Notes: generated by a model from the letters alone, not told the origin. A DNA stretch of 64,000 bases from Roseiflexus sp. RS-1 (GCF_000016665.1 NC_009523.1:5703501-5767500), one strand, 5' to 3'; counted from the stretch's first letter, positions 1 to 64,000 are shown. Program-made: numbers and translations.

Positions 1-1
1 G

Positions 2-1411
2 AAACTGCGCCATAGCGCTCGCACTGACGTTGGCAGAACGCGCGATCATAATGAAGACGATTTCGGCGTTGGCGAAGGCGCAGGGGTCGAGCAGTACGGC
101 GAATTGCTGATCGTCTGCGACGGCATGGGAGGGCATGCCGCCGGTGAAGTTGCCAGCCGGCTCGGTGTCGAGACGATCCTCAGCACCTACTACAGTGATG
201 CCTCCCCTGATCGCGTCGATGTGTTGCGCCGCGCATTCGAGCGCGCCAATGCACGCATTCACGCCGAAGGGCGCGGCGCAATGGGCACCACCGGCGTTGC
301 AGCCCTGTTCTACCAGGGGATGCTGCACGTCGCCAATGTTGGCGACAGTCGCGCCTATCTGATCCGCAACGACGAGATCTGCCAGGTCTCACGCGACCAT
401 TCGCTGGTCGGTGAGCAGGTGGCAGCCGGGGTGATCACCGCCGACCAGGCGCGGTCGAGTTACTATCGCAATGTGATTACCCGCGCTCTGGGGTATCAGT
501 CCGAGGTGCAGGTCGATCTGTTCCATCTGCCGCTCCAGGCGGGTGATATGGTGATCCTCTGCTCCGACGGGTTGCACGGTCTGGTCGGCGATGAAGAGAT
601 CTGCGAGATTGTGCGCTCGATGCCCCTCGCCGATGCAGTTGATCGGTTGATCGATCTGGCGAACGAACGTGGCGGAACGGATAACATCACCGCAATTGTC
701 GCGCAAGTCGACGAACTCGACGCGCTTCCAGCGACGACCGACGATGCTGAACCCGAACGCGCAACCGTCGAACTGCCGACAACGGTAACGAGCGCAACTG
801 TCGAGTTCCCTGCAACTGCCCGATTTCCGGCGGAACCTGCCACCGAACGCATCTCACCGCCCCCTGCCGCCCCCCCAACCGCTCCTCCTCCACCTGCACT
901 TCCACCACAACGTGAGTCTGTGCCCCGACGGATGAACTGGTTGGGGGCGACACTGGCGACGGCGCTCTTTGCCGGGCTTGTGGCAGTGACCCTCTTTGTG
1001 GCATATCCGTCGGTGCTGGCGCCGGGTCCGGCGAATCTTGCGCCCGCCGAACCGCAGCCAACGATTGCAGCAACCCAGGCGCCGCCAGCTAACGTTCCCC
1101 CGACCGATATTCCCACCCTCCAACCGCCAACTCAGAACCCCGCCATCATTCCTGCCACACCGTCAACACCATCACCTTCGGCAACACAACCGACTATGGC
1201 AACACCTTCACCTTCCGCAGCACAACCAGGTACAGCAACACCTTCACCTTCCGCGACACAACCGGGTACGGCGTCGCCATCACCCGGCGTTACCGACACG
1301 ATTGCGCCAGCAGTCACCGCAACGCCAGGGGCGTCGCCAGCGACGCTCATTGCCACCCCGACGCGCACTCCGATACCGTTGACGCCGCTGACACGCACCC
1401 CGACGCCATAG
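2..1411 (+). CDS. PP2C-family Ser/Thr protein phosphatase with membrane anchor (5' end outside window)
   Basis: Removes phosphate from Ser/Thr residues and probably counteracts Hanks-type kinases. The frame is open to the first bases of the window and already reads PP2C sequence (TDVGRTRDHNED), so the start lies upstream. Window residues 39-44 are CDGMGG, followed by VGDSRAYL, a SDGL box and GGTDNIT near 225-231, giving all the metal-binding motifs of an active enzyme. A Pro-rich linker leads to one membrane helix (about residues 311-335). The tail (about 336-469) is low-complexity Ser/Thr/Pro with repeats of the type TATPSPSATQPG and should lie outside the membrane. A cytoplasmic phosphatase with an extracytoplasmic stalk is inferred. 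Confidence 0.9.
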   Translation, partial: KLRHSARTDVGRTRDHNEDDFGVGEGAGVEQYGELLIVCDGMGGHAAGEVASRLGVETILSTYYSDASPDRVDVLRRAFERANARIHAEGRGAMGTTGVAALFYQGMLHVANVGDSRAYLIRNDEICQVSRDHSLVGEQVAAGVITADQARSSYYRNVITRALGYQSEVQVDLFHLPLQAGDMVILCSDGLHGLVGDEEICEIVRSMPLADAVDRLIDLANERGGTDNITAIVAQVDELDALPATTDDAEPERATVELPTTVTSATVEFPATARFPAEPATERISPPPAAPPTAPPPPALPPQRESVPRRMNWLGATLATALFAGLVAVTLFVAYPSVLAPGPANLAPAEPQPTIAATQAPPANVPPTDIPTLQPPTQNPAIIPATPSTPSPSATQPTMATPSPSAAQPGTATPSPSATQPGTASPSPGVTDTIAPAVTATPGASPATLIATPTRTPIPLTPLTRTPTP

Positions 1412-1426
1412 TGCGCCGGAGTATGG

Positions 1427-1432
1427 TACAAT
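1427..1432 (+). promoter_or_regulatory. extended -10 promoter element for mutL
   Basis: TACAAT preceded by TGG forms an extended -10, 37 bases before the chosen mutL start. No good -35 is visible, as expected for extended -10 promoters. Confidence 0.45.
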
Positions 1433-1468
1433 ACTCGCATACGTGTTCGCATGCAGGGCAGGGTCGCT

Positions 1469-3286
1469 ATGCCAATACGGGTGCTCGACGCGACAGTAGC
1501 CGCTCAGATCGCCGCCGGCGAGGTGATCGAACGCCCCGCTTCGGTGGTGCGTGAACTGGTCGAAAATGCGCTCGACGCCGGCGCGCGCCGCATTGCCGTG
1601 GAAGCGCGCGGCGGCGGGTTGCGTGAAATCCGGGTGCAGGACGATGGGTGCGGCATTCCCGCCGATGAAGTCGAACTTGCATTCGCGCGCCACGCCACCT
1701 CGAAATTGTCCACCGCCGACGATCTGTGGTCGATCTCAACCCTCGGCTTCCGCGGCGAGGCGCTCCCGTCCATCGCCGCCGTTGCACAGGTAATCTGCAT
1801 CACCCGCGCTGCGGGGGCGGACGTCGGCGTTGAGCTGCGGATCGCAGGCGGCGAGGTGCAGGCGATCATGCCGCGCGGATGTTCGCCGGGCACGACGATC
1901 AGCGTGCGCAACCTGTTCTACAATACGCCGGTTCGGCGTGAGTTCCTCCGCTCCGACGCCACCGAGTCGGCTGCAATTACGGCGGTCGTCACCCAGTATG
2001 CGCTTGCCTACCCCGAAGTGCGCTTCAGCCTTGCGATCGACGGGCGCGCGACGCTGCATACCAGCGGCAATGGTGATCTGCGCGCCGCAGCCATCGAGGT
2101 GTACGGTCTCGATGTCGCGCGTCAACTGCTGCCGGTCGAAGCATCGACCGGTGAAGGCGTGGAATATGTGCAGGTCAGCGGGTTGGTTTCGCCCCCCGGA
2201 TTGACCCGCAGTTCGCGCGCGGCGATCCATCTGTTCGTCAATCGCCGCGCTATCCAGCCGCGCGGGCAGATCGCCATGGTGCTCGAAGAAGCGTACCATA
2301 CACTCCTGATGAAGGGTCGTCACCCGGTGGCGATCCTGAATATCTCTGTGCATCCGGCTGCTGTGGATGTGAATGTGCATCCCACCAAGAGCGAGGTCAA
2401 GTTCCGTGATACGACGCGGGTGATGAGTACGTTGGGGCGCGCGGTGCGCAGCGCGCTTCTGGAGAGCGGCGTGCGCCCCTGGGACGATCCCGGTGTGCCA
2501 GCGACGCTCGAGACTGCACAGCGCCGGTTTGAACTGCGCCGCCTGGGAACATCCCACGAGAGCGGGTGGGAGGCGTTCCCCCACATGACTGCTGGCGATT
2601 CACCTGCAGCGCCGACTCAGGTCAACGCCTGGACAGACGATGGTCACAGCGCCTGGCAACGTGAGCCGGTGACGTCCCCTGACCCATTGCCGCCAACCCG
2701 CGCGTCCAGGCTTCCTCCGCTGCGCATCATCGGGCAGATTGCGCAATCCTACATCGTCGCCGAGTCAGCCGACGGCATGTATCTGATCGACCAGCATGCC
2801 GCTCACGAACGCATCACCTATGAGCGCCTGATGGCGCAGCGCGGCGCCGGCGCCGTCGAAAGTCAGGAACTGCTTATGCCGCAGGTGGTCGATCTGCCGC
2901 CAACCGCGCACGACCTGCTTCTCGCTGCCGCCAACCGGCTGGCGGAATGGGGATTTGTTGTGGAACCGTTTGGGCGCAGCCTGCGCGTGCGCGCCATTCC
3001 GGCGGTGCTCTATCCGGGCGATCTGACGACTGCGCTGCTCGAAATCGCCGATCATTTGAGCGGGCGGGGCGGCGCAACGCCTCACGACTGGCGCGAAGCG
3101 ATGCTGATCACCCTCTCGTGCCACACGTCGGTGCGCGCAGGGCAGACCCTCTCGTTCGACGAGATGCGCGGGTTGGTGATGCAACTCGAGCAGTGCGAGT
3201 CGCCACGCACATGCCCTCACGGTCGCCCGACCATGATTCTGCTGACGACGACCCAGATTGAGCGTCAGTTCGGGCGGATCAGGTAG
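1469..3286 (+). CDS. mutL: DNA mismatch repair protein MutL with endonuclease motif
   Basis: Couples mismatch recognition by MutS to strand removal. The N-terminal GHKL ATPase shows ELVENALDAG (residues 29-38, catalytic Glu and Mg-binding Asn), DDGCGI and STLGFRGEAL. The C-terminal dimerisation domain carries the nicking endonuclease motif DQHA-x2-E-x4-E, seen as DQHAAHERITYE from residue 441, plus the companion CPHGRP and SCHTSVRAGQ motifs. It is therefore the self-nicking MutL type of bacteria lacking MutH, not the E. coli type. Product is 605 aa. An in-frame ATG at 1451 exists, but 1469 has AGGG at good spacing and starts with the family sequence MPIRVLD. Its stop overlaps the convergent regulator gene by 8 bases. 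Confidence 0.95.
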   Translation: MPIRVLDATVAAQIAAGEVIERPASVVRELVENALDAGARRIAVEARGGGLREIRVQDDGCGIPADEVELAFARHATSKLSTADDLWSISTLGFRGEALPSIAAVAQVICITRAAGADVGVELRIAGGEVQAIMPRGCSPGTTISVRNLFYNTPVRREFLRSDATESAAITAVVTQYALAYPEVRFSLAIDGRATLHTSGNGDLRAAAIEVYGLDVARQLLPVEASTGEGVEYVQVSGLVSPPGLTRSSRAAIHLFVNRRAIQPRGQIAMVLEEAYHTLLMKGRHPVAILNISVHPAAVDVNVHPTKSEVKFRDTTRVMSTLGRAVRSALLESGVRPWDDPGVPATLETAQRRFELRRLGTSHESGWEAFPHMTAGDSPAAPTQVNAWTDDGHSAWQREPVTSPDPLPPTRASRLPPLRIIGQIAQSYIVAESADGMYLIDQHAAHERITYERLMAQRGAGAVESQELLMPQVVDLPPTAHDLLLAAANRLAEWGFVVEPFGRSLRVRAIPAVLYPGDLTTALLEIADHLSGRGGATPHDWREAMLITLSCHTSVRAGQTLSFDEMRGLVMQLEQCESPRTCPHGRPTMILLTTTQIERQFGRIR

Positions 3287-3989
3287 CGGTCACATCTCCC
3301 CACAGGTACGCGGCGATCTGCGGCGACAGGGTGATCTGTCGGTCGTCGCGCTGGAGGGTGACACCATAGACCGGAGAGCAATCAATAATGGCGAAACGCT
3401 CACCCGGCACCAGATGACTGTTTTGCAGGTAGCGGATCAGAACGGTATCTTCTTCGGCTTCCTCAGAGATGCGCCGCAGCGTGAATACCCCTCCCGGCGC
3501 GACCTGATCGAGGCGCACTGAACCCGTGTACGAGGCGCAGCGCCCTGGAATGGGATTGCCGTGGGGGCAGGTAGCGGCGTCGCCGACGAGTTCCTCGATG
3601 CGCTCCTCCAGGCGCGGCGAGAGAGCATGTTCCAGGCGCACCGCCTCCTCGTGAATTTCATGCCACTGCAACCCCATCACATCCACCAGGAAACGCTCCA
3701 GGATGCGATGTCGCCGCACCATCGCTTCCGCCAGACGAAAACCTTCATCGGTCAGCGAAATCTCACCGCGCCCATCGCGCATAATGTAGCCGCGATCCTC
3801 CATTCGGCTCACCATATCGGCGACCGTCGGCGGGGTGACATGCATCCATTCCGCCAGACGCGCGCTGATCACCGGTTCGCCACGCGCCGCCAGATAGTAG
3901 ATGACTTCCAGATACTCGCGCATCTTTTCGGTCGGTCCGGCGTCGCCCGGCTTGCGCCGCGCTCTGGCATGTCGCGTTGTATCAGCCAT
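3279..3989 (-). CDS. DtxR/MntR-family metal-dependent transcriptional regulator
   Basis: Predicted metal-sensing repressor of 236 aa. An N-terminal winged helix (about residues 20-80, EYLEVIYYLAARG then LAEWMHVTPPTVADMVSRM) is followed by the DtxR dimerisation and metal domain (HRILERFLVDVMGL, HEEAVRLEHALSPRLEERIEEL, CPHGNPIPG). A C-terminal SH3/FeoA-like segment starts near residue 160. Full length suggests the DtxR/IdeR or TroR type; the metal (Fe, Mn or Zn) cannot be decided from sequence. AAGGA precedes the ATG by 8 bases. It lies 30 bases after the DUF952 gene, so it may be co-transcribed; a TATAAT in that gap (4018-4023, minus strand) could also drive it alone. Its 3' end overlaps mutL convergently. 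Confidence 0.9.
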   Translation of the reverse strand: MADTTRHARARRKPGDAGPTEKMREYLEVIYYLAARGEPVISARLAEWMHVTPPTVADMVSRMEDRGYIMRDGRGEISLTDEGFRLAEAMVRRHRILERFLVDVMGLQWHEIHEEAVRLEHALSPRLEERIEELVGDAATCPHGNPIPGRCASYTGSVRLDQVAPGGVFTLRRISEEAEEDTVLIRYLQNSHLVPGERFAIIDCSPVYGVTLQRDDRQITLSPQIAAYLWGDVTAT

Positions 3990-4019
3990 ACGCTTTGTCC
4001 TTGCCTGATAATGCTTTGA

Positions 4020-4367
4020 TTATAGCAGAAACACGCCATCGGCGGCGCGCTGGATGCGCCGAACCTCAATAACCGCTTCCCGATTGATCGGACCATAGAT
4101 GTGCGGGAAGAGGGGCGCCAGGTCTGCACCGGCTGGCGCCTCCCAGCGCACGGGCGCTGTGAGCGCATCCACGTCGATGACCAGTAGCACGAAATCGCCG
4201 GGAGTATCGCGGTACAGCGTATTGGCGACGCGCGCCATCAACGCTTCGCCCGCTGTGCAATGCACAAACCCGTCGGCGGCGAATTCAGCCAGAACATATG
4301 GTTCATGGTCGGGCCAGGTTGTCCAGCGCTCAGCCGGCGCCAGGTGGAAGATGATCGTTCTGCTCAT
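4020..4367 (-). CDS. DUF952 family protein
   Basis: A 115-aa cytoplasmic protein covering the full DUF952 fold: FHLAPAERW at the start, GFVHCT near residue 34, a central FVLLVIDVDAL strand and PHIYGPINREAV toward the end. These conserved patches support family membership. The biochemical role of the family is not known to me. Its ATG overlaps the stop of the upstream sugar kinase (ATGA), so the two are translationally coupled. Confidence 0.85.
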   Translation of the reverse strand: MSRTIIFHLAPAERWTTWPDHEPYVLAEFAADGFVHCTAGEALMARVANTLYRDTPGDFVLLVIDVDALTAPVRWEAPAGADLAPLFPHIYGPINREAVIEVRRIQRAADGVFLL

Positions 4368-5890
4368 GGCGCCTCCAACCCATCGAGTGCGGTATGCACC
4401 GGCGCCAGCGCAGGCGCAAGGCGGAGAAACGCTCCGCGGTAGACACGTTCGTACTGCGTGTGCGCCGCATCATCAGGCGCAATCGTGCGCTCGTTCAACT
4501 GCAACGCGCCAACCGCCTCATCCTCGTTGCGATAGACGCCCGCCGCAAGCCCGCCAAGCAGCGCGGCGCCCAGCGCGACGCTTTCGTCCATATCCAGCAC
4601 CTGTAAAGGACGCCCCAGCACATCCGCCTTGATGCCGAGCCAGACCGGCAGGCGCGTCCCGCCGCCGATCACCCGAATTGTCGCAGCGCGCACCCCCAGC
4701 ATGCCTTCGATATGCTCCAGCATATGACGCCACTCGAACGCCAGACCTTCGTAGACCGCACGCGCCAGCGCCGACCGCCCGCTGCTGGCAGTCAAACCCA
4801 CAAACGCACCACGTTCACCGGCAGTCAGATGGGGCAGAAAGAGCACTCCCATACTGCCTGGAGGCGCCGAATCCGCCAGCGTTTCCACTTCGGCAGACGC
4901 CTCATGGAGCGACGCACCCGGCGCGATCAACCCGCGCAGCCACTCAACCGCCGCACCGCTGCTGAACAGGCCATCCATCGCGTAGTAGCGGTCACGCGCC
5001 ACGTGCACTCCAAAGGTTACGTGCGTCCAGGAAGAGACATTGGCGACAAACAGACGCTCATCGAGCGGGATGTCGTCGAGCGGCAGAAACGCTGCTTCCG
5101 CCGTTCCCATCGAGTCAAGGCAATCACCCTGGCGGCGCACATTGGCTGCCAGTGCGCCGCACACATGGTCGTGACCGCCGGCGCCGACAATGGTTCCCGG
5201 TGACAGACCGGTCGCCGCTGCCGCCGATGGTGAGACCTCGCCAATGCGCGTGCCGCTTGCAACCAGTTCCGGCAGCAGATCACCCCGCAACCCGGCGCAA
5301 TCGATCAGCGCACTCGACCAGCGGCGCGCGCGGAGATCGAAGAGCATACTGCGCGACGCCAGCGAATAATCGGTTGCACGCGCGCCGCACAGGCGAAAGG
5401 CAATATAATCGGCAATATGCAGCCAGGTTGTCGCGGCGGCATATCCTTCCGCCGCATGATCACGCAACCACTGCAACTTGAACATGCCGTAAATTGGCAC
5501 AGGGATCATACCGGTCAGGCGAAACGTCTCGAGCGGATCGTCCTGAGCATTCCAGCGCTGCACGTAGGGCGCAGTACGACGGTCGTACCAGGCGATCACC
5601 GGCGCGACCGGCTCACCGCGCGCATCGACCAGCACACCCGCCTCGCCGACGCTTGCCACTGCCAGACCACGCACCCGTTGCGGATCGTCGAGCGGCGCCA
5701 GGGCGCAGCGGATGACATCGACCACCGCCTGCCAGAGCATGTCGGGATCATGTTCAGCCCACCCCGGATGCGGTCGCTCGACCGGCGTGGCTGTGCTGGC
5801 GGCAGACACACAGGCGCCGTGGAGATCAAACACCAGCGCTTTGATGTTGGTCGTCCCAACATCGATACCGAGCAACAGATCGTCAGCCAT
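4364..5890 (-). CDS. FGGY-family carbohydrate kinase (xylulokinase-like)
   Basis: ATP-dependent phosphorylation of a sugar or polyol. The N-terminal actin-like domain starts LLLGIDVGTTNIKALVFD (phosphate 1 loop), with GWAEHDPDMLW typical of xylulokinase and gluconokinase. GAGGHDHVCGAL lies mid-protein, and the C-terminal domain holds IRVIGGGTRLPVWLGIKADV with SVALGAALLGGLAAG (FGGY signature 2). The ATG at 5890 gives MADDLLLG; a TTG three codons upstream is less likely. First gene of a likely operon with DUF952 and the DtxR-type regulator. Substrate specificity is uncertain, and no sugar isomerase or transporter adjoins it. Confidence 0.88.
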   Translation of the reverse strand: MADDLLLGIDVGTTNIKALVFDLHGACVSAASTATPVERPHPGWAEHDPDMLWQAVVDVIRCALAPLDDPQRVRGLAVASVGEAGVLVDARGEPVAPVIAWYDRRTAPYVQRWNAQDDPLETFRLTGMIPVPIYGMFKLQWLRDHAAEGYAAATTWLHIADYIAFRLCGARATDYSLASRSMLFDLRARRWSSALIDCAGLRGDLLPELVASGTRIGEVSPSAAAATGLSPGTIVGAGGHDHVCGALAANVRRQGDCLDSMGTAEAAFLPLDDIPLDERLFVANVSSWTHVTFGVHVARDRYYAMDGLFSSGAAVEWLRGLIAPGASLHEASAEVETLADSAPPGSMGVLFLPHLTAGERGAFVGLTASSGRSALARAVYEGLAFEWRHMLEHIEGMLGVRAATIRVIGGGTRLPVWLGIKADVLGRPLQVLDMDESVALGAALLGGLAAGVYRNEDEAVGALQLNERTIAPDDAAHTQYERVYRGAFLRLAPALAPVHTALDGLEAP

Positions 5891-5952
5891 ACGGTTCAAT
5901 CATACAGACCGGTGAGTAAATCATAACACAACCAGACGATGACGAAAATAGC

Positions 5953-5978
5953 AATGCCGGATGGCATCATCCGGCATT
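5953..5978 (-). terminator. Rho-independent terminator of the PHA operon
   Basis: An 11-bp perfect stem AATGCCGGATG/CATCCGGCATT with a 4-base loop lies 41 bases past the SDR stop. On the minus strand it is followed by GCTATTTTCG. Confidence 0.75.
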
Positions 5979-6018
5979 ACTCGCAAAAAGGCGCAGAAAA
6001 CCAGGCACGGGCGGACAT

Positions 6019-6759
6019 CTACCAGAGCAAGCCGCCGTCCACCTGAATGACCGAACCGGTCATAAAACTCGATTCATCCGACGCGAGGAAGACATACACT
6101 GCAGCGACCTCTTCCGGCTTACCGAGTCGGCGTAGCGGCGTGCGTTCGCAGACCGTCTGGATCACCTTCTCCGGGATGGTCGTAATCATCTCAGTAGCGA
6201 TGAATCCCGGCGTGACCGCATTGACCCGCACACCCGACGGACCGAGTTCCCGCGCCCAGGTCTTGGTCATTGCAATGACGCCGCCTTTGGTTGCGGCATA
6301 GTTCGACTGACCGAAGTTGCCGTACAGCCCGACGATAGAACTGACGTTAATGATCGAGCCGCTCCCCTGAGCGCTCATGTGCGGCGCAACGGCGCGCGCG
6401 CACAACCAGACGCCCTTGAGATTGACATTGATCACCGCGTCCCATTGCTGCTCGGTCATTTTGACCAGGCGAGCGTCGCGCGTAATACCGGCATTGTTGA
6501 GCAGCACATCGATCCGACCACCCCACGCCAGCACCGTTTCGACCATCGACTCCACCGACGCTGCCTGAGAGACATCAGCCTGGACAGCAAGCGCTCGACC
6601 GTCCAGCCTGGTAATCTCTGCCACCGTCGCTTCAGCGCCGGCCATATTGATGTCAACAACGGCGACGTGCGCCCCTTCGCGAGCGAAGGCAATCGCGGTC
6701 GCTTTACCAATGCCGTGACCTGCGCCGGTCACAATTGCAACCTTACCCTTCAGGCGCAT
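6019..6759 (-). CDS. SDR-family 3-ketoacyl-CoA/ACP reductase (PhaB/FabG type)
   Basis: NAD(P)H-dependent reduction of a 3-ketoacyl thioester; next to phaC it probably supplies (R)-3-hydroxyacyl-CoA for polyester synthesis. It has the Rossmann loop TGAGHGIGKA (residues 11-20), LNNAG, the catalytic Ser in INVSSIVG, YAATK with catalytic Tyr/Lys, and the closing GSVIQVDGG. Of two in-frame ATGs, 6768 follows AGGAG with no gap while 6759 has a 9-base gap, so 6759 (MRLKGKVAIVTG, 246 aa) was chosen. Last gene of the PHA operon. A FabG role in fatty acid synthesis is the main alternative. Confidence 0.88.
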   Translation of the reverse strand: MRLKGKVAIVTGAGHGIGKATAIAFAREGAHVAVVDINMAGAEATVAEITRLDGRALAVQADVSQAASVESMVETVLAWGGRIDVLLNNAGITRDARLVKMTEQQWDAVINVNLKGVWLCARAVAPHMSAQGSGSIINVSSIVGLYGNFGQSNYAATKGGVIAMTKTWARELGPSGVRVNAVTPGFIATEMITTIPEKVIQTVCERTPLRRLGKPEEVAAVYVFLASDESSFMTGSVIQVDGGLLW

Positions 6760-6789
6760 CGTCTTCATCTCCTCGTTGATGATAACGTC

Positions 6790-7908
6790 TTAGATCGAGC
6801 GATCGGCAAGCCAGGCATCGATCTGCGGCCACAAGCCGCGACGCGCCCCGCTGCCAGCCATAATGCCGATATGACCGCCTGGCATGATGATCTGATGTTT
6901 GTCGGTACTGCTGACACGATCCAGGATCGTTTCCGACTGACACGGCGGCACGATGTGATCCTGTCGCGCAATAATGTTGAGCAGCGATGCTTTGATGTCC
7001 CCCAGGTTGACCGGGCGACCGCGCATGATCCAGGTGCCGTTCATCAGGCGGTTCTCGCGGTAGAGATCGACGACCAGTTGCCGGTATGCCGCGCCGGCAA
7101 ACGGGACGCCATCGCTCACCCAGGTATTCATCGCCTGCCACGACTCGACGATCTTTGGATCGTCGAGGTTATCAAGCAACCGCAGATAATTGCCGACCAG
7201 ATTTTCGACCGGTTTGAGCAGTTTGCTGCCGACATCGATCATTTCGCCGGGGTAGTTGCCGGTCTGTTCGAGAATTGCGTCCAGGTTGAAGTAATCTTCC
7301 TTCAGCCACTTGGGGAAGGGACCTATCGCATCCTTGTTGGAGAAGTCGATCGGTGCAGTGAGGAGGATCAGGTTGCGCAAACCGTCGTCCGGGCGCATTG
7401 CCGCATAGATCGCCGCCAGGGTTGCGCCGATGCACCAGCCAAGCATGCTGAAGTCGCGCTGCCCGCTGTGCATTTGCAGGCGTCGCACGGCGCGCGGCAG
7501 GTATTCGAGCGCGTAATCATCGAAGGTCAGGTGCGCGTCTTCCGGACCGGGCGCACCCCAATCGACGAGATACACGTTGTACCCCTGCTGCACCATGTAC
7601 TCGACAAAACTATTGCCTGGGCGCAGGTCGAAGATGTACGGTTTGTTGATCAGAGCAAAGACCAGCAACAGCGGCACGCGCTTACGCTTCTCGGCTGGCG
7701 CCTGGGGATAGTAGTGATAGAGGGTCGTCTTATTCAGCGTCCAGATCGCTTCTTTTGGCGTCTGCGCCACTTTTGCCTTTTGCTTGCCCGTCGCGATCCT
7801 GACCCCCATCTCATACGCTTTCCCAAGACGTTCAACCTCAGTGTACAGATTTTTTGCCACTGTTGCCGGATCTACAGGAAAGAGCGTCGTCTCAGGCGAC
7901 GTCGTCAT
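6790..7908 (-). CDS. phaC: poly(3-hydroxyalkanoate) synthase, class III-type PhaC
   Basis: Polymerises (R)-3-hydroxyacyl-CoA into storage polyester at the granule surface. At about 372 aa it matches the short class III/IV catalytic subunit rather than the roughly 590-aa class I enzyme. The alpha/beta-hydrolase core shows the modified lipase box GWCIG (nucleophile Cys159), VDWGAPGPED, the acid in ARQDHIVPP and the base in PGGHIGIMAG. AAGGAG lies 7 bases before the ATG at 7908 and only 1 base before the ATG at 7914, so 7908 was chosen. It sits between the PhaE/PhaR-like gene and the reductase, the expected order for a two-subunit synthase locus. Confidence 0.93.
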   Translation of the reverse strand: MTTSPETTLFPVDPATVAKNLYTEVERLGKAYEMGVRIATGKQKAKVAQTPKEAIWTLNKTTLYHYYPQAPAEKRKRVPLLLVFALINKPYIFDLRPGNSFVEYMVQQGYNVYLVDWGAPGPEDAHLTFDDYALEYLPRAVRRLQMHSGQRDFSMLGWCIGATLAAIYAAMRPDDGLRNLILLTAPIDFSNKDAIGPFPKWLKEDYFNLDAILEQTGNYPGEMIDVGSKLLKPVENLVGNYLRLLDNLDDPKIVESWQAMNTWVSDGVPFAGAAYRQLVVDLYRENRLMNGTWIMRGRPVNLGDIKASLLNIIARQDHIVPPCQSETILDRVSSTDKHQIIMPGGHIGIMAGSGARRGLWPQIDAWLADRSI

Positions 7909-7950
7909 CGACATACTCCTTGTTGCTCAAACGCGGCACATGCCGCAGGT

Positions 7951-8556
7951 TTAAAACCCCTCGATAGCGTGATCTTCTTTGACCTCTTCAGGCGTCGGCG
8001 TTTCGGGTTCCGGCGGTTGAAGCGGTCGTGGCGCTTTCCGGCGCTTCTGCGCAGCCTCCGCCTGCTCCAGCGCCGCCTGCTGCAATCGTTCGATCAACTG
8101 GAGCATCTGATCAGCCTTATGGTCAAGCGCCGCCAGACGCTGCTCCATGCCGTTGAGTTCCACTCCTTCTTGCCGGTTCTGTTCGAGTTGCTCGGTGAGC
8201 ATCTCGACGATCACCGGTGTTTGGGTGCGCAACGCATGCATCAACTGGTCGATCTTTATCTCGATATCGTCCAGACGCATTTCGATATTCGTCACCCGGC
8301 GCGCCAGCGTGGTGAGTTCGTCGCGTGATGGCAGGTTCAGCCGCGCCAGCGACGTCTTCATCGACGTGTTGATCAGGTTCTGAAGCGGCGCCGACGCAAT
8401 CAGATAGGAATCGAGCGTCGCGCCGATCCAGCGTGCAAACGTCTCAGTATTGACCAGGTCGATCATCGCCTTGGCCCACGCGTCGAGCGTCGCATCGCGG
8501 GCCTTGCGCAGATTGCCAATCGGATCGTTCGGATCAAAGCCGTTTTTCTGGCCCAT
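7951..8556 (-). CDS. PhaE/PhaR-like synthase partner or phasin
   Basis: A 201-aa mostly helical protein. The middle LNLPSRDELTTLARRV resembles the C-terminal region of PhaE, the non-catalytic subunit of class III synthases. It is followed by a heptad-like helix (IEMRLDDIEIKIDQL), a Gln/Glu-rich segment and a Pro/Glu-rich tail. First gene of the operon, 42 bases before phaC. A role as synthase partner or granule-bound phasin follows from position and composition; no catalytic motif is present. GAAGGAG precedes the ATG. Confidence 0.75.
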   Translation of the reverse strand: MGQKNGFDPNDPIGNLRKARDATLDAWAKAMIDLVNTETFARWIGATLDSYLIASAPLQNLINTSMKTSLARLNLPSRDELTTLARRVTNIEMRLDDIEIKIDQLMHALRTQTPVIVEMLTEQLEQNRQEGVELNGMEQRLAALDHKADQMLQLIERLQQAALEQAEAAQKRRKAPRPLQPPEPETPTPEEVKEDHAIEGF

Positions 8557-8769
8557 TCGCGTCTCCTTCGACAGGTGCGCCCGACAAGGGCGGATTGTAT
8601 GCTGGGGTCCGGTTGCGGCTCAAGCGCAGGTTCTCAGAGGGGATAAAAAAGACGCGCTCTGCGCAACCATTTCTGTTTATGAGGGTAGTCGGGACAGTTA
8701 CAGGTTGGATACAGCGCCACAGATGCGCTGTAGCGACCGATCGCGCCGGAAAGACAGGAAGATTCCCTC

Positions 8770-8798
8770 TTGACAACCCTGATCTTGTGAGATATTAT
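8770..8798 (+). promoter_or_regulatory. sigma-70 promoter of the Mg2+-riboswitch operon
   Basis: TTGACA (8770-8775), a 17-base spacer, then TATTAT (8793-8798). This is near consensus and places transcription start about 8805, roughly 12 bases before the aptamer. It is divergent from the PHA operon. Confidence 0.85.
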
Positions 8799-8816
8799 AT
8801 CGCCGGTCACTGAGAA

Positions 8817-8968
8817 GTTGCTCCCTGGTAGGCGCGGCTTCACACAAACACAGGTTACTGCTCCGGCCCGTCGAAAGACGCTCAGGGGCGCACAGCAGGC
8901 TCGGCTTAAGGGCTTTGCCAAGGTAACTACGGTTCAACCGTTACGTTGTGTGAAAGCTTAAGATCAAC
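8817..8968 (+). ncRNA. M-box (ykoK leader) Mg2+ riboswitch aptamer
   Basis: Conserved M-box blocks appear in order: GGTAGGCGCGGCTTC near the 5' end, the CGTCGAAAGACG hairpin, GGGGCGCACAGCAG, CTTAAGG with CCAAGGTAACTACGG, and GTGTGAAAGCTTAAGA before the closing strand. The P1 strands are GTTG (8817-8820) and CAAC (8965-8968). M-boxes bind several Mg2+ ions and switch expression of Mg transport genes off when Mg2+ is plentiful. The downstream CorA-like and MgtC genes fit this. Recognition is from memory of the consensus, not from a covariance search. Confidence 0.88.
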
Positions 8969-9030
8969 CGGAGGGGGAGCGTTCGCAAGAGCGTTCGATC
9001 CCTCTGGCAATGCCAGGGGGATTTCTATTT
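8968..9030 (+). terminator. riboswitch expression platform: antiterminator and intrinsic terminator
   Basis: The terminator is an 11-bp stem from 8998 to 9022 (ATCCCTCTGGC / GCCAGGGGGAT, loop AAT) followed by TTCTATTT. CCGGAGGG at 8968-8975, directly after P1, can pair with CCCTCTGG inside the 5' arm of the terminator. That gives a mutually exclusive antiterminator. The sequence supports transcriptional OFF control when Mg2+ stabilises P1. Confidence 0.85.
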
Positions 9031-9039
9031 GAGGCAGAT

Positions 9040-9123
9040 ATGGACGAAGGCGGTCATTGTAGTCGGCGGCGCAACGCCGCAACAGCACTCCAGACGCATC
9101 TCCTTCTCGTCAGTGTCGCGTAG
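9040..9123 (+). CDS. possible 27-aa leader peptide in the riboswitch 5' UTR
   Basis: ATG at 9040 has GAGG 5 bases upstream and encodes 27 residues (MDEGGHCSRRRNAATALQTH then LLLVSVA) between the riboswitch terminator and a second hairpin at 9147-9173. Nothing is recognisable in the peptide. Leader peptides are known upstream of enterobacterial mgtA and mgtC, so the position is suggestive. Chance remains a serious alternative. Confidence 0.25.
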   Translation: MDEGGHCSRRRNAATALQTHLLLVSVA

Positions 9124-9446
9124 TTCTGGCTACGTTCCTTCTTGACACCCTGGCGAGAAAGGTGCGCCAGGGTTGTTTGTTGAGCGCAAGCCCGATGTGC
9201 GCACCCCCGGCGCGCATCTCCCATCCACGGCGTTGCGCTGCTGTCTTCCAGGTCTCTGACAACAATTTGTGATTGCACGCTACAACCGTCTGTCCCTTGC
9301 TGGCAGGCGGTCAGGGAGCGCTTGCTCTCCGTTGTGCGTGCATGTCGGTCGGCGCCGATCGTCGGATCGCGCGCATGGTTTGTTGCGCCCTGCAACCGCC
9401 GCACAGATGGAAACTTTTGGCTTGAAGGCGAAAGGAGGAACCCGCG
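9124..9446 (+). other. long untranslated leader segment with second hairpin
   Basis: No convincing gene is present. A 9-bp stem ACCCTGGCG/CGCCAGGGT (9147-9155 with 9165-9173) is followed by TGTTTGTTG and may be a second weak attenuator. A TTGACA lies immediately 5' of it at 9142-9147 without a clear -10. The rest up to the ribosome site at 9431 shows no structure I could assign. Confidence 0.4.
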
Positions 9447-9665
9447 ATGCTGACGATCCGCTGGACGATGGACAAAGATGGGCGCCTGACCGCGACATTC
9501 GTGCGCCCGAAGAAGGTGCGCCCGCTCTCGCAGACCACCGACATGCCACAAACACTGGTGATCCGCAATCGCCGGACTCAGACCGCCACGACGCTGCAGC
9601 GCGCAGCGACAGGCGAGCGAGCGCCGGAACCAGAGCCGATGTATCAGGTCGTCGGAGTCGAATAA
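9447..9665 (+). CDS. small basic protein of unknown function, first gene of the Mg operon
   Basis: 72 aa, start supported by AAAGGAGG 9 bases upstream. MLTIRWTMDKDGRLTATF could form a short beta hairpin; the rest is polar and Arg/Thr-rich, ending EPMYQVVGVE. No membrane segment, Cys pair or known domain. It is followed 23 bases later by the next gene, so it belongs to the riboswitch operon. Function unknown. Confidence 0.6.
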   Translation: MLTIRWTMDKDGRLTATFVRPKKVRPLSQTTDMPQTLVIRNRRTQTATTLQRAATGERAPEPEPMYQVVGVE

Positions 9666-9688
9666 GCGCACATTCGGAGGAACTGCTT

Positions 9689-10066
9689 ATGCTGGCAACC
9701 ACACACCTCTATCGCCAGGCGACGCTGCGCTGGTTGCTGATCGAAGCCATCCAGCGCGCCTGGCGTCGCCACCAGGTGATCGTGTCACTCTATCGGCGTC
9801 TGGCAGATCGAGCGCCCGATGAGCGGCACGAGATCCTGTTGATCCGGATGGCGGAACAGGAACGCTTCCACCAGCAGCGCTATGAGCGGATGTTGACTCG
9901 ACTGCATGCTCTGCCGTCCGAAGGTCTCGACTCTTTTGACCGCGTCTGGCTGTGGCTCCTGCCACGCTGCGGTTCGGACGTTGCACTGCGCTGGGCTGAG
10001 TGGATCGAGCAGCGCGATACGCGAGCGATTCTGGATGCGGCGCTGCTCCTGCGCGCCTTTCGGTGA
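9689..10066 (+). CDS. helical protein, possibly ferritin-like, in the Mg operon
   Basis: 125 aa, start supported by GGAGG 7 bases upstream. Almost entirely helical. The stretch LLIRMAEQERFHQQRYERML (near residues 50-70) has the E-x2-H pattern seen in ferritin-like helices, such as the cytosolic domain of VIT1/CCC1 transporters. A second helix pair follows (WAEWIEQRDTRAILDAALLL). No membrane helix is evident. A metal-binding or accessory role in the transporter is inferred from the motif and the operon; no specific family was recognised. Confidence 0.6.
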   Translation: MLATTHLYRQATLRWLLIEAIQRAWRRHQVIVSLYRRLADRAPDERHEILLIRMAEQERFHQQRYERMLTRLHALPSEGLDSFDRVWLWLLPRCGSDVALRWAEWIEQRDTRAILDAALLLRAFR

Positions 10067-10161
10067 CCATACCGGCTGTGAGAAGCCTCCTGACAACGAC
10101 GACGTTGCGTTCGATGTTGGAATCTCGTTACCAAAGCCTTGACCATCTCAGGAGGACACGT

Positions 10162-12174
10162 ATGCGCGTGACGTTTCCTGACGCGGGCGTGCTGCGCCCG
10201 CGCTTCAAGCTGACGCCCTGGGACCTTGTGGTCGTCCCGCTGGTGATCGTGGCGATCCTGTTGCTGACGGTCGCGTTTCAGGGCGCGTCGCAGCCATTCG
10301 ATGAGACGACGCCTGATCTAACTGTTTCTCTAAATCCTGCCAACCTGCCCTATTACGGGTTGCGGACGGTGTTCCGCATGTTCCTTGCTGTGCTGCTGAG
10401 CCTGCTGTTCACGTTCACCGTGGCGACCCTGGCAGCCAAGTCGCGGCGCGCTGAGATCGTTATCATTCCAGCGCTGGATTTCCTCCAGTCACTGCCAATC
10501 CTGGGGTTCCTGACGGTGACAACGGCGATTTTTCTCGGCATGTTCCGCGGCAGCCTGCTCGGTCTGGAGGCGGCCAGTATCTTTGCAATCTTTACCTCGC
10601 AGGTGTGGAATATGGCCTTTAGCTTCTATCACTCGTTGATCACCACGCCCAGGGAGCTACAAGAGGCTGCTGCCGTGTTACGGCTCTCGCCGTGGAAAAA
10701 GTTCTGGAAGCTGGAAGTTCCTTTCGCAATGCCCGGTCTCATCTGGAACACAATGATGTCAGTATCGGGCGGGTGGTTCTTTGTGGTCGCCTCTGAGGTC
10801 ATCTCGGTGGTCGGGCGCGACAATGATCAGTATCTGCCTGGAGTCGGCTCGTATGTCGGGCTGGCGATTGAGCAGGCGGATGTTGCGGCGATGGTGTATG
10901 CCGGTCTGACGTTACTGATAATCATTCTGATCTACGACCAGTTGATTTTCCGCCCTATCGTCGCCTGGTCTGAAAAATTCAAGTTCGAGCAGTCTGAGGC
11001 GCAGGAAGTTGCACAATCGTGGATGCTGCGTTTGTTGCAGCGGTCGGGGATCGCCAGCAGCCTGGGTGCGCTTGGCGCCGCGATCCGCCAGAGCATTCCG
11101 GTTCGGCTGACGGGTGATCATCCTGGTCCGCGCGTCGAACCGCAACCATCGCTGCGACCGATTGATCGTGCGATTGACCGGATCTGGTATGCGCTCGTGA
11201 TCGCAGCGGCGCTGTGGGCGGTATGGTTCCTGGCGACGTATATGTTCGGTCCGGGGCTGGGTTTCGATAATGGTCGGATTCTGGCGGCAAATCCAAATGT
11301 CAATACCGATCTCAACCCGGAGATTGCCCGCCGTTTTGCTGCCGTCGGAGTCACGGTCAACCCCGATCATACAGTCTGGCTGTCGGCTGTGTGCGCAGTG
11401 ACCGCAGACGGGACGAGAGTCGGTGCAGAGATGGCGGAAGTGCTGCGTGACGAGCGCGTCGGCGCGCCGGGTGATCTGGCCGCCGCCTGCGCTACACCCA
11501 TGGTACCTGCAGGCAAAGTATCCTGGTCAGAGGTACTGGAGTGCCTGTGGCTTGGACTGCTCACGACTATGCGAGTGGTGATCTGGATCGGCATCTCGAC
11601 ACTGGTCTGGACTCCGATTGGGGTCTGGATCGGATTGCGCCCGCGGGTCGCCCAGTTTGTGCAGCCGCTGGCGCAGTTTGCTGCTGCTTTCCCCGCTAAC
11701 CTGCTCTTTCCGATTGCAGTGGTGCTCATCGCTACCTATGCGCTGCCGCAGAACCTGTTTCAGGCGCCACTGATGATTCTGGGAGCGCAGTGGTACATCC
11801 TGTTCAACGTGATCGCTGGCACGATCAGCATTCCAAACGATCTGAAAGAGGCTGCCCGGGTGCTTGGTCTGCGAGGGTGGGCATGGTGGCGCAAACTGAT
11901 TATTCCGGCAATCTTTCCAGCGTTCGTCACCGGCGGGATTACGGCTTCGGGCGGTTCCTGGAATGCGTCCATCGTCTCTGAGGTCGTGTCGTGGGGCGCA
12001 ACGACCCTCACCCTGACCGGTCTGGGCGCCTACATCGCCTACTGGAGCACTGGCGAGTTTAACCCGCACGTCGGTTTGGGCATGCTCGTAATGGGATTGC
12101 TCGTTCTGGGATTCAACCGCCTGTTCTGGCGCCGACTCTATGCGCTGGCTGAAACCCGTTTCCGTCTGGATTAG
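10162..12174 (+). CDS. fused two-domain ABC permease (NitT/TauT-like), Mg operon
   Basis: 670-aa membrane protein with two binding-protein-dependent permease domains in one chain. Each half has an EAA loop: PRELQEAAAVLRLSPWKKFWKLEVPFAMPG in the first and DLKEAARVLGLRGWAWWRKLIIPAIFPA in the second. An extra segment of roughly 100 residues after helix WAVWFLATYMFG (about residues 350-460) contains two Cys and probably lies outside the membrane. The GGAGG site 7 bases before the ATG fixes the start. Its ATPase partner is at 15842. No substrate-binding protein is encoded nearby. The paralogue at 50938 lacks the insertion. Position behind the M-box suggests transport linked to Mg2+; nitrate or sulfonate uptake is the family default. 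Confidence 0.88.
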   Translation: MRVTFPDAGVLRPRFKLTPWDLVVVPLVIVAILLLTVAFQGASQPFDETTPDLTVSLNPANLPYYGLRTVFRMFLAVLLSLLFTFTVATLAAKSRRAEIVIIPALDFLQSLPILGFLTVTTAIFLGMFRGSLLGLEAASIFAIFTSQVWNMAFSFYHSLITTPRELQEAAAVLRLSPWKKFWKLEVPFAMPGLIWNTMMSVSGGWFFVVASEVISVVGRDNDQYLPGVGSYVGLAIEQADVAAMVYAGLTLLIIILIYDQLIFRPIVAWSEKFKFEQSEAQEVAQSWMLRLLQRSGIASSLGALGAAIRQSIPVRLTGDHPGPRVEPQPSLRPIDRAIDRIWYALVIAAALWAVWFLATYMFGPGLGFDNGRILAANPNVNTDLNPEIARRFAAVGVTVNPDHTVWLSAVCAVTADGTRVGAEMAEVLRDERVGAPGDLAAACATPMVPAGKVSWSEVLECLWLGLLTTMRVVIWIGISTLVWTPIGVWIGLRPRVAQFVQPLAQFAAAFPANLLFPIAVVLIATYALPQNLFQAPLMILGAQWYILFNVIAGTISIPNDLKEAARVLGLRGWAWWRKLIIPAIFPAFVTGGITASGGSWNASIVSEVVSWGATTLTLTGLGAYIAYWSTGEFNPHVGLGMLVMGLLVLGFNRLFWRRLYALAETRFRLD

Positions 12175-12212
12175 GGAGTGTTATGACCTCTAGAAAAGAC
12201 TGGAGACACACA

Positions 12213-13154
12213 ATGACAACGAGTGACATCACTTCTGCATCGGCTCGTGAGCGTCTGCTTCAAGCGGGTTGGATGAGGCTGGACCGGCAGCAAGGTGATC
12301 GGCTGGCGGAGGTGAAACACATGTATGGCATCGATCTGTCGGCAAGGGTCGGACGCGCGGCAGTTGAGGAGTACGGCTTTGTGATCATCCCGGTCGACCT
12401 GATCGTTTACCAGCATCATGAATACCGGGAGACAAACGTTGTGTTCGCCCTCGGCAACTCCGTGCTGATCAGTGTCGAGCACGATGCGCGTCTTGGCGCG
12501 TTGGATGTGGCAAGCCGAATCGTGCTCGAAGAAGTTCAGGCTGGCAAGACCCATGATCCTGCTTCTGTCCTGTTTCTCATTCTGCAATCGCTCAACGACG
12601 CAGCTCATGCGACCATCCGGGAGATCTCCGAGCGTCTCGACGAACTTGGCGAGTCTGTAGCCACTGCAGGGGGCGGCTACCAGATAACTGGGCGCCAGGT
12701 CGGTGTCGCAGACATCGCCGATACGGTAGTCACACTGGCTGAAGCCGAAGAACTGGTTGCGAAGACAGTCGAGAGCCAGTTGATGCTTGCCCGAGCCGTC
12801 CGCTGGCTGCGGCGTGTTGCGGGTCATACGCAGTTTGGTCAGGCGCTGCCCACGCTGTTGTCGGACATCCATAGCCTGCGGCGCTACGCGCACTTTCAGC
12901 ACGGCAAGATCCGCAACCTGCAGCAATCGCTGATGACCACGCTCGATCTCAAGCAAAACAATGTGATCAAAGTGTTCACCATCGTGACTGCGGTCTTCAC
13001 GCCGCCGACCCTGGTCGCCGCCTTTTACGGACAAAACTTTGCTGAGATGCCCGAACTGTTTCTGCCATGGGGAGAATGGGCGGTCATCGTTCTTACGGGC
13101 TTGAGCGCCATTCTGCCATTGTTTTACATCAGAAAGAAGGGGTGGATGCGATGA
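12213..13154 (+). CDS. CorA-like protein 1 with GQN in place of GMN
   Basis: 313 aa with CorA architecture: a soluble alpha/beta N-terminal domain, long helices (about residues 90-245) and two C-terminal membrane helices. TM1 VIKVFTIVTAVFTPPTLVAAFYG ends in GQNF (residues 273-276) where CorA has GMN, followed by MPEL, then TM2 and a basic end (RKKGWMR). In known CorA channels GMN forms the Mg2+ selectivity site and substitutions abolish transport, so function may differ. An ATG at 12183 is possible (GGAG at 4 bases), but 12213 has GGAG at 7. Its stop overlaps the start of the next paralogue (ATGA). Confidence 0.85.
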   Translation: MTTSDITSASARERLLQAGWMRLDRQQGDRLAEVKHMYGIDLSARVGRAAVEEYGFVIIPVDLIVYQHHEYRETNVVFALGNSVLISVEHDARLGALDVASRIVLEEVQAGKTHDPASVLFLILQSLNDAAHATIREISERLDELGESVATAGGGYQITGRQVGVADIADTVVTLAEAEELVAKTVESQLMLARAVRWLRRVAGHTQFGQALPTLLSDIHSLRRYAHFQHGKIRNLQQSLMTTLDLKQNNVIKVFTIVTAVFTPPTLVAAFYGQNFAEMPELFLPWGEWAVIVLTGLSAILPLFYIRKKGWMR

Positions 13155-14050
13155 AAAAGGTCAACGAACTACCTGCCTGGGTTCGCCTGCAGGTAAGCAA
13201 CCAGCAGGAGCTTGAAGATGTAGCCCGAATGTATGGGCTGCCCCTGACGACCGAGACCATGGTTCGACCTGAAGGCGTCCTGCGCATTCGCTGTACAAGA
13301 CTCGAAGGGTTGCGCCTGTTAGTGACCGATATGCTGTGGTTCCAACGTGACGATCAGACTCCCCTCTACACGGTGGAGACAGTTCACGGTGAGCTATGGC
13401 CCGGTCAGGCGCGCGAGTGGATGCAGGCTCAGGGGCTTCCGTTTGAAAGTTCCCACGCGACGGCGCTGGTTCTCTTGCACCAGTTAGTGGTCCAGACGGC
13501 AAAAGTGCTCGACGCGATCGATGATGGGTTGAGCGTAGCCGGGCACGTTAATGCTCGCCTCCTGACGAATGTTGGCACTGATGAGGCTGGCGGAGTTGAG
13601 GATGTAGCAAACTTAGATGCTTACCTATCGACCCTGCCTGCCCCGCTGTCTTTCGTGTTGCAATCGTTATACGACCTGGAACGGGCCGGGCGCCAGCTGC
13701 GCCGCGCTGTTCTTCAACGGTCATGGTTGACGGTTGAGCGCGTTGATGAATTGGTCGCCGAGATTGAAAGCGTGCAGCGACGTGCATGCTTCATGCAGGA
13801 GAGACAGCGATTTCATCAACTGGCAGCGCAAGAAACCGTCGCAATGAGCGACCTGAATGTGGTCAAGGTGTTCACAGTGCTATGGGCCATATTTGTACCG
13901 GGTACCGCCTTGATCAACTGGTATGGGCAGAACTTTCGGTTCATGCCGGAGTTGTCGTGGTTTGCCTCCTCGTGGGTACAAATGCTGGGCGTGCTATTAG
14001 TGACAGCAGTGCCCGTGATCATCATCAGACAAGCGGGGGCGCTCAGATAA
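13151..14050 (+). CDS. CorA-like protein 2 with GQN in place of GMN
   Basis: 299 aa, start overlapping the stop of CorA-like 1 (ATGA), so probably translationally coupled at fixed ratio. Same layout: soluble N-terminal domain, long helical stalk with ERVDELVAEIESVQRRACFM, then TM1 LNVVKVFTVLWAIFVPGTALINWYG, signature GQNF (residues 259-262), MPEL, TM2 and a short RQAGALR end. It is diverged from paralogue 1, so the duplication is not recent. It might form mixed pentamers with its neighbours; this is inference. Confidence 0.83.
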   Translation: MKKVNELPAWVRLQVSNQQELEDVARMYGLPLTTETMVRPEGVLRIRCTRLEGLRLLVTDMLWFQRDDQTPLYTVETVHGELWPGQAREWMQAQGLPFESSHATALVLLHQLVVQTAKVLDAIDDGLSVAGHVNARLLTNVGTDEAGGVEDVANLDAYLSTLPAPLSFVLQSLYDLERAGRQLRRAVLQRSWLTVERVDELVAEIESVQRRACFMQERQRFHQLAAQETVAMSDLNVVKVFTVLWAIFVPGTALINWYGQNFRFMPELSWFASSWVQMLGVLLVTAVPVIIIRQAGALR

Positions 14051-14085
14051 CGATACACAACAGATGAGCGGAGGGAGGTCCAACA

Positions 14086-14409
14086 ATGCAACAGTTTACT
14101 TACGGCAGATGGTCTGGTGGGGTTGACACTCCCACAGAACCTCTCGTCTGGACACGAACTATAGACCGTGCGCAGAGCCAGACGTCTCGATACAAACCAT
14201 CAACGCGCTGGACCCGCTACGAAAAATTGTCATTCGTCATGATGGGTCTCGCCTGGGGTATCACGATTGCGATCGTGACGGCGCTGCATTTTGGCAACTA
14301 CCATCTGGAGACGCGCACGTCTTCCACATCGGGTACGCACAGGGAGTTTTATCTTGAGAAGAACGTCATTCCCGATAACTCGTCCGAAGGTGAAGGAGGA
14401 TCTCGATGA
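14086..14409 (+). CDS. small single-pass membrane protein in the Mg operon
   Basis: 107 aa, start supported by GGAGG 8 bases upstream. A polar N-terminal half is followed by one membrane helix (LSFVMMGLAWGITIAIVTAL, about residues 48-67) and a Ser/Thr/Glu-rich C-terminal tail. The basic RWTRYEK before the helix predicts the N-terminus inside. Its stop overlaps the CorA-like 3 start (ATGA), tying it to that protein. No family recognised. Confidence 0.7.
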   Translation: MQQFTYGRWSGGVDTPTEPLVWTRTIDRAQSQTSRYKPSTRWTRYEKLSFVMMGLAWGITIAIVTALHFGNYHLETRTSSTSGTHREFYLEKNVIPDNSSEGEGGSR

Positions 14410-15350
14410 GCCAGAACGAAGCGTTTTCGGTTCCAGTTACTATCAATCAGACGCCCCCGGTTAACCGGTGGCTGCGTGTCAGCGCTGCCCAGACCGATGC
14501 ACTCGCAGTGATCAAGCAACGCCTGGGCATCGACCTTATCCAGACTGTGACAAGCGGTATCAGCCAGGTAGGGGAATTCCTGATTTACCCTCTGACGTTT
14601 CTGAGCGTCGAGGGGAACAAGAAGATAATCAGCAAGGTGATCTTTATAGTTGGGCGGGAGATTCTTGTCTCCCTGGAGCCAGAGCCTGCTCCAAAACCGC
14701 TCGGCGTCGCGGTATCACGGATGCAGCGTGACGGACGTGATAACGATGCATTCGAAGCCTTCGCTATTGTCTTGCAGTCGATCAACGATGCCACCGACGA
14801 ACTGCTCGACTCGTTGAACGAGGATCTCGGCGAGGCGCTGGTGCAGACGAATGCCGTTCTCAATAGCCTCGAATCACGCGAGCGTGACTTCGGGGTCAGC
14901 GATGTCGTATCGACCCAGGTTGAGTTGGGCGTAGTCGAGGATTTGCTTTCGGAGTGCATCCAGACCCAACTGCAACTCGCCCTGGTGGCGAGACAAACGC
15001 TGGCGCGTCTTCCGCAGGAGTTTTCCCATCTCAGGCAACGTTACCACACCCTCATTGATGACATCGAAGGGGTCGAGGAGCACGTGCATTTCGTCCATGA
15101 CCGTGTACGTCTCTTACAAACGTCCAATAACCTGGCGCTGAGCGTCAAGCAGAATCAGATTGTCAAGGTGTTTTCGGTGCTCACCGCAGTGTTTCTGCCC
15201 GCTCTACTCATTTCGACGTACTACAGCATGAATTTCGCCTATATGCCTATCCTGGAGTGGCAGTACGGCGAGCCGATGGTTATCGCCCTGACGGCGTTGC
15301 TGGCGCTGCTGCCACTGATTTACGTCAAACAGCGCGGGTTGCTACGGTAA
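14406..15350 (+). CDS. CorA-like protein 3 with SMN in place of GMN
   Basis: 314 aa, third CorA-type paralogue. The helical stalk includes SVLTAVFLPALLISTYY as TM1, then SMNF (residues 274-277): the Gly of GMN is lost while Met-Asn is kept. MPILEW, TM2 (MVIALTALLALLPLIYV) and KQRGLLR follow. The soluble domain carries the usual SINDATDELLDSLNEDL-type helix. It is coupled by ATGA to the preceding small membrane protein. As with the other two, CorA ancestry is clear but Mg2+ conduction is uncertain. Confidence 0.85.
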   Translation: MSQNEAFSVPVTINQTPPVNRWLRVSAAQTDALAVIKQRLGIDLIQTVTSGISQVGEFLIYPLTFLSVEGNKKIISKVIFIVGREILVSLEPEPAPKPLGVAVSRMQRDGRDNDAFEAFAIVLQSINDATDELLDSLNEDLGEALVQTNAVLNSLESRERDFGVSDVVSTQVELGVVEDLLSECIQTQLQLALVARQTLARLPQEFSHLRQRYHTLIDDIEGVEEHVHFVHDRVRLLQTSNNLALSVKQNQIVKVFSVLTAVFLPALLISTYYSMNFAYMPILEWQYGEPMVIALTALLALLPLIYVKQRGLLR

Positions 15351-15432
15351 TTGAATGACGCAAGTTTTTACCGGTGGTCTGCAAACGCCTTAGAACACCG
15401 GTGCTAACCCCTCGCACAAGGAGGCGCTGATC

Positions 15433-15762
15433 ATGAAGAAGCTCTCGTATGAAACGATGGATGAGACGTTTAACGGCACAGCCAGCTTCGGACTTGTTTG
15501 GAACGCTGACCTGACGCTTCAGGACGACATTGCCGGGGCTGCGCAGCGGCGGCGCGAAGCCATAGCACGGGCCCGCGCCAATCGTCCCCGCATTGCGCAA
15601 CTCGAGCGGGAGATCATTCAGGCCGTCATTGTGTTGTACTTGCTGATCCTGGGCAGTTTTGCAGGGCTGCACCTGTATGGCAGGTATACGATAGCGGCGC
15701 CGGTGCAGCAGGTCGAGACCACCGAAAACGGGTCGAGTCAGATTGAACCGGCAGAAAGGTGA
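15433..15762 (+). CDS. second small single-pass membrane protein in the Mg operon
   Basis: 109 aa, AAGGAGG 9 bases before the ATG. An N-terminal polar region with an Arg/Ala-rich helix (AQRRREAIARARANRPRIAQ) leads into one membrane helix (AVIVLYLLILGSFAGLHLYG, about residues 64-83) and a polar tail. Topology resembles the 14086 protein but there is no convincing sequence similarity. It lies directly before the ATPase gene. Function unknown; a transporter subunit or regulator is possible. Confidence 0.68.
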   Translation: MKKLSYETMDETFNGTASFGLVWNADLTLQDDIAGAAQRRREAIARARANRPRIAQLEREIIQAVIVLYLLILGSFAGLHLYGRYTIAAPVQQVETTENGSSQIEPAER

Positions 15763-15841
15763 TGGACCAGCGGTGGTGACGTGCGTGTATGGCATCGATT
15801 CTGGCTGAGGCCGCCAACGCCTTAGCTGAAAGGAGCGGCAT

Positions 15842-17179
15842 ATGGCGATGACCCTGATACCGAAGACGACAGCTGGCGTCGGGAAAACGATCCTGAGCGT
15901 CCGCAATCTGCGTAAACTCTTCAAAACGCCCGAAGGCAACGATCTGCTGGTGCTCGACAACATCAATCTGGACCTGGCGGAAGGTGAAATTGTCGCTCTG
16001 CTGGGACGCTCCGGATCTGGTAAATCAACACTGCTCCGTTGTCTCATCGGGCTGATTTCGCCGTCGAGCGGGGAGGTGCGCTACCGCAATCGACCGGTGA
16101 CCGGTCCGATGCCCGGGATGGCGATGGTGTTCCAGTCCTTTGCGCTCTTCCCGTGGCTGACGGTGCTGGAGAACGTTGAATTGGGACTGGAAACGATGGG
16201 AGTGCCAGAGGGGGAGCGCCGTCGGCGGGCGCTGGCCGCAATCGACCTGATCGGTCTCGATGGGTTTGAAAGCGCCTACCCGAAAGAACTGTCGGGCGGC
16301 ATGCGCCAGCGGGTCGGCTTCGCCCGCGCGCTGGTGACGAACCCCGACGTCTTGCTGATGGACGAGCCGTTCTCAGCACTCGACGTGCTGACGGCGGAAA
16401 ATCTGCGCACCGAGCTGCTTGATCTCTGGGAAGCGCGGCGCATTCCGACGCAGGCAATTCTGATGGTGACGCATAACATTGAAGAAGCGGTTCTGATGGC
16501 TGACCGGGTGCTCATTCTCAGTTCCAACCCCGGACGGATCATCAGCAACGAACCGATCGATCTGCCTCGACCGCGTGATCGCAACGATCCCGCATTTCTC
16601 GCCAGGGTCGAGACGATCTATCGGGCAATGACGACGCCAGCAGCGGCATTTGTCGGCGCTGTCGATGTTGAGAGCGATCGCACCAGCCTGGGGATGCGTC
16701 TGCCGGAAGCGGAAGTAGCGCAGATCATCGGGCTGATCGAGCAGGTGGAAGCAGGGTCGGAACAGGGGCGCGGCGATCTTCCGGAACTGGCTGCTGGCAT
16801 GCAACTCGATGCAGACGACCTGTTTCCGCTGATCGATGCAGCCGAGTTGCTGGGTTTTGCGCAGACCCGCGAGGGGGATATCAACCTGTTGCCGGAAGGG
16901 GTGAAACTGGCCCGGAGCGACATTCAGGAACGCAAAGTGATCTTTGCCGAACATCTGATGAATCGCGTTCCGCTGGTGGCGCACATCCGGCGCGTCCTCT
17001 CCACGCGCCCCGATCACCGCGCGCCGCGTGAGCGATTTCTCACGGAGCTGGAAGATTTTATGGGCGCCGAAGAGGCTGCCAGCACGCTCGATACAGCGAT
17101 TGAATGGGGGCGCTATGCCGAACTGTTCGAGTATGATGCGCGTGAGGGGCGTCTGCGCCTGCCAGAGAACGGCGGTTGA
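15842..17179 (+). CDS. ABC transporter ATPase with C-terminal AAA-associated domain, Mg operon
   Basis: 445 aa. The nucleotide-binding domain has Walker A GRSGSGKS (residues 56-63), Q-loop VFQSFALFPWL, signature LSGGMRQRVGFARAL, Walker B VLLMDEPFSALD and switch His in MVTHNIEEA. This is the NitT/TauT subfamily. Residues from about 285 to 440 form an extra domain (AAA-associated C-terminal type) with a winged-helix-like look, ending GRYAELFEYD. AAAGGAG precedes the ATG. Its partner permease is at 10162. The paralogue at 52702 shares both domains. The C-terminal domain might sense a ligand; this is inference. Confidence 0.92.
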   Translation: MAMTLIPKTTAGVGKTILSVRNLRKLFKTPEGNDLLVLDNINLDLAEGEIVALLGRSGSGKSTLLRCLIGLISPSSGEVRYRNRPVTGPMPGMAMVFQSFALFPWLTVLENVELGLETMGVPEGERRRRALAAIDLIGLDGFESAYPKELSGGMRQRVGFARALVTNPDVLLMDEPFSALDVLTAENLRTELLDLWEARRIPTQAILMVTHNIEEAVLMADRVLILSSNPGRIISNEPIDLPRPRDRNDPAFLARVETIYRAMTTPAAAFVGAVDVESDRTSLGMRLPEAEVAQIIGLIEQVEAGSEQGRGDLPELAAGMQLDADDLFPLIDAAELLGFAQTREGDINLLPEGVKLARSDIQERKVIFAEHLMNRVPLVAHIRRVLSTRPDHRAPRERFLTELEDFMGAEEAASTLDTAIEWGRYAELFEYDAREGRLRLPENGG

Positions 17180-17238
17180 CGCTCACATCGGCATCTTACC
17201 CTCTCACGCTCCGCTCCGGGGATAGAACGGCGGATGGG

Positions 17239-17265
17239 GCAGGCGAAGGGTGCGCCTTCGCCTGC
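17239..17265 (+). other. intra-operon hairpin
   Basis: GCAGGCGAAGG pairs with CCTTCGCCTGC over 11 bp in the ATPase-Nudix gap. No T tract follows, so it is more likely an RNA-stability or processing element than a terminator. Confidence 0.45.
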
Positions 17266-17337
17266 TCTCCATCGGCAGCACGGATCACGCATGCGCTCTG
17301 TCCGCCCTCAAGCTGCATAGCGAGAGAGGAGCGCGTG

Positions 17338-17373
17338 ATGTTGAGGATGGATCAGAAGAGGAGCAACCGATGA
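17338..17373 (+). CDS. possible 11-aa basic upstream peptide
   Basis: ATG at 17338 with GAGAGGAG 6 bases upstream encodes MLRMDQKRSNR and stops in an ATGA overlap with the Nudix start. The arrangement suggests translational coupling, but so short a frame may be accidental. Confidence 0.25.
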   Translation: MLRMDQKRSNR

Positions 17374-17870
17374 CAACCTCATATGTTCAAACCTGTCAAA
17401 CGCGCCCGTTCGCTGTGGCGACGCAGTTTGCCGCGTGCGGCGTCGTGTATCGCTGGACAACCAATGCGTTCGTTGAGTTCTTACTGATCAAGAAACGCGG
17501 TGACTGGACCCTGCCGAAGGGACAACTCCTGGAAGGCGAACCGGCCGACGTAGCGGCGCTGCGCGAGGTGGCCGAAGAGACGGGATTGCGCGGCGTTTTG
17601 CACGGCGAACTGCTGCGGACGCTCTATCCCGTTGTCAAGGGCGGGCAGGTCATCCACAAGCAACTCATATACTTTCTGGTCCGCGTCGTAGATGGAACGG
17701 AGCGCCCTCAATTCAACGAGCGTATCACGATGCTGCGCTGGTGCACGCTGATCGCCGCACTCCGCCTGCTCCGTCAGTCCCACCATCGGGTGGCGGTGCT
17801 CGCCGCAGCGGAGCGTCTGGCAAGCGATGCGATGGAAGCTGGACATCCGGGCAACCTCTATCGACCCTGA
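17370..17870 (+). CDS. Nudix hydrolase
   Basis: 166 aa. A full Nudix box is visible: G-QLLEG-E-PADVAAL-REVAEETGL, matching Gx5Ex7REUxEExGU, so Mg2+-dependent hydrolysis of a nucleoside diphosphate-X substrate is expected. WTLPKGQ before the box is typical of the Ap4A / MutT-like groups that clean up dinucleotides. Start at 17370 is preceded by GAGGAG. It lies in the Mg operon between the ATPase and mgtC genes. A link could be that free nucleotides chelate Mg2+, which is speculation. Confidence 0.9.
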   Translation: MTTSYVQTCQTRPFAVATQFAACGVVYRWTTNAFVEFLLIKKRGDWTLPKGQLLEGEPADVAALREVAEETGLRGVLHGELLRTLYPVVKGGQVIHKQLIYFLVRVVDGTERPQFNERITMLRWCTLIAALRLLRQSHHRVAVLAAAERLASDAMEAGHPGNLYRP

Positions 17871-17885
17871 ACAGATGAGGACGCT

Positions 17886-17918
17886 ATGAGCCGGAAACGG
17901 TTCAGGCGAACGTCCTGA
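17886..17918 (+). CDS. possible 10-aa basic peptide
   Basis: GAGGA lies shortly before an ATG encoding MSRKRFRRTS. It is strongly basic and lies in the mgtC leader. Low confidence; listed because several short frames with ribosome sites occur in this operon. Confidence 0.15.
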   Translation: MSRKRFRRTS

Positions 17919-17962
17919 CGGTTTATGAAACAGGCGCCGACCGGAATCGCTTGAGGGGAACA

Positions 17963-18034
17963 ATGCCATTGCATGAGCAACGGTATCATACGACGATACA
18001 CGAGCGGCATCATGGCGACTTTGCGCTAAGATAG
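17963..18034 (+). CDS. possible 23-aa histidine-rich leader peptide before mgtC
   Basis: ATG at 17963 with GAGGGG 5 bases upstream encodes a 23-residue peptide with five His (positions 4, 9, 13, 16, 17), including HERHHGD. It ends 42 bases before the mgtC start. Salmonella mgtC has regulatory leader peptides, so a metal- or charge-sensing attenuation role is conceivable but unproven. Confidence 0.3.
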   Translation: MPLHEQRYHTTIHERHHGDFALR

Positions 18035-18076
18035 TTGTGCAGCGATCTCACCATGCAGAGAGGAGAAAGGCGCCAG

Positions 18077-18919
18077 ATGAACATTGGTCTGGATGTGATG
18101 CGACTGATAGGACCTATCGACCCTGTGACGATGGGACGGTTGTTACTGACGATGGTGTTGTGCGGATTGATCGGGATCGAACGTTCTGGGCACGAGCGCG
18201 CGAGTGGCTTTCGTCCCCATATTCTGGTCGGATTAGGAGCATGCCTGGTAACCATGGCAGGCGCTTACGGCTTTGCCGAGTTGACAGGAGAGCGTGATGC
18301 GTTGCGTGTGGCAAGTTATGTGGTGTCGGGGATAGGGTTCATGGGCGCTGGCGCAATCCTGCGTCATGGCACAACGGTGCGCGGTTTGACGACGGCAGCG
18401 ACCCTGTGGGGGTGCGCCGGAATAGGAGTCACAGTGGCGACCGGTCTGGGATGGTTAGCTATCTTCGGCACCCTGTTGTTTCTCTTTACATTGACGATCC
18501 TTGAGTGGGTCGAGGCGCGCCTGAATTTTGGCGGACCGGTAAGTCGCCTGCGCATCCATCTATACGACGACAACCGCGCTGTCGGCAAGGCGCTCGATGC
18601 GCTCGCACGTCTCGGCGCGCCGGTCAAACGCGCCACCGTCCTGCCCGGCGCCGGAACCTCGGCGCTGCTCGATGTCGAACTCACACGGGCGCTCACTGCG
18701 GATCAGGCGCCGCTCCTGGCAAAGCAGTTGCTGACGCTCAAAAAGTACGTCGCGCAGGTCGATACAACCGTCGCACCGCTGGATGAACCCGCAGATGACG
18801 AGGAGCCGGCGGAAGCGCAGGATGAGAAGGTTGTGCCACTCAACCTGAGCGACGACGATCTTCTGCGTGATCTCAACGATCAGGACGAGAAGGAGAAAAC
18901 TCCGGCGCCACGCGCCTGA
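18077..18919 (+). CDS. mgtC: MgtC/SapB-family membrane protein
   Basis: 280 aa. The N-terminal membrane domain has the MgtC hallmarks: MGRLLLTMVLCGLIGIER, GFRPHILVGLGACLVTM, RVASYVVSGIGFMGAGAIL and VRGLTTAATLWGCAGIGVT. A soluble C-terminal domain (about residues 165-240) may be ACT-like, then a long Asp/Glu-rich tail (from about 235). MgtC proteins help cells survive low Mg2+ and in Salmonella act on the F1Fo ATPase. Start at 18077 was chosen over an upstream frame start because of the GGAGAAAGG site. Last gene of the M-box-linked run, though 206 bases separate it from the Nudix gene. Confidence 0.9.
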   Translation: MNIGLDVMRLIGPIDPVTMGRLLLTMVLCGLIGIERSGHERASGFRPHILVGLGACLVTMAGAYGFAELTGERDALRVASYVVSGIGFMGAGAILRHGTTVRGLTTAATLWGCAGIGVTVATGLGWLAIFGTLLFLFTLTILEWVEARLNFGGPVSRLRIHLYDDNRAVGKALDALARLGAPVKRATVLPGAGTSALLDVELTRALTADQAPLLAKQLLTLKKYVAQVDTTVAPLDEPADDEEPAEAQDEKVVPLNLSDDDLLRDLNDQDEKEKTPAPRA

Positions 18920-18977
18920 AGCCCTCTCCAGGCGAACGCAACGCACCTGCGGCGTTTGCCCGGCGGAGAATCTCTGG

Positions 18978-18983
18978 TATAAT
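18978..18983 (+). promoter_or_regulatory. -10 box of the tRNA-Glu promoter
   Basis: Perfect TATAAT with an extended TGG just upstream, 12 bases before the tRNA 5' end. The -35 is weak. Confidence 0.6.
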
Positions 18984-18994
18984 GGCAATGGCGC

Positions 18995-19071
18995 GCCCCC
19001 GTCGTCTAGAGGCCAAGGACGCCACCCTTTCAAGGTGGAGATCACGGGTTCGAATCCCGTCGGGGGCGCCA
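18995..19071 (+). tRNA. trnE: tRNA-Glu (anticodon UUC)
   Basis: Full cloverleaf. The acceptor strands GCCCCCG (18995-19001) and CGGGGGC pair over 7 bp; the anticodon stem is CCACC/GGTGG with loop CTTTCAA. Anticodon TTC lies at 19029-19031, the T arm is ACGGG-TTCGAAT-CCCGT, and a genomically encoded CCA follows (19069-19071). Confidence 0.97.
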
Positions 19072-19192
19072 CGGTCGCATCTTCCTGTCGCCGGAGATGC
19101 ACCTGTACCTCTCCCGCCCGCTCTCCGACGCGATCCGCTGAGCATTGATCTCGACGCGTATGCCCCGCGTTCGGCGGTTATCCGAAGAAGTC

Positions 19193-19951
19193 TCAATCGT
19201 CGGTATCGCTTAACGCTTCCTCGTGACGCTCAACGCTGCGCTCAACAGGGACGCTGACCGTCATACGCCGCGCGCGGTTGGCGCTCGCGCGCTCGACAAC
19301 TGCCGCAACAACGATGCTGATGTCGTCGGTCGGTTCGTTCCGATCGAGTTCGAGCGCACGATTGAGGAGCGCCTCTGCCAGCGCCGTAGCCGGTTGATCT
19401 GCGTATGTGCACCATCCGGCAAGGTAGTTGCCGAGTTCCATATCAACACCGTAGCGCTCGCCAACCTTCAGCAACCCGTCGGTGAACATAACAATCTGCA
19501 CCCCGGAGCGCAGCGGTATTTCGCTGATCACCGGCTTCGTCAGCGGATGCAACCCTATCGGAGTCGATGGCTCATTGTGCATCTGCACCTCGCCCGAAGC
19601 ATCCAGAACGAAGAAGGGCGCCGGATTGTTGCGCGAGACGCGCAGACTGCCGCTGGCAAAATCGATCGAGAGAATATTGAGCGTCGCAGACGCCTGCCCC
19701 ATGCGGTAGGTGTACAGATAGTCGTGGACAGCGCGCGCCACGACCCCGTCCCGTGCTCCATCTTTGAGTTGGGTAATGGCGCGGGTGGCGATCAGGTTGC
19801 TCAACGTCTTGGCGCCACGCCCGCTCCCCTGCCCGTCTACCAGCACGACCGATAAACCGCCTCCGGGTCGTTCGATGACTTCGAGCGTGTCGCCGCTCTC
19901 AGAGGCGCCGTAACGCGGCACTTTGGCAACGGCGATGTCGATGTGGATCAT
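19193..19951 (-). CDS. SpoIIE/RsbU-type PP2C phosphatase
   Basis: About 252 aa made up of a single SpoIIE-like PP2C domain: VVLVDGQGSGRGAK near residue 40 (metal-binding Asp and Gly), a central MGQASATLNILSIDFASGSL strand, MFTDGLLKVGE and the closing PTDDISIVV. Such phosphatases act on anti-sigma-factor antagonists in partner-switching pathways, but no STAS or kinase gene is adjacent. It lacks a sensor domain. The ATG at 19951 is preferred; a GTG at 19963 is possible, and neither has a good ribosome site. Confidence 0.85.
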   Translation of the reverse strand: MIHIDIAVAKVPRYGASESGDTLEVIERPGGGLSVVLVDGQGSGRGAKTLSNLIATRAITQLKDGARDGVVARAVHDYLYTYRMGQASATLNILSIDFASGSLRVSRNNPAPFFVLDASGEVQMHNEPSTPIGLHPLTKPVISEIPLRSGVQIVMFTDGLLKVGERYGVDMELGNYLAGWCTYADQPATALAEALLNRALELDRNEPTDDISIVVAAVVERASANRARRMTVSVPVERSVERHEEALSDTDD

Positions 19952-20007
19952 AGTTGCACTCACATGGGTATGATGACGAGACGAAAGGTCTTCTGCGAAA
20001 AGGTCAT

Positions 20008-20095
20008 TTCACCGCAGAGACGCAGCGGACGCAGCGAGCGATGGATAGAAACCTGCGCGCTCCCGGCGTCCCGGCGGTTTGCAGTTATGTTCCTT
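20008..20095. repeat. dispersed intergenic repeat, copy A
   Basis: Starts TTTCACCGCAGAGACGCAG and ends in a degraded reverse copy (GGCGTCCCGGCGGTTTGCAG). The same element recurs better preserved at 55238-55326, so it is a dispersed, inverted-repeat-bounded element of about 88 bp. Confidence 0.6.
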
Positions 20096-20164
20096 TACAT
20101 TGTAGAACGCTGACTATGTTGCCGCAAGCGAGGAGAGCGGCACACAGAACATTGCACGGTGCAT

Positions 20165-20197
20165 AAGAAAGAGAGAGCCGTTGCAGTGCAACGGCTC
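20165..20197 (-). terminator. Rho-independent terminator of the sugar ABC operon
   Basis: A 10-bp perfect stem GAGCCGTTGC/GCAACGGCTC with a 3-base loop is followed on the minus strand by TCTCTTTCTT, 47 bases past the stop of the binding-protein gene. Confidence 0.75.
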
Positions 20198-20243
20198 CAC
20201 AACACACGAAAGATGACAGGTTGCCGGTGACAGATGTCGATCC

Positions 20244-21605
20244 CTAACCCTCAACCGTCTTCAACAGTTCGACGGTTGGCGCGGCAGCCTCTTCGAGTTC
20301 TTTCTTGACGTCCATCCAGACCTTCGCCGGGTCTTCGCCCGCAACCGTAATGCGCTCCAACCCCTTGCCGATGATCTGATCGCCGCCGCGTACATAGACG
20401 CGCGCCGAGTCCTGCGGACGGGTCTTCGGCAACTGTTCGACCGCCGTGCGGAAGTTGGGGCGCTCGGTAAAATATTTCTGCATACTCTCCGACTGCACCG
20501 CTGCCTTGCGCACCGGCATATATCCTGTGCGCTGCGCCCAGTTAATTGTCCACTCCTCACCGGTGGCAAAGGCGATCCACTTCATCGCCGCCTGCTGCTT
20601 CTCAGCAGGCAGGCCCGCCAGGATGGCCATACCCGCGCCGCCGGTGCAGCACCCGAAGCCAGCCGGTCCTTCCGGCAGAAAGCCGGTGCCGACCGGGAAC
20701 TGCGCATTCTTCTCGACGCCTGCCAGCGCAGCAGTGCTCAACATCGCGCTGGCTGACTGACCGGTGACGAAGTCCTGGGTCACGTCCTTCGGCGTGGTTG
20801 CCCACTTGTAGGTCTGGGTCGTGTCACGGTAGAAGTTGCCAGCTTTGATGCCGCCCTCTTCGTGGATGCGGATGGTGAAGTCGGGGTCGCTGTAGCGTCC
20901 GCCAAACTGCCAGATCACACCCTGGAAGAGCCAGGCGATGTAACTTGCAGCGCCGGGGTGGGCAAATGCGGCGCGTCCCTCTTTGTTGAGTTTCGGCGCC
21001 CACTCCATGAATTCGTCCCAGGTCTTCGGCGCACGATCCTCAAGCCCTGCCTCCGCCCAGGCATCCTTGTTGTAGTAGAACAGCGGCGTCGAGCGTGCGA
21101 ACGGGATCCAGTAGACGGTATTCTTGCGGATGCCTTCGTTGAGCAGCACATCCACGTAGGCTTCGCGCTTGACGCCTTCGGCTGCCATCAGATCGTCGAG
21201 CGGCTGCAACTGACCGTTGATATAGAACGAGAACCACCAGACATCCGAGAGCAGGCTGACGTCCGGCGTCTGGCGCGCCTGAACCGCAGCGGTCAACTTC
21301 TGCGCCGTCTCTTCGTAGTTGCCCTGGAACTGGTAGTTGACTTTGACATCCTGCTGCATGCTGTTGAAGGCTTCGACAGTCGCCTGCTCCGCCTCACCGA
21401 GTACGCCGCTGAATGACCCCCAGTAGGTGATTTCGACCGTTGAACCCATTGCGCCCTGGGGCATTGCAGTGGGTGGCGCCGCTGTGGGTTGCGCTGGCGC
21501 CGCTGTGGGTTCGGTCGTCGTGCCGCCGCCGCAGGCTGCCAGCGTCAGCGCACCGGCGCCAGCCGCCACACCGCGCAGGAATTGTCGTCGGTTGATCGTT
21601 GCCAT
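20244..21605 (-). CDS. ABC transporter solute-binding lipoprotein, family 1 (carbohydrate)
   Basis: 453 aa. The N-terminus carries both a twin-arginine motif (NRRQFLRG) and a lipobox ending LAAC, so a Tat-exported, lipid-anchored protein is predicted. A Thr/Ala/Pro linker precedes a family 1 binding domain (EITYWGSFSG, FNSMQQDVKVNYQFQGN, DVSLLSDVWWF, PFARSTPLFYYNKDAWAEAG). It should deliver a mono- or oligosaccharide to the permeases encoded upstream. The start at 21605 sits after GAGGAGAGAGGAG. Third gene of the operon. Substrate undetermined. Confidence 0.9.
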   Translation of the reverse strand: MATINRRQFLRGVAAGAGALTLAACGGGTTTEPTAAPAQPTAAPPTAMPQGAMGSTVEITYWGSFSGVLGEAEQATVEAFNSMQQDVKVNYQFQGNYEETAQKLTAAVQARQTPDVSLLSDVWWFSFYINGQLQPLDDLMAAEGVKREAYVDVLLNEGIRKNTVYWIPFARSTPLFYYNKDAWAEAGLEDRAPKTWDEFMEWAPKLNKEGRAAFAHPGAASYIAWLFQGVIWQFGGRYSDPDFTIRIHEEGGIKAGNFYRDTTQTYKWATTPKDVTQDFVTGQSASAMLSTAALAGVEKNAQFPVGTGFLPEGPAGFGCCTGGAGMAILAGLPAEKQQAAMKWIAFATGEEWTINWAQRTGYMPVRKAAVQSESMQKYFTERPNFRTAVEQLPKTRPQDSARVYVRGGDQIIGKGLERITVAGEDPAKVWMDVKKELEEAAAPTVELLKTVEG

Positions 21606-21825
21606 GGACTCCTCTCTCCTCTCGTCAGCATCTGTGTTCGGGATTGACGCCTGATACGACCGGTGCAATCGACGCACGGCTGCACCGGTCATCTCAACCC
21701 TCAATCCCTCCACCTGCAATGTGCCATCGCCCGTGGGAGAGGTTGCGATGCAACGGCGCAACTTTTCCCACCTGCAACCTTCCACCTTTGCCCGTGCAAC
21801 GTGCAACGTGCAACCCCGCTCACCG

Positions 21826-22725
21826 CTACCCCTTCACTGCTCCGGCTGCGATACCTTCGACGATGTAGCGTTGCGCCCAGACGAACAACAGCACAACCGG
21901 CAGTACAACGAACATCGTACCTGCCATTACCACACCCCAGCGCGCCAGTCCTTCCTGATCGAGCAGGCGCGCCACGCCGATCGGCAGGGTGCGCATGTCT
22001 TCCGTGCTGGTGATGATCAGGGGCCAGAGAAATTCGTTCCACTCGTTGACGACTGCGAACAGACCGGTTGTGACCAGCGCCGGCATCGCCAGTGGTATCG
22101 CAATCGCCCACAGACGCCGCATATGACCTGCGCCATCGATCTCGGCTGCCTCAAACACTTCGCGCGGCAATGTCATAAAATACTGGCGCATCAGGAAGGT
22201 GCCGAACGCCGTCGCCGCACCAGGCAGGATCAACCCCCAGTATGTATTGACCAGCCCAAGATCGCCCATTGTCAGGAAGTTTGGCACAATCGTGATCTGC
22301 GCTGGCACCATGAGCGCCGCGAGCACGATCAGGAAGACGATATTCTTGCCAGGGAAGCGCAGGAACACCAGCGCATACGCCGTCAGCACCGCCAGGGTCA
22401 TCTTCGAAACAGTCGTTACCAGAGTGACGATGATGCTGTTGAGGTAGTAGCGGGCAAACGGCGCCGCTTGCCAGGCGGCGGGGTAGTTGTCCAGCGTGGG
22501 GTTGAGCGGGATCCAGGTTGGCGGGACGGTGTAGATCTCGCGACTGGTCTTGAAGGATGCGATCAGCATCCAGTAGATCGGCAAGCCAATCACGATCACC
22601 GACAGCACGATTGCTGCATATCCCAGGATGCGCCAGAGCCAACGCTGCTGCAAAGCAAATGCGCGCTGATGACGCTCTCGTTGCCTCGTTGCTGTCTGTT
22701 GTCGCAATTCTGCCTGCTGTTCCAT
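21826..22725 (-). CDS. carbohydrate ABC permease, MalG type
   Basis: 299 aa, six predicted membrane helices; IGLPIYWMLIASFKTSREIY at the start is typical of MalG-type subunits. The EAA loop is EVFEAAEIDGAGHMRRLWAIAIPLAMPAL. It pairs with the MalF-type gene upstream and the binding protein downstream. No ATPase gene is in the cluster, so a shared MsiK-like ATPase elsewhere is likely. Gaps of about 200 bases on both sides are filled by C/T-rich repeats rather than genes. Confidence 0.9.
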   Translation of the reverse strand: MEQQAELRQQTATRQRERHQRAFALQQRWLWRILGYAAIVLSVIVIGLPIYWMLIASFKTSREIYTVPPTWIPLNPTLDNYPAAWQAAPFARYYLNSIIVTLVTTVSKMTLAVLTAYALVFLRFPGKNIVFLIVLAALMVPAQITIVPNFLTMGDLGLVNTYWGLILPGAATAFGTFLMRQYFMTLPREVFEAAEIDGAGHMRRLWAIAIPLAMPALVTTGLFAVVNEWNEFLWPLIITSTEDMRTLPIGVARLLDQEGLARWGVVMAGTMFVVLPVVLLFVWAQRYIVEGIAAGAVKG

Positions 22726-22734
22726 AGATATGGT

Positions 22735-22930
22735 TAGGAGGATGTCCCTCGCCTCTTACCCCTCGTCCCTCGCCTCACGCCTCACGCCTCTCGCCCCTCC
22801 CTCTTGCCCCTCGCCTCACACCTCTCGCACCGCGCACCACGTTCTTACGTTCAACCTTCAACCTTCAACCTTCCCGCCTTCAACCTTCAACCTTCCCGCC
22901 TTCAACCCTCAATCTTCAACCTTCCCGCCT
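22735..22930. repeat. C/T-rich and TTCAACC-type simple repeats between the two permease genes
   Basis: First CCTCGCCTC-like units (about 22745-22830), then alternating TTCAACC and TTCCCGCC units (about 22850-22935). They contain no gene or terminator and appear to be slippage-derived spacer. Confidence 0.7.
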
Positions 22931-23908
22931 TCAACTGTAATGCACCCGCCGCTCGATGAACCGTAGTTGCAGGACGGTCAGGATCAGCATCAGCACAAAC
23001 ATCACCATCGCCACGACGCCCGCCGGACCAGCCTGCGACTGGATAAAGCCACGTTCATACAGGTGATAGACCAGCATATTCGTGGCATTCACCGGACCGC
23101 CATCGGTCATCACCCGGATAATGTCGAATGCCTGGAAGCACGCCAGAACACTGGTGACCAGCAGAAAGAACATGATCGGCGAGAGACCAGGGAGGGTCAC
23201 ATGCCAGAACTGCGCCCACGCGCCAGCGCCATCGATCCGGGCGGCTTCATACAGGGTGCGATCTATCGTCTGTAGACCGGCAAGGTAGATCACAACAGCA
23301 TACCCCAGGTTCTTCCAGACGTAGACAATAATAAGCGCACTCATCGCCCAGTTGGGGTCAGAGAGCCACTGCGGCGATCGGACGCCAGCAAGCCATTCCA
23401 CCAGTGCAGACTCGGAAAAGCGCGCTGGCAGCAACTGCGCCAGTGAACCAAACCAGTTGATGATCTGCGCCAGAGGTCCGAACCGTGGATCGAACATGTA
23501 GATCCAGATAATTGCGATCGCTGCGCCCGACAGCACCGTCGGCGTGAAGAGCACTGCACGCGCGCCGTTGCGCCAGCGCAACGGTTGGTTCAGCAGCAAT
23601 GCCAGACCCAGACCCAGCGCCATCGTGACTGCGACCGATACGATAGTAAAGACTGCCGTGTTGATCAGAACAATCCGAAAAATATCGCTCGTCAGGACGG
23701 TCTCATAGTTGCGCAGGCCGACAAAGCGCCGGACCGGACTGAGAAAGTTCCAACTGATCACGCTCAGATAGGCGTTGTAGATCATGGGCCAGAAGGTAAA
23801 TGCCGCCAGGAGCAGCATGTTTGGAGTGATCAGCAGCAGGAACAATAACCTTTCGCGCCATTCACGCATGCCAGTGGGACGGCGCAAAAGCGGCAATGTT
23901 GTTTTCAT
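22931..23908 (-). CDS. carbohydrate ABC permease, MalF type
   Basis: 325 aa from ATG 23908 (MKTTLPLLRRP). Six helices; LLFLLLITPNMLLLAAFTFWPMIYNAYLS at the N-terminus is typical of MalF-like subunits. The EAA loop is LYEAARIDGAGAWAQFWHVTLPGLSP, followed by the usual TDGGPVNATNMLVYHLYERGF. A longer frame reaches 23989, but its first 27 residues look non-native. A second possible start is 23870. First gene of the operon; the dyad at 24055-24087 lies 147 bases upstream. Confidence 0.88.
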   Translation of the reverse strand: MKTTLPLLRRPTGMREWRERLLFLLLITPNMLLLAAFTFWPMIYNAYLSVISWNFLSPVRRFVGLRNYETVLTSDIFRIVLINTAVFTIVSVAVTMALGLGLALLLNQPLRWRNGARAVLFTPTVLSGAAIAIIWIYMFDPRFGPLAQIINWFGSLAQLLPARFSESALVEWLAGVRSPQWLSDPNWAMSALIIVYVWKNLGYAVVIYLAGLQTIDRTLYEAARIDGAGAWAQFWHVTLPGLSPIMFFLLVTSVLACFQAFDIIRVMTDGGPVNATNMLVYHLYERGFIQSQAGPAGVVAMVMFVLMLILTVLQLRFIERRVHYS

Positions 23909-24054
23909 GAACAGCTCAGGCAACCACGACAACGGTGCAACTGGCATCCATGTCTCGTCGGCTGTGAGGATGCACAGATGCGCCATCATGCGTGGGTATG
24001 ATTCGTGTCAGCACAGCATTTCTATTGGTACCGCACCTGTATTAACCCATAGCG

Positions 24055-24087
24055 AATGGTTCATTAAGTTCGACTTAATAGACCATT
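24055..24087. promoter_or_regulatory. operator-like dyad upstream of the sugar ABC operon
   Basis: AATGGTTCATTAAGT and ACTTAATAGACCATT are inverted repeats around TCG with 13 of 15 positions matching; the inner ATTAAGT/ACTTAAT arms are perfect. AT-rich in a GC-rich genome and placed between divergent genes. It looks like a repressor operator (family unknown). Confidence 0.55.
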
Positions 24088-24129
24088 AAGAAAACAAGTT
24101 TGCACATAAAGGCGAAAGGGGAGGAGCAT

Positions 24130-24339
24130 ATGATTCGCTGGAAGGCTGACGATGAACTGAACGTTCTGCTACAACGGTACTATGGCGGCGAAGGGGGATT
24201 ATGGTCTCGCATCCGCGAGCAGGTCACCGACGAGTTGCGGCGGCGCGGCATCGAAGGCGCCCGACACATCCGCTTCCGTCGCCGTGACGATGGCTATGAA
24301 GTCATCATCGAAGACGCAAGCGGGTACGAAGTCGAGTAA
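24130..24339 (+). CDS. small hypothetical protein
   Basis: 69 aa, start supported by GGGGAGGAG 5 bases upstream. Sequence MIRWKADDELNVLLQRYY then a charged helix (SRIREQVTDELRRRGIEGAR) and two strands (HIRFRRRDDGYEVIIEDASG). It looks like a compact alpha/beta cytoplasmic protein; no family recognised. A separate promoter for the next gene follows, so it is probably monocistronic. Confidence 0.65.
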   Translation: MIRWKADDELNVLLQRYYGGEGGLWSRIREQVTDELRRRGIEGARHIRFRRRDDGYEVIIEDASGYEVE

Positions 24340-24342
24340 CCC

Positions 24343-24371
24343 TTGCTGATGCCCGAAACCTGTGCTATAGT
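24343..24371 (+). promoter_or_regulatory. sigma-70 promoter of the aminotransferase operon
   Basis: TTGCTG (24343-24348), a 17-base spacer and TATAGT (24366-24371), 92 bases before the aminotransferase ATG. Confidence 0.65.
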
Positions 24372-24463
24372 CAGAACTGTCTCCGCAGAGTCAGTGATCA
24401 GTGCAGAGGCAGTCACCGACTGCTGGCGTACTGTTCCTTCCGCCGCCACAGAAAGGAGTCGCT

Positions 24464-25807
24464 ATGACCACCGCGCCAACGCGCAGCATTAATCTCCGCA
24501 CGAACATTCCAGGTCCGCGCTCGCGCGAACTGCTGGCGCGACGCGAAGCGGCTGTGCCGAATGGTCTTTACAAGGCGCATCAGATCGCCATCGAAAGTGC
24601 ATCGGGTGCGCTGGTGACCGATGTTGACGGTAATACATTCATCGATTTCGTCGGCGGCATTGGGGTGCTGAATGCGGGGCACTGCCCGCCGTCCGTGGTG
24701 GCTGCCATTCAGGATCAGGCAGCAAAACTGATCCATTTCTCAGCGCTCGTTGGGACGTATGAGCCGTATGTCGCGCTGTGTGAACATCTCAATGCAGTCG
24801 TGCCGATCAGCGGTCCCTGCAAGACCATTCTGTCCAACAGCGGCGCAGAAGGGGTCGAAAATGCGATCAAGATCGCCCGCGCCGCAACCGGACGCCAGGC
24901 GATCATTGCGTTCGAGGGGGCGTACCACGGGCGCACGCTGCTGACGCTCACACTCACCAGCAAGTATTCGTTCAAAAAGACGTTCGGACCGTTTGCGCCC
25001 GAAGTGTACCGCGCACCGTTCCCTGCCGCCTATCGAATGGGGCTGAGCGAAGAAGAGGCGGTCACACGGTGCTGGGACGCCTTCGAGCGCATGCTGGTGG
25101 CGCATGTCGGTCCGGAAGCAATCGCCGCCGTCATCATCGAACCGGTGCAGGGCGAAGGAGGGTTTATCCCGACGCCGCGCGCGTTCATGCGACGCCTGCG
25201 CGACTTCTGCAACCGCAATGGCAGCGTGCTGATCGCCGACGAGGTACAGTGCGGCTTTGGGCGCACCGGTACACTGTTTGCGATGGAGCAGATGCGGGTC
25301 GAGCCGGACATCCTGGTCAGCGCCAAGTCGATTGCCGCTGGAATGCCGCTGGCAGCTACAACCGGACGCGCTGCAATTATGGATAAGGCGCATATCGGCG
25401 GTATTGGCGGCACCTATGGCGGCAACCCGCTGGCGTGCGTTGCTGCGCTCGAAGTGCTGAAGATGTTCAATGATGGTGAACTGCTGCGCCGGGCGCATCG
25501 GATCGGCGCAATTGTGCATGAACGGGGGGCGATCTGGCAACGCGAGATACCGCTGGTCGGCGATGTGCGTGGCATGGGGGCGATGATGGCGATCGAACTG
25601 GTGAAAGACCGCACGACGCGCGAACCGGCTGCCGACGAGGTGCTGGAGGTGGTACGGTACTGCGCCGAACATGGCGTGCTCACCATGCGCTCCGGTCTGT
25701 ACGCCAATTGCATTCGCCTGCTGATGCCGCTGGTCATCACCGACGATCAATTGCACGAAGGGCTGGATGTGCTGGACGAAGCGCTGCGTTTTGTGGCGCT
25801 GCGCTGA
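24464..25807 (+). CDS. class III PLP aminotransferase, 4-aminobutyrate transaminase-like
   Basis: 447 aa. Transfers an omega-amino group (GABA or a similar substrate) to 2-oxoglutarate. Features: GNTFIDFVGGIGVLNAGHCPP, SGAEGVENAIKIARAATGR (cofactor phosphate), FEGAYHGRTLLTLTLTSK, the cofactor Asp in LIADEVQCGFGRTG and the Schiff-base Lys in LVSAKSIAAGMPLAA. AAAGGAG precedes the ATG at 24464. First gene of an operon with Uma2 and GNAT genes. GabT is the best guess; ornithine or lysine aminotransferase activity cannot be excluded. Confidence 0.88.
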   Translation: MTTAPTRSINLRTNIPGPRSRELLARREAAVPNGLYKAHQIAIESASGALVTDVDGNTFIDFVGGIGVLNAGHCPPSVVAAIQDQAAKLIHFSALVGTYEPYVALCEHLNAVVPISGPCKTILSNSGAEGVENAIKIARAATGRQAIIAFEGAYHGRTLLTLTLTSKYSFKKTFGPFAPEVYRAPFPAAYRMGLSEEEAVTRCWDAFERMLVAHVGPEAIAAVIIEPVQGEGGFIPTPRAFMRRLRDFCNRNGSVLIADEVQCGFGRTGTLFAMEQMRVEPDILVSAKSIAAGMPLAATTGRAAIMDKAHIGGIGGTYGGNPLACVAALEVLKMFNDGELLRRAHRIGAIVHERGAIWQREIPLVGDVRGMGAMMAIELVKDRTTREPAADEVLEVVRYCAEHGVLTMRSGLYANCIRLLMPLVITDDQLHEGLDVLDEALRFVALR

Positions 25808-25830
25808 GGTGCAGCGGAAGGAGGAAGGGC

Positions 25831-26655
25831 ATGACAGACGCAGTGATTGCGTCCCCGATCATTGAGTACCCGGAAAGCGACGGCAAACCCGTGGGTGAGA
25901 CTGATGTCCATCGCCGTGAAATCCTGCACACCATCGAAACGCTGGAGCGCCATTTTCGTGATGCGCCGGATATCTATGTCAGCGGCAACCTGATGTTCTA
26001 CTACGAAGAAGGCAACCCCGCGGCCGTCGTCTCGCCGGACGTGTTCGTGGTCAAGGGAGTGCGCAAGGGGCTGCGGCGCACCTACAAATTGTGGGAAGAA
26101 GGCGTCGCCCCCTGCGTCGTGATCGAGATGACCTCGCGCTCGACCCGCCTGGAGGACAAGGGCAACAAACGCGCCCTGTACGCGCTGCTCGGCGTACGCG
26201 AGTACTTTCTGTTCGACCCGCTGGGGGAATACCTGAAGCCGCCCCTGCAAGGGTTTACCCTGGTCGATGGCGAGTATGCGGCGCTGCCGTTCGAGAGCGA
26301 TGGCGGGATTATCAGCCGTGAGTTGGGGCTGAAACTGTACCGTGATGAGACCGTGCTTCGCCTGTTCGACCTGGCGAGCGGGCGGGAAGTCGTGCGCACC
26401 GAAGACCTGAGCGATGTGCTGCAGCAGACCCTCGCCAGAGTGCAACAGGCGGAAGAGCAGGCGCGTCTCACCGCAGAACAGGCGCGTCTCGCCGCAGAAC
26501 AGGCGCGTCTCGCCGCAGAACAGGCGCAGCGGGAAGCCGACGCCCGACGCCGTGCTGAAGAACAGGCGCAGCGGGAAGCCGACGCCCGACGCCGCGCCGA
26601 AGCGGAGATTGAACGGTTGCGCGCCGAATTGCAACGACTGCGTGGTGATGTATGA
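25831..26655 (+). CDS. Uma2 (DUF820) family protein with C-terminal coiled coil
   Basis: 274 aa. Residues about 30-190 form the PD-(D/E)xK-like Uma2 domain: NLMFYYEEGNPAAVVSPDVFVVKG (core Asp), CVVIEMTSRSTRLEDKGNKRALYALLGVREYFLFDP (E-x-T-S and K-x3-Y-x3-GV-x-EY). The last 80 residues are an Ala/Gln/Arg coiled coil from internal repeats (EQARLAAEQARLAAEQ, QREADARRRAE), visible as short tandem DNA repeats at about 26455-26600. Uma2 proteins are common in Chloroflexota and cyanobacteria; their target is unknown. GGAGGAAG precedes the ATG; the stop overlaps the next start (ATGA). Confidence 0.85.
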   Translation: MTDAVIASPIIEYPESDGKPVGETDVHRREILHTIETLERHFRDAPDIYVSGNLMFYYEEGNPAAVVSPDVFVVKGVRKGLRRTYKLWEEGVAPCVVIEMTSRSTRLEDKGNKRALYALLGVREYFLFDPLGEYLKPPLQGFTLVDGEYAALPFESDGGIISRELGLKLYRDETVLRLFDLASGREVVRTEDLSDVLQQTLARVQQAEEQARLTAEQARLAAEQARLAAEQAQREADARRRAEEQAQREADARRRAEAEIERLRAELQRLRGDV

Positions 26656-27269
26656 GTGAGATTGTGATCGTCAACACGCGCCCGGAGCATATCGATCAAC
26701 TGGTGCACCACCAGCGCATCTGCTTCCCGACGCTCGCCGATCACGAACTCATGCAGCGCGAGCACTTCGAGTCGCAGTTGCGCATCTTTCCCGAAGGTCA
26801 GCACGTCGCGCTGGACGGAGAGCGGGTTGTCGGGCAGAGCAGCACCTTTCGCATCAGCAGCGCAGTGGCATTCGCACCCCACACGTACCACTGGATCGTC
26901 GCCGGAAATTTCTTCACCAACCACGATCCGCAGGGCGAATGGCTCTATGGCGCCGATATGAGCGTGCATCCCGACTACCGGGGGCGCGGCATTTCCCGTC
27001 TGCTCTACAATGCCCGCAAAGACCTGGTGCGCCGTCTGGGGCTGCGCGGCATGGTCGGCGGCGGGATGATTCCCGGCTATGTGCGCTACCGCGACCGGAT
27101 GAGTCCGCTGGAGTATGCGCAGGCGGTCGCTGCTGGCGTCCTGACCGATCCCACTCTGACGCCGCAACTGCGCGCAGGCTTTGAGTTGCGCGGGATTCTG
27201 CTCAACTACATCGAGGCGGGTGAACTTGGCAACGACTCAACGCTGATTGTATGGGAATATCGGGAGTAG
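26652..27269 (+). CDS. GNAT-family N-acetyltransferase
   Basis: 205 aa. Acetyl-CoA binding motif A is seen as MSVHPDYRGRGISRLLYNARKDL (about residues 104-126), preceded by VVGQSSTFRIS and followed by GLRGMVGGGMIPGY. The acceptor is unknown. It overlaps the Uma2 stop by ATGA and is therefore co-translated. The C-terminal part (PTLTPQLRAGFELRGILLNYI) is conserved-looking in a subset of larger GNATs. Confidence 0.82.
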   Translation: MSEIVIVNTRPEHIDQLVHHQRICFPTLADHELMQREHFESQLRIFPEGQHVALDGERVVGQSSTFRISSAVAFAPHTYHWIVAGNFFTNHDPQGEWLYGADMSVHPDYRGRGISRLLYNARKDLVRRLGLRGMVGGGMIPGYVRYRDRMSPLEYAQAVAAGVLTDPTLTPQLRAGFELRGILLNYIEAGELGNDSTLIVWEYRE

Positions 27270-27359
27270 ACAGAGGAATTCTTCCCTGGCGCCCTGCTTC
27301 CAGATGCGGTACATTCGTCATGGGACCAACGAAGACGACAACGTGATTGGGGTTGGAAA

Positions 27360-27701
27360 ATGAAACGGGTATTTCCATTGCTTGCCAGACCACTTGCTAT
27401 TGCCCGCAGAGTGACGGGCATTCTTTTATTGATTGCTGGCATTCTTGGTTTACTGCTGCCGGTGCTGCCGGGATGGTCGCTGATCATTCCCGGCGTGGCG
27501 CTGCTTGGTCGGCGTCACCGCCTGGTGCGCCTGAGTCATCTTGCCATGCGCTACGCGCTGCGCTGGATGCGCCGCAGCCGACAGCCGCATCTGCGGTCGC
27601 TTGGATGGCGCCTGACGACAGAGTATGGACGCACCCGCCGGATCGTGTTGCCCGCCATCGTCGCAACCGAACGCGCCGTTACCCGGGCGCTGGCCTGGTG
27701 A
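27360..27701 (+). CDS. small membrane protein, PGPGW family
   Basis: 113 aa. VTGILLLIAGILGLLLPVLPGWSLIIPGVALLGRR contains two short helices joined by the LPGW-x4-PG signature of the PGPGW transmembrane family. The remainder is an Arg-rich cytoplasmic tail. Preceded by GGGGTTGG-type sequence rather than a clean ribosome site. Function of the family unknown. Confidence 0.75.
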   Translation: MKRVFPLLARPLAIARRVTGILLLIAGILGLLLPVLPGWSLIIPGVALLGRRHRLVRLSHLAMRYALRWMRRSRQPHLRSLGWRLTTEYGRTRRIVLPAIVATERAVTRALAW

Positions 27702-28124
27702 TCTGCTGCTGAGAACCAGGAACCGAGAACTGAGAACCAGGAACCGAGAACTGAGAGCCGAGAACTGAGAACCAGGAAGGGAGTAAAAGTCAGGTTGCGT
27801 GCAAGAATTCTTCCCTTCGTGGTTGCTGCGTCTCACCGTTCACCTTCTTGACTTGCCATTGAGAAAACGGCCTGGGGGTCAGGTGCCAACGGATTTCCCT
27901 TCCTGCCTGCTACATTTCACCGTTCACCTTCTCGCCATTCCTCGTGCACCGCAGAACCTGCCGCTTTTCCACTCGCACCCTTCCCGCTTCCCGCCTTATT
28001 TTCGCGTCTGACTGTATCCGGTTGTGGTATCATGATCCTGCAGGCAGCGGCAAAGCAGGGCTTCGTGTTTCTTGCACCGCATGAGCGTACAACCACGCAC
28101 GACACCACACAACAATGAGGTTCC
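27702..28124. other. non-coding gap with tandem and paired repeats
   Basis: 27709-27782 holds tandem purine-rich units of the type GAACTGAGAACCAGGAACCG. TCACCGTTCACCTTCT occurs twice (from about 27833 and 27917). An extended -10 (TGG TATCAT, 28028-28033) probably starts the hisS transcript. No gene seen. Confidence 0.6.
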
Positions 28125-29498
28125 ATGTCCAACCGGGTTCAGAACATTCGAGGCATGCGTGATCATCTGCCATCGGCGATGATCCTGCGGCAGTATATCA
28201 TCGATACGCTGACGTCCGTCTTCGAGCGGTATGGCTTCGAGCCGTTGCAAACGCCTGTCGTCGAATATGCTGAAACGCTCGATGGCAAAATCGGCGACGA
28301 TGAGAAATTGATCTATCGCTTTGAGGATCACGGTGGGCGCAAAGTGGCGTTGCGCTACGATCAGACCGTGCCGCTGGCGCGGGTTGTGGCGCAGTATCAG
28401 GGTCAACTGCTGTTCCCCTGGCGGCGCTACGCGATCGGGCAGAGTTACCGCGGCGAACGCCCCGGTCGTGGTCGCTACCGTGAGTTGTGGCAGGCGGATA
28501 TCGATATCGTCGGTTCGGCGTCGCCGCTCGCCGATGCAGAAATCCTCGCTGTATTGACCGATGCGCTGACAGCGCTTGGATTCACCGGTTTTACGACATT
28601 GATCAGCCATCGCCAGATCCTTGGCGGCATTGCGCGCGTTTCCGGTCTTGACGATGCTGCGGCGGGCGACGTTTACCGCGCCATCGATAAACTCGATAAG
28701 ATCGGCATCGATGGGGTGCGAAACGACCTGCTCCAGAGCGGCGTAAGTACTGCCGCTGCCGAACGTATCCTGGCGCTGATCGACCTGCAGGGCGATGCTG
28801 ATGAGGTGCTGAACGCCCTGGCGCAGCAATTGCAGGGAGACGAACGGGCGCTCCAGGCAATCGACAATGTGCGGGCGATTATCGGCTATGCACGCGCGAT
28901 GGGGGTTCCTGAAGAACGGATCGTCATTGCGCCGCGCCTGGCGCGCGGGTTGTCGTACTACACCGGCGCCGTCTTTGAGTCGATTGTTCAAAATCCGCCG
29001 ATGGGATCGCTGCTTGGCGGCGGGCGCTACGATGAGTTGATCGGCATGTTCGCCGGGCGCTCGATCCCGACAGTCGGGCTGGCGTTTGGCATCGAACGGT
29101 TGCACGATGTGATGGAGGAGTTGGGCATGGGACCGGCGTCGCGCACGATTGCGACGGCGTTTGTAACGCTTTTCAACCCCGATATGGCTGCGGAGAGTCT
29201 GCGCCTGGCACAGGAGTTGCGTCGGGCAGGTCTGTTGGTCGAGACAGCGCTCGATCCTTCCGAAAAACTTGGCAAACAACTTCAGTATGCTGATCGGCGC
29301 GGCATCCCGTATGCGCTGGTGATCGGTCCCGACGAACTGGCGCGCGGGGAAGTCGTTGTGAAAGATTTGCGCAGCGGCGCACAGCAGAGCGTTGTACGCA
29401 GCGCCGTCGCCAGCCAGCTGCGATCAGCGGCTGACGCCCGGCGCACTCCACGAACAGCGTATGACCAGGGAGGCACGCATGAGCGACAAACTTCTTGA
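28125..29498 (+). CDS. hisS: histidyl-tRNA synthetase
   Basis: 457 aa class II synthetase charging tRNA-His. Motif 1 region IRGMRDHLPSAMILRQYI, motif 2 FPWRRYAIGQSYRGERPGRGRYREL, the histidine-specific LARGLSYYTGAVFE and motif 3 SLLGGGRYDELIG with GLAFGIERL are all present. The anticodon-binding domain occupies the last 90 residues. A second copy elsewhere or a HisZ role is possible, but the HisA box argues for a true synthetase. Its 3' end overlaps the cyclodeaminase gene by 20 bases. Confidence 0.93.
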   Translation: MSNRVQNIRGMRDHLPSAMILRQYIIDTLTSVFERYGFEPLQTPVVEYAETLDGKIGDDEKLIYRFEDHGGRKVALRYDQTVPLARVVAQYQGQLLFPWRRYAIGQSYRGERPGRGRYRELWQADIDIVGSASPLADAEILAVLTDALTALGFTGFTTLISHRQILGGIARVSGLDDAAAGDVYRAIDKLDKIGIDGVRNDLLQSGVSTAAAERILALIDLQGDADEVLNALAQQLQGDERALQAIDNVRAIIGYARAMGVPEERIVIAPRLARGLSYYTGAVFESIVQNPPMGSLLGGGRYDELIGMFAGRSIPTVGLAFGIERLHDVMEELGMGPASRTIATAFVTLFNPDMAAESLRLAQELRRAGLLVETALDPSEKLGKQLQYADRRGIPYALVIGPDELARGEVVVKDLRSGAQQSVVRSAVASQLRSAADARRTPRTAYDQGGTHERQTS

Positions 29499-30117
29499 GA
29501 CCACTATTGGTCAGTTTCTTGATCGTCTTGCCAGCAGCGCGCCAACGCCGGGCGGCGGCAGTGTGGCGGCGCTGACCGGCGCGATGGCGGCGGGGTTGAT
29601 CACGATGGTGTGCGACCTGACGATCGGAAAGAAGCAGTACGCCGATTTCGAGGCGGAAGCCAAAACCATCCGTGAGCGCGCAGAGGCGTATCGCGCTGAA
29701 CTGCAACAACTGGCGCAGGCTGATATTGATGTGTTCAATCAACTCTCGGCAGTCTACAAACTTCCGCGCACCACCGAAGCGGACGCAGCGAGCCGCCGGG
29801 CTGCGATCCAGAGGGTGATGCGCCAGGCGACCGAGATCCCGCTGCGTACCGCGCGCGCTGCATCTGCACTGCTGCCGCTGTGCGCTCCCCTTGCCCGCTA
29901 CGGCAACCGCACGGCAGTGACGGATGTCGCTGCGGCTGCGCTCCTGATCCGTGCGGCAGTTCCGGCAGCATTGATCAATGTCGAAAGCAACCTGACGGTG
30001 ATCGAAGACCAGATCTTTGCGCGAGAAGCGCGCGCTCAGGCGGAAGATCTGCTGATTGGCCTCGAAGAAGAGGTAGAGGGGGTGTTGACGCTGACGCGAA
30101 CTCGTCTCAAAGGATAA
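29479..30117 (+). CDS. cyclodeaminase/cyclohydrolase family protein (FTCD C-terminal type)
   Basis: 212 aa helical protein equal to the cyclodeaminase half of formiminotransferase-cyclodeaminase. The start MSDKLLETTIGQFLDRLASSAPTPGGGSVAALTGAMAAGL carries the PTPGGGSVAA folate-binding signature, and a conserved Asp follows in LAQADIDVFNQL. Expected substrate is a 5-formimino- or 5,10-methenyl-tetrahydrofolate. AGGGAGG 6 bases before 29479 fixes the start inside the 3' end of hisS. Confidence 0.88.
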   Translation: MSDKLLETTIGQFLDRLASSAPTPGGGSVAALTGAMAAGLITMVCDLTIGKKQYADFEAEAKTIRERAEAYRAELQQLAQADIDVFNQLSAVYKLPRTTEADAASRRAAIQRVMRQATEIPLRTARAASALLPLCAPLARYGNRTAVTDVAAAALLIRAAVPAALINVESNLTVIEDQIFAREARAQAEDLLIGLEEEVEGVLTLTRTRLKG

Positions 30118-30190
30118 GTACGATGCCTGTCGGTCGTTCCCGGCTTTGATGCCGGTTTGCAGCAGATGGACAAAACCAAGGAGGGGGAGC

Positions 30191-31141
30191 ATGCACGACC
30201 TGATTATCGTCGGCGGTGGCGCCGCCGGCCTGGCGGCAGCGGCCTACGCCCTCGACAAACAACTCGATGTCATGGTCATCTACGAAAATTTGGGCGGAAA
30301 GATTAATCAGAAGTTCACCATCCACGCCGACACCGATTTTCTGGTGGGGCATATTCTCGTACACCTCGATACGCCCGAAACGACACCGGAAGAGATTACC
30401 CGTCTGGGTGCAGAAACGGTGGAGGCATTTGAGCGTCAGGTGACGACACAACGTGGACGCGCCCTGTTCGACCGCGTGCGTCAGGTCTCGAAGGAGGGCG
30501 ATATCTTCAAGATCGAGACGGAGCGTTCTGGAACACTGCACGCAGCGGCAGTGATTGTCGCGTCTGGCGCCGTACCAAAGCAGATCGAAGCGCCGGGACG
30601 CGAATTCATCAACCACGGCATCGGTTATACGCCGGTAACGTTCGCCCGCGCACTCGCCGGGAAGACTGCGGTTGTCATCGGATGCACCCAGCGTGCGCTG
30701 CGCGGCGCTGCTGAGCTTGCCCGGACGGTCGCCCGACTGTACCTGGTGGCACCCGCATTTCCTGCCGACGACCCGATCGTTGCCGTTCTGCGGAAACGCC
30801 CGAATGTCGAGATTCTCGAAGGGTTTACGGTCAAGGAAGTGACCGGCAATTCGTCGGTTGATACGGTGGTGGTCGAGCACGAAGAAAAGGTGCGTCGGCT
30901 CCCGGTCGATGCCGCCTTCGCCGATGTCGGGTTGACGCCGAATTCGGCGATGGTCAAGGGACTGGTCGAAACCGATGCGGATGGGTTCATTATTGTGGAC
31001 AAACGGAATGCCACATCGCTGCCTGGTTTGTTCGCCGCTGGTGATGTGACGACGGTGTACGGCGAACACACCCTGATAGCGATCGGTGAAGGGGCGCGCG
31101 CCGCGCTGGCAGCGCATGACTACCTTCTGGCGCGTGGATAG
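30191..31141 (+). CDS. FAD-dependent pyridine nucleotide-disulfide-family oxidoreductase without CxxC
   Basis: 316 aa. DLIIVGGGAAGLAAAAYALDK (residues 3-23) is the FAD dinucleotide motif; the NAD(P) site starts AVVIGCTQRALRGAAELA, and GLFAAGDVT closes the FAD site. The fold and length match thioredoxin reductase, but the CxxC redox pair is absent. It is therefore more like ferredoxin-NADP reductase or a flavin oxidoreductase of the TrxR branch. GGAGGGGG precedes 30191. Last gene of the hisS operon. Confidence 0.82.
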   Translation: MHDLIIVGGGAAGLAAAAYALDKQLDVMVIYENLGGKINQKFTIHADTDFLVGHILVHLDTPETTPEEITRLGAETVEAFERQVTTQRGRALFDRVRQVSKEGDIFKIETERSGTLHAAAVIVASGAVPKQIEAPGREFINHGIGYTPVTFARALAGKTAVVIGCTQRALRGAAELARTVARLYLVAPAFPADDPIVAVLRKRPNVEILEGFTVKEVTGNSSVDTVVVEHEEKVRRLPVDAAFADVGLTPNSAMVKGLVETDADGFIIVDKRNATSLPGLFAAGDVTTVYGEHTLIAIGEGARAALAAHDYLLARG

Positions 31142-31249
31142 CGTTGGCAGGACACTGCCTTCCAGAAGTCAGAGCGATCACGGAGGTGTATGTCCTCGAT
31201 TGAGCCAGGACGTTCCTGCCTGTTCCGGTAAAGGTGCATCTCACGAAGA

Positions 31250-31281
31250 ATCAGGGGCGCAGCACACGCTGCGCCCCTGAT
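31250..31281. terminator. bidirectional terminator between the hisS operon and nrdJ
   Basis: A perfect 14-bp stem ATCAGGGGCGCAGC/GCTGCGCCCCTGAT with loop ACAC in the convergent gap. Weak T tracts on either side, so it may serve both directions. Confidence 0.7.
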
Positions 31282-31296
31282 CGATTCTCGGGTGTT

Positions 31297-33603
31297 TTAC
31301 GCCGAAGGCGGAACCTCAACCTCGCACACGCCAGCCATGCACGCCAGTTCCTGCGCGGCGGTCGTCAGGTCTTCTTCCTCATAGCGCCAGATCTTGCTGA
31401 AATCGATCTCCGGGAACTCCGCCGCCAGCCGCTCGTACTCTTCCTTCGTGATCTCAACGTAAGGCATTTGCGCATACTGTGCATCGAACGATGGCAGGAA
31501 GGTCAGCCCGCCGATCATATCGCGGTGATCCCATACCCACTTCATCAGATCGATCACCTCGTCTGGCTTGTAGGTGACGGTGCACGACGGATTATGCTCG
31601 GTCCAGTACAGTTTATTCTGCAACCAGTATTCGCACTGCTCGATGGCTGAACGCTGGTTGCGCGTAATTGCGCCATCCGGTGATTTGACCGGGAAGTGGA
31701 TGACCCAGGTCGTGGCATCTTCGCGCGTCTGACCGTTCTCCGGGTCCATCGGCACGCCAGCGTCGCGCAACACCTTGAACAGCGGCGAGTGCGCCGAGAC
31801 GCGCACATTGCGGATGTAGTACGGCGCCCAGCGGGCATGCAGACCGGAAGAGCAGTCGAGCAGTTGCGATGAGTTGCCGCTCGGTTTCACGCATGTGATC
31901 GCCGCTGACGGGTTAATGCCCAGGCTGAGCGCAGTCTGCCGGTTGACCTCGATGGCAATCTCCTTCAGGCGCCGCTTGACCTGCGCATCCTGTGCGACAG
32001 GACTATCCATCTGCCCCGTAATATCGACGCCGAGCAGACGCTCCTCCTCGCAATTCTGCTTCCACATCGGGCGCAAGCCGGGGAAGTGGGTCGCCAGCGA
32101 CTGGATCGTGCCGATGATCGTTGCCACCTCGACTTTGTCGCGGAGCGTCTCGAAGGTGTCATCAACGCGGGCGACGGCAGCGCTCAGGTTGCAGAACTGC
32201 CACGGGCGCAACACAATTTCACCGCAGGGGTTGGTTCCGAAATCTGCCTCCTTGCGTCGCGCCGGTTTCATCAGGTTGGCGGCCTCACGGTTGAAAATAC
32301 CTGGTTCGCCGCGCTGCGACTCGATCATTTCCATAAAATGGCGAATGAACTCGCGCTGTGTCAACCCGCCGCGGGGCCAGACCGCCGAGTTATTGGCATT
32401 CCAGCGCTGGCTGTTCTCGCGCTCGAAATCACCTGCCTTCGCCAGGCGCATCTCATCGTCATCGTAGTCGAAAAGGGAGATCATCGCTGTACGCCGCACG
32501 CCGCCGCTCACTGCCGCATTGCCGACCGCGCACATGATGTCGTGGGCGTCGATCGGACGCAGGAAACTCCCCTGCCGGGCAAAAATGCGGTTGCGCACGA
32601 AATCGAGCATGGCGCGGAACGGTTCGGGACCGGAAGCACGCCCGCCTTTGGTGCGCAATGGCGCCCCTGCCGGTCGCAGGTGCGACAGGTCGAAATGCAC
32701 ATCGCCGCCCTCAAACCAGGTCTCCAGCCCGTAGCGCAGCGCATCGGCCCATCCTTCCGCCGAATCTTCGACGACAAAGGTGACCGGCGGCTTCCCTGTC
32801 TGACGTTTGATACGCGGGAAGTTCTCGACGTACCGGCTCTCGACCGAAAAGCCAACACCACATCCTGCCATCGAAATGATCAACGCCTCGACGAACGAAT
32901 CGATGCTCTCGACAGGTTGATAACTACAGTTGTAGATCGCCACCGCATTGCGACGAGCGGCAGGACCGGCCATCGCCAGCAGGCGCATCGACGGCATCGA
33001 GCGCATTTCGAGAATGTTGCGCCGGATGCGTTCGTATGTTTCGCGCGGGAGACGATCACCTGCCAGTTCGTAGAGATAATCGACCGCCCGATCAACGGTT
33101 TCGATCCAGGTTTCGCGCCGCCCTAACTCGTAATTGAAGCGCGAGTACTTGTCGAAAAACTGAAACTGCTGCAATGCAGTCGGGAAATACACCCGCGCTT
33201 CATCGAACGCACGCCGCACATGGTCGGGAACAGGACGACGCTCACGCTCCCTGGCGCGCTCGGCGCGGTACAGAATATAGCGCTTGGCAGCCTCGAACTC
33301 ACCCGCCGCCTGCAACACCATCTCGACGATGTCCTGCACGCCCTCGACGGTCGGCGGCCGGCCCTGCAACCTGGCGGCGACGATATTGACGACCCGCTGC
33401 GCCAGTTCGGGGATGGGCGTGTCGGGTATGCGCCCAAAACTGGCAAAGCAGCGCGCCATCGCATTCTCGATCCGCGAGACGTCAAACGGAACCACACGCC
33501 CATCCCGCTTGATGATCATCGTCGGAACGACAACATCCGGGTGAAGAGTGTCGGTCGATCCGTTGCTGCGTGTTCCGTTAAATTCTGTGTTCGACTGCGT
33601 CAT
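31297..33603 (-). CDS. nrdJ: adenosylcobalamin-dependent (class II) ribonucleoside-triphosphate reductase
   Basis: 768 aa. Makes deoxyribonucleotides using a B12-derived thiyl radical, with no oxygen requirement. An ATP-cone-like segment covers about residues 25-110 (IIKRDGRVVPFDVSRIENAM). The barrel contains NCSYQPV (redox Cys), NPCGEI with the radical Cys, the partner in WQFCNL, and a C-terminal CMAGVC pair (Cx4C) for re-reduction, as in the monomeric Lactobacillus-type enzyme. Start at 33603 (MTQSNTEF) follows GGAGG; a longer frame reaches 33648. Its promoter region carries a DnaA box and a palindrome. Confidence 0.93.
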   Translation of the reverse strand: MTQSNTEFNGTRSNGSTDTLHPDVVVPTMIIKRDGRVVPFDVSRIENAMARCFASFGRIPDTPIPELAQRVVNIVAARLQGRPPTVEGVQDIVEMVLQAAGEFEAAKRYILYRAERARERERRPVPDHVRRAFDEARVYFPTALQQFQFFDKYSRFNYELGRRETWIETVDRAVDYLYELAGDRLPRETYERIRRNILEMRSMPSMRLLAMAGPAARRNAVAIYNCSYQPVESIDSFVEALIISMAGCGVGFSVESRYVENFPRIKRQTGKPPVTFVVEDSAEGWADALRYGLETWFEGGDVHFDLSHLRPAGAPLRTKGGRASGPEPFRAMLDFVRNRIFARQGSFLRPIDAHDIMCAVGNAAVSGGVRRTAMISLFDYDDDEMRLAKAGDFERENSQRWNANNSAVWPRGGLTQREFIRHFMEMIESQRGEPGIFNREAANLMKPARRKEADFGTNPCGEIVLRPWQFCNLSAAVARVDDTFETLRDKVEVATIIGTIQSLATHFPGLRPMWKQNCEEERLLGVDITGQMDSPVAQDAQVKRRLKEIAIEVNRQTALSLGINPSAAITCVKPSGNSSQLLDCSSGLHARWAPYYIRNVRVSAHSPLFKVLRDAGVPMDPENGQTREDATTWVIHFPVKSPDGAITRNQRSAIEQCEYWLQNKLYWTEHNPSCTVTYKPDEVIDLMKWVWDHRDMIGGLTFLPSFDAQYAQMPYVEITKEEYERLAAEFPEIDFSKIWRYEEEDLTTAAQELACMAGVCEVEVPPSA

Positions 33604-33766
33604 CTTGCCTGACCTCCTGAGACAGATCACACCCAACGGTGCATGCATCGGGTGCGCCGATACTGTGCACCGTCTGTCGCTACGGAAAGCAATTCAGTTA
33701 TTGTAAAGCCGGGTGAAACGGTCTCTCGTTCCTAACGGGGAGCAAGAGGCAATGGTTTCACAGAAG

Positions 33767-33775
33767 TTATCCACA
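33767..33775 (+). promoter_or_regulatory. perfect DnaA box
   Basis: TTATCCACA matches the strict consensus. It sits in the nrdJ leader. DnaA control of ribonucleotide reductase genes is known in E. coli; here it is inferred from one site. Confidence 0.5.
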
Positions 33776-33792
33776 TATTGTATTGGTTAACC

Positions 33793-33811
33793 GGAAGCGC
33801 TTCCTAAATAT
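33793..33811 (-). promoter_or_regulatory. nrdJ promoter -10 with LacI-type palindrome at the start site
   Basis: On the minus strand TATATT (33806-33811) is followed directly by the perfect 12-bp palindrome GGAAGCGCTTCC (33793-33804), which would cover the transcription start. The palindrome resembles LacI-family operators. The -35 is poor. Confidence 0.5.
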
Positions 33812-33938
33812 AGCGCGGCAAGAATAGCACAGACAGGCGCGCGTGTCAAGGTGCAAGGCAAACGAAAGAAAATCTTTACACCTGATAGTAGATACGGCGA
33901 ACTGCACAAAAACTTACGATGTACTGTAGAAAAAGCGG

Positions 33939-33944
33939 TATAAT
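33939..33944 (+). promoter_or_regulatory. -10 box of a probable leaderless transcript
   Basis: TATAAT lies 11 bases before the GTG start at 33956, so transcription would begin within about 5 bases of the start codon. Confidence 0.55.
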
Positions 33945-33955
33945 ATCTCGAACCT

Positions 33956-36514
33956 GTGCGCATCTGTCCCAAACGGCGCCTGGGGGCGATCTGTCCGGTT
34001 TGCCTGTATCACAGCACTGCGTTGAAGTGCCATCGAGCCATTGCGGGCCAGTTGCTTCGTTCGGCCCCGATTGCCGGTCTCGCAGCATTTGGCATTGGTC
34101 ATCTCCCGCTGACGGAAATCTATGTCGAGCGGGCGGTTGTTCCTGTGCGCGACAGTGCAGGTTCTCCCCAGACACTCGCCGATCTTGCGCGCATACCGCG
34201 CGCGCGCCTGGCGCTCGAAGGGGGCGCTGGCAGCGGGAAGAGCATGGCGGTGCGTCGCCTGGCGCTGGCATGCGCCGCGGCAGTCACGGGAGAACCGGAG
34301 GGCGCCGCAACTCCGCTCGTCGATTGGTCGCTGCCGATTCCGCTGCCCGTCGTGATCGAGATGCCGTCGCAGATCGATCCGGGCGCCGATCCCCGGTCGC
34401 TGATTGAAGCGCAGTTGCACGTAAACGATCTTGCGACGCACGCAGGAATGGTGCTGCAGGCGCTCCACGCTGGCGAGGCGCTGGTGGTTATCGATGGCGT
34501 GACGCCATACAACGCGCCGGTCGTCACGCAGATCGTCGCCGCTTTTCCTGCCAACCGCTATGTGTGCGCCTGTCGCCCGTATGCGACTGCCGACCTGCCG
34601 CCGGGGCGTCTGCTGCACGCTCATGGGTTCCAGTTGGTGCATTTCGCACCCCTTGAGCGCGCCCATGTCGATGAGATGGTCGCCCGCCTGTTGACCGCAC
34701 TCAGCCGACGCCGGGTTGTGCGCGATCAGGCCGTGCAGGTCGGCGCGCCAACGGCGCCGCAGCGGGGCGGGTCGATTGCCGAACAGATCGCCGATCTTCA
34801 GGGGCGACTGCTGATCGACGACGGGTTGCGCGCGTTGACCTTCGAGCCGCTCGCGCTGGCGATTGCGGTTGTTGCCGACGCGGACGGACAGACGCTCCCG
34901 GCAGCGCGCGCCGTGGTCTACCAGCGCGCGCTGGCTGCGCTGTGGGGCGAAGCAGCGCCGCCCGTCGCCGCGCTTGCTCCACTGGCGCTGGCGCTGCAAC
35001 GTGCGACCGACGATGATGCGCATCCGGCGACGCTGACCCGCCCGATCGTCGAGCGACTGGTGCGCGATGGCGCGCCGGACGCCGATGATGCGCAGGTAGC
35101 GGCGATTATCGAGCGTGCGCTTGATGTCGGGTTGCTCGTCGATCCCGAACGCGATACGCCTCCGCAGGCATACACGATGCCGCAGCGCGCGCTGCGCATG
35201 TTTCTGGCGGCGCATGCCCTGGCGCGCGCCGCCGACTTTGAGGCGACGATTGCGCCCTATGTTGATACCCCGACCTGGCACGAAACGCTGACACTCGCGC
35301 TGTGGCTGCGCACCAGCGATCCCTCGTTGCAGCCTTCCCGCCACACTGAGAAGGAGGAAGACGCCGGCGCTGCGACGCTGTGGCATCTGATCGGACGACC
35401 AGACCGCAACCGGGACGCAGGAGATGCAGGCGCTGCAAAGAAGAAACCGTCACGGCAATCGGCAAAACCTGCGCGCCATGCCCTCCGACCCGGCGCCGGC
35501 GCTTCAACCGCGCGTCCTGAACAGGCGGCGCTCCTGGCAGCCTCCTGCCTGGAAGCAATCGACCCGCAGCGTTACCCGGACGTGCTGCGTGAGGTTCAGC
35601 AGCGCCTGTTGACGATGATCGCCGATCTGACCGTTGCGGTTGAGGATCGGGTGCGTGCTGGACTGATGCTCGGTCGCCTGGGCGACCCGCGATTTGCCGA
35701 TCCACTGCCGCCGCTGGCGCAGATTGACGCTGGCGTTTTCGTGTTTGGCGCCAATGATGCACCCTACGACGAAGAACGACCGGCGCAGCGGATCGATCTG
35801 CCCTCGTATCAGATCGGCGTCTACCCGGTCACCAATGCGGAGTACGCGCGTTTCCTGGCGGCGCGCCCTGGACATCCCAAACCGCACTACTGGTACGATC
35901 CGCGCTTCAACAATCCTGCTCAGCCTGTGGTTGGGGTGACGTGGCATGACGCCGTGGCGTATGCCGCATGGCTGACCCGCACCCTGGCAGCCGAGGGGCG
36001 TCTCCCGGCAGGCATGGTCGTTCGCCTGCCGCTCGAAACCGAGTGGGAGAAGGCGGCGACCTGGGGACCCCGCGCGCGTGCGAAACGTCGCTTTCCCTGG
36101 GGCGACCACTGGATCGCCGGAATTGCGAATGTCGCCGAGACCCGCGCCGGACCGGATGGACGATCGCGCTGGGCGACGACGCCGGTGGGATGCTTCCCCG
36201 GCAGTGTCAGTCCCTACGGCGTTCACGATTTGATCGGGAATGTCTGGGAATGGACAGCGAGCAGCATCGACGCTCCGCCACGACGAAGCGACATGGCGGG
36301 CGGAGCGCGAACCACGCTCTCGGAACGACTCCACGGCGACCCGTCCAGCGCAACCGGATCGGAAAAGCGACGGCACTACATTCTGCGCGGATCGTCGTTC
36401 AACTCCACCACCGCCCACGCACGCGCCACGTATCGCGGCAGCCACCTTCCACCGGACTACTGGCGCTACAACATCGGCTTCCGCATCGTCATCGCCCGAC
36501 CGATCGCCGACTAG
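33956..36514 (+). CDS. NACHT-like NTPase fused to a formylglycine-enzyme-like (FGE/SUMF1) domain
   Basis: 852 aa. The N-terminus has four Cys (4, 13, 16, 25) that could form a zinc ribbon. Residues about 80-320 are a P-loop NTPase: GGAGSGKS (Walker A, about 89-96), VVIDGV (Walker B) and YVCACRP, in the NACHT/STAND arrangement. A helical region follows. Residues about 585-850 are an FGE-sulfatase domain (VFVFGANDAPYDEERPAQ, YPVTNAEYARFLAA, LPLETEWEKAA, GNVWEWTAS, NIGFRIV). The active-site Cys pair of true FGE is absent: the segment after ILRGSSFN has none. A C-type-lectin-like binding role is therefore likelier than formylglycine synthesis. GTG start, probably leaderless. Confidence 0.82.
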   Translation: MRICPKRRLGAICPVCLYHSTALKCHRAIAGQLLRSAPIAGLAAFGIGHLPLTEIYVERAVVPVRDSAGSPQTLADLARIPRARLALEGGAGSGKSMAVRRLALACAAAVTGEPEGAATPLVDWSLPIPLPVVIEMPSQIDPGADPRSLIEAQLHVNDLATHAGMVLQALHAGEALVVIDGVTPYNAPVVTQIVAAFPANRYVCACRPYATADLPPGRLLHAHGFQLVHFAPLERAHVDEMVARLLTALSRRRVVRDQAVQVGAPTAPQRGGSIAEQIADLQGRLLIDDGLRALTFEPLALAIAVVADADGQTLPAARAVVYQRALAALWGEAAPPVAALAPLALALQRATDDDAHPATLTRPIVERLVRDGAPDADDAQVAAIIERALDVGLLVDPERDTPPQAYTMPQRALRMFLAAHALARAADFEATIAPYVDTPTWHETLTLALWLRTSDPSLQPSRHTEKEEDAGAATLWHLIGRPDRNRDAGDAGAAKKKPSRQSAKPARHALRPGAGASTARPEQAALLAASCLEAIDPQRYPDVLREVQQRLLTMIADLTVAVEDRVRAGLMLGRLGDPRFADPLPPLAQIDAGVFVFGANDAPYDEERPAQRIDLPSYQIGVYPVTNAEYARFLAARPGHPKPHYWYDPRFNNPAQPVVGVTWHDAVAYAAWLTRTLAAEGRLPAGMVVRLPLETEWEKAATWGPRARAKRRFPWGDHWIAGIANVAETRAGPDGRSRWATTPVGCFPGSVSPYGVHDLIGNVWEWTASSIDAPPRRSDMAGGARTTLSERLHGDPSSATGSEKRRHYILRGSSFNSTTAHARATYRGSHLPPDYWRYNIGFRIVIARPIAD

Positions 36515-36628
36515 CGCCGCCAGATGTCCCGCCTCCGCGCAGACATCCGCCCACTTCCGCTATAACGTACAACTGTGCGGCAGAGCGCTTCGCTCATCGC
36601 CAGAGATCATACCGGAGGAAGAGCTATC

Positions 36629-37825
36629 GTGAACATCGCTTTCATCGATTCGTGGGTTCAATCAAGTGCAGAAGGGAGCGGCACCGCCGTTGCAATCGGC
36701 GGACTGCAACGCACACTCCAGCAGCGCGGCGTCCAGGTCACGCGCCTGACGCCCATCCAGCCCTGGCCCCGCAACCTGACAGTGCGCCGACTGTTGTTCA
36801 ACCTGTATGTGCCAGCGCTCCTCAATCGCCTGCGGTACGATCTTGTCGTTGGCTTCGACATCGATGGTTTTCTCTGGTCGAAGCGCGCACGACGCACCCC
36901 GTATCTGGTGAGCATCAAGGGGGTTCTGGCGGAAGAAGCGCGCCAGGAACGGGGCTTCGTGCGGCGCCTGCTCTGGTCGCTATCACGGCTCGAAAGGATC
37001 AACGCGCGCAATGCCGATGGCGTCATTACGACCTCGGCATACTGCCGGGAAGCGATCCGGCGACACTACGGCGTAGCGCATCAACGGGTGCAGCTAGTTC
37101 CTGAAGGGATCGATCTGGCGCGCTGGCAACGCATTGCGCAGGCGACGCCCCGCCGCAGCGACGGCGCAACGATCCTCTGTGTGGCGCGCCAGTACCCGCG
37201 CAAGCATATTGCAGACCTGTTACGCGCCATGCCACTGGTTCGTGCGGCTGTTCCCGCAGCGCGTGCGGTGATTGTCGGCGATGGACCGGAACACGCCCGC
37301 CTGCGCGCGCTTGCCGCTGAACTGCGCCTCGGCGCAGCGGTGAACCTGGTCGGCGCCATTCCTGATGACGACGTGGTGGCGCAGATGTACTTCCAGGCCG
37401 ACGTGTTCTGCCTGCCGAGCGTGCAGGAAGGGTTCGGCATCGTCTTTCTCGAAGCCATGGCCAGCGGTTTGCCGATCGTTGCAACCACTGCCGCAGCAAT
37501 CCCCGAAGTCGTGCCGCATCGCCGCGCCGGATTGCTCGTGCCGCCAGGCGACGTCGGCGCACTGGCGGAAGCGCTGATCGAACTGCTGCGCAACCCGGAT
37601 CAGCGCGCAGCGTATGGCGCCTTCGGTCGAATGCAGGTCGAAGGGTATGACTGGAACGTGGTCGCCGACCGGTTCATCGAGCAGGTCGAGCCGTTCGTTG
37701 GTGGAACTGCGGCGCATCCAGCCGGGCAGGGCGACTCGAGAGAACTTGACAAAGTAGATAAAGTTGCCTATGATTATACCAGGAAATCTGTCAAAGTCAC
37801 TCAAGGAACGCAGGTATGTCCGTAA
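36629..37825 (+). CDS. glycosyltransferase family 4
   Basis: 398 aa GT-B enzyme. GTG start with GGAGGAAGAG upstream; the product begins with NIAFIDSWVQSSAEGSGTAVAIGGL (acceptor side). The C-terminal domain has the GT4 signature: ILCVARQYPRKHI, VIVGDGPE, and PSVQEGFGIVFLEAMASGLPIVATTAAAIPEVV with the nucleotide-sugar EGFG-x3-LE motif. It transfers a hexose from a nucleotide sugar to a lipid, polysaccharide or small acceptor. The last 30 residues are atypical because the frame runs through the promoter of the next gene. Confidence 0.88.
   Translation: MNIAFIDSWVQSSAEGSGTAVAIGGLQRTLQQRGVQVTRLTPIQPWPRNLTVRRLLFNLYVPALLNRLRYDLVVGFDIDGFLWSKRARRTPYLVSIKGVLAEEARQERGFVRRLLWSLSRLERINARNADGVITTSAYCREAIRRHYGVAHQRVQLVPEGIDLARWQRIAQATPRRSDGATILCVARQYPRKHIADLLRAMPLVRAAVPAARAVIVGDGPEHARLRALAAELRLGAAVNLVGAIPDDDVVAQMYFQADVFCLPSVQEGFGIVFLEAMASGLPIVATTAAAIPEVVPHRRAGLLVPPGDVGALAEALIELLRNPDQRAAYGAFGRMQVEGYDWNVVADRFIEQVEPFVGGTAAHPAGQGDSRELDKVDKVAYDYTRKSVKVTQGTQVCP
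37746..37774 (+). promoter_or_regulatory. sigma-70 promoter of the DUF4395/thioredoxin pair
   Basis: TTGACA (37746-37751), a 17-base spacer and TATGAT (37769-37774), inside the 3' end of the glycosyltransferase gene and 41 bases before the DUF4395 start. Confidence 0.75.
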
Positions 37826-38262
37826 ACCAGAATCACGTGACCCTGCCTGGATTCGACCGCACTGCGCTACGGGTCAATCAGGCAGCGATGATCGTCCTCT
37901 TGCTTGCAGCATTCGTCGCCAATATGCCATGGCTGGCAGCAACAACAGCAATCATCATGGCGCTTGGTGCGATCTCACCTTCACTGGCGCTGTTCCAGCG
38001 TCTCTACCGGGATGTGTTGCGCCCTGCCGGATTGCTGCGACCCGATATTCATCAGGAAGATGCGGCGCCGCACCGTTTTGCACAGGGGATGGGGGCGACG
38101 GTGCTCATTCTGGCAAGTCTTGCGTTGTTTCTCGGTGCACCGACGGTTGGATGGGCGCTGGCGCTGCTGGTCGTTGCGCTTGCGGCGATCAACCTGGTGT
38201 TCGGCTTCTGCGTCGGATGCTTCATTTTCTTCCAGATTCAGCGCCTGGCGCACAGCCGGTAG
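37816..38262 (+). CDS. DUF4395 family membrane protein
   Basis: 148 aa with about four membrane helices (VNQAAMIVLLLAAFVANMPWLAA, ATVLILASLALFLG, LALLVVALAAINLVFGFCVGCFIFF). FGFCVGC near the C-terminus is the family's conserved Cys pair. The neighbouring thioredoxin-like gene suggests a membrane thiol-redox pair. AAGGA precedes the ATG; overlaps the glycosyltransferase gene by 10 bases. Confidence 0.85.
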   Translation: MSVNQNHVTLPGFDRTALRVNQAAMIVLLLAAFVANMPWLAATTAIIMALGAISPSLALFQRLYRDVLRPAGLLRPDIHQEDAAPHRFAQGMGATVLILASLALFLGAPTVGWALALLVVALAAINLVFGFCVGCFIFFQIQRLAHSR

Positions 38263-38301
38263 CCGGACTGTTTCACCTTGTGTCGAATGCGCTTCTGAAA
38301 G

Positions 38302-38757
38302 ATGATTGAACGACTACTGATCATTGTCGCTGTTGCTGGGATGATTGCGCTGGCGTGGATGGCGATCCGTGCATGGCGCTCACACCACTTGCGCTCTCTT
38401 GCCCGCAGGACGCCATTCGCGGGGATCATTCCGCCGGGTAAGCCCGCCGTGGTTGGCTTTTCGACCCCTGGCTGCGTTGAGTGTCGCACCCGTCAGGCGC
38501 CGGCACTGGCGCGCCTGAGCGCCAATCTGGGCGATCAGGCGACGGTGCGCACCCTGCCAGTGTCGGAGTATCCGCTCCTGGTCGACCAGCTCGGCATCCT
38601 GACCGCTCCCGCGACCGTGGTTATCGACGCAACAGGAGTGGTGCGCTTCGTGAACCTGGGATTCGCCGACGCAGAGAAACTGGCCACCCAGGTGAACAGT
38701 ATTGCCCATCCGGTTCAGAGCAACCCCGATCCTCAGACAGTCGCGTGCCGGGGGTAG
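38302..38757 (+). CDS. membrane-anchored thioredoxin-like protein
   Basis: 151 aa. An N-terminal helix (LLIIVAVAGMIALAWMAIRAW) anchors a thioredoxin fold whose active site is STPGCVECRTRQAP: CVEC rather than the usual CGPC. The cis-Pro is in LTAPATVVIDATG. It probably passes electrons to or from the adjacent DUF4395 protein at the membrane. No clear ribosome site; the gap to DUF4395 is 39 bases. Confidence 0.85.
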   Translation: MIERLLIIVAVAGMIALAWMAIRAWRSHHLRSLARRTPFAGIIPPGKPAVVGFSTPGCVECRTRQAPALARLSANLGDQATVRTLPVSEYPLLVDQLGILTAPATVVIDATGVVRFVNLGFADAEKLATQVNSIAHPVQSNPDPQTVACRG

Positions 38758-38787
38758 CGTTCCTGCCACAGGCGACCCCCGCGCGCA

Positions 38788-39546
38788 TTATTGATCCGGC
38801 ATCATCCGCAGACGACGCAACCAGCGCTGTGAATACCCGAAGACCCGTGCCCCAAACGCGCCACCCGCGACGACCAGGCGCATACGTCCGAGCGCCTGGA
38901 GATCCGCCTGGCGTCGTAATGCCGCGCGCATCTGCGCATCCTTTGTCTGTATCAGCGTCACTGCCTGATCCCAGACATCACGACGCCAGTTGCGGATCAG
39001 GCGGGCAGTGCACCACTCATCGAGCCGACCACATGCGACGTCTACGACACCCATCGCGGGGGAGTAGCGTTTCAGCACATGATCCTGTACACTATCGATA
39101 GTTTCTCCGATGATCGTGTTCACCAGCAGATAATCGTCGAGCCTGGATTGGCGCACCTGGAGCGTCAGATCGTCCCATTCGTCGTGCAGCATATCATCGA
39201 GCGCCAGCACCAGATCGCAGTTGATGTGCGCGTTGACGCCAAGCAAAAGGTGCACCAGCGGCGGCATCTCCGGCACACGGGTCAGATCATGCGCCTGTCT
39301 CCAGACTTCGGGCAACCATCCAACGTTGTGCTCATACGCTTCCAGTGCGATAAAATAGTACTCAGCAAAATTGTGCACGAGCAGGTGTACCCAACTATTG
39401 TCATCAAACCGACCTGCATCAATGCCATCAAGCATGTTGCGCGTCATCAGGGCGTAGCACGCCAGAAAGATCGCTCTCCGATCACCATTCGTCTCCCACG
39501 TATCGATACTTGTCTTCATACGATCGAGCAGCGCGTGATGTGTCAT
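38788..39546 (-). CDS. DUF5995 family protein
   Basis: 252 aa, all-helical. LLLGVNAHINCDLVLAL near residue 100 is the family hallmark with its His residues; other conserved parts are LVHNFAEYYFIALEAY and WRRDVWDQAV. No signal peptide or membrane helix is clear. Biochemical role unknown. Single gene on the minus strand. Confidence 0.75.
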   Translation of the reverse strand: MTHHALLDRMKTSIDTWETNGDRRAIFLACYALMTRNMLDGIDAGRFDDNSWVHLLVHNFAEYYFIALEAYEHNVGWLPEVWRQAHDLTRVPEMPPLVHLLLGVNAHINCDLVLALDDMLHDEWDDLTLQVRQSRLDDYLLVNTIIGETIDSVQDHVLKRYSPAMGVVDVACGRLDEWCTARLIRNWRRDVWDQAVTLIQTKDAQMRAALRRQADLQALGRMRLVVAGGAFGARVFGYSQRWLRRLRMMPDQ

Positions 39547-39634
39547 GCCACCCCCTTTTCAGACGATCAGCGTCGGTTTACCGGCAGCGGATCGCGCAGC
39601 GAAATATCGGATCTCTCGTGAAAGGAGCCTCTCA

Positions 39635-40123
39635 ATGGATGCCGGTGCAGAATTGCGAACCCAACTGACCCGCATGCTGACCGAACGCCAGGCGCACATG
39701 ATCTTCGAGGACGCCGTCGCCGGTTTTCCTGAAACGCATATCAACGCCCGACTGCCGAACTGCCCGTATACCTTCTGGCATCTGCTCGAACATCTGCGCA
39801 TCTGTCAGCGCGACATTCTGGAGTACATCCGATCCGACCATTACACCTGGCCCACGTTCCCCGACGATCTCTGGCCCGACCAATCGGCGACGACCGATCT
39901 CGTCGGCTGGAACCGCACGATTGAACAGTTTCTTGCCGACCAGAAGCAACTGGTGGCTATTATCAACGATCCCGATGTCGATCTGTTTGCGCCATTGCCG
40001 AATAGCGGCGAATACCGACACACGATCCTGCGCGAGATTAACATTATTGCGACCCACAATTCGTACCACATCGGCGAACTGGCGATCATGCGCAGCGTGA
40101 TGAACCTGTGGCCCCCAGAGTAG
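39635..40123 (+). CDS. DinB-family protein
   Basis: 162 aa four-helix bundle. The His triad of DinB/YfiT metalloproteins is visible: HLLEHLRICQRDI (about residue 50) and THNSYHIGELAIMR (about 135-148). Members are metal-dependent and many are thiol (bacillithiol or mycothiol) transferases; the substrate here is unknown. AAAGGAG fixes the start at 39635. It converges with cobS, ending 4 bases away. Confidence 0.85.
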   Translation: MDAGAELRTQLTRMLTERQAHMIFEDAVAGFPETHINARLPNCPYTFWHLLEHLRICQRDILEYIRSDHYTWPTFPDDLWPDQSATTDLVGWNRTIEQFLADQKQLVAIINDPDVDLFAPLPNSGEYRHTILREINIIATHNSYHIGELAIMRSVMNLWPPE

Positions 40124-40127
40124 TGCA

Positions 40128-40934
40128 TCACGTCGCCAGCAGACGCATCGGCGCGCTCAACGTCAGGGTTGCCAGGGCCACGACTTCGGCGATCTCGCAC
40201 AGCGCCCCATAGGTGTCGCCGGTCAACCCGCCCAGATCGCGTGTCCACCAGCGCCCCAGCAGGTGGGTGACCATCCAGACCAGCGCCAGCGCGATCAGGC
40301 CGCCAACGCCGCCCACAATCAGCGCCAGTGCCAGCGTTGCGACGCTGGCGCCAGCAAAATCACCGGGACGCAGATACGACTGAAAGGTGCGTCCCAGTCC
40401 CCCTTCGCGCGCCGGCGGAAAGCGCACAATGCCGTACACGTCCGCCCAGCGCCCAAGCACCGGCGCCAGCACGACCGCCGTGAGCCAGGCGTCCCCGGCG
40501 CCTGCCAGAAACGCCGCTTTCAATCCCAGCACCGCCGCCAGCGCCAGCGCCCCCATCACCCCTATCCGACTGTCGCGCATGATCTCCAGTTTGCGTTCAC
40601 GCGAACGCCAGCTCATCACCCCATCAAAGGTGTCGCTCAAGCCGTCAAGGTGCATTCCCGCCGTCAACACCCCCCAGGCGACCACCAGGACAACCGCGCG
40701 TACCGTTTCGTTCCATAGCACGCCAGCGCCCCAACCAACCGCAGCGAGTATGCCTCCGATCACCAGACCGGCAATCGGGAAATAGCGGATTGATTGCGGG
40801 ATCGCTTCCTCGCTCATTGGCGGCAAACCCGGAACGGGAAGAATGGTAAGAAAACGCAGCGCCTCGCCGATGGGAGCGAACGGTCCCCACCAGTTGCGCG
40901 GCGCACGCTGTGATGTGGTATCCTCGGATGACAC
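40128..40934 (-). CDS. cobS: adenosylcobinamide-GDP ribazoletransferase (cobalamin synthase)
   Basis: 268 aa integral membrane enzyme that joins adenosylcobinamide-GDP to alpha-ribazole, the last assembly step of B12. ALRFLTILPVPG at the start, GMHLDGLSDTFDGVMS with the Asp-rich metal site, MRDSRIGVMGALAL and GLTGDTYGALCEIAEV at the end are all diagnostic. The GTG at 40934 is chosen because longer starts would run into the divergent SMR gene. B12 made here would feed the class II reductase encoded at 31297. Confidence 0.9.
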   Translation of the reverse strand: MSSEDTTSQRAPRNWWGPFAPIGEALRFLTILPVPGLPPMSEEAIPQSIRYFPIAGLVIGGILAAVGWGAGVLWNETVRAVVLVVAWGVLTAGMHLDGLSDTFDGVMSWRSRERKLEIMRDSRIGVMGALALAAVLGLKAAFLAGAGDAWLTAVVLAPVLGRWADVYGIVRFPPAREGGLGRTFQSYLRPGDFAGASVATLALALIVGGVGGLIALALVWMVTHLLGRWWTRDLGGLTGDTYGALCEIAEVVALATLTLSAPMRLLAT

Positions 40935-40966
40935 GATGCGTACTCTTGTCTCAATAAGGGGGTGAT

Positions 40967-41299
40967 ATGGATCCTCGCGGGCTGGCGCTCCTCTTCGGCG
41001 CAATCGTATGCGAACTTATTGGAACGAGCGCCCTTAAAGCAACCGACGGCTTCACACGTCTGCTGCCAACCCTCCTGGTCATTGCCGGGTACGGAGCATC
41101 ATTCTACCTCATGTCGCTCAGTCTGCGCACCATTCCGCTCGGCATCGCCTATGCCATCTGGTCGGGTCTGGGCACGGCGGCTATCGCGGTCATCGGGGTG
41201 ATCGTGTGGCGCGAGCAGTTGAATACGGCGGGAGTCATCGGCATTGTGCTGATCATTATCGGTGTGATACTGCTGAATATGTTCGGCGGTGAACAGTAA
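40967..41299 (+). CDS. small multidrug resistance (SMR) family transporter
   Basis: 110 aa with four helices. The essential membrane Glu lies in AIVCELIGTSALKAT (residue 16), with the SMR motifs YAIWSGLGTAAIAVIGVIVWREQLN and a final GVILLNMFGG. Proton-coupled export of cations or guanidinium-type compounds is expected. GGGGGTG precedes the ATG; divergent from cobS. Confidence 0.93.
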   Translation: MDPRGLALLFGAIVCELIGTSALKATDGFTRLLPTLLVIAGYGASFYLMSLSLRTIPLGIAYAIWSGLGTAAIAVIGVIVWREQLNTAGVIGIVLIIIGVILLNMFGGEQ

Positions 41300-41319
41300 A
41301 CCGCGCAGGGGTGTCGCCC

Positions 41320-41958
41320 TCAATCGTGTTCCTCACCGCTCCCCTGCTGCCTCAGGCGCGGCGTTTCATTGACCACGCGCATAATGATCGCGTCGCTGTT
41401 GTAGACATCGAGTGCTGTCAGACTGCCCGGATCGACGCGCCAGCGCCAGTGATCGGTCGGCGACAGACCGGTGACGTGGCACAGGATGAGCTGGATAGGG
41501 GTTGCATGGGTCACCACGAGGATGCGACCGCCGCGATGGTCGCGCAGCAGGGCATGCCATGCCTCCAGGATGCGGTCACTGACTTCAGCCAGGCTTTCAC
41601 CACCCTGCGCCCGTCCATGCAGCGGGTCGGCGAAGCGCGCAACCGCCTCGTCGGGGAAGCGCGCACGCACCTCAGCGTAGGTCAACCCTTCCCAGCGACC
41701 ATGGTTCGTTTCGCTCCAGCGCGCGTCTTCGATGACCGTCGTCGTCCGACCCCGCAGCACAACCGTTGCCGTGGCGCGCGTGCGCCCGGTCGGGCTGACG
41801 AACGCAACGGTGAAGGGAATGCGCCGGAGACGGCGCGCCAGCGCTTCCGCCTGTTGCATGCCAAACGATGTGAGCGGGCTATCGGCGATCCCCTGGTAGC
41901 GGCGTTGTTTGTTGAGCGTGGTCTGCCCGTGGCGAACGAGCCAGACGCTGGTGCGCAT
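41320..41958 (-). CDS. histidine phosphatase family protein (phosphoglycerate mutase-like)
   Basis: 212 aa from ATG 41958 (MRTSVWLVRHGQT). The catalytic RHG motif is at residues 9-11, with the second Arg in SPTGRTRATA, the Glu in WSETNHGRWEG and the second His in VVTHATPIQ. Broad phosphatases of this group include alpha-ribazole phosphatase (CobC); proximity to cobS makes that possible but they are not in one operon. A longer upstream frame adds an unconvincing 41 residues. Confidence 0.87.
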   Translation of the reverse strand: MRTSVWLVRHGQTTLNKQRRYQGIADSPLTSFGMQQAEALARRLRRIPFTVAFVSPTGRTRATATVVLRGRTTTVIEDARWSETNHGRWEGLTYAEVRARFPDEAVARFADPLHGRAQGGESLAEVSDRILEAWHALLRDHRGGRILVVTHATPIQLILCHVTGLSPTDHWRWRVDPGSLTALDVYNSDAIIMRVVNETPRLRQQGSGEEHD

Positions 41959-42111
41959 GTTCTGAATACCCCAAACATTCAGGTCATCTTCTCTGGCAAG
42001 GTACAGCGGGATTGTACCACGGGCGTCCCGTTCGCTGTGAAGCTGGAGGTCATCCCTAAGTTTATAATGAACTGAGCGCACGGTGCCAGATTACCTGCCT
42101 TATAGCGGAGT

Positions 42112-42260
42112 ATGACAGAGTTGTCTGCAATACAAGCCCATTAATCAAGCTGGCTGGAGTCGGGTTACTTGATCTTTTGCCACAGCTCTACGGCGCTATC
42201 TGGATCCCTGAGGCTGTGCGAGATGAGTATCTGGTTCGCGCAGACGTGCTGCGTTGCTGA
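42112..42260 (+). pseudogene. remnant of a PIN-domain (DUF3368-type) toxin
   Basis: From 42129 the frame reads NTSPLIKLAGVGLLDLLPQL then YGAIWIPEAVRDEYL, an unmistakable PIN/DUF3368 N-terminus, and stops at 42258 after about 44 codons instead of about 150. The ATG at 42112 is in the wrong frame, so one base appears lost near the start, and the C-terminal two-thirds are gone. Not expressed as a functional toxin; no antitoxin gene remains. Confidence 0.65.
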
Positions 42261-42275
42261 GGGTTTCTGTGATGC

Positions 42276-42281
42276 TATAAT
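42276..42281 (+). promoter_or_regulatory. -10 box of the UbiB-type kinase gene (leaderless)
   Basis: TATAAT with TTGCTG 16 bases upstream (42254-42259). Expected transcription start coincides with the GTG at 42289. Confidence 0.65.
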
Positions 42282-42288
42282 ACGACAT

Positions 42289-44055
42289 GTGCAAACGGTC
42301 ACAAAGCCGACAACGACCGGTTCCAGCACCGGCGCCATATCTGCCCTTCCGCCGCTGCCGCCCGATCTTCGCCCTTTTCCCGTACCCAGGCGGCGGCGGT
42401 TTCTTCGTGTGTCCTGGTTCTTTTTCCGCGTTATCGTTCATGTCTTCATTTTCGACATTCTGTTCAACCGCTACCGGCTGACGCGCTGGTACGCGCAGCG
42501 CACCGGAATCAGGCGCTACCAGCGCATCGCACGCGATTTCCGCCGCCTGGCAGTGCGAATGGGAGGCGTGCTGATCAAACTCGGTCAGTTCCTCAGCGCG
42601 CGCGCCGATGTCCTCCCTGCAGTCATCACCGATGAACTGGCCGGCCTGCAGGATGAGGTGCCGCCAGCGCCGCTTCCGTATGTGCTGCAAACCCTCATCA
42701 CCGAACTCCGTAGACCGCTGGCGGACATCTTTGCCCGTTTCGATCCAACCCCTGTAGCGGCAGCATCGCTCGGTCAGGTCTACTACGGTGAACTCTGCGA
42801 TGGGCGATCGGTTGCCGTCAAGATTCAGCGCCCACGCATCGATGAGATTGTCGAGATCGACCTGAGCGCCGTACTGTGGGCGGTGCGCATCGTCAAGAAC
42901 TACCCGTTGATCCGGCGGCGGGCAGACCTGGAACTGTTATTCGAAGAATTCGCGCGTGTGCTGCGCGAGGAACTCGACTATGAGCGCGAGGCGCAGCACG
43001 CGCTGCGGTTTCGGATCAATTTCGCCGATACGCCAGGGGTTTACTTTCCCAAACCGTACCCCGAACTCTCAACCCGGCGCGTGCTGATCATGGAACGGAT
43101 CAGCGGCATCAAAATTAGCGATTACGCTGCGCTCGAGCGCGCCGGCGTGGATCGCACCGAAGTCGCAACCCGGCTCAATCGCGCTTACCTGAAACAATTC
43201 TTCCTCGATGGCTTCTTCCATGCCGATCCCCACCCCGGTAATATCTTCGTGCGCGTCGAAGGTCCGCCGCCGCCTCAGACCAATGGCGTCAAACCGGGCG
43301 CACCCTTCACCCTCATCCTGCTCGACTGCGGCATGGTCGGTTATCTGCCGCCGACGACCATGGAAATCATGCGGAGCGGTGTGATTGGACTGGCGACCAA
43401 CGATCCAGAGCGGATCGTCGACGCTCTCGACCGTCTGGGAATGATCCTGCCGGGCGCCGACCGACGCCCGATCGTGCAGGCGTTGCAGATTGTGCTGCGT
43501 CATACCTATGCGCGCACGCAGCGAGAACTGACAAACATCGACGTTGAAAAATTGTTCGATGAAACCGAGCATCTCGTGCGTGATCTGCCTTTTCAGATAC
43601 CACAAGACCTGATCTACCTGGGACGGGCGATCAGTCTGGTGAGCGGGATCGTGACCGGGCTACATCCCGATATTAACCTGTTCGAGGAGACGCAACCATT
43701 CGCACAGGCAATGCTTGATCGTGAACGAAAAAATGGCGATTGGCTGGAGGAGATCCGGCGCGAAGTGACAGCGCTCAGCCAGGTTGCAGCGACACTGCCG
43801 CGTCAGATGGATGCGTACTACAAGGCGGCCAACCGCGGTGAACTGCAAATGCGTGTCGATCTGTCGCGTCTCGAACGCGGTATGAAGCGCGTCGAGCGGG
43901 CGACCAATCGACTCTCCGGCGGCATCATCGCAGCGGCGCTGTTCATCGGCGGCGTCTTGCTGCGGATCAACGGCTTTGCCGACGAGGCGTTCTGGTCGTG
44001 GGTTGCGGCTGCTGGCGCTACGTTGTGGACGATCTGGCCCCGCAGCGAGCGGTGA
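42289..44055 (+). CDS. ABC1/UbiB-family atypical kinase
   Basis: 588 aa. The kinase-like domain has the KxGQ-type motif LIKLGQFLSARADVLP, the Ala-rich loop PVAAASLGQVYYGEL, VAVKIQRP (ATP Lys), a DPHPGN loop in FFHADPHPGNIFV and DCGM as the metal-binding DFG equivalent. Two C-terminal helices (IIAAALFIGGVLL and the following FWSWVAAAGATLW) anchor it in the membrane. Related proteins support quinone biosynthesis. The GTG at 42289 is chosen since the -10 box makes the transcript start there. Confidence 0.88.
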   Translation: MQTVTKPTTTGSSTGAISALPPLPPDLRPFPVPRRRRFLRVSWFFFRVIVHVFIFDILFNRYRLTRWYAQRTGIRRYQRIARDFRRLAVRMGGVLIKLGQFLSARADVLPAVITDELAGLQDEVPPAPLPYVLQTLITELRRPLADIFARFDPTPVAAASLGQVYYGELCDGRSVAVKIQRPRIDEIVEIDLSAVLWAVRIVKNYPLIRRRADLELLFEEFARVLREELDYEREAQHALRFRINFADTPGVYFPKPYPELSTRRVLIMERISGIKISDYAALERAGVDRTEVATRLNRAYLKQFFLDGFFHADPHPGNIFVRVEGPPPPQTNGVKPGAPFTLILLDCGMVGYLPPTTMEIMRSGVIGLATNDPERIVDALDRLGMILPGADRRPIVQALQIVLRHTYARTQRELTNIDVEKLFDETEHLVRDLPFQIPQDLIYLGRAISLVSGIVTGLHPDINLFEETQPFAQAMLDRERKNGDWLEEIRREVTALSQVAATLPRQMDAYYKAANRGELQMRVDLSRLERGMKRVERATNRLSGGIIAAALFIGGVLLRINGFADEAFWSWVAAAGATLWTIWPRSER

Positions 44056-44122
44056 GCACGGTCTGTATCCGCGTCCTGACGACTGCGCGTGTGCAGAGCG
44101 GGTGTCTCGCGGAGGATCATCC

Positions 44123-44974
44123 ATGGCTTTGGAAAGCGCACAATCTCGCCTGGCATCGTACACTGCTGCGCTCGCCGAACGCCTGGATCGGCTTCGCGCA
44201 CTCCCTGACGGCGTTCTTTGCGATCGCTCGTTGCCGCAGGTGCGTCTGTGGGTCATTAAGGAAGGGACCTTTATCAGCCTCTTCTTTCTGAACCCGGCGA
44301 GCGGCGCGCTCGATGGACCGATGTCGCGGATCGACATTGAGCGTCCGCTCCACCTCCTTGCGCCGTACAATCGCGCACTTCTGCTCACCCTCCTCTGGCG
44401 TCCATCACCGCGCCGTGTGTGCATGCTGGGTTTCGGCGGAGGGCGCATCTCACTGGCGCTCCACGCGCATCTCCCCAACGTCATTATCGATAATGTCGAT
44501 ATCGATCCGGCGTTTGAGATGGTTGCCGCCACGTACTTCGGAGTGACCTTCGATGAGCGGCAGCGTCTCCACATCGCCGATGCACAGGAGTACCTCCGGC
44601 AATCGCCGCACCGCTACGACATCATCTTCATGGATGCATTCAGCGATGCGCGCGACCATCTGGATCACCTGGCAACGGCTGAGTTCTATGCCCTCTGTCA
44701 GAAGCGCCTGCTGCCCGGCGGCGTTATCGGTATCAATCTGCTCCGCAGCGACCCACGCTTTGCTGCGAAAGCGCACGTGTTCCGCACGTCCTTCCGCACA
44801 ACACTGGCAGCGCCGCTGCGCCATTCGCTGGTGCTGTTCGGCGCCGGTCGTATGCCAGCGCCGGTAACAACCCTCAGGGAGCGCGCGCACGACCTGGCGT
44901 TACGGTATGGCTTCGACGCCGATCTGACCGACATTGCCGCAACCCTGCGCCCTCTGCGCGATAGTATAATCTAA
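44123..44974 (+). CDS. spermidine synthase-like methyltransferase-fold protein
   Basis: 283 aa. The Rossmann part has VCMLGFGGGRISLAL (SAM/decarboxy-SAM loop), VDIDPAFEMVAATYFGV, ADAQEYLR and DIIFMDAFSDARD. GFGGG replaces the usual GGGDG, and the N-terminal polyamine-binding domain is atypical. It therefore probably belongs to the spermidine synthase superfamily without proven polyamine activity. Start after GGAGG at 44123. The last codons overlap a -10-like TATAAT tied to the IS110 left end, so the C-terminus may have been altered by the insertion. Confidence 0.75.
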   Translation: MALESAQSRLASYTAALAERLDRLRALPDGVLCDRSLPQVRLWVIKEGTFISLFFLNPASGALDGPMSRIDIERPLHLLAPYNRALLLTLLWRPSPRRVCMLGFGGGRISLALHAHLPNVIIDNVDIDPAFEMVAATYFGVTFDERQRLHIADAQEYLRQSPHRYDIIFMDAFSDARDHLDHLATAEFYALCQKRLLPGGVIGINLLRSDPRFAAKAHVFRTSFRTTLAAPLRHSLVLFGAGRMPAPVTTLRERAHDLALRYGFDADLTDIAATLRPLRDSII

Positions 44975-44976
44975 CG

Positions 44977-45131
44977 GGACACGGTATACCGTTCTGCGCC
45001 AGGTTCACGAGATCGCCGCGGAGTGTTGGGTAGCCGTGTCCTTCAACGCGACCAAGCCGAACAGTTATCTGGGCCCTCAAACCCGCATATGCTAGCAAGG
45101 CTGGCGCCGTTTTCCTCAGGAGGTTCTGTGT
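44977..45131 (+). ncRNA. candidate bridge RNA in the IS110 left end
   Basis: IS110 elements encode a structured guide (bridge) RNA next to the recombinase. Here the non-coding left end starts with GGACACGG (44977-44984) that pairs with CCGTGTCC (45034-45041), and TATAAT lies 6 bases upstream (44965-44970). Loop sequences that would specify target and donor were not assigned. Confidence 0.45.
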
Positions 45132-46094
45132 ATGGCTTCCCGTGAGTCGCTCTTTATCGGCATTGATGTCTCCAAACAGACGCTGGATGTGGCGTTTGGC
45201 GCCGACCCGCACGCGCCACGCGAGACGATACCGTCTACCGACGAAGGTGTCCAGCTCCTGGTCACGCGACTCCAGCGCCTGCAGCCGACCCTGATTGTGC
45301 TGGAGGCGACCGGCGGGCTGGAGCGCATGGTGTTCGCCCAACTGCTCCAGGCTGGCTTGCCGACGGCGCGGGTGCAGCCACGCCGCGTGCGCGCCCTGGC
45401 GCACGCGGAAGGACGCCAGGCGAAGACCGACCGCCTGGATGCCCGGTTGCTCGCCCGCTTTGCCGAACGGGTGCGCCCGCCGCACCACCAAGCGACGGAC
45501 GAGCAGCGCGCATCCTTGCGCGACCTGCTGGTCCGGCGGGAGCAGGTGATTCAGATGCGGACGGCTGAGATCAATCGGTTGACGGCTGCCGCGCCGAACC
45601 TCCGCCCGGGCATCCAGCAGCATATTGATTGGCTGGATCAGGAGATCCGTGCGCTTGAGCAGGAACGCGACAACGAGGCGGAGCGCACCGACGAGGTGCG
45701 CCGGAAACGGGAGCTGCGCGAAAGCGTGCCCGGCATCGGCGCGATCACCGCACTGAACCTGCTGCTCCGCCTGCCCGAACTGGGGACCATCAAGCGCACG
45801 GAAGCGGCGGCCTTTGTGGGCGTTGCGCCGTATGCCAATCAGAGCGGCGCACAGCACAAACCCCGGCATATCTCCGGCGGCAGGAGGGATGTGCGCAGCG
45901 TGTTGTACATGGCGACCCTGGCGGCCACGCGGCGCCGTCTGGTCAGGCGCGCCTTCGATCAGCGCCTGTGTCAAGCTGGCAAGCCGCGCAAGGTCGCCAT
46001 CGTCGCTGCGATGCGCAAGCTGCTGACTATTCTCGGCGCAATATTGCGTCAGCAAAAGCCCTGGGATCCGGCTGTGCATACGAGCGCCCCTTGA
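45132..46094 (+). CDS. IS110-family transposase (DEDD recombinase)
   Basis: 320 aa, intact. The RuvC-like N-terminal domain has LFIGIDVSKQTLDVAF (first Asp), LIVLEATGGLER (Glu) and AKTDRLDARLLARFA (two Asp), the DEDD tetrad. The C-terminal transposase_20 domain has SVPGIGAITALNLLLRLPELG, with the catalytic Ser region in GVAPYANQSG and RHISGGRRDVRSVLYMATLAA. The AGGAGG site gives the start. Probably active, since no stop or frameshift is seen. Confidence 0.93.
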   Translation: MASRESLFIGIDVSKQTLDVAFGADPHAPRETIPSTDEGVQLLVTRLQRLQPTLIVLEATGGLERMVFAQLLQAGLPTARVQPRRVRALAHAEGRQAKTDRLDARLLARFAERVRPPHHQATDEQRASLRDLLVRREQVIQMRTAEINRLTAAAPNLRPGIQQHIDWLDQEIRALEQERDNEAERTDEVRRKRELRESVPGIGAITALNLLLRLPELGTIKRTEAAAFVGVAPYANQSGAQHKPRHISGGRRDVRSVLYMATLAATRRRLVRRAFDQRLCQAGKPRKVAIVAAMRKLLTILGAILRQQKPWDPAVHTSAP

Positions 46095-46197
46095 CAAGCA
46101 ACACAGTTACTCTGTGGTAATGTCGAAGCGATATACTACACACGGTCGGCAGGCGAGCGCTGCCATCGGTTGCGTTTGCAGAAACATCGGGGGCGTC

Positions 46198-47280
46198 ATG
46201 GACAACACGCGCTACTATCTCGGTTTCAACTACGTGAATGGCATTGGTCCGGTGCGACTGGATCGCCTGATCGAACAGTGCGGCTCGATCGAAGCAGCCT
46301 GGCATGCCTCTGCTACCGAACTGATGGCGATTGGGTTGGAATCCAAACTGATCGAGGCGCTGATCGAAACCCGGCGCACCCTCGACCTCGACCGGGAAAT
46401 GGAACGTCTCCAGCGCGCCGGAGTTGCTCTCATTGATCGTGAGAGTCCCGCGTACCCCGCCGCGCTGCGCCATGTCCCGTCCCCGCCGCCGTTGCTCTAC
46501 GTGCGTGGCGCTCTCTCCGACGTCGATTCCTGGAGCGTCGCCGTGGTGGGCACCCGCCAGCCGACGGCATACGGGCGCGAGGCGACCCGCCGCCTGACGA
46601 CCGGACTGGTTGAAGCCGGCGTGACAATCATCAGCGGTCTGGCGTTGGGCATCGACAGCATCGCCCACACGACGGCGCTCGACGCTGGCGGTCGAACGCT
46701 GGCGGTACTGCCATGCGGCATCGATCTGGTCTACCCCGAACGGCACGACACCCTGGCGCGCCGTATTACCGACCACGGCGCACTGATCTCAGAGTTCCCG
46801 CCCGGCACACGACCGACACCCCAACTGTTCCCGGTGCGCAACCGCCTGATCAGCGGACTGGCGCGCGGCGTGCTGGTGGTGGAAGCCGGTGTCAAAAGCG
46901 GTGCGCTGATCACCGTCGATTATGCACTCGAACAGGGGCGCGATGTCTTCGCCGTGCCCGGACCGATCTTCAGCCCGCGATCTGAAGGAACCAATCGCCT
47001 CATCCGCAACGGCGCAGGGCTGGTGACGTGCGCCGGGGATATTCTCGAAGCGCTCGACATGAGCACGGCGGCGAGCCAGCAAGAGGTGCGTGCCGCTCTG
47101 CCCGACGATCCCGTCGAGGCGGCAGTGCTGGCGCTGGTCGGGTACGAGCCGCTCCATATTGATGATCTGCAACGACGCACATCCATGCCAGTCCACGAAG
47201 TGTCTGCAACACTGACGGTGCTCGAACTCAAGGGCTTTGTGCGTCAATGTGCACCAATGTGCTACGTTCTGGCGCATTAA
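46198..47280 (+). CDS. dprA: DNA processing protein DprA
   Basis: 360 aa from ATG 46198. Protects incoming single-stranded DNA and loads RecA in natural transformation. HhH-like N-terminus (YYLGFNYVNGIGPVRLDRL), Rossmann-like core with VAVVGTRQPTAYGREATRRL, SGLALGIDSIAHTTALDAGGRTLAVLPCGID, ISEFPPGTRPTPQLFPVRNRLISGLA and VVEAGVKSGALITVDYALEQGR. The C-terminal winged helix (about residues 300-358) is the Z-DNA-like DprA_WH domain. A longer frame to 46114 adds no conserved residues. Presence fits a competent or IS-rich genome. Confidence 0.93.
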   Translation: MDNTRYYLGFNYVNGIGPVRLDRLIEQCGSIEAAWHASATELMAIGLESKLIEALIETRRTLDLDREMERLQRAGVALIDRESPAYPAALRHVPSPPPLLYVRGALSDVDSWSVAVVGTRQPTAYGREATRRLTTGLVEAGVTIISGLALGIDSIAHTTALDAGGRTLAVLPCGIDLVYPERHDTLARRITDHGALISEFPPGTRPTPQLFPVRNRLISGLARGVLVVEAGVKSGALITVDYALEQGRDVFAVPGPIFSPRSEGTNRLIRNGAGLVTCAGDILEALDMSTAASQQEVRAALPDDPVEAAVLALVGYEPLHIDDLQRRTSMPVHEVSATLTVLELKGFVRQCAPMCYVLAH

Positions 47281-47340
47281 CCAGCAGACCTATCCAACCG
47301 GCGTACCAGGAGCTATGGGCAGCGGGGACTATCGGGCTAT

Positions 47341-47368
47341 TTGCAGGAGAAGAAGCATACCGTAAAAT
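47341..47368 (+). promoter_or_regulatory. promoter of the CAP-domain gene
   Basis: TTGCAG (47341-47346), 16 bases, then TAAAAT (47363-47368), 57 bases before the start codon. Confidence 0.5.
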
Positions 47369-47424
47369 TCAGGTAAAGAGGTGCAACACGTGCATTGTAC
47401 CAGGACGTCTCAGGGAGCGCTTCC

Positions 47425-48066
47425 ATGCATTGTTCTTTACCCTACGCTCTTCGTATTACCCTTCTGCTGCTTATCGCTGTGCTGGCGCTGACAACGCCGA
47501 CGCTCTTCGCCCAGACGACGACCGATTTCCCCTCCAGCATTGGTGAACCGGCCACAACTGATGATACGCTGAGCTCCATCCACTCAGAGACGAGCAATGC
47601 GCCCATGGCGAGCCACACAGCGTATCTGCCGCTCGTGCTCAAACCAGGGACAACGGATAGCAGCAACTCGAGCGTTCTGCCGCCGCTGGCGCAGCAGGTG
47701 GTCGATCTCACCAATGCGTACCGTGTTGCAGCAGGATGCGCGCCGCTCGCAGTGTCGCCGCAACTCACTGCGGCAGCGGCAGCTCACAGCCAGGATATGG
47801 CGCAGAACAACTTCTTCAGCCACACCGGCTCAGACGGTTCCACACCCTGGGATCGAATCAGGCGAACCGGGTATTCCTACCGGAGTGCGGCTGAGAACAT
47901 CGCCGCCGGTTACCGCACTGCCGGGGATGTGGTGCAGGGATGGTATAGCAGCCCCGGACATCGACAAAATATGCTGAACTGTGATCTGCGCGAAATTGGG
48001 GTCGCCTATGCCGATGGCGGATCGTATGGAAGATACTGGACGCAGGTATTCGCAACTCCACGCTAG
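47425..48066 (+). CDS. secreted CAP (SCP/PR-1) domain protein, YkwD type
   Basis: 213 aa. Signal peptide LRITLLLLIAVLALTTPTLFAQ, a Ser/Thr linker, then a CAP domain (about residues 95-213): LTNAYRVAAGCAPLAVSPQL, AHSQDMAQNNFFSHTGSDG, SAAENIAAGYRTAGDVVQGWYSSPGHRQNML and IGVAYADGGSYGRYWTQVF. The His/Glu cavity residues are kept. Exported; function of bacterial CAP proteins is poorly defined. Start after GGGAGCG at 47425. Confidence 0.9.
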   Translation: MHCSLPYALRITLLLLIAVLALTTPTLFAQTTTDFPSSIGEPATTDDTLSSIHSETSNAPMASHTAYLPLVLKPGTTDSSNSSVLPPLAQQVVDLTNAYRVAAGCAPLAVSPQLTAAAAAHSQDMAQNNFFSHTGSDGSTPWDRIRRTGYSYRSAAENIAAGYRTAGDVVQGWYSSPGHRQNMLNCDLREIGVAYADGGSYGRYWTQVFATPR

Positions 48067-48475
48067 CACGTCCACGATGGCGCAGGTGGACGTGTAGTTC
48101 AACCTCAAGGGTGGATTTCTTGGGAGAGATGAGTGATTTTCTGCATTCCCGTGCGCTTGTGCCCCTCATCCCCCTGCCCCCTTCTCCCACAAGGGGAGAA
48201 GGGGGATTCTGGACGTCCTGATGCCTGGAACGGAAGATAACACGCAGGGGCTTCCAAAAAACCCACCCCTGTGAGTCACCTCCTGAGAGCGCGGGCATCG
48301 TGCCCGCTTGCCGATGCCCCCTACTTCCTGAGAGCGCGGGCGTCGCGCCCGCATGCCGATGCCCCCTATCTGGGGTTCAAGGACGTCGCGCCCGCATAGC
48401 AAACCGGGTGCGGCAATGCCGCACCCGGCGCTTTTTATTCAGCCAGCTGCGCCATTTCAGCGCGAGGCGTCGCGC
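48067..48475. other. non-coding gap with REP-like repeats
   Basis: 48170-48212 holds the inverted repeat CCCCCTTCTCC/GGAGAAGGGGG. About 48283-48375 holds two near-identical units (CCTGAGAGCGCGGGC...TGCCGATGCCCCCT) and a partial third. A hairpin/T-tract follows at 48404-48439. No gene. Confidence 0.65.
48404..48439 (+). terminator. hairpin with T tract
   Basis: CCGGGTGCGGCA pairs with TGCCGCACCCGG; CGC and TTTTTATT follow on the plus strand. The CAP gene is 338 bases upstream; on the other strand it lies 37 bases past the pseudouridine synthase stop, so it may work in both directions. Confidence 0.55.
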
Positions 48476-50350
48476 TTACTCCTCTTCTTCCTCGAGAGAA
48501 CGTGGCGCAGGGCGATCATTGCCCGAAAACCCCCGCGAGCCGCGATCATTGCGTCGTTCTCCACGATACCCGCTCCGCTCGTCTCGCCGCTCCCGGTACC
48601 CGCCGCCCCGCTCATCCCGTCGGAAATCACGCGGTCCATTCGCCCCCCGCTCTTCCCGCCGCTCCCGGTACCCGCCGCCCCGCTCATTCCGTCGGAAATC
48701 ACGCGGTCCATTCGCCCCCCGCTCTTCCCGCCGCTCCCGGTACCCGCCGCCTCGCTCGTCCCGCCGGAAGTCACGCGGTCCATTCGCCCCCCGCTCCTCC
48801 CGCCGCTCCCGGTACCCGCCGCTTCGCTCGTCCCGTCGGAAGTCACGCGGTCCATTCGCCCCCCGCTCTTCCCGCCGCTCCCGGTACCCGCCGCCTCGCT
48901 CATCCCGCCGGAAGTCACGCGGTCCATTCGCCCCCCGCTCTTCCCGCCGCTCCCGGTACCCGCCGCTTCGCTCGTCCCGCCGGAAGTCGCGTGGTCCATT
49001 CCCCCCTCGCTCCTCCCGCCGCTCCCGGTACCCGCCGCCCCGCTCATCCCGCCGGAAGTCGCGCGGTCCATTCCCCCCTCGCTCCTCCCGCCGCTCCCGG
49101 TACCCGCCGCCCCGCTCATCCCGCCGGAAGTCGCGCGGTCCATTCCCCCCTCGCTCCTCCCGCCGCTCCCGGTACCCGCCGCCCCGCTCATCCCGCCGGA
49201 AGTCGCGCGGTCCACTCGTCCCCCGCTCCTCCCGCCGCTCCCGGTATCCGCCGCCCCGCTCATCGCGCCGCTCCCGGTACCCGCCGCCCCGCTCGTCCCG
49301 CCGATCGCCACGTCCATCGCCTGAACCGCGCCTGTCGCGCTGCTCACGGCCATACCCATCCCGCCCGGAATGGCGAACATCGCGTGGCGGACGTTCATCA
49401 TGGCGGATTCGCTCGTTATCCCGTGAACTGCGCCTCTCATCGACGACCGGCGGCGGCTGAACGCTTTCAACCGCCTCATCGAGATCAGGGAGAGTCGTGT
49501 CCGTCACCTGATCGCCCTTCTGCAACAATCGCGCCGACGGAGTAATGCGTCGCAACCGGCGCCCGCCAGAGACCTGCGTCTCACCCTGTTCACGCCGACG
49601 CGGCTGTTCCGCTTCGGCGACCGCCGCGTTTCGTTCGGCGTGTTCTCGCAACATATCAACCTCTTCATCAGTAAGAAAACGCCATGTACCGCTCGGAAGG
49701 TCGCCCAATGTCAGCGGACCTTCGCGTACACGGATCAACCGCCGCACCTCATACCCCAAAACGCGCGCCACTTCACGAATCTGGCGCTTGCGCCCCTCGT
49801 GCAGGATGACGCGCACCCAGGCGCCATCGGGCGTGCGTTCGATCAGCTCGACCCACGCAGGCGCAGTTTTCACCCCGTCAAGTTCGACACCGGTGCGCCA
49901 GGCACGCAGCGCAGCCGGTGAAGGCGCCTCGTTCAAGAGCACACGGTACTCTTTTTCGACCTGGTAACTCGGATGGGTCAATTTCTGGGTCAGTTCACCA
50001 TCATCGGTCAACAGGAGCAACCCTTCCGAGTCATAATCCAGCCGACCTACCGGAAACAATCGTTGTTCCAGATTGACCAGATCGATGACAGTTGGACGAC
50101 CCTGCGGATCGTCGGTTGTGGAGACCACGCCAGCAGGTTTGTGGAGCATCACATAGGTGCGGTGATGAATTTTCCCAATCGGTCTGCCATCGACCAGTAT
50201 CTCATCGTGTTCCGGGTCAACGCGCGTACCAGGAATGCGAACCACCTTCCCGTTGACCATGACACGCCCTGCGGCGATATACTCTTCGCAATCACGCCGC
50301 GACGCAATGCCGGCGCTTGCCAGCACCTTCTGTAATCGTTCTGCACTCAA
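48476..50350 (-). CDS. rRNA pseudouridine synthase (RluB/RsuA family) with long RG/RE-rich repeat tail
   Basis: 624 aa, more than twice the family norm. The N-terminal S4 domain (RLQKVLASAGIASRRDCEEYI) and the catalytic domain (MLHKPAGVVSTTDDPQGRPTVIDLV, VGRLDYDSEGLLLLTDDG with catalytic Asp, LHEGRKRQIREVARVLGYEVRRLIR) end near residue 235. A disordered linker follows. Residues about 370-600 are nine copies of a 24-aa unit of the type GPRDFRRDERGGGYRERREE, encoded by 72-bp tandem repeats. The tail resembles RGG-box RNA-binding regions. TTG start at 50350, since the S4 domain begins there; GAGGAG lies about 12 bases upstream. Confidence 0.88.
   Translation of the reverse strand: MSAERLQKVLASAGIASRRDCEEYIAAGRVMVNGKVVRIPGTRVDPEHDEILVDGRPIGKIHHRTYVMLHKPAGVVSTTDDPQGRPTVIDLVNLEQRLFPVGRLDYDSEGLLLLTDDGELTQKLTHPSYQVEKEYRVLLNEAPSPAALRAWRTGVELDGVKTAPAWVELIERTPDGAWVRVILHEGRKRQIREVARVLGYEVRRLIRVREGPLTLGDLPSGTWRFLTDEEVDMLREHAERNAAVAEAEQPRRREQGETQVSGGRRLRRITPSARLLQKGDQVTDTTLPDLDEAVESVQPPPVVDERRSSRDNERIRHDERPPRDVRHSGRDGYGREQRDRRGSGDGRGDRRDERGGGYRERRDERGGGYRERREERGTSGPRDFRRDERGGGYRERREERGGNGPRDFRRDERGGGYRERREERGGNGPRDFRRDERGGGYRERREERGGNGPRDFRRDERSGGYRERREERGANGPRDFRRDERGGGYRERREERGANGPRDFRRDERSGGYRERREERGANGPRDFRRDERGGGYRERREERGANGPRDFRRNERGGGYRERREERGANGPRDFRRDERGGGYRERRDERSGYRGERRNDRGSRGFSGNDRPAPRSLEEEEE
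48590..49290. repeat. 72-bp tandem coding repeats in the pseudouridine synthase tail
   Basis: About nine near-identical 72-bp units (for example, TCACGCGGTCC recurs at exactly 72-base spacing from 48627). In-frame length suggests copy number may vary by slippage without breaking the protein. Confidence 0.9.
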
Positions 50351-50937
50351 TGTTGAACCTGTCTCCTCAATATGCGGGCTGTCACGACATTCCGGCGTTC
50401 GCCGGTTTCTCTGCGCCCTGCTCTTTCAATATGCGGGCTTTCGCTTTCCGTATTCCGGCACGATGGGGTGTCGGGAGGAAGCGCCGGAAGATCTCAAAAG
50501 GCTCACATTTCAAGCCATCACACTGTCTGCCTGTAAACGGACGCGCACGCTCTGTGGTGTTGCTGGTTTCCCTGCGGCTCCGCGCCGGGGGACGACTGGC
50601 AGGTCTCGCTCCTTCATCCCAACGAGGAGTAATGAAGTGTGGACTCGCTCTATTATACCATAGATTCAGCATGCACGTATTGCTGCACAACGCAGAGGAG
50701 TCCCGCCCGCTTTGCCCACGGATATGCCACATTGGTGGTACAATTGGCGCGCTGCGCTGGCGGCGCCGTATGCCGCCGGTTTTCCTTGCAACGCTGCACG
50801 GCGATCGAGTGTCTTTCACTGCCCCTGCTTGTTGGAGCCTGTATGGCAACGACGACCCGTCGCGTTTTTACACCGACTCCGCCTGATCGGCCGCGGTTAT
50901 GGAGATTGAAAATTAAATCCGCTATACTGCGCTAGCC
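50351..50937. other. gap between the pseudouridine synthase and the second ABC permease
   Basis: TCAATATGCGGGCT occurs twice 58 bases apart (50368, 50426) as part of a short duplicated repeat. A 30-aa frame (50843-50935, MATTTRRVFTPTPPDRPRLW start, GGAG 5 bases upstream) runs up to the permease and may be its displaced original N-terminus. A TATACT (50923-50928) lies before the permease GTG. Nothing else was recognised. Confidence 0.55.
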
Positions 50938-50984
50938 GTGGGGCTGAAGCCCTCGGCTAACCAGGGCAAAGCCCGCCTGCGCGG
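50928..50984. repeat. short repeat element at the permease start, flanked by GCTATAC
   Basis: About 57 bp including CCGTGGGGCTGAAGCCCTCG and AGCCCGCCTGCGCGGGCT, of the palindromic type common in intergenic regions of this group (recalled, not searched). Flanked by 7-bp direct repeats GCTATAC (50921-50927, 50985-50991). Confidence 0.5.
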
Positions 50985-52683
50985 GCTATACCGGATTATT
51001 TCTTCAAAGACCATTACCGCTGCGGATAGCATCATCGTGCTGATCATCGTCGGGTTGCTGGCGCTCGGCATCTGGCTGGCGGAAGCAGCGCCGGCAGAGG
51101 TGCGTGGACCGGAGATAAGTCTGTCGATTACAGCGCTGCCATTCTACGCATTCCATTCGGTGGGTCGAATGGCTGCTGCGTATGCGCTATCACTTGGCTT
51201 CACCCTGATCTACGGCTACGTCGCCGCCTACAATCCGCGCGCCGAGCGGGTGCTGATGCCGTTGCTCGATGTGTTGCAGAGTGTGCCGATCCTTTCGTTC
51301 CTGCCGGTCGTGCTCCTGAGTTTTACCGCTATCCTGCCGGAAGGCATCGCCGTCGAACTCGCCTCGATTGTGCTGATCTTCACCAGTCAGGTCTGGAACA
51401 TGACCTTCGCATGGTATCAGTCGCTTACCACCGTACCGCGCGAACTGCGCGAAGCAAGCAGTATTTTTCGTTTCACCCGCTGGCGCCGCCTGACAACGCT
51501 GGAACTGCCGTTTGGTGCGCTTGCCCTGATCTGGAACAGTATGATGAGTTGGGCTGGCGGATGGTTCTTCCTGATGGCAGCCGAGATTTTTACCCTCGGT
51601 GCACGTGATTTTCGCCTGCCGGGGCTGGGGGCGTACCTGCAAACAGCGGCAAATGCAGAGAACCTGCCAGCCATTGGCTACGGCATTGCGACCCTGATCG
51701 TCGTTATTGTCCTGCTCGATCAACTCATCTGGCGTCCGCTGCTGGTCTGGGCGGATCGGTTCAAACTCGAAATGGTTGAAAGCGATAATCCGCCGCAATC
51801 GTGGTTCTACGATCTGTTGCAACACGCAACGCTGAAAGATGTGATCGGCGGGGTTGTTGCACCGGTTGGTCGCACACTGGATGCGCTGTTCGACCGATTG
51901 CTCCCATTGCCCCGCGCCACGAGCGGCGACACGAACAGCGGCTTCCGGATCGGATGGCTGTTTCTGGCGCTCATCGGCGCGGCGGCAGTGGCAGGGACGC
52001 TGCTCGGCGGGCGGATGCTGATCCAGGTTTCGCCCGAACAGTGGCTCGGCATCGGCATTGGACTCGGCGCAACTTTCCTGCGCGTCGTGGCGGCGCTGGC
52101 GATTGCGCTGATCTGGACTGTGCCGCTGGGCGTCTATATCGGCATGCAACCGCGCGCTGCGGCTGTACTGCAACCGATCATTCAGATCGTTGCGTCCGTT
52201 CCGGCTACGGCGCTGTTTCCCGTTCTGGTGTTGGCGCTGCTGAGCATTCCCGGAGGACTCAACATCGCCGCGGTCTTGCTCATGCTGCTCGGCACTCAGT
52301 GGTATGTGCTGTTCAATGTGATTGCCGGCGCATCAGCCATCCCGCAGGATCTGCGTTATACGACCGATCTGTTGCAATTGAGCGGATGGCAACGCTGGCG
52401 CACGCTTATCCTGCCCGCTCTGTTTCCCTACCTGATCACCGGGATGATCACCGCCAGCGGCGGCGCATGGAATGCCAGCATTGTTGCAGAATTTGTGGTC
52501 TTCGGCGGGCAAACGTACCAGAGTACCGGCGTCGGCGCCCAGATCACGTCCGCCACCGCCGATGGCGACTATCCACGCCTGCTGGCAGCCACGCTGGCTA
52601 TGGTGATAACCGTCGTGGCGATCAATCGCCTCGTCTGGCGACGCCTCTATCGACTTGCTGAAACTGTGTATCGTATGGAATAG
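50938..52683 (+). CDS. fused two-domain ABC permease (NitT/TauT-like), second system
   Basis: 581 aa, two permease domains in one chain, paralogous to the M-box-linked permease at 10162 but without its roughly 100-residue insertion. EAA loops: PRELREASSIFRFTRWRRLTTLELPFGAL and QDLRYTTDLLQLSGWQRWRTLILPALFPYL; the second has lost the EAA residues. The annotated GTG at 50938 lies in a repeat that supplies the first 16 residues, so the true N-terminus is uncertain. ATPase gene 18 bases downstream. No binding protein is encoded nearby. Substrate unknown. Confidence 0.85.
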   Translation: MGLKPSANQGKARLRGLYRIISSKTITAADSIIVLIIVGLLALGIWLAEAAPAEVRGPEISLSITALPFYAFHSVGRMAAAYALSLGFTLIYGYVAAYNPRAERVLMPLLDVLQSVPILSFLPVVLLSFTAILPEGIAVELASIVLIFTSQVWNMTFAWYQSLTTVPRELREASSIFRFTRWRRLTTLELPFGALALIWNSMMSWAGGWFFLMAAEIFTLGARDFRLPGLGAYLQTAANAENLPAIGYGIATLIVVIVLLDQLIWRPLLVWADRFKLEMVESDNPPQSWFYDLLQHATLKDVIGGVVAPVGRTLDALFDRLLPLPRATSGDTNSGFRIGWLFLALIGAAAVAGTLLGGRMLIQVSPEQWLGIGIGLGATFLRVVAALAIALIWTVPLGVYIGMQPRAAAVLQPIIQIVASVPATALFPVLVLALLSIPGGLNIAAVLLMLLGTQWYVLFNVIAGASAIPQDLRYTTDLLQLSGWQRWRTLILPALFPYLITGMITASGGAWNASIVAEFVVFGGQTYQSTGVGAQITSATADGDYPRLLAATLAMVITVVAINRLVWRRLYRLAETVYRME

Positions 52684-52701
52684 CGATGCAGGGGTGAATG
52701 T

Positions 52702-54012
52702 ATGGCGACGCTGAACGGCGCGGTGCTGGTTGAACTGCGCAATGTCGCACAGCGCTACGGGCGCGGCGAGAAGCGCTTCACCGCCATCGAGCATATCAAT
52801 CTGACCATCCGTGAAGGGGAATTTGTCGCGCTGCTCGGTCCGTCGGGGTGTGGCAAGAGCACGCTGCTGCGCATCATTACCGGGTTGAACCAACCGAGTG
52901 ACGGCGAGGTTCGCTACCGTGGCGCGCCGTTGCGCGGCGTCAACCCGTATGCAACGATTGTGTTCCAGTCGTTTGCGCTTTTCCCGTGGTTGACCGTTGA
53001 GGCAAATGTGGCTATTGCGATGCGTGCGCGCGGCATACCTGCGGAACAGGCGCACGCCCGGGCGATCGAGTTGATCGATATGGTCGGACTCGACGGCTTC
53101 GAGCAGGCATACCCGCGTGAACTGTCGGGCGGTATGCGCCAGAAGGTCGGGATTGCCCGCGCCCTCGCGGCAAACCCCGAACTGCTCTGCCTCGACGAGC
53201 CGTTCAGCGCCCTCGACGTGCTGAGCGCCGAGACGTTGCGCGGCGAAGTGCTTGAACTCTGGACCGGCGGTCAACTCCAGATTCGCGCAGTGTTGATGGT
53301 AAGCCACAACATCGAAGAAGCGATCTTCATGGCAGACCGGATCGTGGTAATGGATAAAGGTCCGGGACGGATCATTGCCGAAGTGCCGGTTACGCTGCCG
53401 CACCCGCGCGACCGTAAATCGGAAGCGTTCGTCACCCTGACCGACCGTGTCTACGGCATTCTCATGGGGCAGACGCAACCAGAGCATGTCGAGTTCGGCA
53501 CCGAACCAGGGCAGGCTGGACGCACCCGCGCATTGCCCAACGCCGAAGTGACCGAACTCGCCGGTTTGCTTGAACATGTGAACAGCACCCCCGCTGAGCG
53601 TGATGATATCTATCAACTGGCGGAGGAGTTAGGGCTGGATTTCAACAATCTGCTGGCGCTGGTCGAAGCGGCGGAACTACTCGGATTCGCCCGTGTCGAA
53701 ACCGGCGACCTGATCATTACACCGTTGGGAGAAACGTTCGCCGACGCCAGCATTCTGACGCGCAAAGAAATCTTTGCATCGCGCCTGCGGCGCCTGCCCT
53801 TCTTCCGCTGGATGCTGCGCATGCTGGAAGCGTCGGGAGAACGGTCGCTGCGCCGCGAAGTGCTCCTCACCGCCCTGGAACGCGACTTCCCTCCCGACGA
53901 GGCGGAACTGCAACTCGACATCGCCAGCAAATGGGGACGCTATGCCGAATTGTTCGGCTATGACGACGCCCAGGGACGCTTTTTCCTGGAAGATGTGGCT
54001 GTCACCGTATGA
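52702..54012 (+). CDS. ABC transporter ATPase with C-terminal AAA-associated domain, second system
   Basis: 436 aa. Walker A GPSGCGKS, VFQSFALFPWLTVEANV, signature LSGGMRQKVGIARAL, Walker B LLCLDEPFSALD and SHNIEEA. Residues about 280-430 form the same extra C-terminal domain as in the 15842 ATPase, ending GRYAELFGYDDAQG. The two ATPases are clear paralogues. Its 3' end overlaps the convergent dehydrogenase gene by 11 bases. Confidence 0.92.
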   Translation: MATLNGAVLVELRNVAQRYGRGEKRFTAIEHINLTIREGEFVALLGPSGCGKSTLLRIITGLNQPSDGEVRYRGAPLRGVNPYATIVFQSFALFPWLTVEANVAIAMRARGIPAEQAHARAIELIDMVGLDGFEQAYPRELSGGMRQKVGIARALAANPELLCLDEPFSALDVLSAETLRGEVLELWTGGQLQIRAVLMVSHNIEEAIFMADRIVVMDKGPGRIIAEVPVTLPHPRDRKSEAFVTLTDRVYGILMGQTQPEHVEFGTEPGQAGRTRALPNAEVTELAGLLEHVNSTPAERDDIYQLAEELGLDFNNLLALVEAAELLGFARVETGDLIITPLGETFADASILTRKEIFASRLRRLPFFRWMLRMLEASGERSLRREVLLTALERDFPPDEAELQLDIASKWGRYAELFGYDDAQGRFFLEDVAVTV

Positions 54013-55174
54013 TGAAGGGCAGACTCACGCGATAGGGACGACCAATTACCGGGCGGATGCGCAGCAACGTCGCACTGGTTGCGTCAGTCGAGATATAGAT
54101 GAACCCGTCCGGTCCCACCGTCACATCGCGCAGGCGACCATATTGACCGTTGATCAGCATCTCCTGCTCAACAATCGTTCGATTGTTGATCTTCAGGCGA
54201 TAGAGCCTGCCGGTTTTCAGTGTCACGAAGAACAGGTCGCCGTTCCACTCAGGAAAAGCGCTGCCAGTGTAAAACATCATATCCGAAGTTGCAACGGTGC
54301 TGTCGGTATTGAACACTGCAACCGGCGCCATGAAATTGGGAACGCCATCGCAGTTCACCGTTCCCAGGCAGTACCGGGGCGGATTGCCCCACCCCCAGCC
54401 ATAGTTGTGCCCGGCGATCAGAATGTTGAGTTCGTCCATAATATCTGGACCATGCTCCGTGCTCCAGAAGTCGCCGGTCGCCGGATGAAACGCCAGTCCC
54501 TGGTGGTTGCGATGTCCCAGCGTCCAGATCAGTGAGCGTGGCGACTGACCCGCAGCATAGAACGGGTTGTCAGGCGGGATGCTGCCGTCCTTGAAGATGC
54601 GGAAGGTCTTGCCGCCGGTGCTGTTGAAGTTCTGCGCCAGCGGCGGGTCGAGCGCGTCGCCCATCGAGACAAACAGGTAACGGTTGTCGGGTGAGACGAT
54701 GACACGACAGCCATCGTGATGGGTAGCGCCGACCATGTTATCGATCAGGATAGCCTCATCACGAACCACGCCAGCGCCGGGATCGACGGTGAAGCGCGAG
54801 AGACGGTTCTTGCGATTGTTATTCGTATCGAAGTAACTGTAGCAGATGTACGCCCAACCGTTGCCTGCAAAATCCGGGTCGAGTTCCATCCCCAGCATGC
54901 CCGCCTCGCTCTCGGCACGAAACCGGGATGGCGGCAAGCCGCTGAAGGTCTGCACCGCGCCGGTTGCGATACTTAAGGCGTACAGGCGCCCACTGTTGCG
55001 CGCAGTGAAGAACAGGCGTCCATCAGGAGCGAAGTTAATGCTCCATGGGCGGTCGAGTCCTGTCTTGACCACTTCGATCTCAAACGACGGCGCGGCGCGG
55101 GTGACCGCGATCCCGATCACCGATGCAAACGCTGCAACCGACAGCAGCAGGATCCAGATCAGATAGCGAGTCAT
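54002..55174 (-). CDS. secreted PQQ-dependent sugar dehydrogenase-like beta-propeller
   Basis: 390 aa from ATG 55174. Signal peptide YLIWILLLSVAAFASVIGIAV, then a six-bladed propeller of the glucose/sorbosone dehydrogenase family: LDRPWSINFAPDGRLFFTAR, GMLGMELDPDF, THHDGCRVIVSPDNRYLFVSMGD, LGHRNHQGLAFHPATGDFWSTEHGP and RLRDVTVGPDGFIYISTD. Oxidises an aldose outside the membrane if PQQ is available. AGGG precedes the ATG. Confidence 0.88.
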   Translation of the reverse strand: MTRYLIWILLLSVAAFASVIGIAVTRAAPSFEIEVVKTGLDRPWSINFAPDGRLFFTARNSGRLYALSIATGAVQTFSGLPPSRFRAESEAGMLGMELDPDFAGNGWAYICYSYFDTNNNRKNRLSRFTVDPGAGVVRDEAILIDNMVGATHHDGCRVIVSPDNRYLFVSMGDALDPPLAQNFNSTGGKTFRIFKDGSIPPDNPFYAAGQSPRSLIWTLGHRNHQGLAFHPATGDFWSTEHGPDIMDELNILIAGHNYGWGWGNPPRYCLGTVNCDGVPNFMAPVAVFNTDSTVATSDMMFYTGSAFPEWNGDLFFVTLKTGRLYRLKINNRTIVEQEMLINGQYGRLRDVTVGPDGFIYISTDATSATLLRIRPVIGRPYRVSLPFIIR

Positions 55175-55237
55175 GCGAATTTCCCTCTCAAACGGACGGA
55201 GCGATGCAACAAGCGGGTTTCCTGCAAAAAGAAAGGT

Positions 55238-55326
55238 CGTTTCACCGCAGAGACGCAAAAGACGCAGAGCGCGATTAATGGAAAACGCTGCGATCCTGGC
55301 GTCTCTGCGGTGCGTTTTTGCAGTGA
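55238..55326. repeat. dispersed intergenic repeat, copy B
   Basis: Bounded by inverted CACCGCAGAGACGC and GCGTCTCTGCGGTG. Same family as 20008-20095. The arms could fold the element into one long hairpin. Confidence 0.7.
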
Positions 55327-55407
55327 AGTCACAAAAGCAAAACTGTCGAGACGCAGGGCTGCATCGCTATTCTTGCACATCCCCGGCTGCCAGCACATCC
55401 CTCGCAG

Positions 55408-55429
55408 CAGGACAATAGTCCTGTTTTTT
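55408..55429 (+). terminator. orphan hairpin with T tract
   Basis: CAGGAC/GTCCTG stem with loop AATA and TTTTTT after it on the plus strand. No plus-strand gene lies upstream within 1.3 kb, so it may end a small RNA or be accidental. The stem is only 6 bp. Confidence 0.35.
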
Positions 55430-55831
55430 GCAGTGGATGCAGCCCGCACCGCACCTCTCCAGACACCGGGCCATCTCCAGGACAACGGGGGAGTGGCGGA
55501 TGTCCTGCCTGAGTCTGCGGTGCACATGTTGCGCCTGCTCGATTTACATCATGGAGCAGGGGATGAGAACGAATGCGACATACGTGTTCACATTGCTCCT
55601 GGGAGCGAAGGGCATCTTGCCTTCGTAGACGCGAAGATCGCGGGACGCTCTCGCTCTCGGGCGCGTGTTTTACCCCGTGTGTGAACAGGCGCAATGCGAC
55701 GCAATAATTGACGCACACCTGATTGAGACGTACAATGAGGTACACGTGCTACCAGACAGTATTGATTGCTTCTGCGCTACATCGGCGGTTGACGTCCGAT
55801 TTCTGCCATTTCTGCATCGAACGAGGTTCAT

Positions 55832-58219
55832 GTGGCAACACCCGGAACAACTCTCCAGGATCGCTATCTCATCGAGCGCCTCCTTGATCGCAGTCCTTTC
55901 GGTGATCTCTACCTGGCGCGTGACCAACGCACGAAACAGGACGTCGATGTCAAGGCAATCACCCATATCGAGCCGGATACCGATACGCTGTTCGCCCGTG
56001 AGGCGGCTGCGTTCGCCGCTGTGCGCCACGCGGCGCTCCCGGCAGTGGTCGATATGTTTGCGACGGTCGATGGGCGCTTTCTTGTCTTCGACCATATTCC
56101 CGGTCTGACCCTGGAAGACATCCGCACGCGCCACGCACAGGGGCGACTCAGCGCCGATGCCGCAATTCGCCTGATCCAACCCGTGCTCGACGCGCTCAAC
56201 CGGCTCCATCAGCACACGCCCCGCCTGATCCACCGCGACGTGCGCCCGCCGAATATCCGGGTCACACCTGCGGGGCAGGTCTACCTCACGAATCCCGGCA
56301 TTGCCGGACGTCCAGGCACGCCCTTTGCCGCAGATGATCCGCGCACCGATCTGTACGGCATCGGTGCGACGCTCTACACGCTCCTGACCGGCAGCATTCC
56401 GCCCGCGCCCAACGAGCGTCTCCAGCGCGATCCGTTGCCGCCAGTACAACGGCTTCGTCCCGACCTCTCAAACGACCTGGCGCAGGTTATCCAGCGATTA
56501 TTGTCGCTCGATCCGGCGCACCAGTATGCTTCCGCCGCCGACGCAAGCCGCGATCTGATCCAGGCCGCCCCTGATGTGACCTGTACGCGCTGTTCGACGA
56601 CGAATCGCGCCAGCGCGCGGTTCTGCCGAGCCTGCGGCGCACCGCTTCCCGCATCCGATCCGCGCAGCGCAATTCGCGCGCTGATCGAGCGCCTGCCAGC
56701 TCACCCCCCCGACGCCAGTGCGGGCGCAGCGCCGCTGCGCCCCGACGCGCCGCTGCCTTCCGCTGACGCTCCCACCATCACCACCCCGCCCTCCAGCGCC
56801 CCCTCCAGTGCGGGCGCAGCGGCGCTGCGCCCCGACGCGCCGCTGCCTTCCGCTGACGCTCCCACCATCACCACCCCGCCCCCCATCCCCCACACCAGTA
56901 CGGGCGCAGCGCCGCTGCGCCCCGACGCGCCGCTGCCTCCGCCCGACGCCCCCACCATCACCACCCCGCCCTCCAGCGCCCCCGACGCCAGTACGGGCGC
57001 AGCGCCGCTGCGCCCCGACGCACCGCTGCCTCTGCCCGACGCCCCCACCATCACCACCCCGCCCTCTAGCGCCCCCTCCAGTGCGGGCGCAGCGCCGCTG
57101 CCCCCCCCCGCCCCCCTCCCGGAGGCAACCGGATCGGGAGCGCCGGTTGGCGACGCGCAACGGCGACGCGGGCGGTTGATCGGCGGAATCGTCGCTGCGG
57201 TGGTGCTCCTGGCAGCCTGTCTGGGCGGCGGCTACTTCGTACTGCAGGCAAGCGGGCTGATCCCGGCAGCAACCGCCATCTCTGGCGTATCGCCAGTGCC
57301 TGCGTCACCGGTAGATGCACGCACACCGGCAAGCGGGGGGAGCGCCGCGACTGCCGAAGCGCGGCAGAACGCTACGGCAACCGCCATCGCCGCAGCCCAG
57401 CAGGCGACGGCGACGGCGCGCGTCAATGGGCAGACGGCAACAGCCCAGGCGGGTCAGGCAATCGAAGTGCAAACTGCAACCGCAATTGCGCGGCAGACGG
57501 TCGCTGCGGCGGCGCAACAGACCGCCGCTGCCATTGCAGCGGCGACCCAGACAGCCGCTGTGCCAACTGCCACACCCACGCCACAATTCCTCCAGCCGCA
57601 ACCGGGCGTGCTCTCGCTGGCCGATTATCAGGCGCAGACGCGCGGTTTGCGGCGACTCCTGTTTGAAACGTTCGACCGGGGCGAACGCACAAAAGCAATT
57701 TGGGCACAGGTGAATGATGAACGACGACGCGCAGCGTTGCGCGACAACCTCTACTATCTGACGGTCAAAGTACCAGACCTCTCCACCTGGTATACCTGGG
57801 ATCGCGATCTGGGGAATACCTACAATATCGAACTGAGTGTTGCGTTTCAGACCGTCGGCGCGCCAGCAGCGGTCGGCATCGCCTTCGATGTGCAACCGGA
57901 CGCCAATAGTGTGCTCCTCTTTGAGATCACCAACGATAAACGCTGGCAATTCAGTACGTTCGTGAATGGTGAGTTTGTTCCAGAACGCAGCACACAACTC
58001 ATCCCCGAAGACATCATCGTTGATGGTAATGGCACAAATACGCTGTGGGTTATGCGCACGCCCAACGAGATTCAACTCTGGATCAACAGCAAACATGTTG
58101 CCACGGTGTCACCGGGTGTTTCACCAGGGGGGCGTGCGGGGGTTGCTGCGTCATCGTTCAGCAGCCTGACGCAACCAGCAACGATGATTGTGGATAATTT
58201 CCTGGCGCGCGCACCGTGA
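55832..58219 (+). CDS. Hanks-type Ser/Thr kinase-like membrane protein, probable pseudokinase
   Basis: 795 aa. Residues 1-240 are a kinase fold with VKAI (ATP Lys) and HRDVRPPNI (catalytic loop, where Lys of HRDxKxxN is Arg). The Gly-rich loop is degraded (LLDRSPFGDLY) and DFG is replaced by TNPG, so the metal-binding Asp is missing. A zinc ribbon (CTRC...CRAC, about 250-270) follows, then a Pro-rich region of about 90-bp tandem repeats (56718-57110), a membrane helix (about 446-470), an Ala/Thr/Gln-rich stalk and a C-terminal beta-rich domain (about 610-795) outside. GTG start with GAGG 5 bases upstream. Signalling scaffold inferred. Confidence 0.85.
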   Translation: MATPGTTLQDRYLIERLLDRSPFGDLYLARDQRTKQDVDVKAITHIEPDTDTLFAREAAAFAAVRHAALPAVVDMFATVDGRFLVFDHIPGLTLEDIRTRHAQGRLSADAAIRLIQPVLDALNRLHQHTPRLIHRDVRPPNIRVTPAGQVYLTNPGIAGRPGTPFAADDPRTDLYGIGATLYTLLTGSIPPAPNERLQRDPLPPVQRLRPDLSNDLAQVIQRLLSLDPAHQYASAADASRDLIQAAPDVTCTRCSTTNRASARFCRACGAPLPASDPRSAIRALIERLPAHPPDASAGAAPLRPDAPLPSADAPTITTPPSSAPSSAGAAALRPDAPLPSADAPTITTPPPIPHTSTGAAPLRPDAPLPPPDAPTITTPPSSAPDASTGAAPLRPDAPLPLPDAPTITTPPSSAPSSAGAAPLPPPAPLPEATGSGAPVGDAQRRRGRLIGGIVAAVVLLAACLGGGYFVLQASGLIPAATAISGVSPVPASPVDARTPASGGSAATAEARQNATATAIAAAQQATATARVNGQTATAQAGQAIEVQTATAIARQTVAAAAQQTAAAIAAATQTAAVPTATPTPQFLQPQPGVLSLADYQAQTRGLRRLLFETFDRGERTKAIWAQVNDERRRAALRDNLYYLTVKVPDLSTWYTWDRDLGNTYNIELSVAFQTVGAPAAVGIAFDVQPDANSVLLFEITNDKRWQFSTFVNGEFVPERSTQLIPEDIIVDGNGTNTLWVMRTPNEIQLWINSKHVATVSPGVSPGGRAGVAASSFSSLTQPATMIVDNFLARAP
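56718..57110. repeat. about 90-bp tandem repeats encoding a Pro-rich linker
   Basis: The unit starts CGGGCGCAGCGCCGCTGCGC and recurs at 56721, 56811, 56901, 56994 and 57084, i.e. 90 or 93 bases apart, always in frame. Confidence 0.85.
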
Positions 58220-58230
58220 TGGGTTGACTG

Positions 58231-59265
58231 TTACAGTCGGGACCGTGGGTCAAGCGCATCACGCAACCCATCACCCATAAAATTGATGCTCAGCACGGTC
58301 AGAAAGATCAGAGCGCCCGGAATGAGCGCCAGCCATGGCGCTGCCTGAAGATACTGACTGCCATCGGTCACCAGGCGTCCCCACGTTGGGGTATCAGGCG
58401 GGAAGCCGACACCGAGGAACGAGAGGGTCGATTCAGCAATGATCGCGCTCCCGATCTCCAGAGTGGCGGCGACGATGATCGGACTGATGGCATTCGGCAG
58501 AATATGGCGGAACATGATCGCCGTCTGAGAGATGCCCAGACAGCGCGCCGCTTCGACAAACTCTTTCTCCTTGAGCGAAAGGAACGTCGCGCGCACGACG
58601 CGCGCCGTCTGCATCCACGCCAGCGCGCCGATCACCGTCACCACAATTACGAAGATACCCGCCTCTGGCGACCCCATTGCCTGGATAACCGGTTCGCGGA
58701 ACAGATAGACCGTCAGCAGGATGAGCGGCACCGAGGGAAGCGACAGGAACAGATCGGTCAGACGCATCAACGTCTGATCGACCACACCGCCGAAGAATCC
58801 AGCCGCAGCGCCAATGATCGTCCCCAGCGAAATGGCGATCAGCATCGCCACAAAACCCACTGCCAGCGAGACGCGCCCGCCATAGATGCAGCGCGCCAGC
58901 AGATCACGCCCCAGGTCGTCGGTGCCGAACGGATGCACATGGGTCGGCGGCGAAAGGAGCGCCAGAAAATCGAGATGATCGATCAGGACGCGAATATCAG
59001 GGTTCTCTGCCGTCACCGGCATGCCCGATTGCGCCAGTTGATCGACCAGGTAGCGTTCATACCACCAGGCGCCGACCGTCACCGCCAGGGTCAAAAAGAT
59101 CAGAATGCCAGCGCCGATCATGGCAAGCGTATGCTTACGGAAACGCCGCCAGGCATCTCCCAGCAGCGTGCGCGGCTTCGCCGACACGCCAAGTTGCAAC
59201 TGACGAATCGCAGCAGCCGGATCGGACACGGAAGACGTATTGATGGTCTGGTTCGCTTCAGACAT
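58231..59265 (-). CDS. peptide/nickel ABC permease, DppC type
   Basis: 344 aa. N-terminal OppC_N helix (LAMIGAGILIFLTLAVTVGAWW), HPFGTDDLGRDLLARCIYGGRVSLAVGF, and the EAA loop EKEFVEAARCLGISQTAIMFRHILPNAI. Ends GDGLRDALDPR, typical of DppC/OppC. Last gene of a three-gene operon without ATPases, which must be encoded elsewhere. An unusually long periplasmic loop (about residues 70-110) is present. Confidence 0.92.
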   Translation of the reverse strand: MSEANQTINTSSVSDPAAAIRQLQLGVSAKPRTLLGDAWRRFRKHTLAMIGAGILIFLTLAVTVGAWWYERYLVDQLAQSGMPVTAENPDIRVLIDHLDFLALLSPPTHVHPFGTDDLGRDLLARCIYGGRVSLAVGFVAMLIAISLGTIIGAAAGFFGGVVDQTLMRLTDLFLSLPSVPLILLTVYLFREPVIQAMGSPEAGIFVIVVTVIGALAWMQTARVVRATFLSLKEKEFVEAARCLGISQTAIMFRHILPNAISPIIVAATLEIGSAIIAESTLSFLGVGFPPDTPTWGRLVTDGSQYLQAAPWLALIPGALIFLTVLSINFMGDGLRDALDPRSRL

Positions 59266-59289
59266 GGGCGCCTCGTTTGACGTAACGAA

Positions 59290-60249
59290 CTAACTGTAAC
59301 GCACACGGGGATCGAGCACGCCGTAGAGTATATCGGCGATCAAATTGAAAAAGACGGTGAGACAGGCAAAAATAAACGTGATTGCCATCACGACCGGCGT
59401 ATCAGAGTTCTGGATCGACGTGATCAACAACTGACCGATGCCATTCACGCGAAAGAGGTTCTCGGTAATAATCGCGCCGGCGAAAATGGTCGGAATACCA
59501 AGCGCAATCAGCGTCACGACCGGAATCATGCTATTGCGCAGCACATGGCGGATGATCACCATCCGGTCAGCCAGACCTTTGGCGCGCGCGGTGCGCACAT
59601 AATCGAGCGGAAGGTTATCGAGCATCGATGAGCGCATAAAGCGAGTCAACGCCGCCGTCTGTTGCACCACCAGCACCGTCACCGGCAATGTCATCTGGCG
59701 GATCTGTTCGGTGATTCCGTCCCAACCTGCCAGATTAAGGGTTGAATTATAGACGATCGGGAACCACTTCAGGTTGATCGCAAACACCAGCATCAATGCC
59801 AGACCGGTGAAGAACGACGGCACCGAAAAGCCGATGAACGCAATGAACGTTGCTACCTGATCGAACCAGGAGTACTGCTTCACTGCCGAGATCACGCCGA
59901 TAGGAATGGCGATCAGCACCGCAATCAGATACGCCGTCCCCACCACAATCAACGTCTGCGGCAGGCGCTGCCAGATCAGATCGATCACCGGACCACGCGT
60001 TCCGAATGAAAACCCCCAATCACCGCGCGCCAGCGCGGTCAGCCACTTCACGTAGCGCACATACCATGGCTGATCGAGACCAAACTGAATACGGATCAAC
60101 TCACGCGTCGATTCAGGAATTGCCGGATTGAGCGCAAACTGCGCCAGCGGATCGCCAGGCGCCAGCGCCAGAATGGCAAAAATCACAAAACTGATAATCA
60201 ACAAGGTTGGAATGGCAATAAGTATCCGTCGCACAATATACTGAGCCAT
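59290..60249 (-). CDS. peptide/nickel ABC permease, DppB type
   Basis: 319 aa, six helices. YIVRRILIAIPTLLIISFVIF at the start and GDPLAQFALNP are the DppB hallmarks; the EAA loop reads YVRTARAKGLADRMVIIRHVLRNSMIPVVT, and it ends VLDPRVRYS. Forms the heterodimeric channel with the DppC-type subunit 24 bases downstream. Separated from the binding-protein gene by an attenuator-like hairpin. Confidence 0.92.
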   Translation of the reverse strand: MAQYIVRRILIAIPTLLIISFVIFAILALAPGDPLAQFALNPAIPESTRELIRIQFGLDQPWYVRYVKWLTALARGDWGFSFGTRGPVIDLIWQRLPQTLIVVGTAYLIAVLIAIPIGVISAVKQYSWFDQVATFIAFIGFSVPSFFTGLALMLVFAINLKWFPIVYNSTLNLAGWDGITEQIRQMTLPVTVLVVQQTAALTRFMRSSMLDNLPLDYVRTARAKGLADRMVIIRHVLRNSMIPVVTLIALGIPTIFAGAIITENLFRVNGIGQLLITSIQNSDTPVVMAITFIFACLTVFFNLIADILYGVLDPRVRYS

Positions 60250-60282
60250 GCCACGTCCCTTTTACCAATTGAGTATGACAAT

Positions 60283-60312
60283 GCAGGGGACAGGCGTTTT
60301 CCTGTCCCCTGC
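60283..60312 (-). terminator. intercistronic hairpin between binding-protein and permease genes
   Basis: Perfect 12-bp stem GCAGGGGACAGG/CCTGTCCCCTGC with a 6-base loop. No long T tract follows on the minus strand. Probably a 3'-end stabiliser or partial terminator that raises binding-protein output over permeases. Confidence 0.6.
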
Positions 60313-60327
60313 ACAACACACCTGTGT

Positions 60328-62193
60328 TTACTTGCTCCAGGAGGCAATATTCCAGATGTCGGAGTCGAACGTGTTGAAGGTGGGTCCCTTGAGTGCCTTC
60401 ACCTTCGCATTCGGCGTCTGGCGGTTGATCAGCGGAATCACCGCACCATCGGTCACCAGCAGATCGTTCATCTTGATCGCCAGTTCGACGCGCTTCTTCG
60501 GGTCAAGTTCCTTCTTCAACTCCTCGAAAAGCTTGTCGTACTCCGGGTTGCAGTAGCGACCGTCATTGTTGCCGTTCCACTGATTGGCGACCGAAGCGCG
60601 CTCTTCGCAGGTCCAGCCCTGGAGGTACTGCTGTGGATCGGCGTTGTTCGGACCGTTGGTGTACATCTGGAGGTCGGCGTAAAACTTGTTCAGGGTATCC
60701 GGGTTGCCTGGATCGCCACTGAAGAAGACGCTGGCATCAATGGCTTTGACGTTCACCTGAATACCGATCTCCGCCAGGTTCGACTTGATGATCGCCTGGG
60801 TGCTCTGGCGCAGCGGATTGATCGAGGTCTGGAAACTGACGACCAGTCTGACCGTTTTCCCCCCGATCTCCTTCTCCCGCACCGAGCCTTTCAACTTCCA
60901 GCCCGCATCTTCGAGCAACTTCTTCGCTGCTTCGACATCGCGGTTGCATGTCAGGTTTGGCGAATTGACCGCAGTCGGCACCACCAGCACGTTGCAGGTA
61001 GGTTCGCCGGTAGGACCGTACAACTGCTCGGCGATTGCCTTGCGATCAATCGCCAGCGAGATCGCCTTGCGCACTGCAGGGTCGGTCAGGAAGGGGTGGG
61101 GTTGATCCGGCTCGCTGCGCTTGTCGCCCAGTGCCGGGTCGGGGTTCGAGAAGTTGACCACAATGCGCTCAACTCCGGACGAACCGCCGGCGATCGGGTC
61201 GCACTTACCGGAAGCAAGGATCGGCTCGAGAACCGCTTTCGGGATCTGGAGATTCCAGGCGAAATCGACCTCTTCCGTCTCACACACGGCGCGCGCTGCT
61301 GACGCAGCATCACCGCCGCCCTTGATCTCCACTTCGTCGAAGAAGACATTATCGGCATCGCGGAAGAAGGGGTTGCGTTCGTAGATCACCACATCGCCCG
61401 GCTTGAACTCCTTCAACTTCCAGGCATTTGTACCGATCGGCGCGAGGTTCGCCGCCTGGCACGCCGCATCGGTGCTGGCTGCCGCGCCGATGCACTTCTC
61501 GAACTGCTTCTTCTGCAGGATCATGCCGTTCGGACCGACGAACGAGATGTACGGGTTGGCGTTCGGCTCCTTCCAGATGATCTTGACAGTGGTATCATCG
61601 ACCTTCTCGACCTTCTCGATCGGGTCGAAGACCGCCTTGGTGGTGCAGGCAGTCGCAGGATCGGCGCAGTACTGCCAGGTGAAGATAATGTCGTCAACCG
61701 TGAAATCGCTGCCATCCGACCACTTCAGCCCTGGTTTGAGCTTCCACGTGACGCTGGTTCCATCAGGAGCGACGCCGCCGTTCTCGATCGTTGGAATCTC
61801 CGCCGCCAGGAAGGGCACCAGTTCATCCTTCTCGTTGTAGCGCGCCAGCGGTTCGAGGATAACCGTTGCGCCATCGAAGTCCTTCGTACCTGTCGCCAGG
61901 TGAGGGTTGAGGGTCGTCACCGCCTGCCAGTACAGGATCTTCAGGCGACCGCCGCGCTGCGCCGCTGGCGGAGTGGTCGGCGCAGTCGTCGGTTGCGCCG
62001 CTGGCGCCTCAGTGGGCGCAGTCGTCGGTTGCGCCGCTGGCGCCTCAGTGGGTGCAGTCGTCGGTTGCGCCGCTGGCGCCGTGGTCGGTGCTGTGGCTGG
62101 CTGCCCGCCACACGCTGCCAGAACCGGGACGATCAGGATGAGGAGCAGCGCCAGCGCACCGCTCTTCCGCCACACGTTACGCATCGAACGCAT
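60328..62193 (-). CDS. peptide ABC transporter solute-binding lipoprotein, family 5
   Basis: 621 aa from ATG 62193. Lipoprotein signal ALALLLILIVPVLAAC, a linker of repeated APAAQPTTAPTE units (36-bp DNA repeats near 61970-62090), then an SBP_bac_5 domain: LNPHLATGTKDFDGATVILEPLARYNE, WKLKPGLKWSDGSDFTVDDIIFTW and DPAVRKAISLAIDRKAIAEQLYG. Binds oligopeptides or similar ligands. First gene of the operon; a 17-spaced sigma-70 promoter lies about 230 bases upstream. Confidence 0.92.
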   Translation of the reverse strand: MRSMRNVWRKSGALALLLILIVPVLAACGGQPATAPTTAPAAQPTTAPTEAPAAQPTTAPTEAPAAQPTTAPTTPPAAQRGGRLKILYWQAVTTLNPHLATGTKDFDGATVILEPLARYNEKDELVPFLAAEIPTIENGGVAPDGTSVTWKLKPGLKWSDGSDFTVDDIIFTWQYCADPATACTTKAVFDPIEKVEKVDDTTVKIIWKEPNANPYISFVGPNGMILQKKQFEKCIGAAASTDAACQAANLAPIGTNAWKLKEFKPGDVVIYERNPFFRDADNVFFDEVEIKGGGDAASAARAVCETEEVDFAWNLQIPKAVLEPILASGKCDPIAGGSSGVERIVVNFSNPDPALGDKRSEPDQPHPFLTDPAVRKAISLAIDRKAIAEQLYGPTGEPTCNVLVVPTAVNSPNLTCNRDVEAAKKLLEDAGWKLKGSVREKEIGGKTVRLVVSFQTSINPLRQSTQAIIKSNLAEIGIQVNVKAIDASVFFSGDPGNPDTLNKFYADLQMYTNGPNNADPQQYLQGWTCEERASVANQWNGNNDGRYCNPEYDKLFEELKKELDPKKRVELAIKMNDLLVTDGAVIPLINRQTPNAKVKALKGPTFNTFDSDIWNIASWSK

Positions 62194-62497
62194 AGTGGTA
62201 TCGATCCTTTCACTAACATTGAGGAATCTGCCAAAACTTCGGGCGTAGAGAGCATTCCGTGCGTTCGTCTGTTGCATCACCTCCCGTATGATGCTGAATA
62301 CGGTCACACCCGCCATGCACTGTATGGCAATGCCCGCGCCTGACGTTGGCGCTCTGCACAGCATCGCAGAAAACAGGCACGCATCCATTGCCGCACGGGT
62401 GCGAAGGGCGGGTAACGAGAGTTAGCGTATCATACCATGAAGGTTAAGGAACGTCAACGGAGATGTGATGTTCGCAATTGCGCAACACTACTGTGGT
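62194..62497. other. long leader of the peptide ABC operon
   Basis: Only the promoter at 62429-62457 is assignable. The transcript would have an untranslated leader of roughly 230 bases, in which I saw no known riboswitch. Confidence 0.5.
62429..62457 (-). promoter_or_regulatory. sigma-70 promoter of the peptide ABC operon
   Basis: Minus strand TTGACG (62452-62457), 17-base spacer, TATGAT (62429-62434). Confidence 0.75.
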
Positions 62498-63142
62498 TCA
62501 TGAACGCTGTAAAATGTCACGCACGCGCGCAAACTGATCGGTCGAGACGTTGGGGTTGGACGCTTCGATCTCCTGGATGGCGCGTCGCGCTGCATCGGCG
62601 ACCGATGCCCCCCAGGAGGTGCGTGCCGGGTCTTCTTCAGCGCGTTGACGCAGCGCAGGGATCGCTTCAGCCACATTCATGTGCGCCAGGGCGTTGCAGG
62701 CGGCGAAGCGCACATCAGGCGCAGGATGGTGCAGTGCGATGAGCAACGGATGGAAAGCGCGCGTGTCGCCGATGCGCCCAAGAGCAATGGCAGCCCGTTG
62801 CGCAACACGCGGGTCGGGGTCGGTAAGCGCGTGGAACAGCGCGTTGAGTGAACGTCCTTCACCAATCACCCCCAGGATGCGGATGGCTTCGATCCGCACG
62901 ACCGGATCATCGCCTTCCGCCAGTTCCAGCAGTGCAGGAAGAGCAGGCTGCCCGATAACCCCCAACGCCCACGCGGCGCGCATGCGCACCTCCCGGTCGT
63001 TGTGGTAGAGCAGGTCGATCAGCGGCGCAACGGCAGCTTCGCCCAACATTCCCAGCGCAAACGACGCCTGGGCGCGGGTGAATTCGTCGCCGTGCTGAAG
63101 TTCTTCCACCAACCGGGTGATCGATTCGGGCGTTCGCTTCAT
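62498..63142 (-). CDS. HEAT-repeat (PBS lyase-like) protein
   Basis: 214 aa made of about five HEAT/armadillo-type helical pairs. Typical units are ALGMLGEAAVAPLIDLLYHND, RMRAAWALGVIGQPALPALLEL, RIEAIRILGVIGEGRSLNALFHAL and RAAIALGRIGDTRAFHPLLIAL. Such scaffolds bind proteins or, in phycobilin lyases, chromophores. No catalytic residues can be named. GAGGCG precedes the ATG. Monocistronic. Confidence 0.88.
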   Translation of the reverse strand: MKRTPESITRLVEELQHGDEFTRAQASFALGMLGEAAVAPLIDLLYHNDREVRMRAAWALGVIGQPALPALLELAEGDDPVVRIEAIRILGVIGEGRSLNALFHALTDPDPRVAQRAAIALGRIGDTRAFHPLLIALHHPAPDVRFAACNALAHMNVAEAIPALRQRAEEDPARTSWGASVADAARRAIQEIEASNPNVSTDQFARVRDILQRS

Positions 63143-63268
63143 ATCGGCGCCTCGCTTTCATCGGTCAGGACATAGAAGCACGGCATCCATGCCGTAACGT
63201 TGACCAGATCATAACGCATCGCGTTACAACAAATTCCTCCCAACCTTATGCGCGCACCCGTGTCCTGC

Positions 63269-64000
63269 TCATCCCAGCACCTCCCGAACTCCTCGCAGGC
63301 GCGTTGTCAACATGCGCTGCGCGACCTGGCTATCCAGCGCGCAGTTCCGCGGTCGGCGGGGCGCTGCCGGGCTAAGACCGCCGCACAAGCCAGAAGGATC
63401 GCGCCCAAATGCACGCGCCACCAGACAGGCGAATTCGTAACGACTGACCACGTCCGATCCGGCGACATGCACAATGCCGCTCCTGTCGATGGTAGCGAGT
63501 TCCAGCAACGCCGCTGCCAGATCGCCGACTTCGATCGGGCAGCGCAGTTCATCGGTGAAAAAGACCGCCTCTGCGCGCCCATCGAGCACATCGAGCACGA
63601 ATCGCTCATGCCTGCCGGGGCGATCCGGACCACCGTAGATCAGCGATGTGCGGACAATCAGCGCTCCGGGATGGGCTGCGGCGACCAGGCGTTCGGACAG
63701 CGCTTTGGCGGCGCCGTATGTCGTGACCGGTTGCGGTTCATCCGTTTCGGTGTATCTGCCGATCCGTTCTCCGTCGAAAACAACATCGCTCGACAGATGG
63801 ATCAGACGCGCCTGTACCGCGAAAGCACCCTGCGCGACAGCCGCTGATCCTTCACCGATGATCGCCATCATGTCCGGTCCTTCCTGCCGGTAGGCGGTGT
63901 GAATGACAACATCGGGCGTCACCTGCTCAACCAATCTCCGGGTTGCCGCTGCGTTGCGCAGATCCAGCGTCTCCCAGCGCACACCTGGAGTTTGCGGTCT
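63269..64000 (-). CDS. RmlD-like NAD-dependent sugar epimerase/reductase (5' end outside window)
   Basis: About 244 residues visible; the frame is open to the window edge and the N-terminal GxxGxxG loop lies outside. Seen: VIHTAYRQEG, LIHLSSDVVFDGERIGRYTETDEPQPVTTYGAAKALSE (substrate strand, catalytic Tyr and Lys in YGAAK), ALIVRTSLIYG and CPIEVGDLAAALLEL. It matches dTDP-4-dehydrorhamnose reductase and related extended SDRs. Exact substrate unknown. Confidence 0.87.
   Translation of the reverse strand, partial: RPQTPGVRWETLDLRNAAATRRLVEQVTPDVVIHTAYRQEGPDMMAIIGEGSAAVAQGAFAVQARLIHLSSDVVFDGERIGRYTETDEPQPVTTYGAAKALSERLVAAAHPGALIVRTSLIYGGPDRPGRHERFVLDVLDGRAEAVFFTDELRCPIEVGDLAAALLELATIDRSGIVHVAGSDVVSRYEFACLVARAFGRDPSGLCGGLSPAAPRRPRNCALDSQVAQRMLTTRLRGVREVLG

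Follow-up and report, generated by a model that had tools for sequence, protein, structure and literature searches.

Textbooks present CorA as a homopentameric Mg2+ channel, with the GMN motif taken as its selectivity filter. GxN is regarded as the filter of the family, whose members have been called homo- or hetero-pentamers (PMC6972854). The locus described here is a cassette of three CorA paralogues (CorA1, CorA2, CorA3) and two small proteins, s1 and s2, each with one transmembrane (TM) segment. It resembles E. coli-type CorA (PF01544, 2-TM-GxN), its sister group in the tree, in fold, in the two C-terminal TM helices, in the filter asparagine, in the MPEL loop (CorA1, CorA2) and in the phenylalanine at the position of TmCorA L294. 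In contrast to that type, it has three apparently obligate paralogues, lacks GMN, includes two dedicated one-TM partners and stays below the cut-off of the NCBIfam corA equivalog TIGR00383 (CorA1 109.9, CorA2 31.1 and CorA3 99.9 vs 200.75 bits).

Two further systems invite comparison. In yeast, Lpe10 modulates an Mrs2-based channel, according to a reference cited in PMC9276622; as far as that source goes, the likeness to our cassette, two CorA-family proteins in one membrane, is a resemblance only. The yeast pair differs in being encoded by two genes and in belonging to eukaryotic mitochondria. We know of no small partners of Mrs2/Lpe10. The other system is NrmT, through which the M-box earlier led to a genuine new class of Mg2+ transporter (PMC4072509). 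Like the putative channel in Roseiflexus, it was an unexpected transporter behind an M-box, and it was later shown to transport Mg2+, but it is Nramp-related, with an unrelated fold and a single subunit. Searches of the open literature for heteromeric or tandem bacterial CorA, and for CorA in Roseiflexus, returned nothing relevant; the cassette is real and conserved, and apparently undescribed in that literature.

We analysed a 64,000-nucleotide stretch (hereafter the window) of the single-contig, 5,801,598-bp genome of Roseiflexus sp. RS-1 (G000:C1:5703501-5767500). The cassette consists of five genes:

12213..13154, + strand: CorA1 (GQN, MPEL), start alternatively 12183; PF01544, 127.9 bits; GQN in 13/13 orthologous sequences
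13151..14050, + strand: CorA2 (GQN, MPEL); PF01544, 48.0 bits; GQN in 14/14 orthologous sequences; CorA fold (Foldseek)
14086..14409, + strand: s1, a 107-aa one-TM protein whose tail, TSSTSG(S/T)H, is conserved; present in all complete cassettes
14406..15350, + strand: CorA3 (SMN, MPI); PF01544, 162.4 bits; SMN in 13/13 orthologous sequences
15433..15762, + strand: s2, a small one-TM protein (GLVWNxDL...ER...TM...HxYG); present in all complete cassettes

All three CorA proteins score above the Pfam cut-off for PF01544 (27 bits). Their filter and loop motifs read YGQNFAEMPEL (CorA1), YGQNFRFMPEL (CorA2) and YSMNFAYMPIL (CorA3), so that none has GMN and all keep the filter asparagine; their C-termini are basic. 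The sole further CorA of the genome (G000:C1:2979558-2980424) carries GMN, and GQN or SMN was found in 0/48 of the non-trio CorA sequences collected. The Pfam match of CorA2 is limited to its C-terminal half; in its predicted structure, the CorA fold extends along the whole chain (AF2 model, with low confidence in the TM part). The best Foldseek match of this model was the cytosolic domain of E. coli CorA (E 6.5e-8), and matches to E. coli and T. maritima CorA had E values of about 1e-7. The AF2 models of both CorA2 and CorA3 comprise an N-terminal alpha/beta domain, a long stalk helix and two C-terminal TM helices.

An earlier note on this DNA had described three adjacent CorA-fold genes with GQN, GQN and SMN in place of GMN, each retaining CorA architecture, an MPEL-like loop (MPI in CorA3) and a basic C-terminus. 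The open reading frames, PF01544 matches, motifs and predicted structures bear this description out. Its further statement that ATGA overlaps join all three genes holds for CorA1 and CorA2, whose stop-start overlap reads GATGCGATGA, and fails for CorA3, which is overlapped by s1 and not by CorA2. The note had missed both s1, which lies between CorA2 and CorA3, and s2, which follows CorA3. No Pfam family matched s1 above its cut-off, a profile-profile comparison of s1 with s2 was not significant, and a tblastn search of plasmids with s2 gave no match.

The cassette lies in an operon headed by a riboswitch that the earlier note did not mention. Its other elements are:

8770..8798, + strand: sigma-70-like promoter TTGACA-17-TATTAT, 11/12 consensus matches, assigned by consensus alone; 18 nt before the M-box
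8817..8983, + strand: M-box Mg2+ riboswitch aptamer RF00380; 113.4 bits, E 1.6e-24, model 1-169/169
8997..9023, + strand: terminator-like hairpin after the M-box; 12-pair stem, then TCTATTT
9447..9665, + strand: 72-aa leader ORF, conserved in M-box operons (matches in L125, L127-L130, L035-L037)
9689..10066, + strand: 125-aa protein, weakly rubrerythrin-like (18.4 bits, below the cut-off of 22.8), conserved with the M-box
10162..12174, + strand: fused double ABC permease (BPD_transp_1 x2, Pfam); a neighbour, outside the cassette
15842..17179, + strand: ABC ATPase with an AAA_assoc_C domain (PF00005 + PF09821); a neighbour, outside the cassette
18035..18919, + strand: MgtC-family protein (PF02308, 112 bits) at the operon end; mgtC is beside the cassette also in L093 and L134

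The M-box is full-length and exceeds the RF00380 gathering score of 44, and the hairpin that follows it is probably its expression platform. No Pfam family was found for the 72-aa leader ORF. The gene order on the + strand is 72-aa ORF, 125-aa protein, permease, cassette, ABC ATPase, NUDIX protein, MgtC. Because strand and spacing agree, the whole stretch from M-box to MgtC appears to be a single transcript.

In about ten Chloroflexales genomes (the window, L035-L037, L125-L130), the genes of the ABC transporter itself (fused double permease and ATPase-AAA_assoc_C) follow an M-box, in most cases with MgtC as well. No binding protein was seen in this M-box ABC operon, which possibly encodes a Mg2+-related ABC system. 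A second, paralogous pair of fused permease and ATPase-AAA_assoc_C genes occupies window positions 50938-54012, with no CorA between the genes. The start of this second permease gene region contains an Rfam CRISPR-DR28 match (41.5 bits, window 50965-50988), and the same model matches in L129.

The five genes are inherited as a unit. A single scan of 84,980 genomes with CorA3 yielded 12 loci, 11 of them complete cassettes: one in a Chloroflexi metagenome-assembled genome (L134) and ten in Pseudomonadota, namely Pseudomonas reidholzensis, P. fluorescens PS910, Bordetella trematum, Alcaligenes (three), Comamonas (three) and Enterobacterales CwR94. The Pseudomonadota CorAs share 53-69% identity with their window counterparts, and the gene order there is s1-CorA3-s2-CorA1-CorA2. 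All five genes are present in every complete cassette found (the window, the Chloroflexales genome G118, L134, the ten Pseudomonadota and G421). The 4-nt CorA1/CorA2 overlap was present in 11/11 cassettes examined from two phyla, and the s1/CorA3 overlap was conserved in those checked. The distribution is rare and patchy: 5/268 genomes of the A. faecalis family, 1/249 of Pseudomonas and 2/400 of Chloroflexota. CorA2 and CorA3 profiles match exactly the same five genomes of the A. faecalis family, the fifth of which, G421, carries the complete cassette. On the Serratia marcescens plasmid pET_W2, a broken remnant comprising part of CorA1 plus CorA2 lies near transposase genes; plasmids otherwise carry distant single CorAs. 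Viral contigs searched with the CorA2 alignment contained no relative, and phage records held distant CorAs only, with less than half of the query covered.

Gene neighbourhoods differ between the two phyla. All three Chloroflexota cassettes have an upstream M-box and mgtC: the order is M-box, a relative of the 125-aa protein, CorA1, CorA2, s1, CorA3, s2, mgtC in G118 (L093), and M-box, a weak relative of the 125-aa protein, mgtC, CorA1, CorA2, s1, CorA3, s2 in L134. Rfam searches of the Pseudomonadota cassettes detected neither an M-box nor another Mg2+ riboswitch. Most Pseudomonadota loci have a histidine kinase and a FixJ/NarL-type response regulator after the cassette, and several encode a small protein weakly like MgtE_N. 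The Alcaligenes and Bordetella loci contain an ORF that fuses a P-type cation ATPase piece to a porin, and the Comamonas loci contain a porin alone. In L136 (11312-13069) and L137 (11269-12987), an N-terminal P-type cation ATPase piece (Cation_ATPase_N, E1-E2_ATPase) is joined to a Gram-negative porin, and this ORF adjoins the cassette.

Pore positions were assigned in TmCorA numbering, anchored on the filter asparagine. Phenylalanine occupies position 294 in all three proteins, as in E. coli-type CorA. CorA1 keeps N288 and T305; CorA2 has N288L, A298W and G309N; in CorA3, position 305 is M or L, position 312 is S, and MPI replaces MPE. Each paralogue has invariant pore residues of its own, and the GQN, GQN and SMN filters are kept in all orthologous sequences compared from the two phyla. 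By a simple count method, dN/dS between the window and G118 is 0.13 (CorA1), 0.17 (CorA2), 0.12 (CorA3), 0.31 (s1) and 0.125 (s2). By the same method, pS is 0.39-0.55 for the cassette and 0.755 for the adjoining mgtC, which suggests that the cassette was exchanged later than its neighbour. Pairwise distances among the three CorAs correlate (r 0.91-0.94); such correlation is expected from co-transfer alone and also fits three separate complexes.

In a 71-row tree, each paralogue forms one clade (100/99 or better), and the trio together with a GMN CorA from a Streptomyces plasmid (L170) makes up a clade adjacent to E. coli-type CorA. ZntB-like rows (C_L154, C_L156, C_L157) form a separate clade, with the trio outside it. 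A second tree, with L186 added and distant rows dropped, unites the trio (89/82), each paralogue at 97-100%, and the single-gene GMN CorAs L186 and L170 branch just below it. Neither tree contains an Mrs2 sequence. The earlier note had raised the question of whether the three paralogues group as a separate clade; in the second tree they do, rather than being scattered among ordinary CorAs, and they stand apart from the ZntB-like rows. Since L170 interrupts the trio in the first tree and support is 89/82 in the second, strict monophyly is likely, not firmly supported.

These two GMN CorAs are the closest tree branches, and each has a one-TM partner. L186 (Pseudomonas genome G654, 8920-10950) contains, in this order, mgtC, an s2-like one-TM protein and, immediately after it, a single GMN CorA; the small protein matches s2 by tblastn (E 2e-4) and is the best of 4,476 sequences against the s2 profile (E 9e-4). 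L170 (plasmid pSSP121038, 4702-5885) has a one-TM protein, with weaker resemblance to s2, directly upstream of its CorA. Both loci resemble the cassette in the s2-like partner, and L186 also in its link to mgtC; they differ in having one CorA, in keeping GMN and in lacking s1. Judged from sequence, they look like an ancestral form of the cassette. Given that the GMN CorAs below the trio have a one-TM partner, triplication of a unit of CorA plus small partner is the simplest account. We found no description of a single GMN CorA with an s2-like partner in the literature searched, and this type of locus may possibly represent an overlooked two-component CorA.

Because the same five-gene set recurs in unrelated bacteria and is placed behind an Mg2+ switch in Chloroflexota, it probably encodes one mixed-subunit Mg2+ channel. 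Our preferred reading, at a probability of roughly 0.57, is a single membrane complex: a heteromeric CorA channel of three obligate subunits with s1 and s2, induced by Mg2+ starvation and derived by triplication. CorA1 (GQN), CorA2 (GQN) and CorA3 (SMN) would be non-interchangeable subunits of a pentamer-like divalent-cation channel, with s1 and s2 as its single-TM accessory subunits. In Chloroflexota, the cassette would be made when cytosolic Mg2+ falls, because it is predicted to be transcribed behind the M-box. Alongside MgtC, the channel would most likely let Mg2+ in with a changed affinity or gating, and it would have arisen by triplication of an ordinary GMN CorA plus one s2-like protein beside mgtC. 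From these comparisons we infer hetero-assembly, stoichiometry, Mg2+ as the substrate and the direction of transport. The heteromeric pentamer offered by the earlier note is thus the best-supported interpretation, on the grounds of unit inheritance, the all-or-none presence of CorA2 and CorA3, the conserved overlap and the invariant pore residues. A fuller account that combines an obligate three-subunit CorA, two small TM subunits, an asymmetric GMN-less filter, a two-component ancestor and horizontal spread between phyla seems to us evenly poised between right and wrong.

Several points count against parts of this reading. The Mrs2 variant G441A;M442A;N443A shows reduced growth (PMC11919701); since changing GMN impairs Mrs2, a GMN-less channel may not conduct Mg2+, which weighs against an ordinary Mg2+ pore. 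Operon linkage would also fit three separate complexes, the Pseudomonadota cassettes lack an M-box, and the collection scan gave only 11 complete loci.

The absence of GMN from all three proteins would also suit an Mg2+ sensor or regulator complex that is derived from CorA, does not conduct ions and controls MgtC or other transporters, as would the linkage to mgtC in all Chloroflexota cassettes and the kinase-regulator pair after most Pseudomonadota ones. We consider this unlikely: the filter asparagine and the TM1/loop region are nearly unchanged across phyla, a constraint beyond the need of a dead pore, and the precursor-like loci keep GMN.

It is improbable that the operon co-expresses three independent homopentamers, each a channel with altered selectivity (e.g. 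for Mg2+, Co2+ and Ni2+). It is true that the domain plan of CorA is complete in each protein, that the CorAs that have been characterised form homopentamers (PMC6972854), and that the Pseudomonadota genomes and the window genome keep other CorAs. However, independent channels would be expected to come and go singly, whereas CorA2 and CorA3 are all-or-none, and the two shared accessory proteins and conserved translational overlap point to a joint product. Moreover, with leucine at 288 and tryptophan at 298 of the pore helix, CorA2 is unlikely to form a homopentameric pore.

The cassette is independent of the neighbouring ABC transporter, for which the earlier note had alternatively proposed the CorAs as regulatory subunits. 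The boundaries of the cassette are visible by comparison of occupied and empty sites:

12171..15825, + strand: cassette insertion in the permease-ATPase junction; TTAG flanks at 12171-12174 and 15822-15825

The empty site of the very close relative G338, whose ATPase is 99% identical, has the sequence 'gat TAG TCGAAAGGAG'; the window cassette is bounded by TTAG at 12171-12174 and by TTAG-CTGAAAGGAG at 15822. In eight relatives (G338, G340, G341, G134, G190, G094, G314, G306), the ATPase gene comes immediately after the permease gene and no CorA intervenes, and an M-box precedes the ABC pair in 7/8 of them. Conversely, the permease is gone from G118, whose ATPase is a frameshifted C-terminal remnant between s2 and mgtC (L093 7166-7604), indicating that the transporter was lost while the cassette stayed. 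No ABC gene is present on the 5.4-kb contig of L134. Since the ABC pair occurs without the cassette and the cassette without an intact ABC transporter, including at the Pseudomonadota loci, which have no such permease-ATPase pair, an obligate ABC-subunit role is refuted, and even an auxiliary role, suggested by the position between the permease and ATPase genes in Roseiflexus, is hardly credible.

If the preferred reading is true, a conserved natural channel of three CorAs, none with GMN, would allow direct tests of which filter residues are truly required for Mg2+ selectivity and of the way in which a five-fold channel becomes asymmetric. The s1 and s2 partners further suggest that accessory subunits of some ordinary CorAs have been overlooked.
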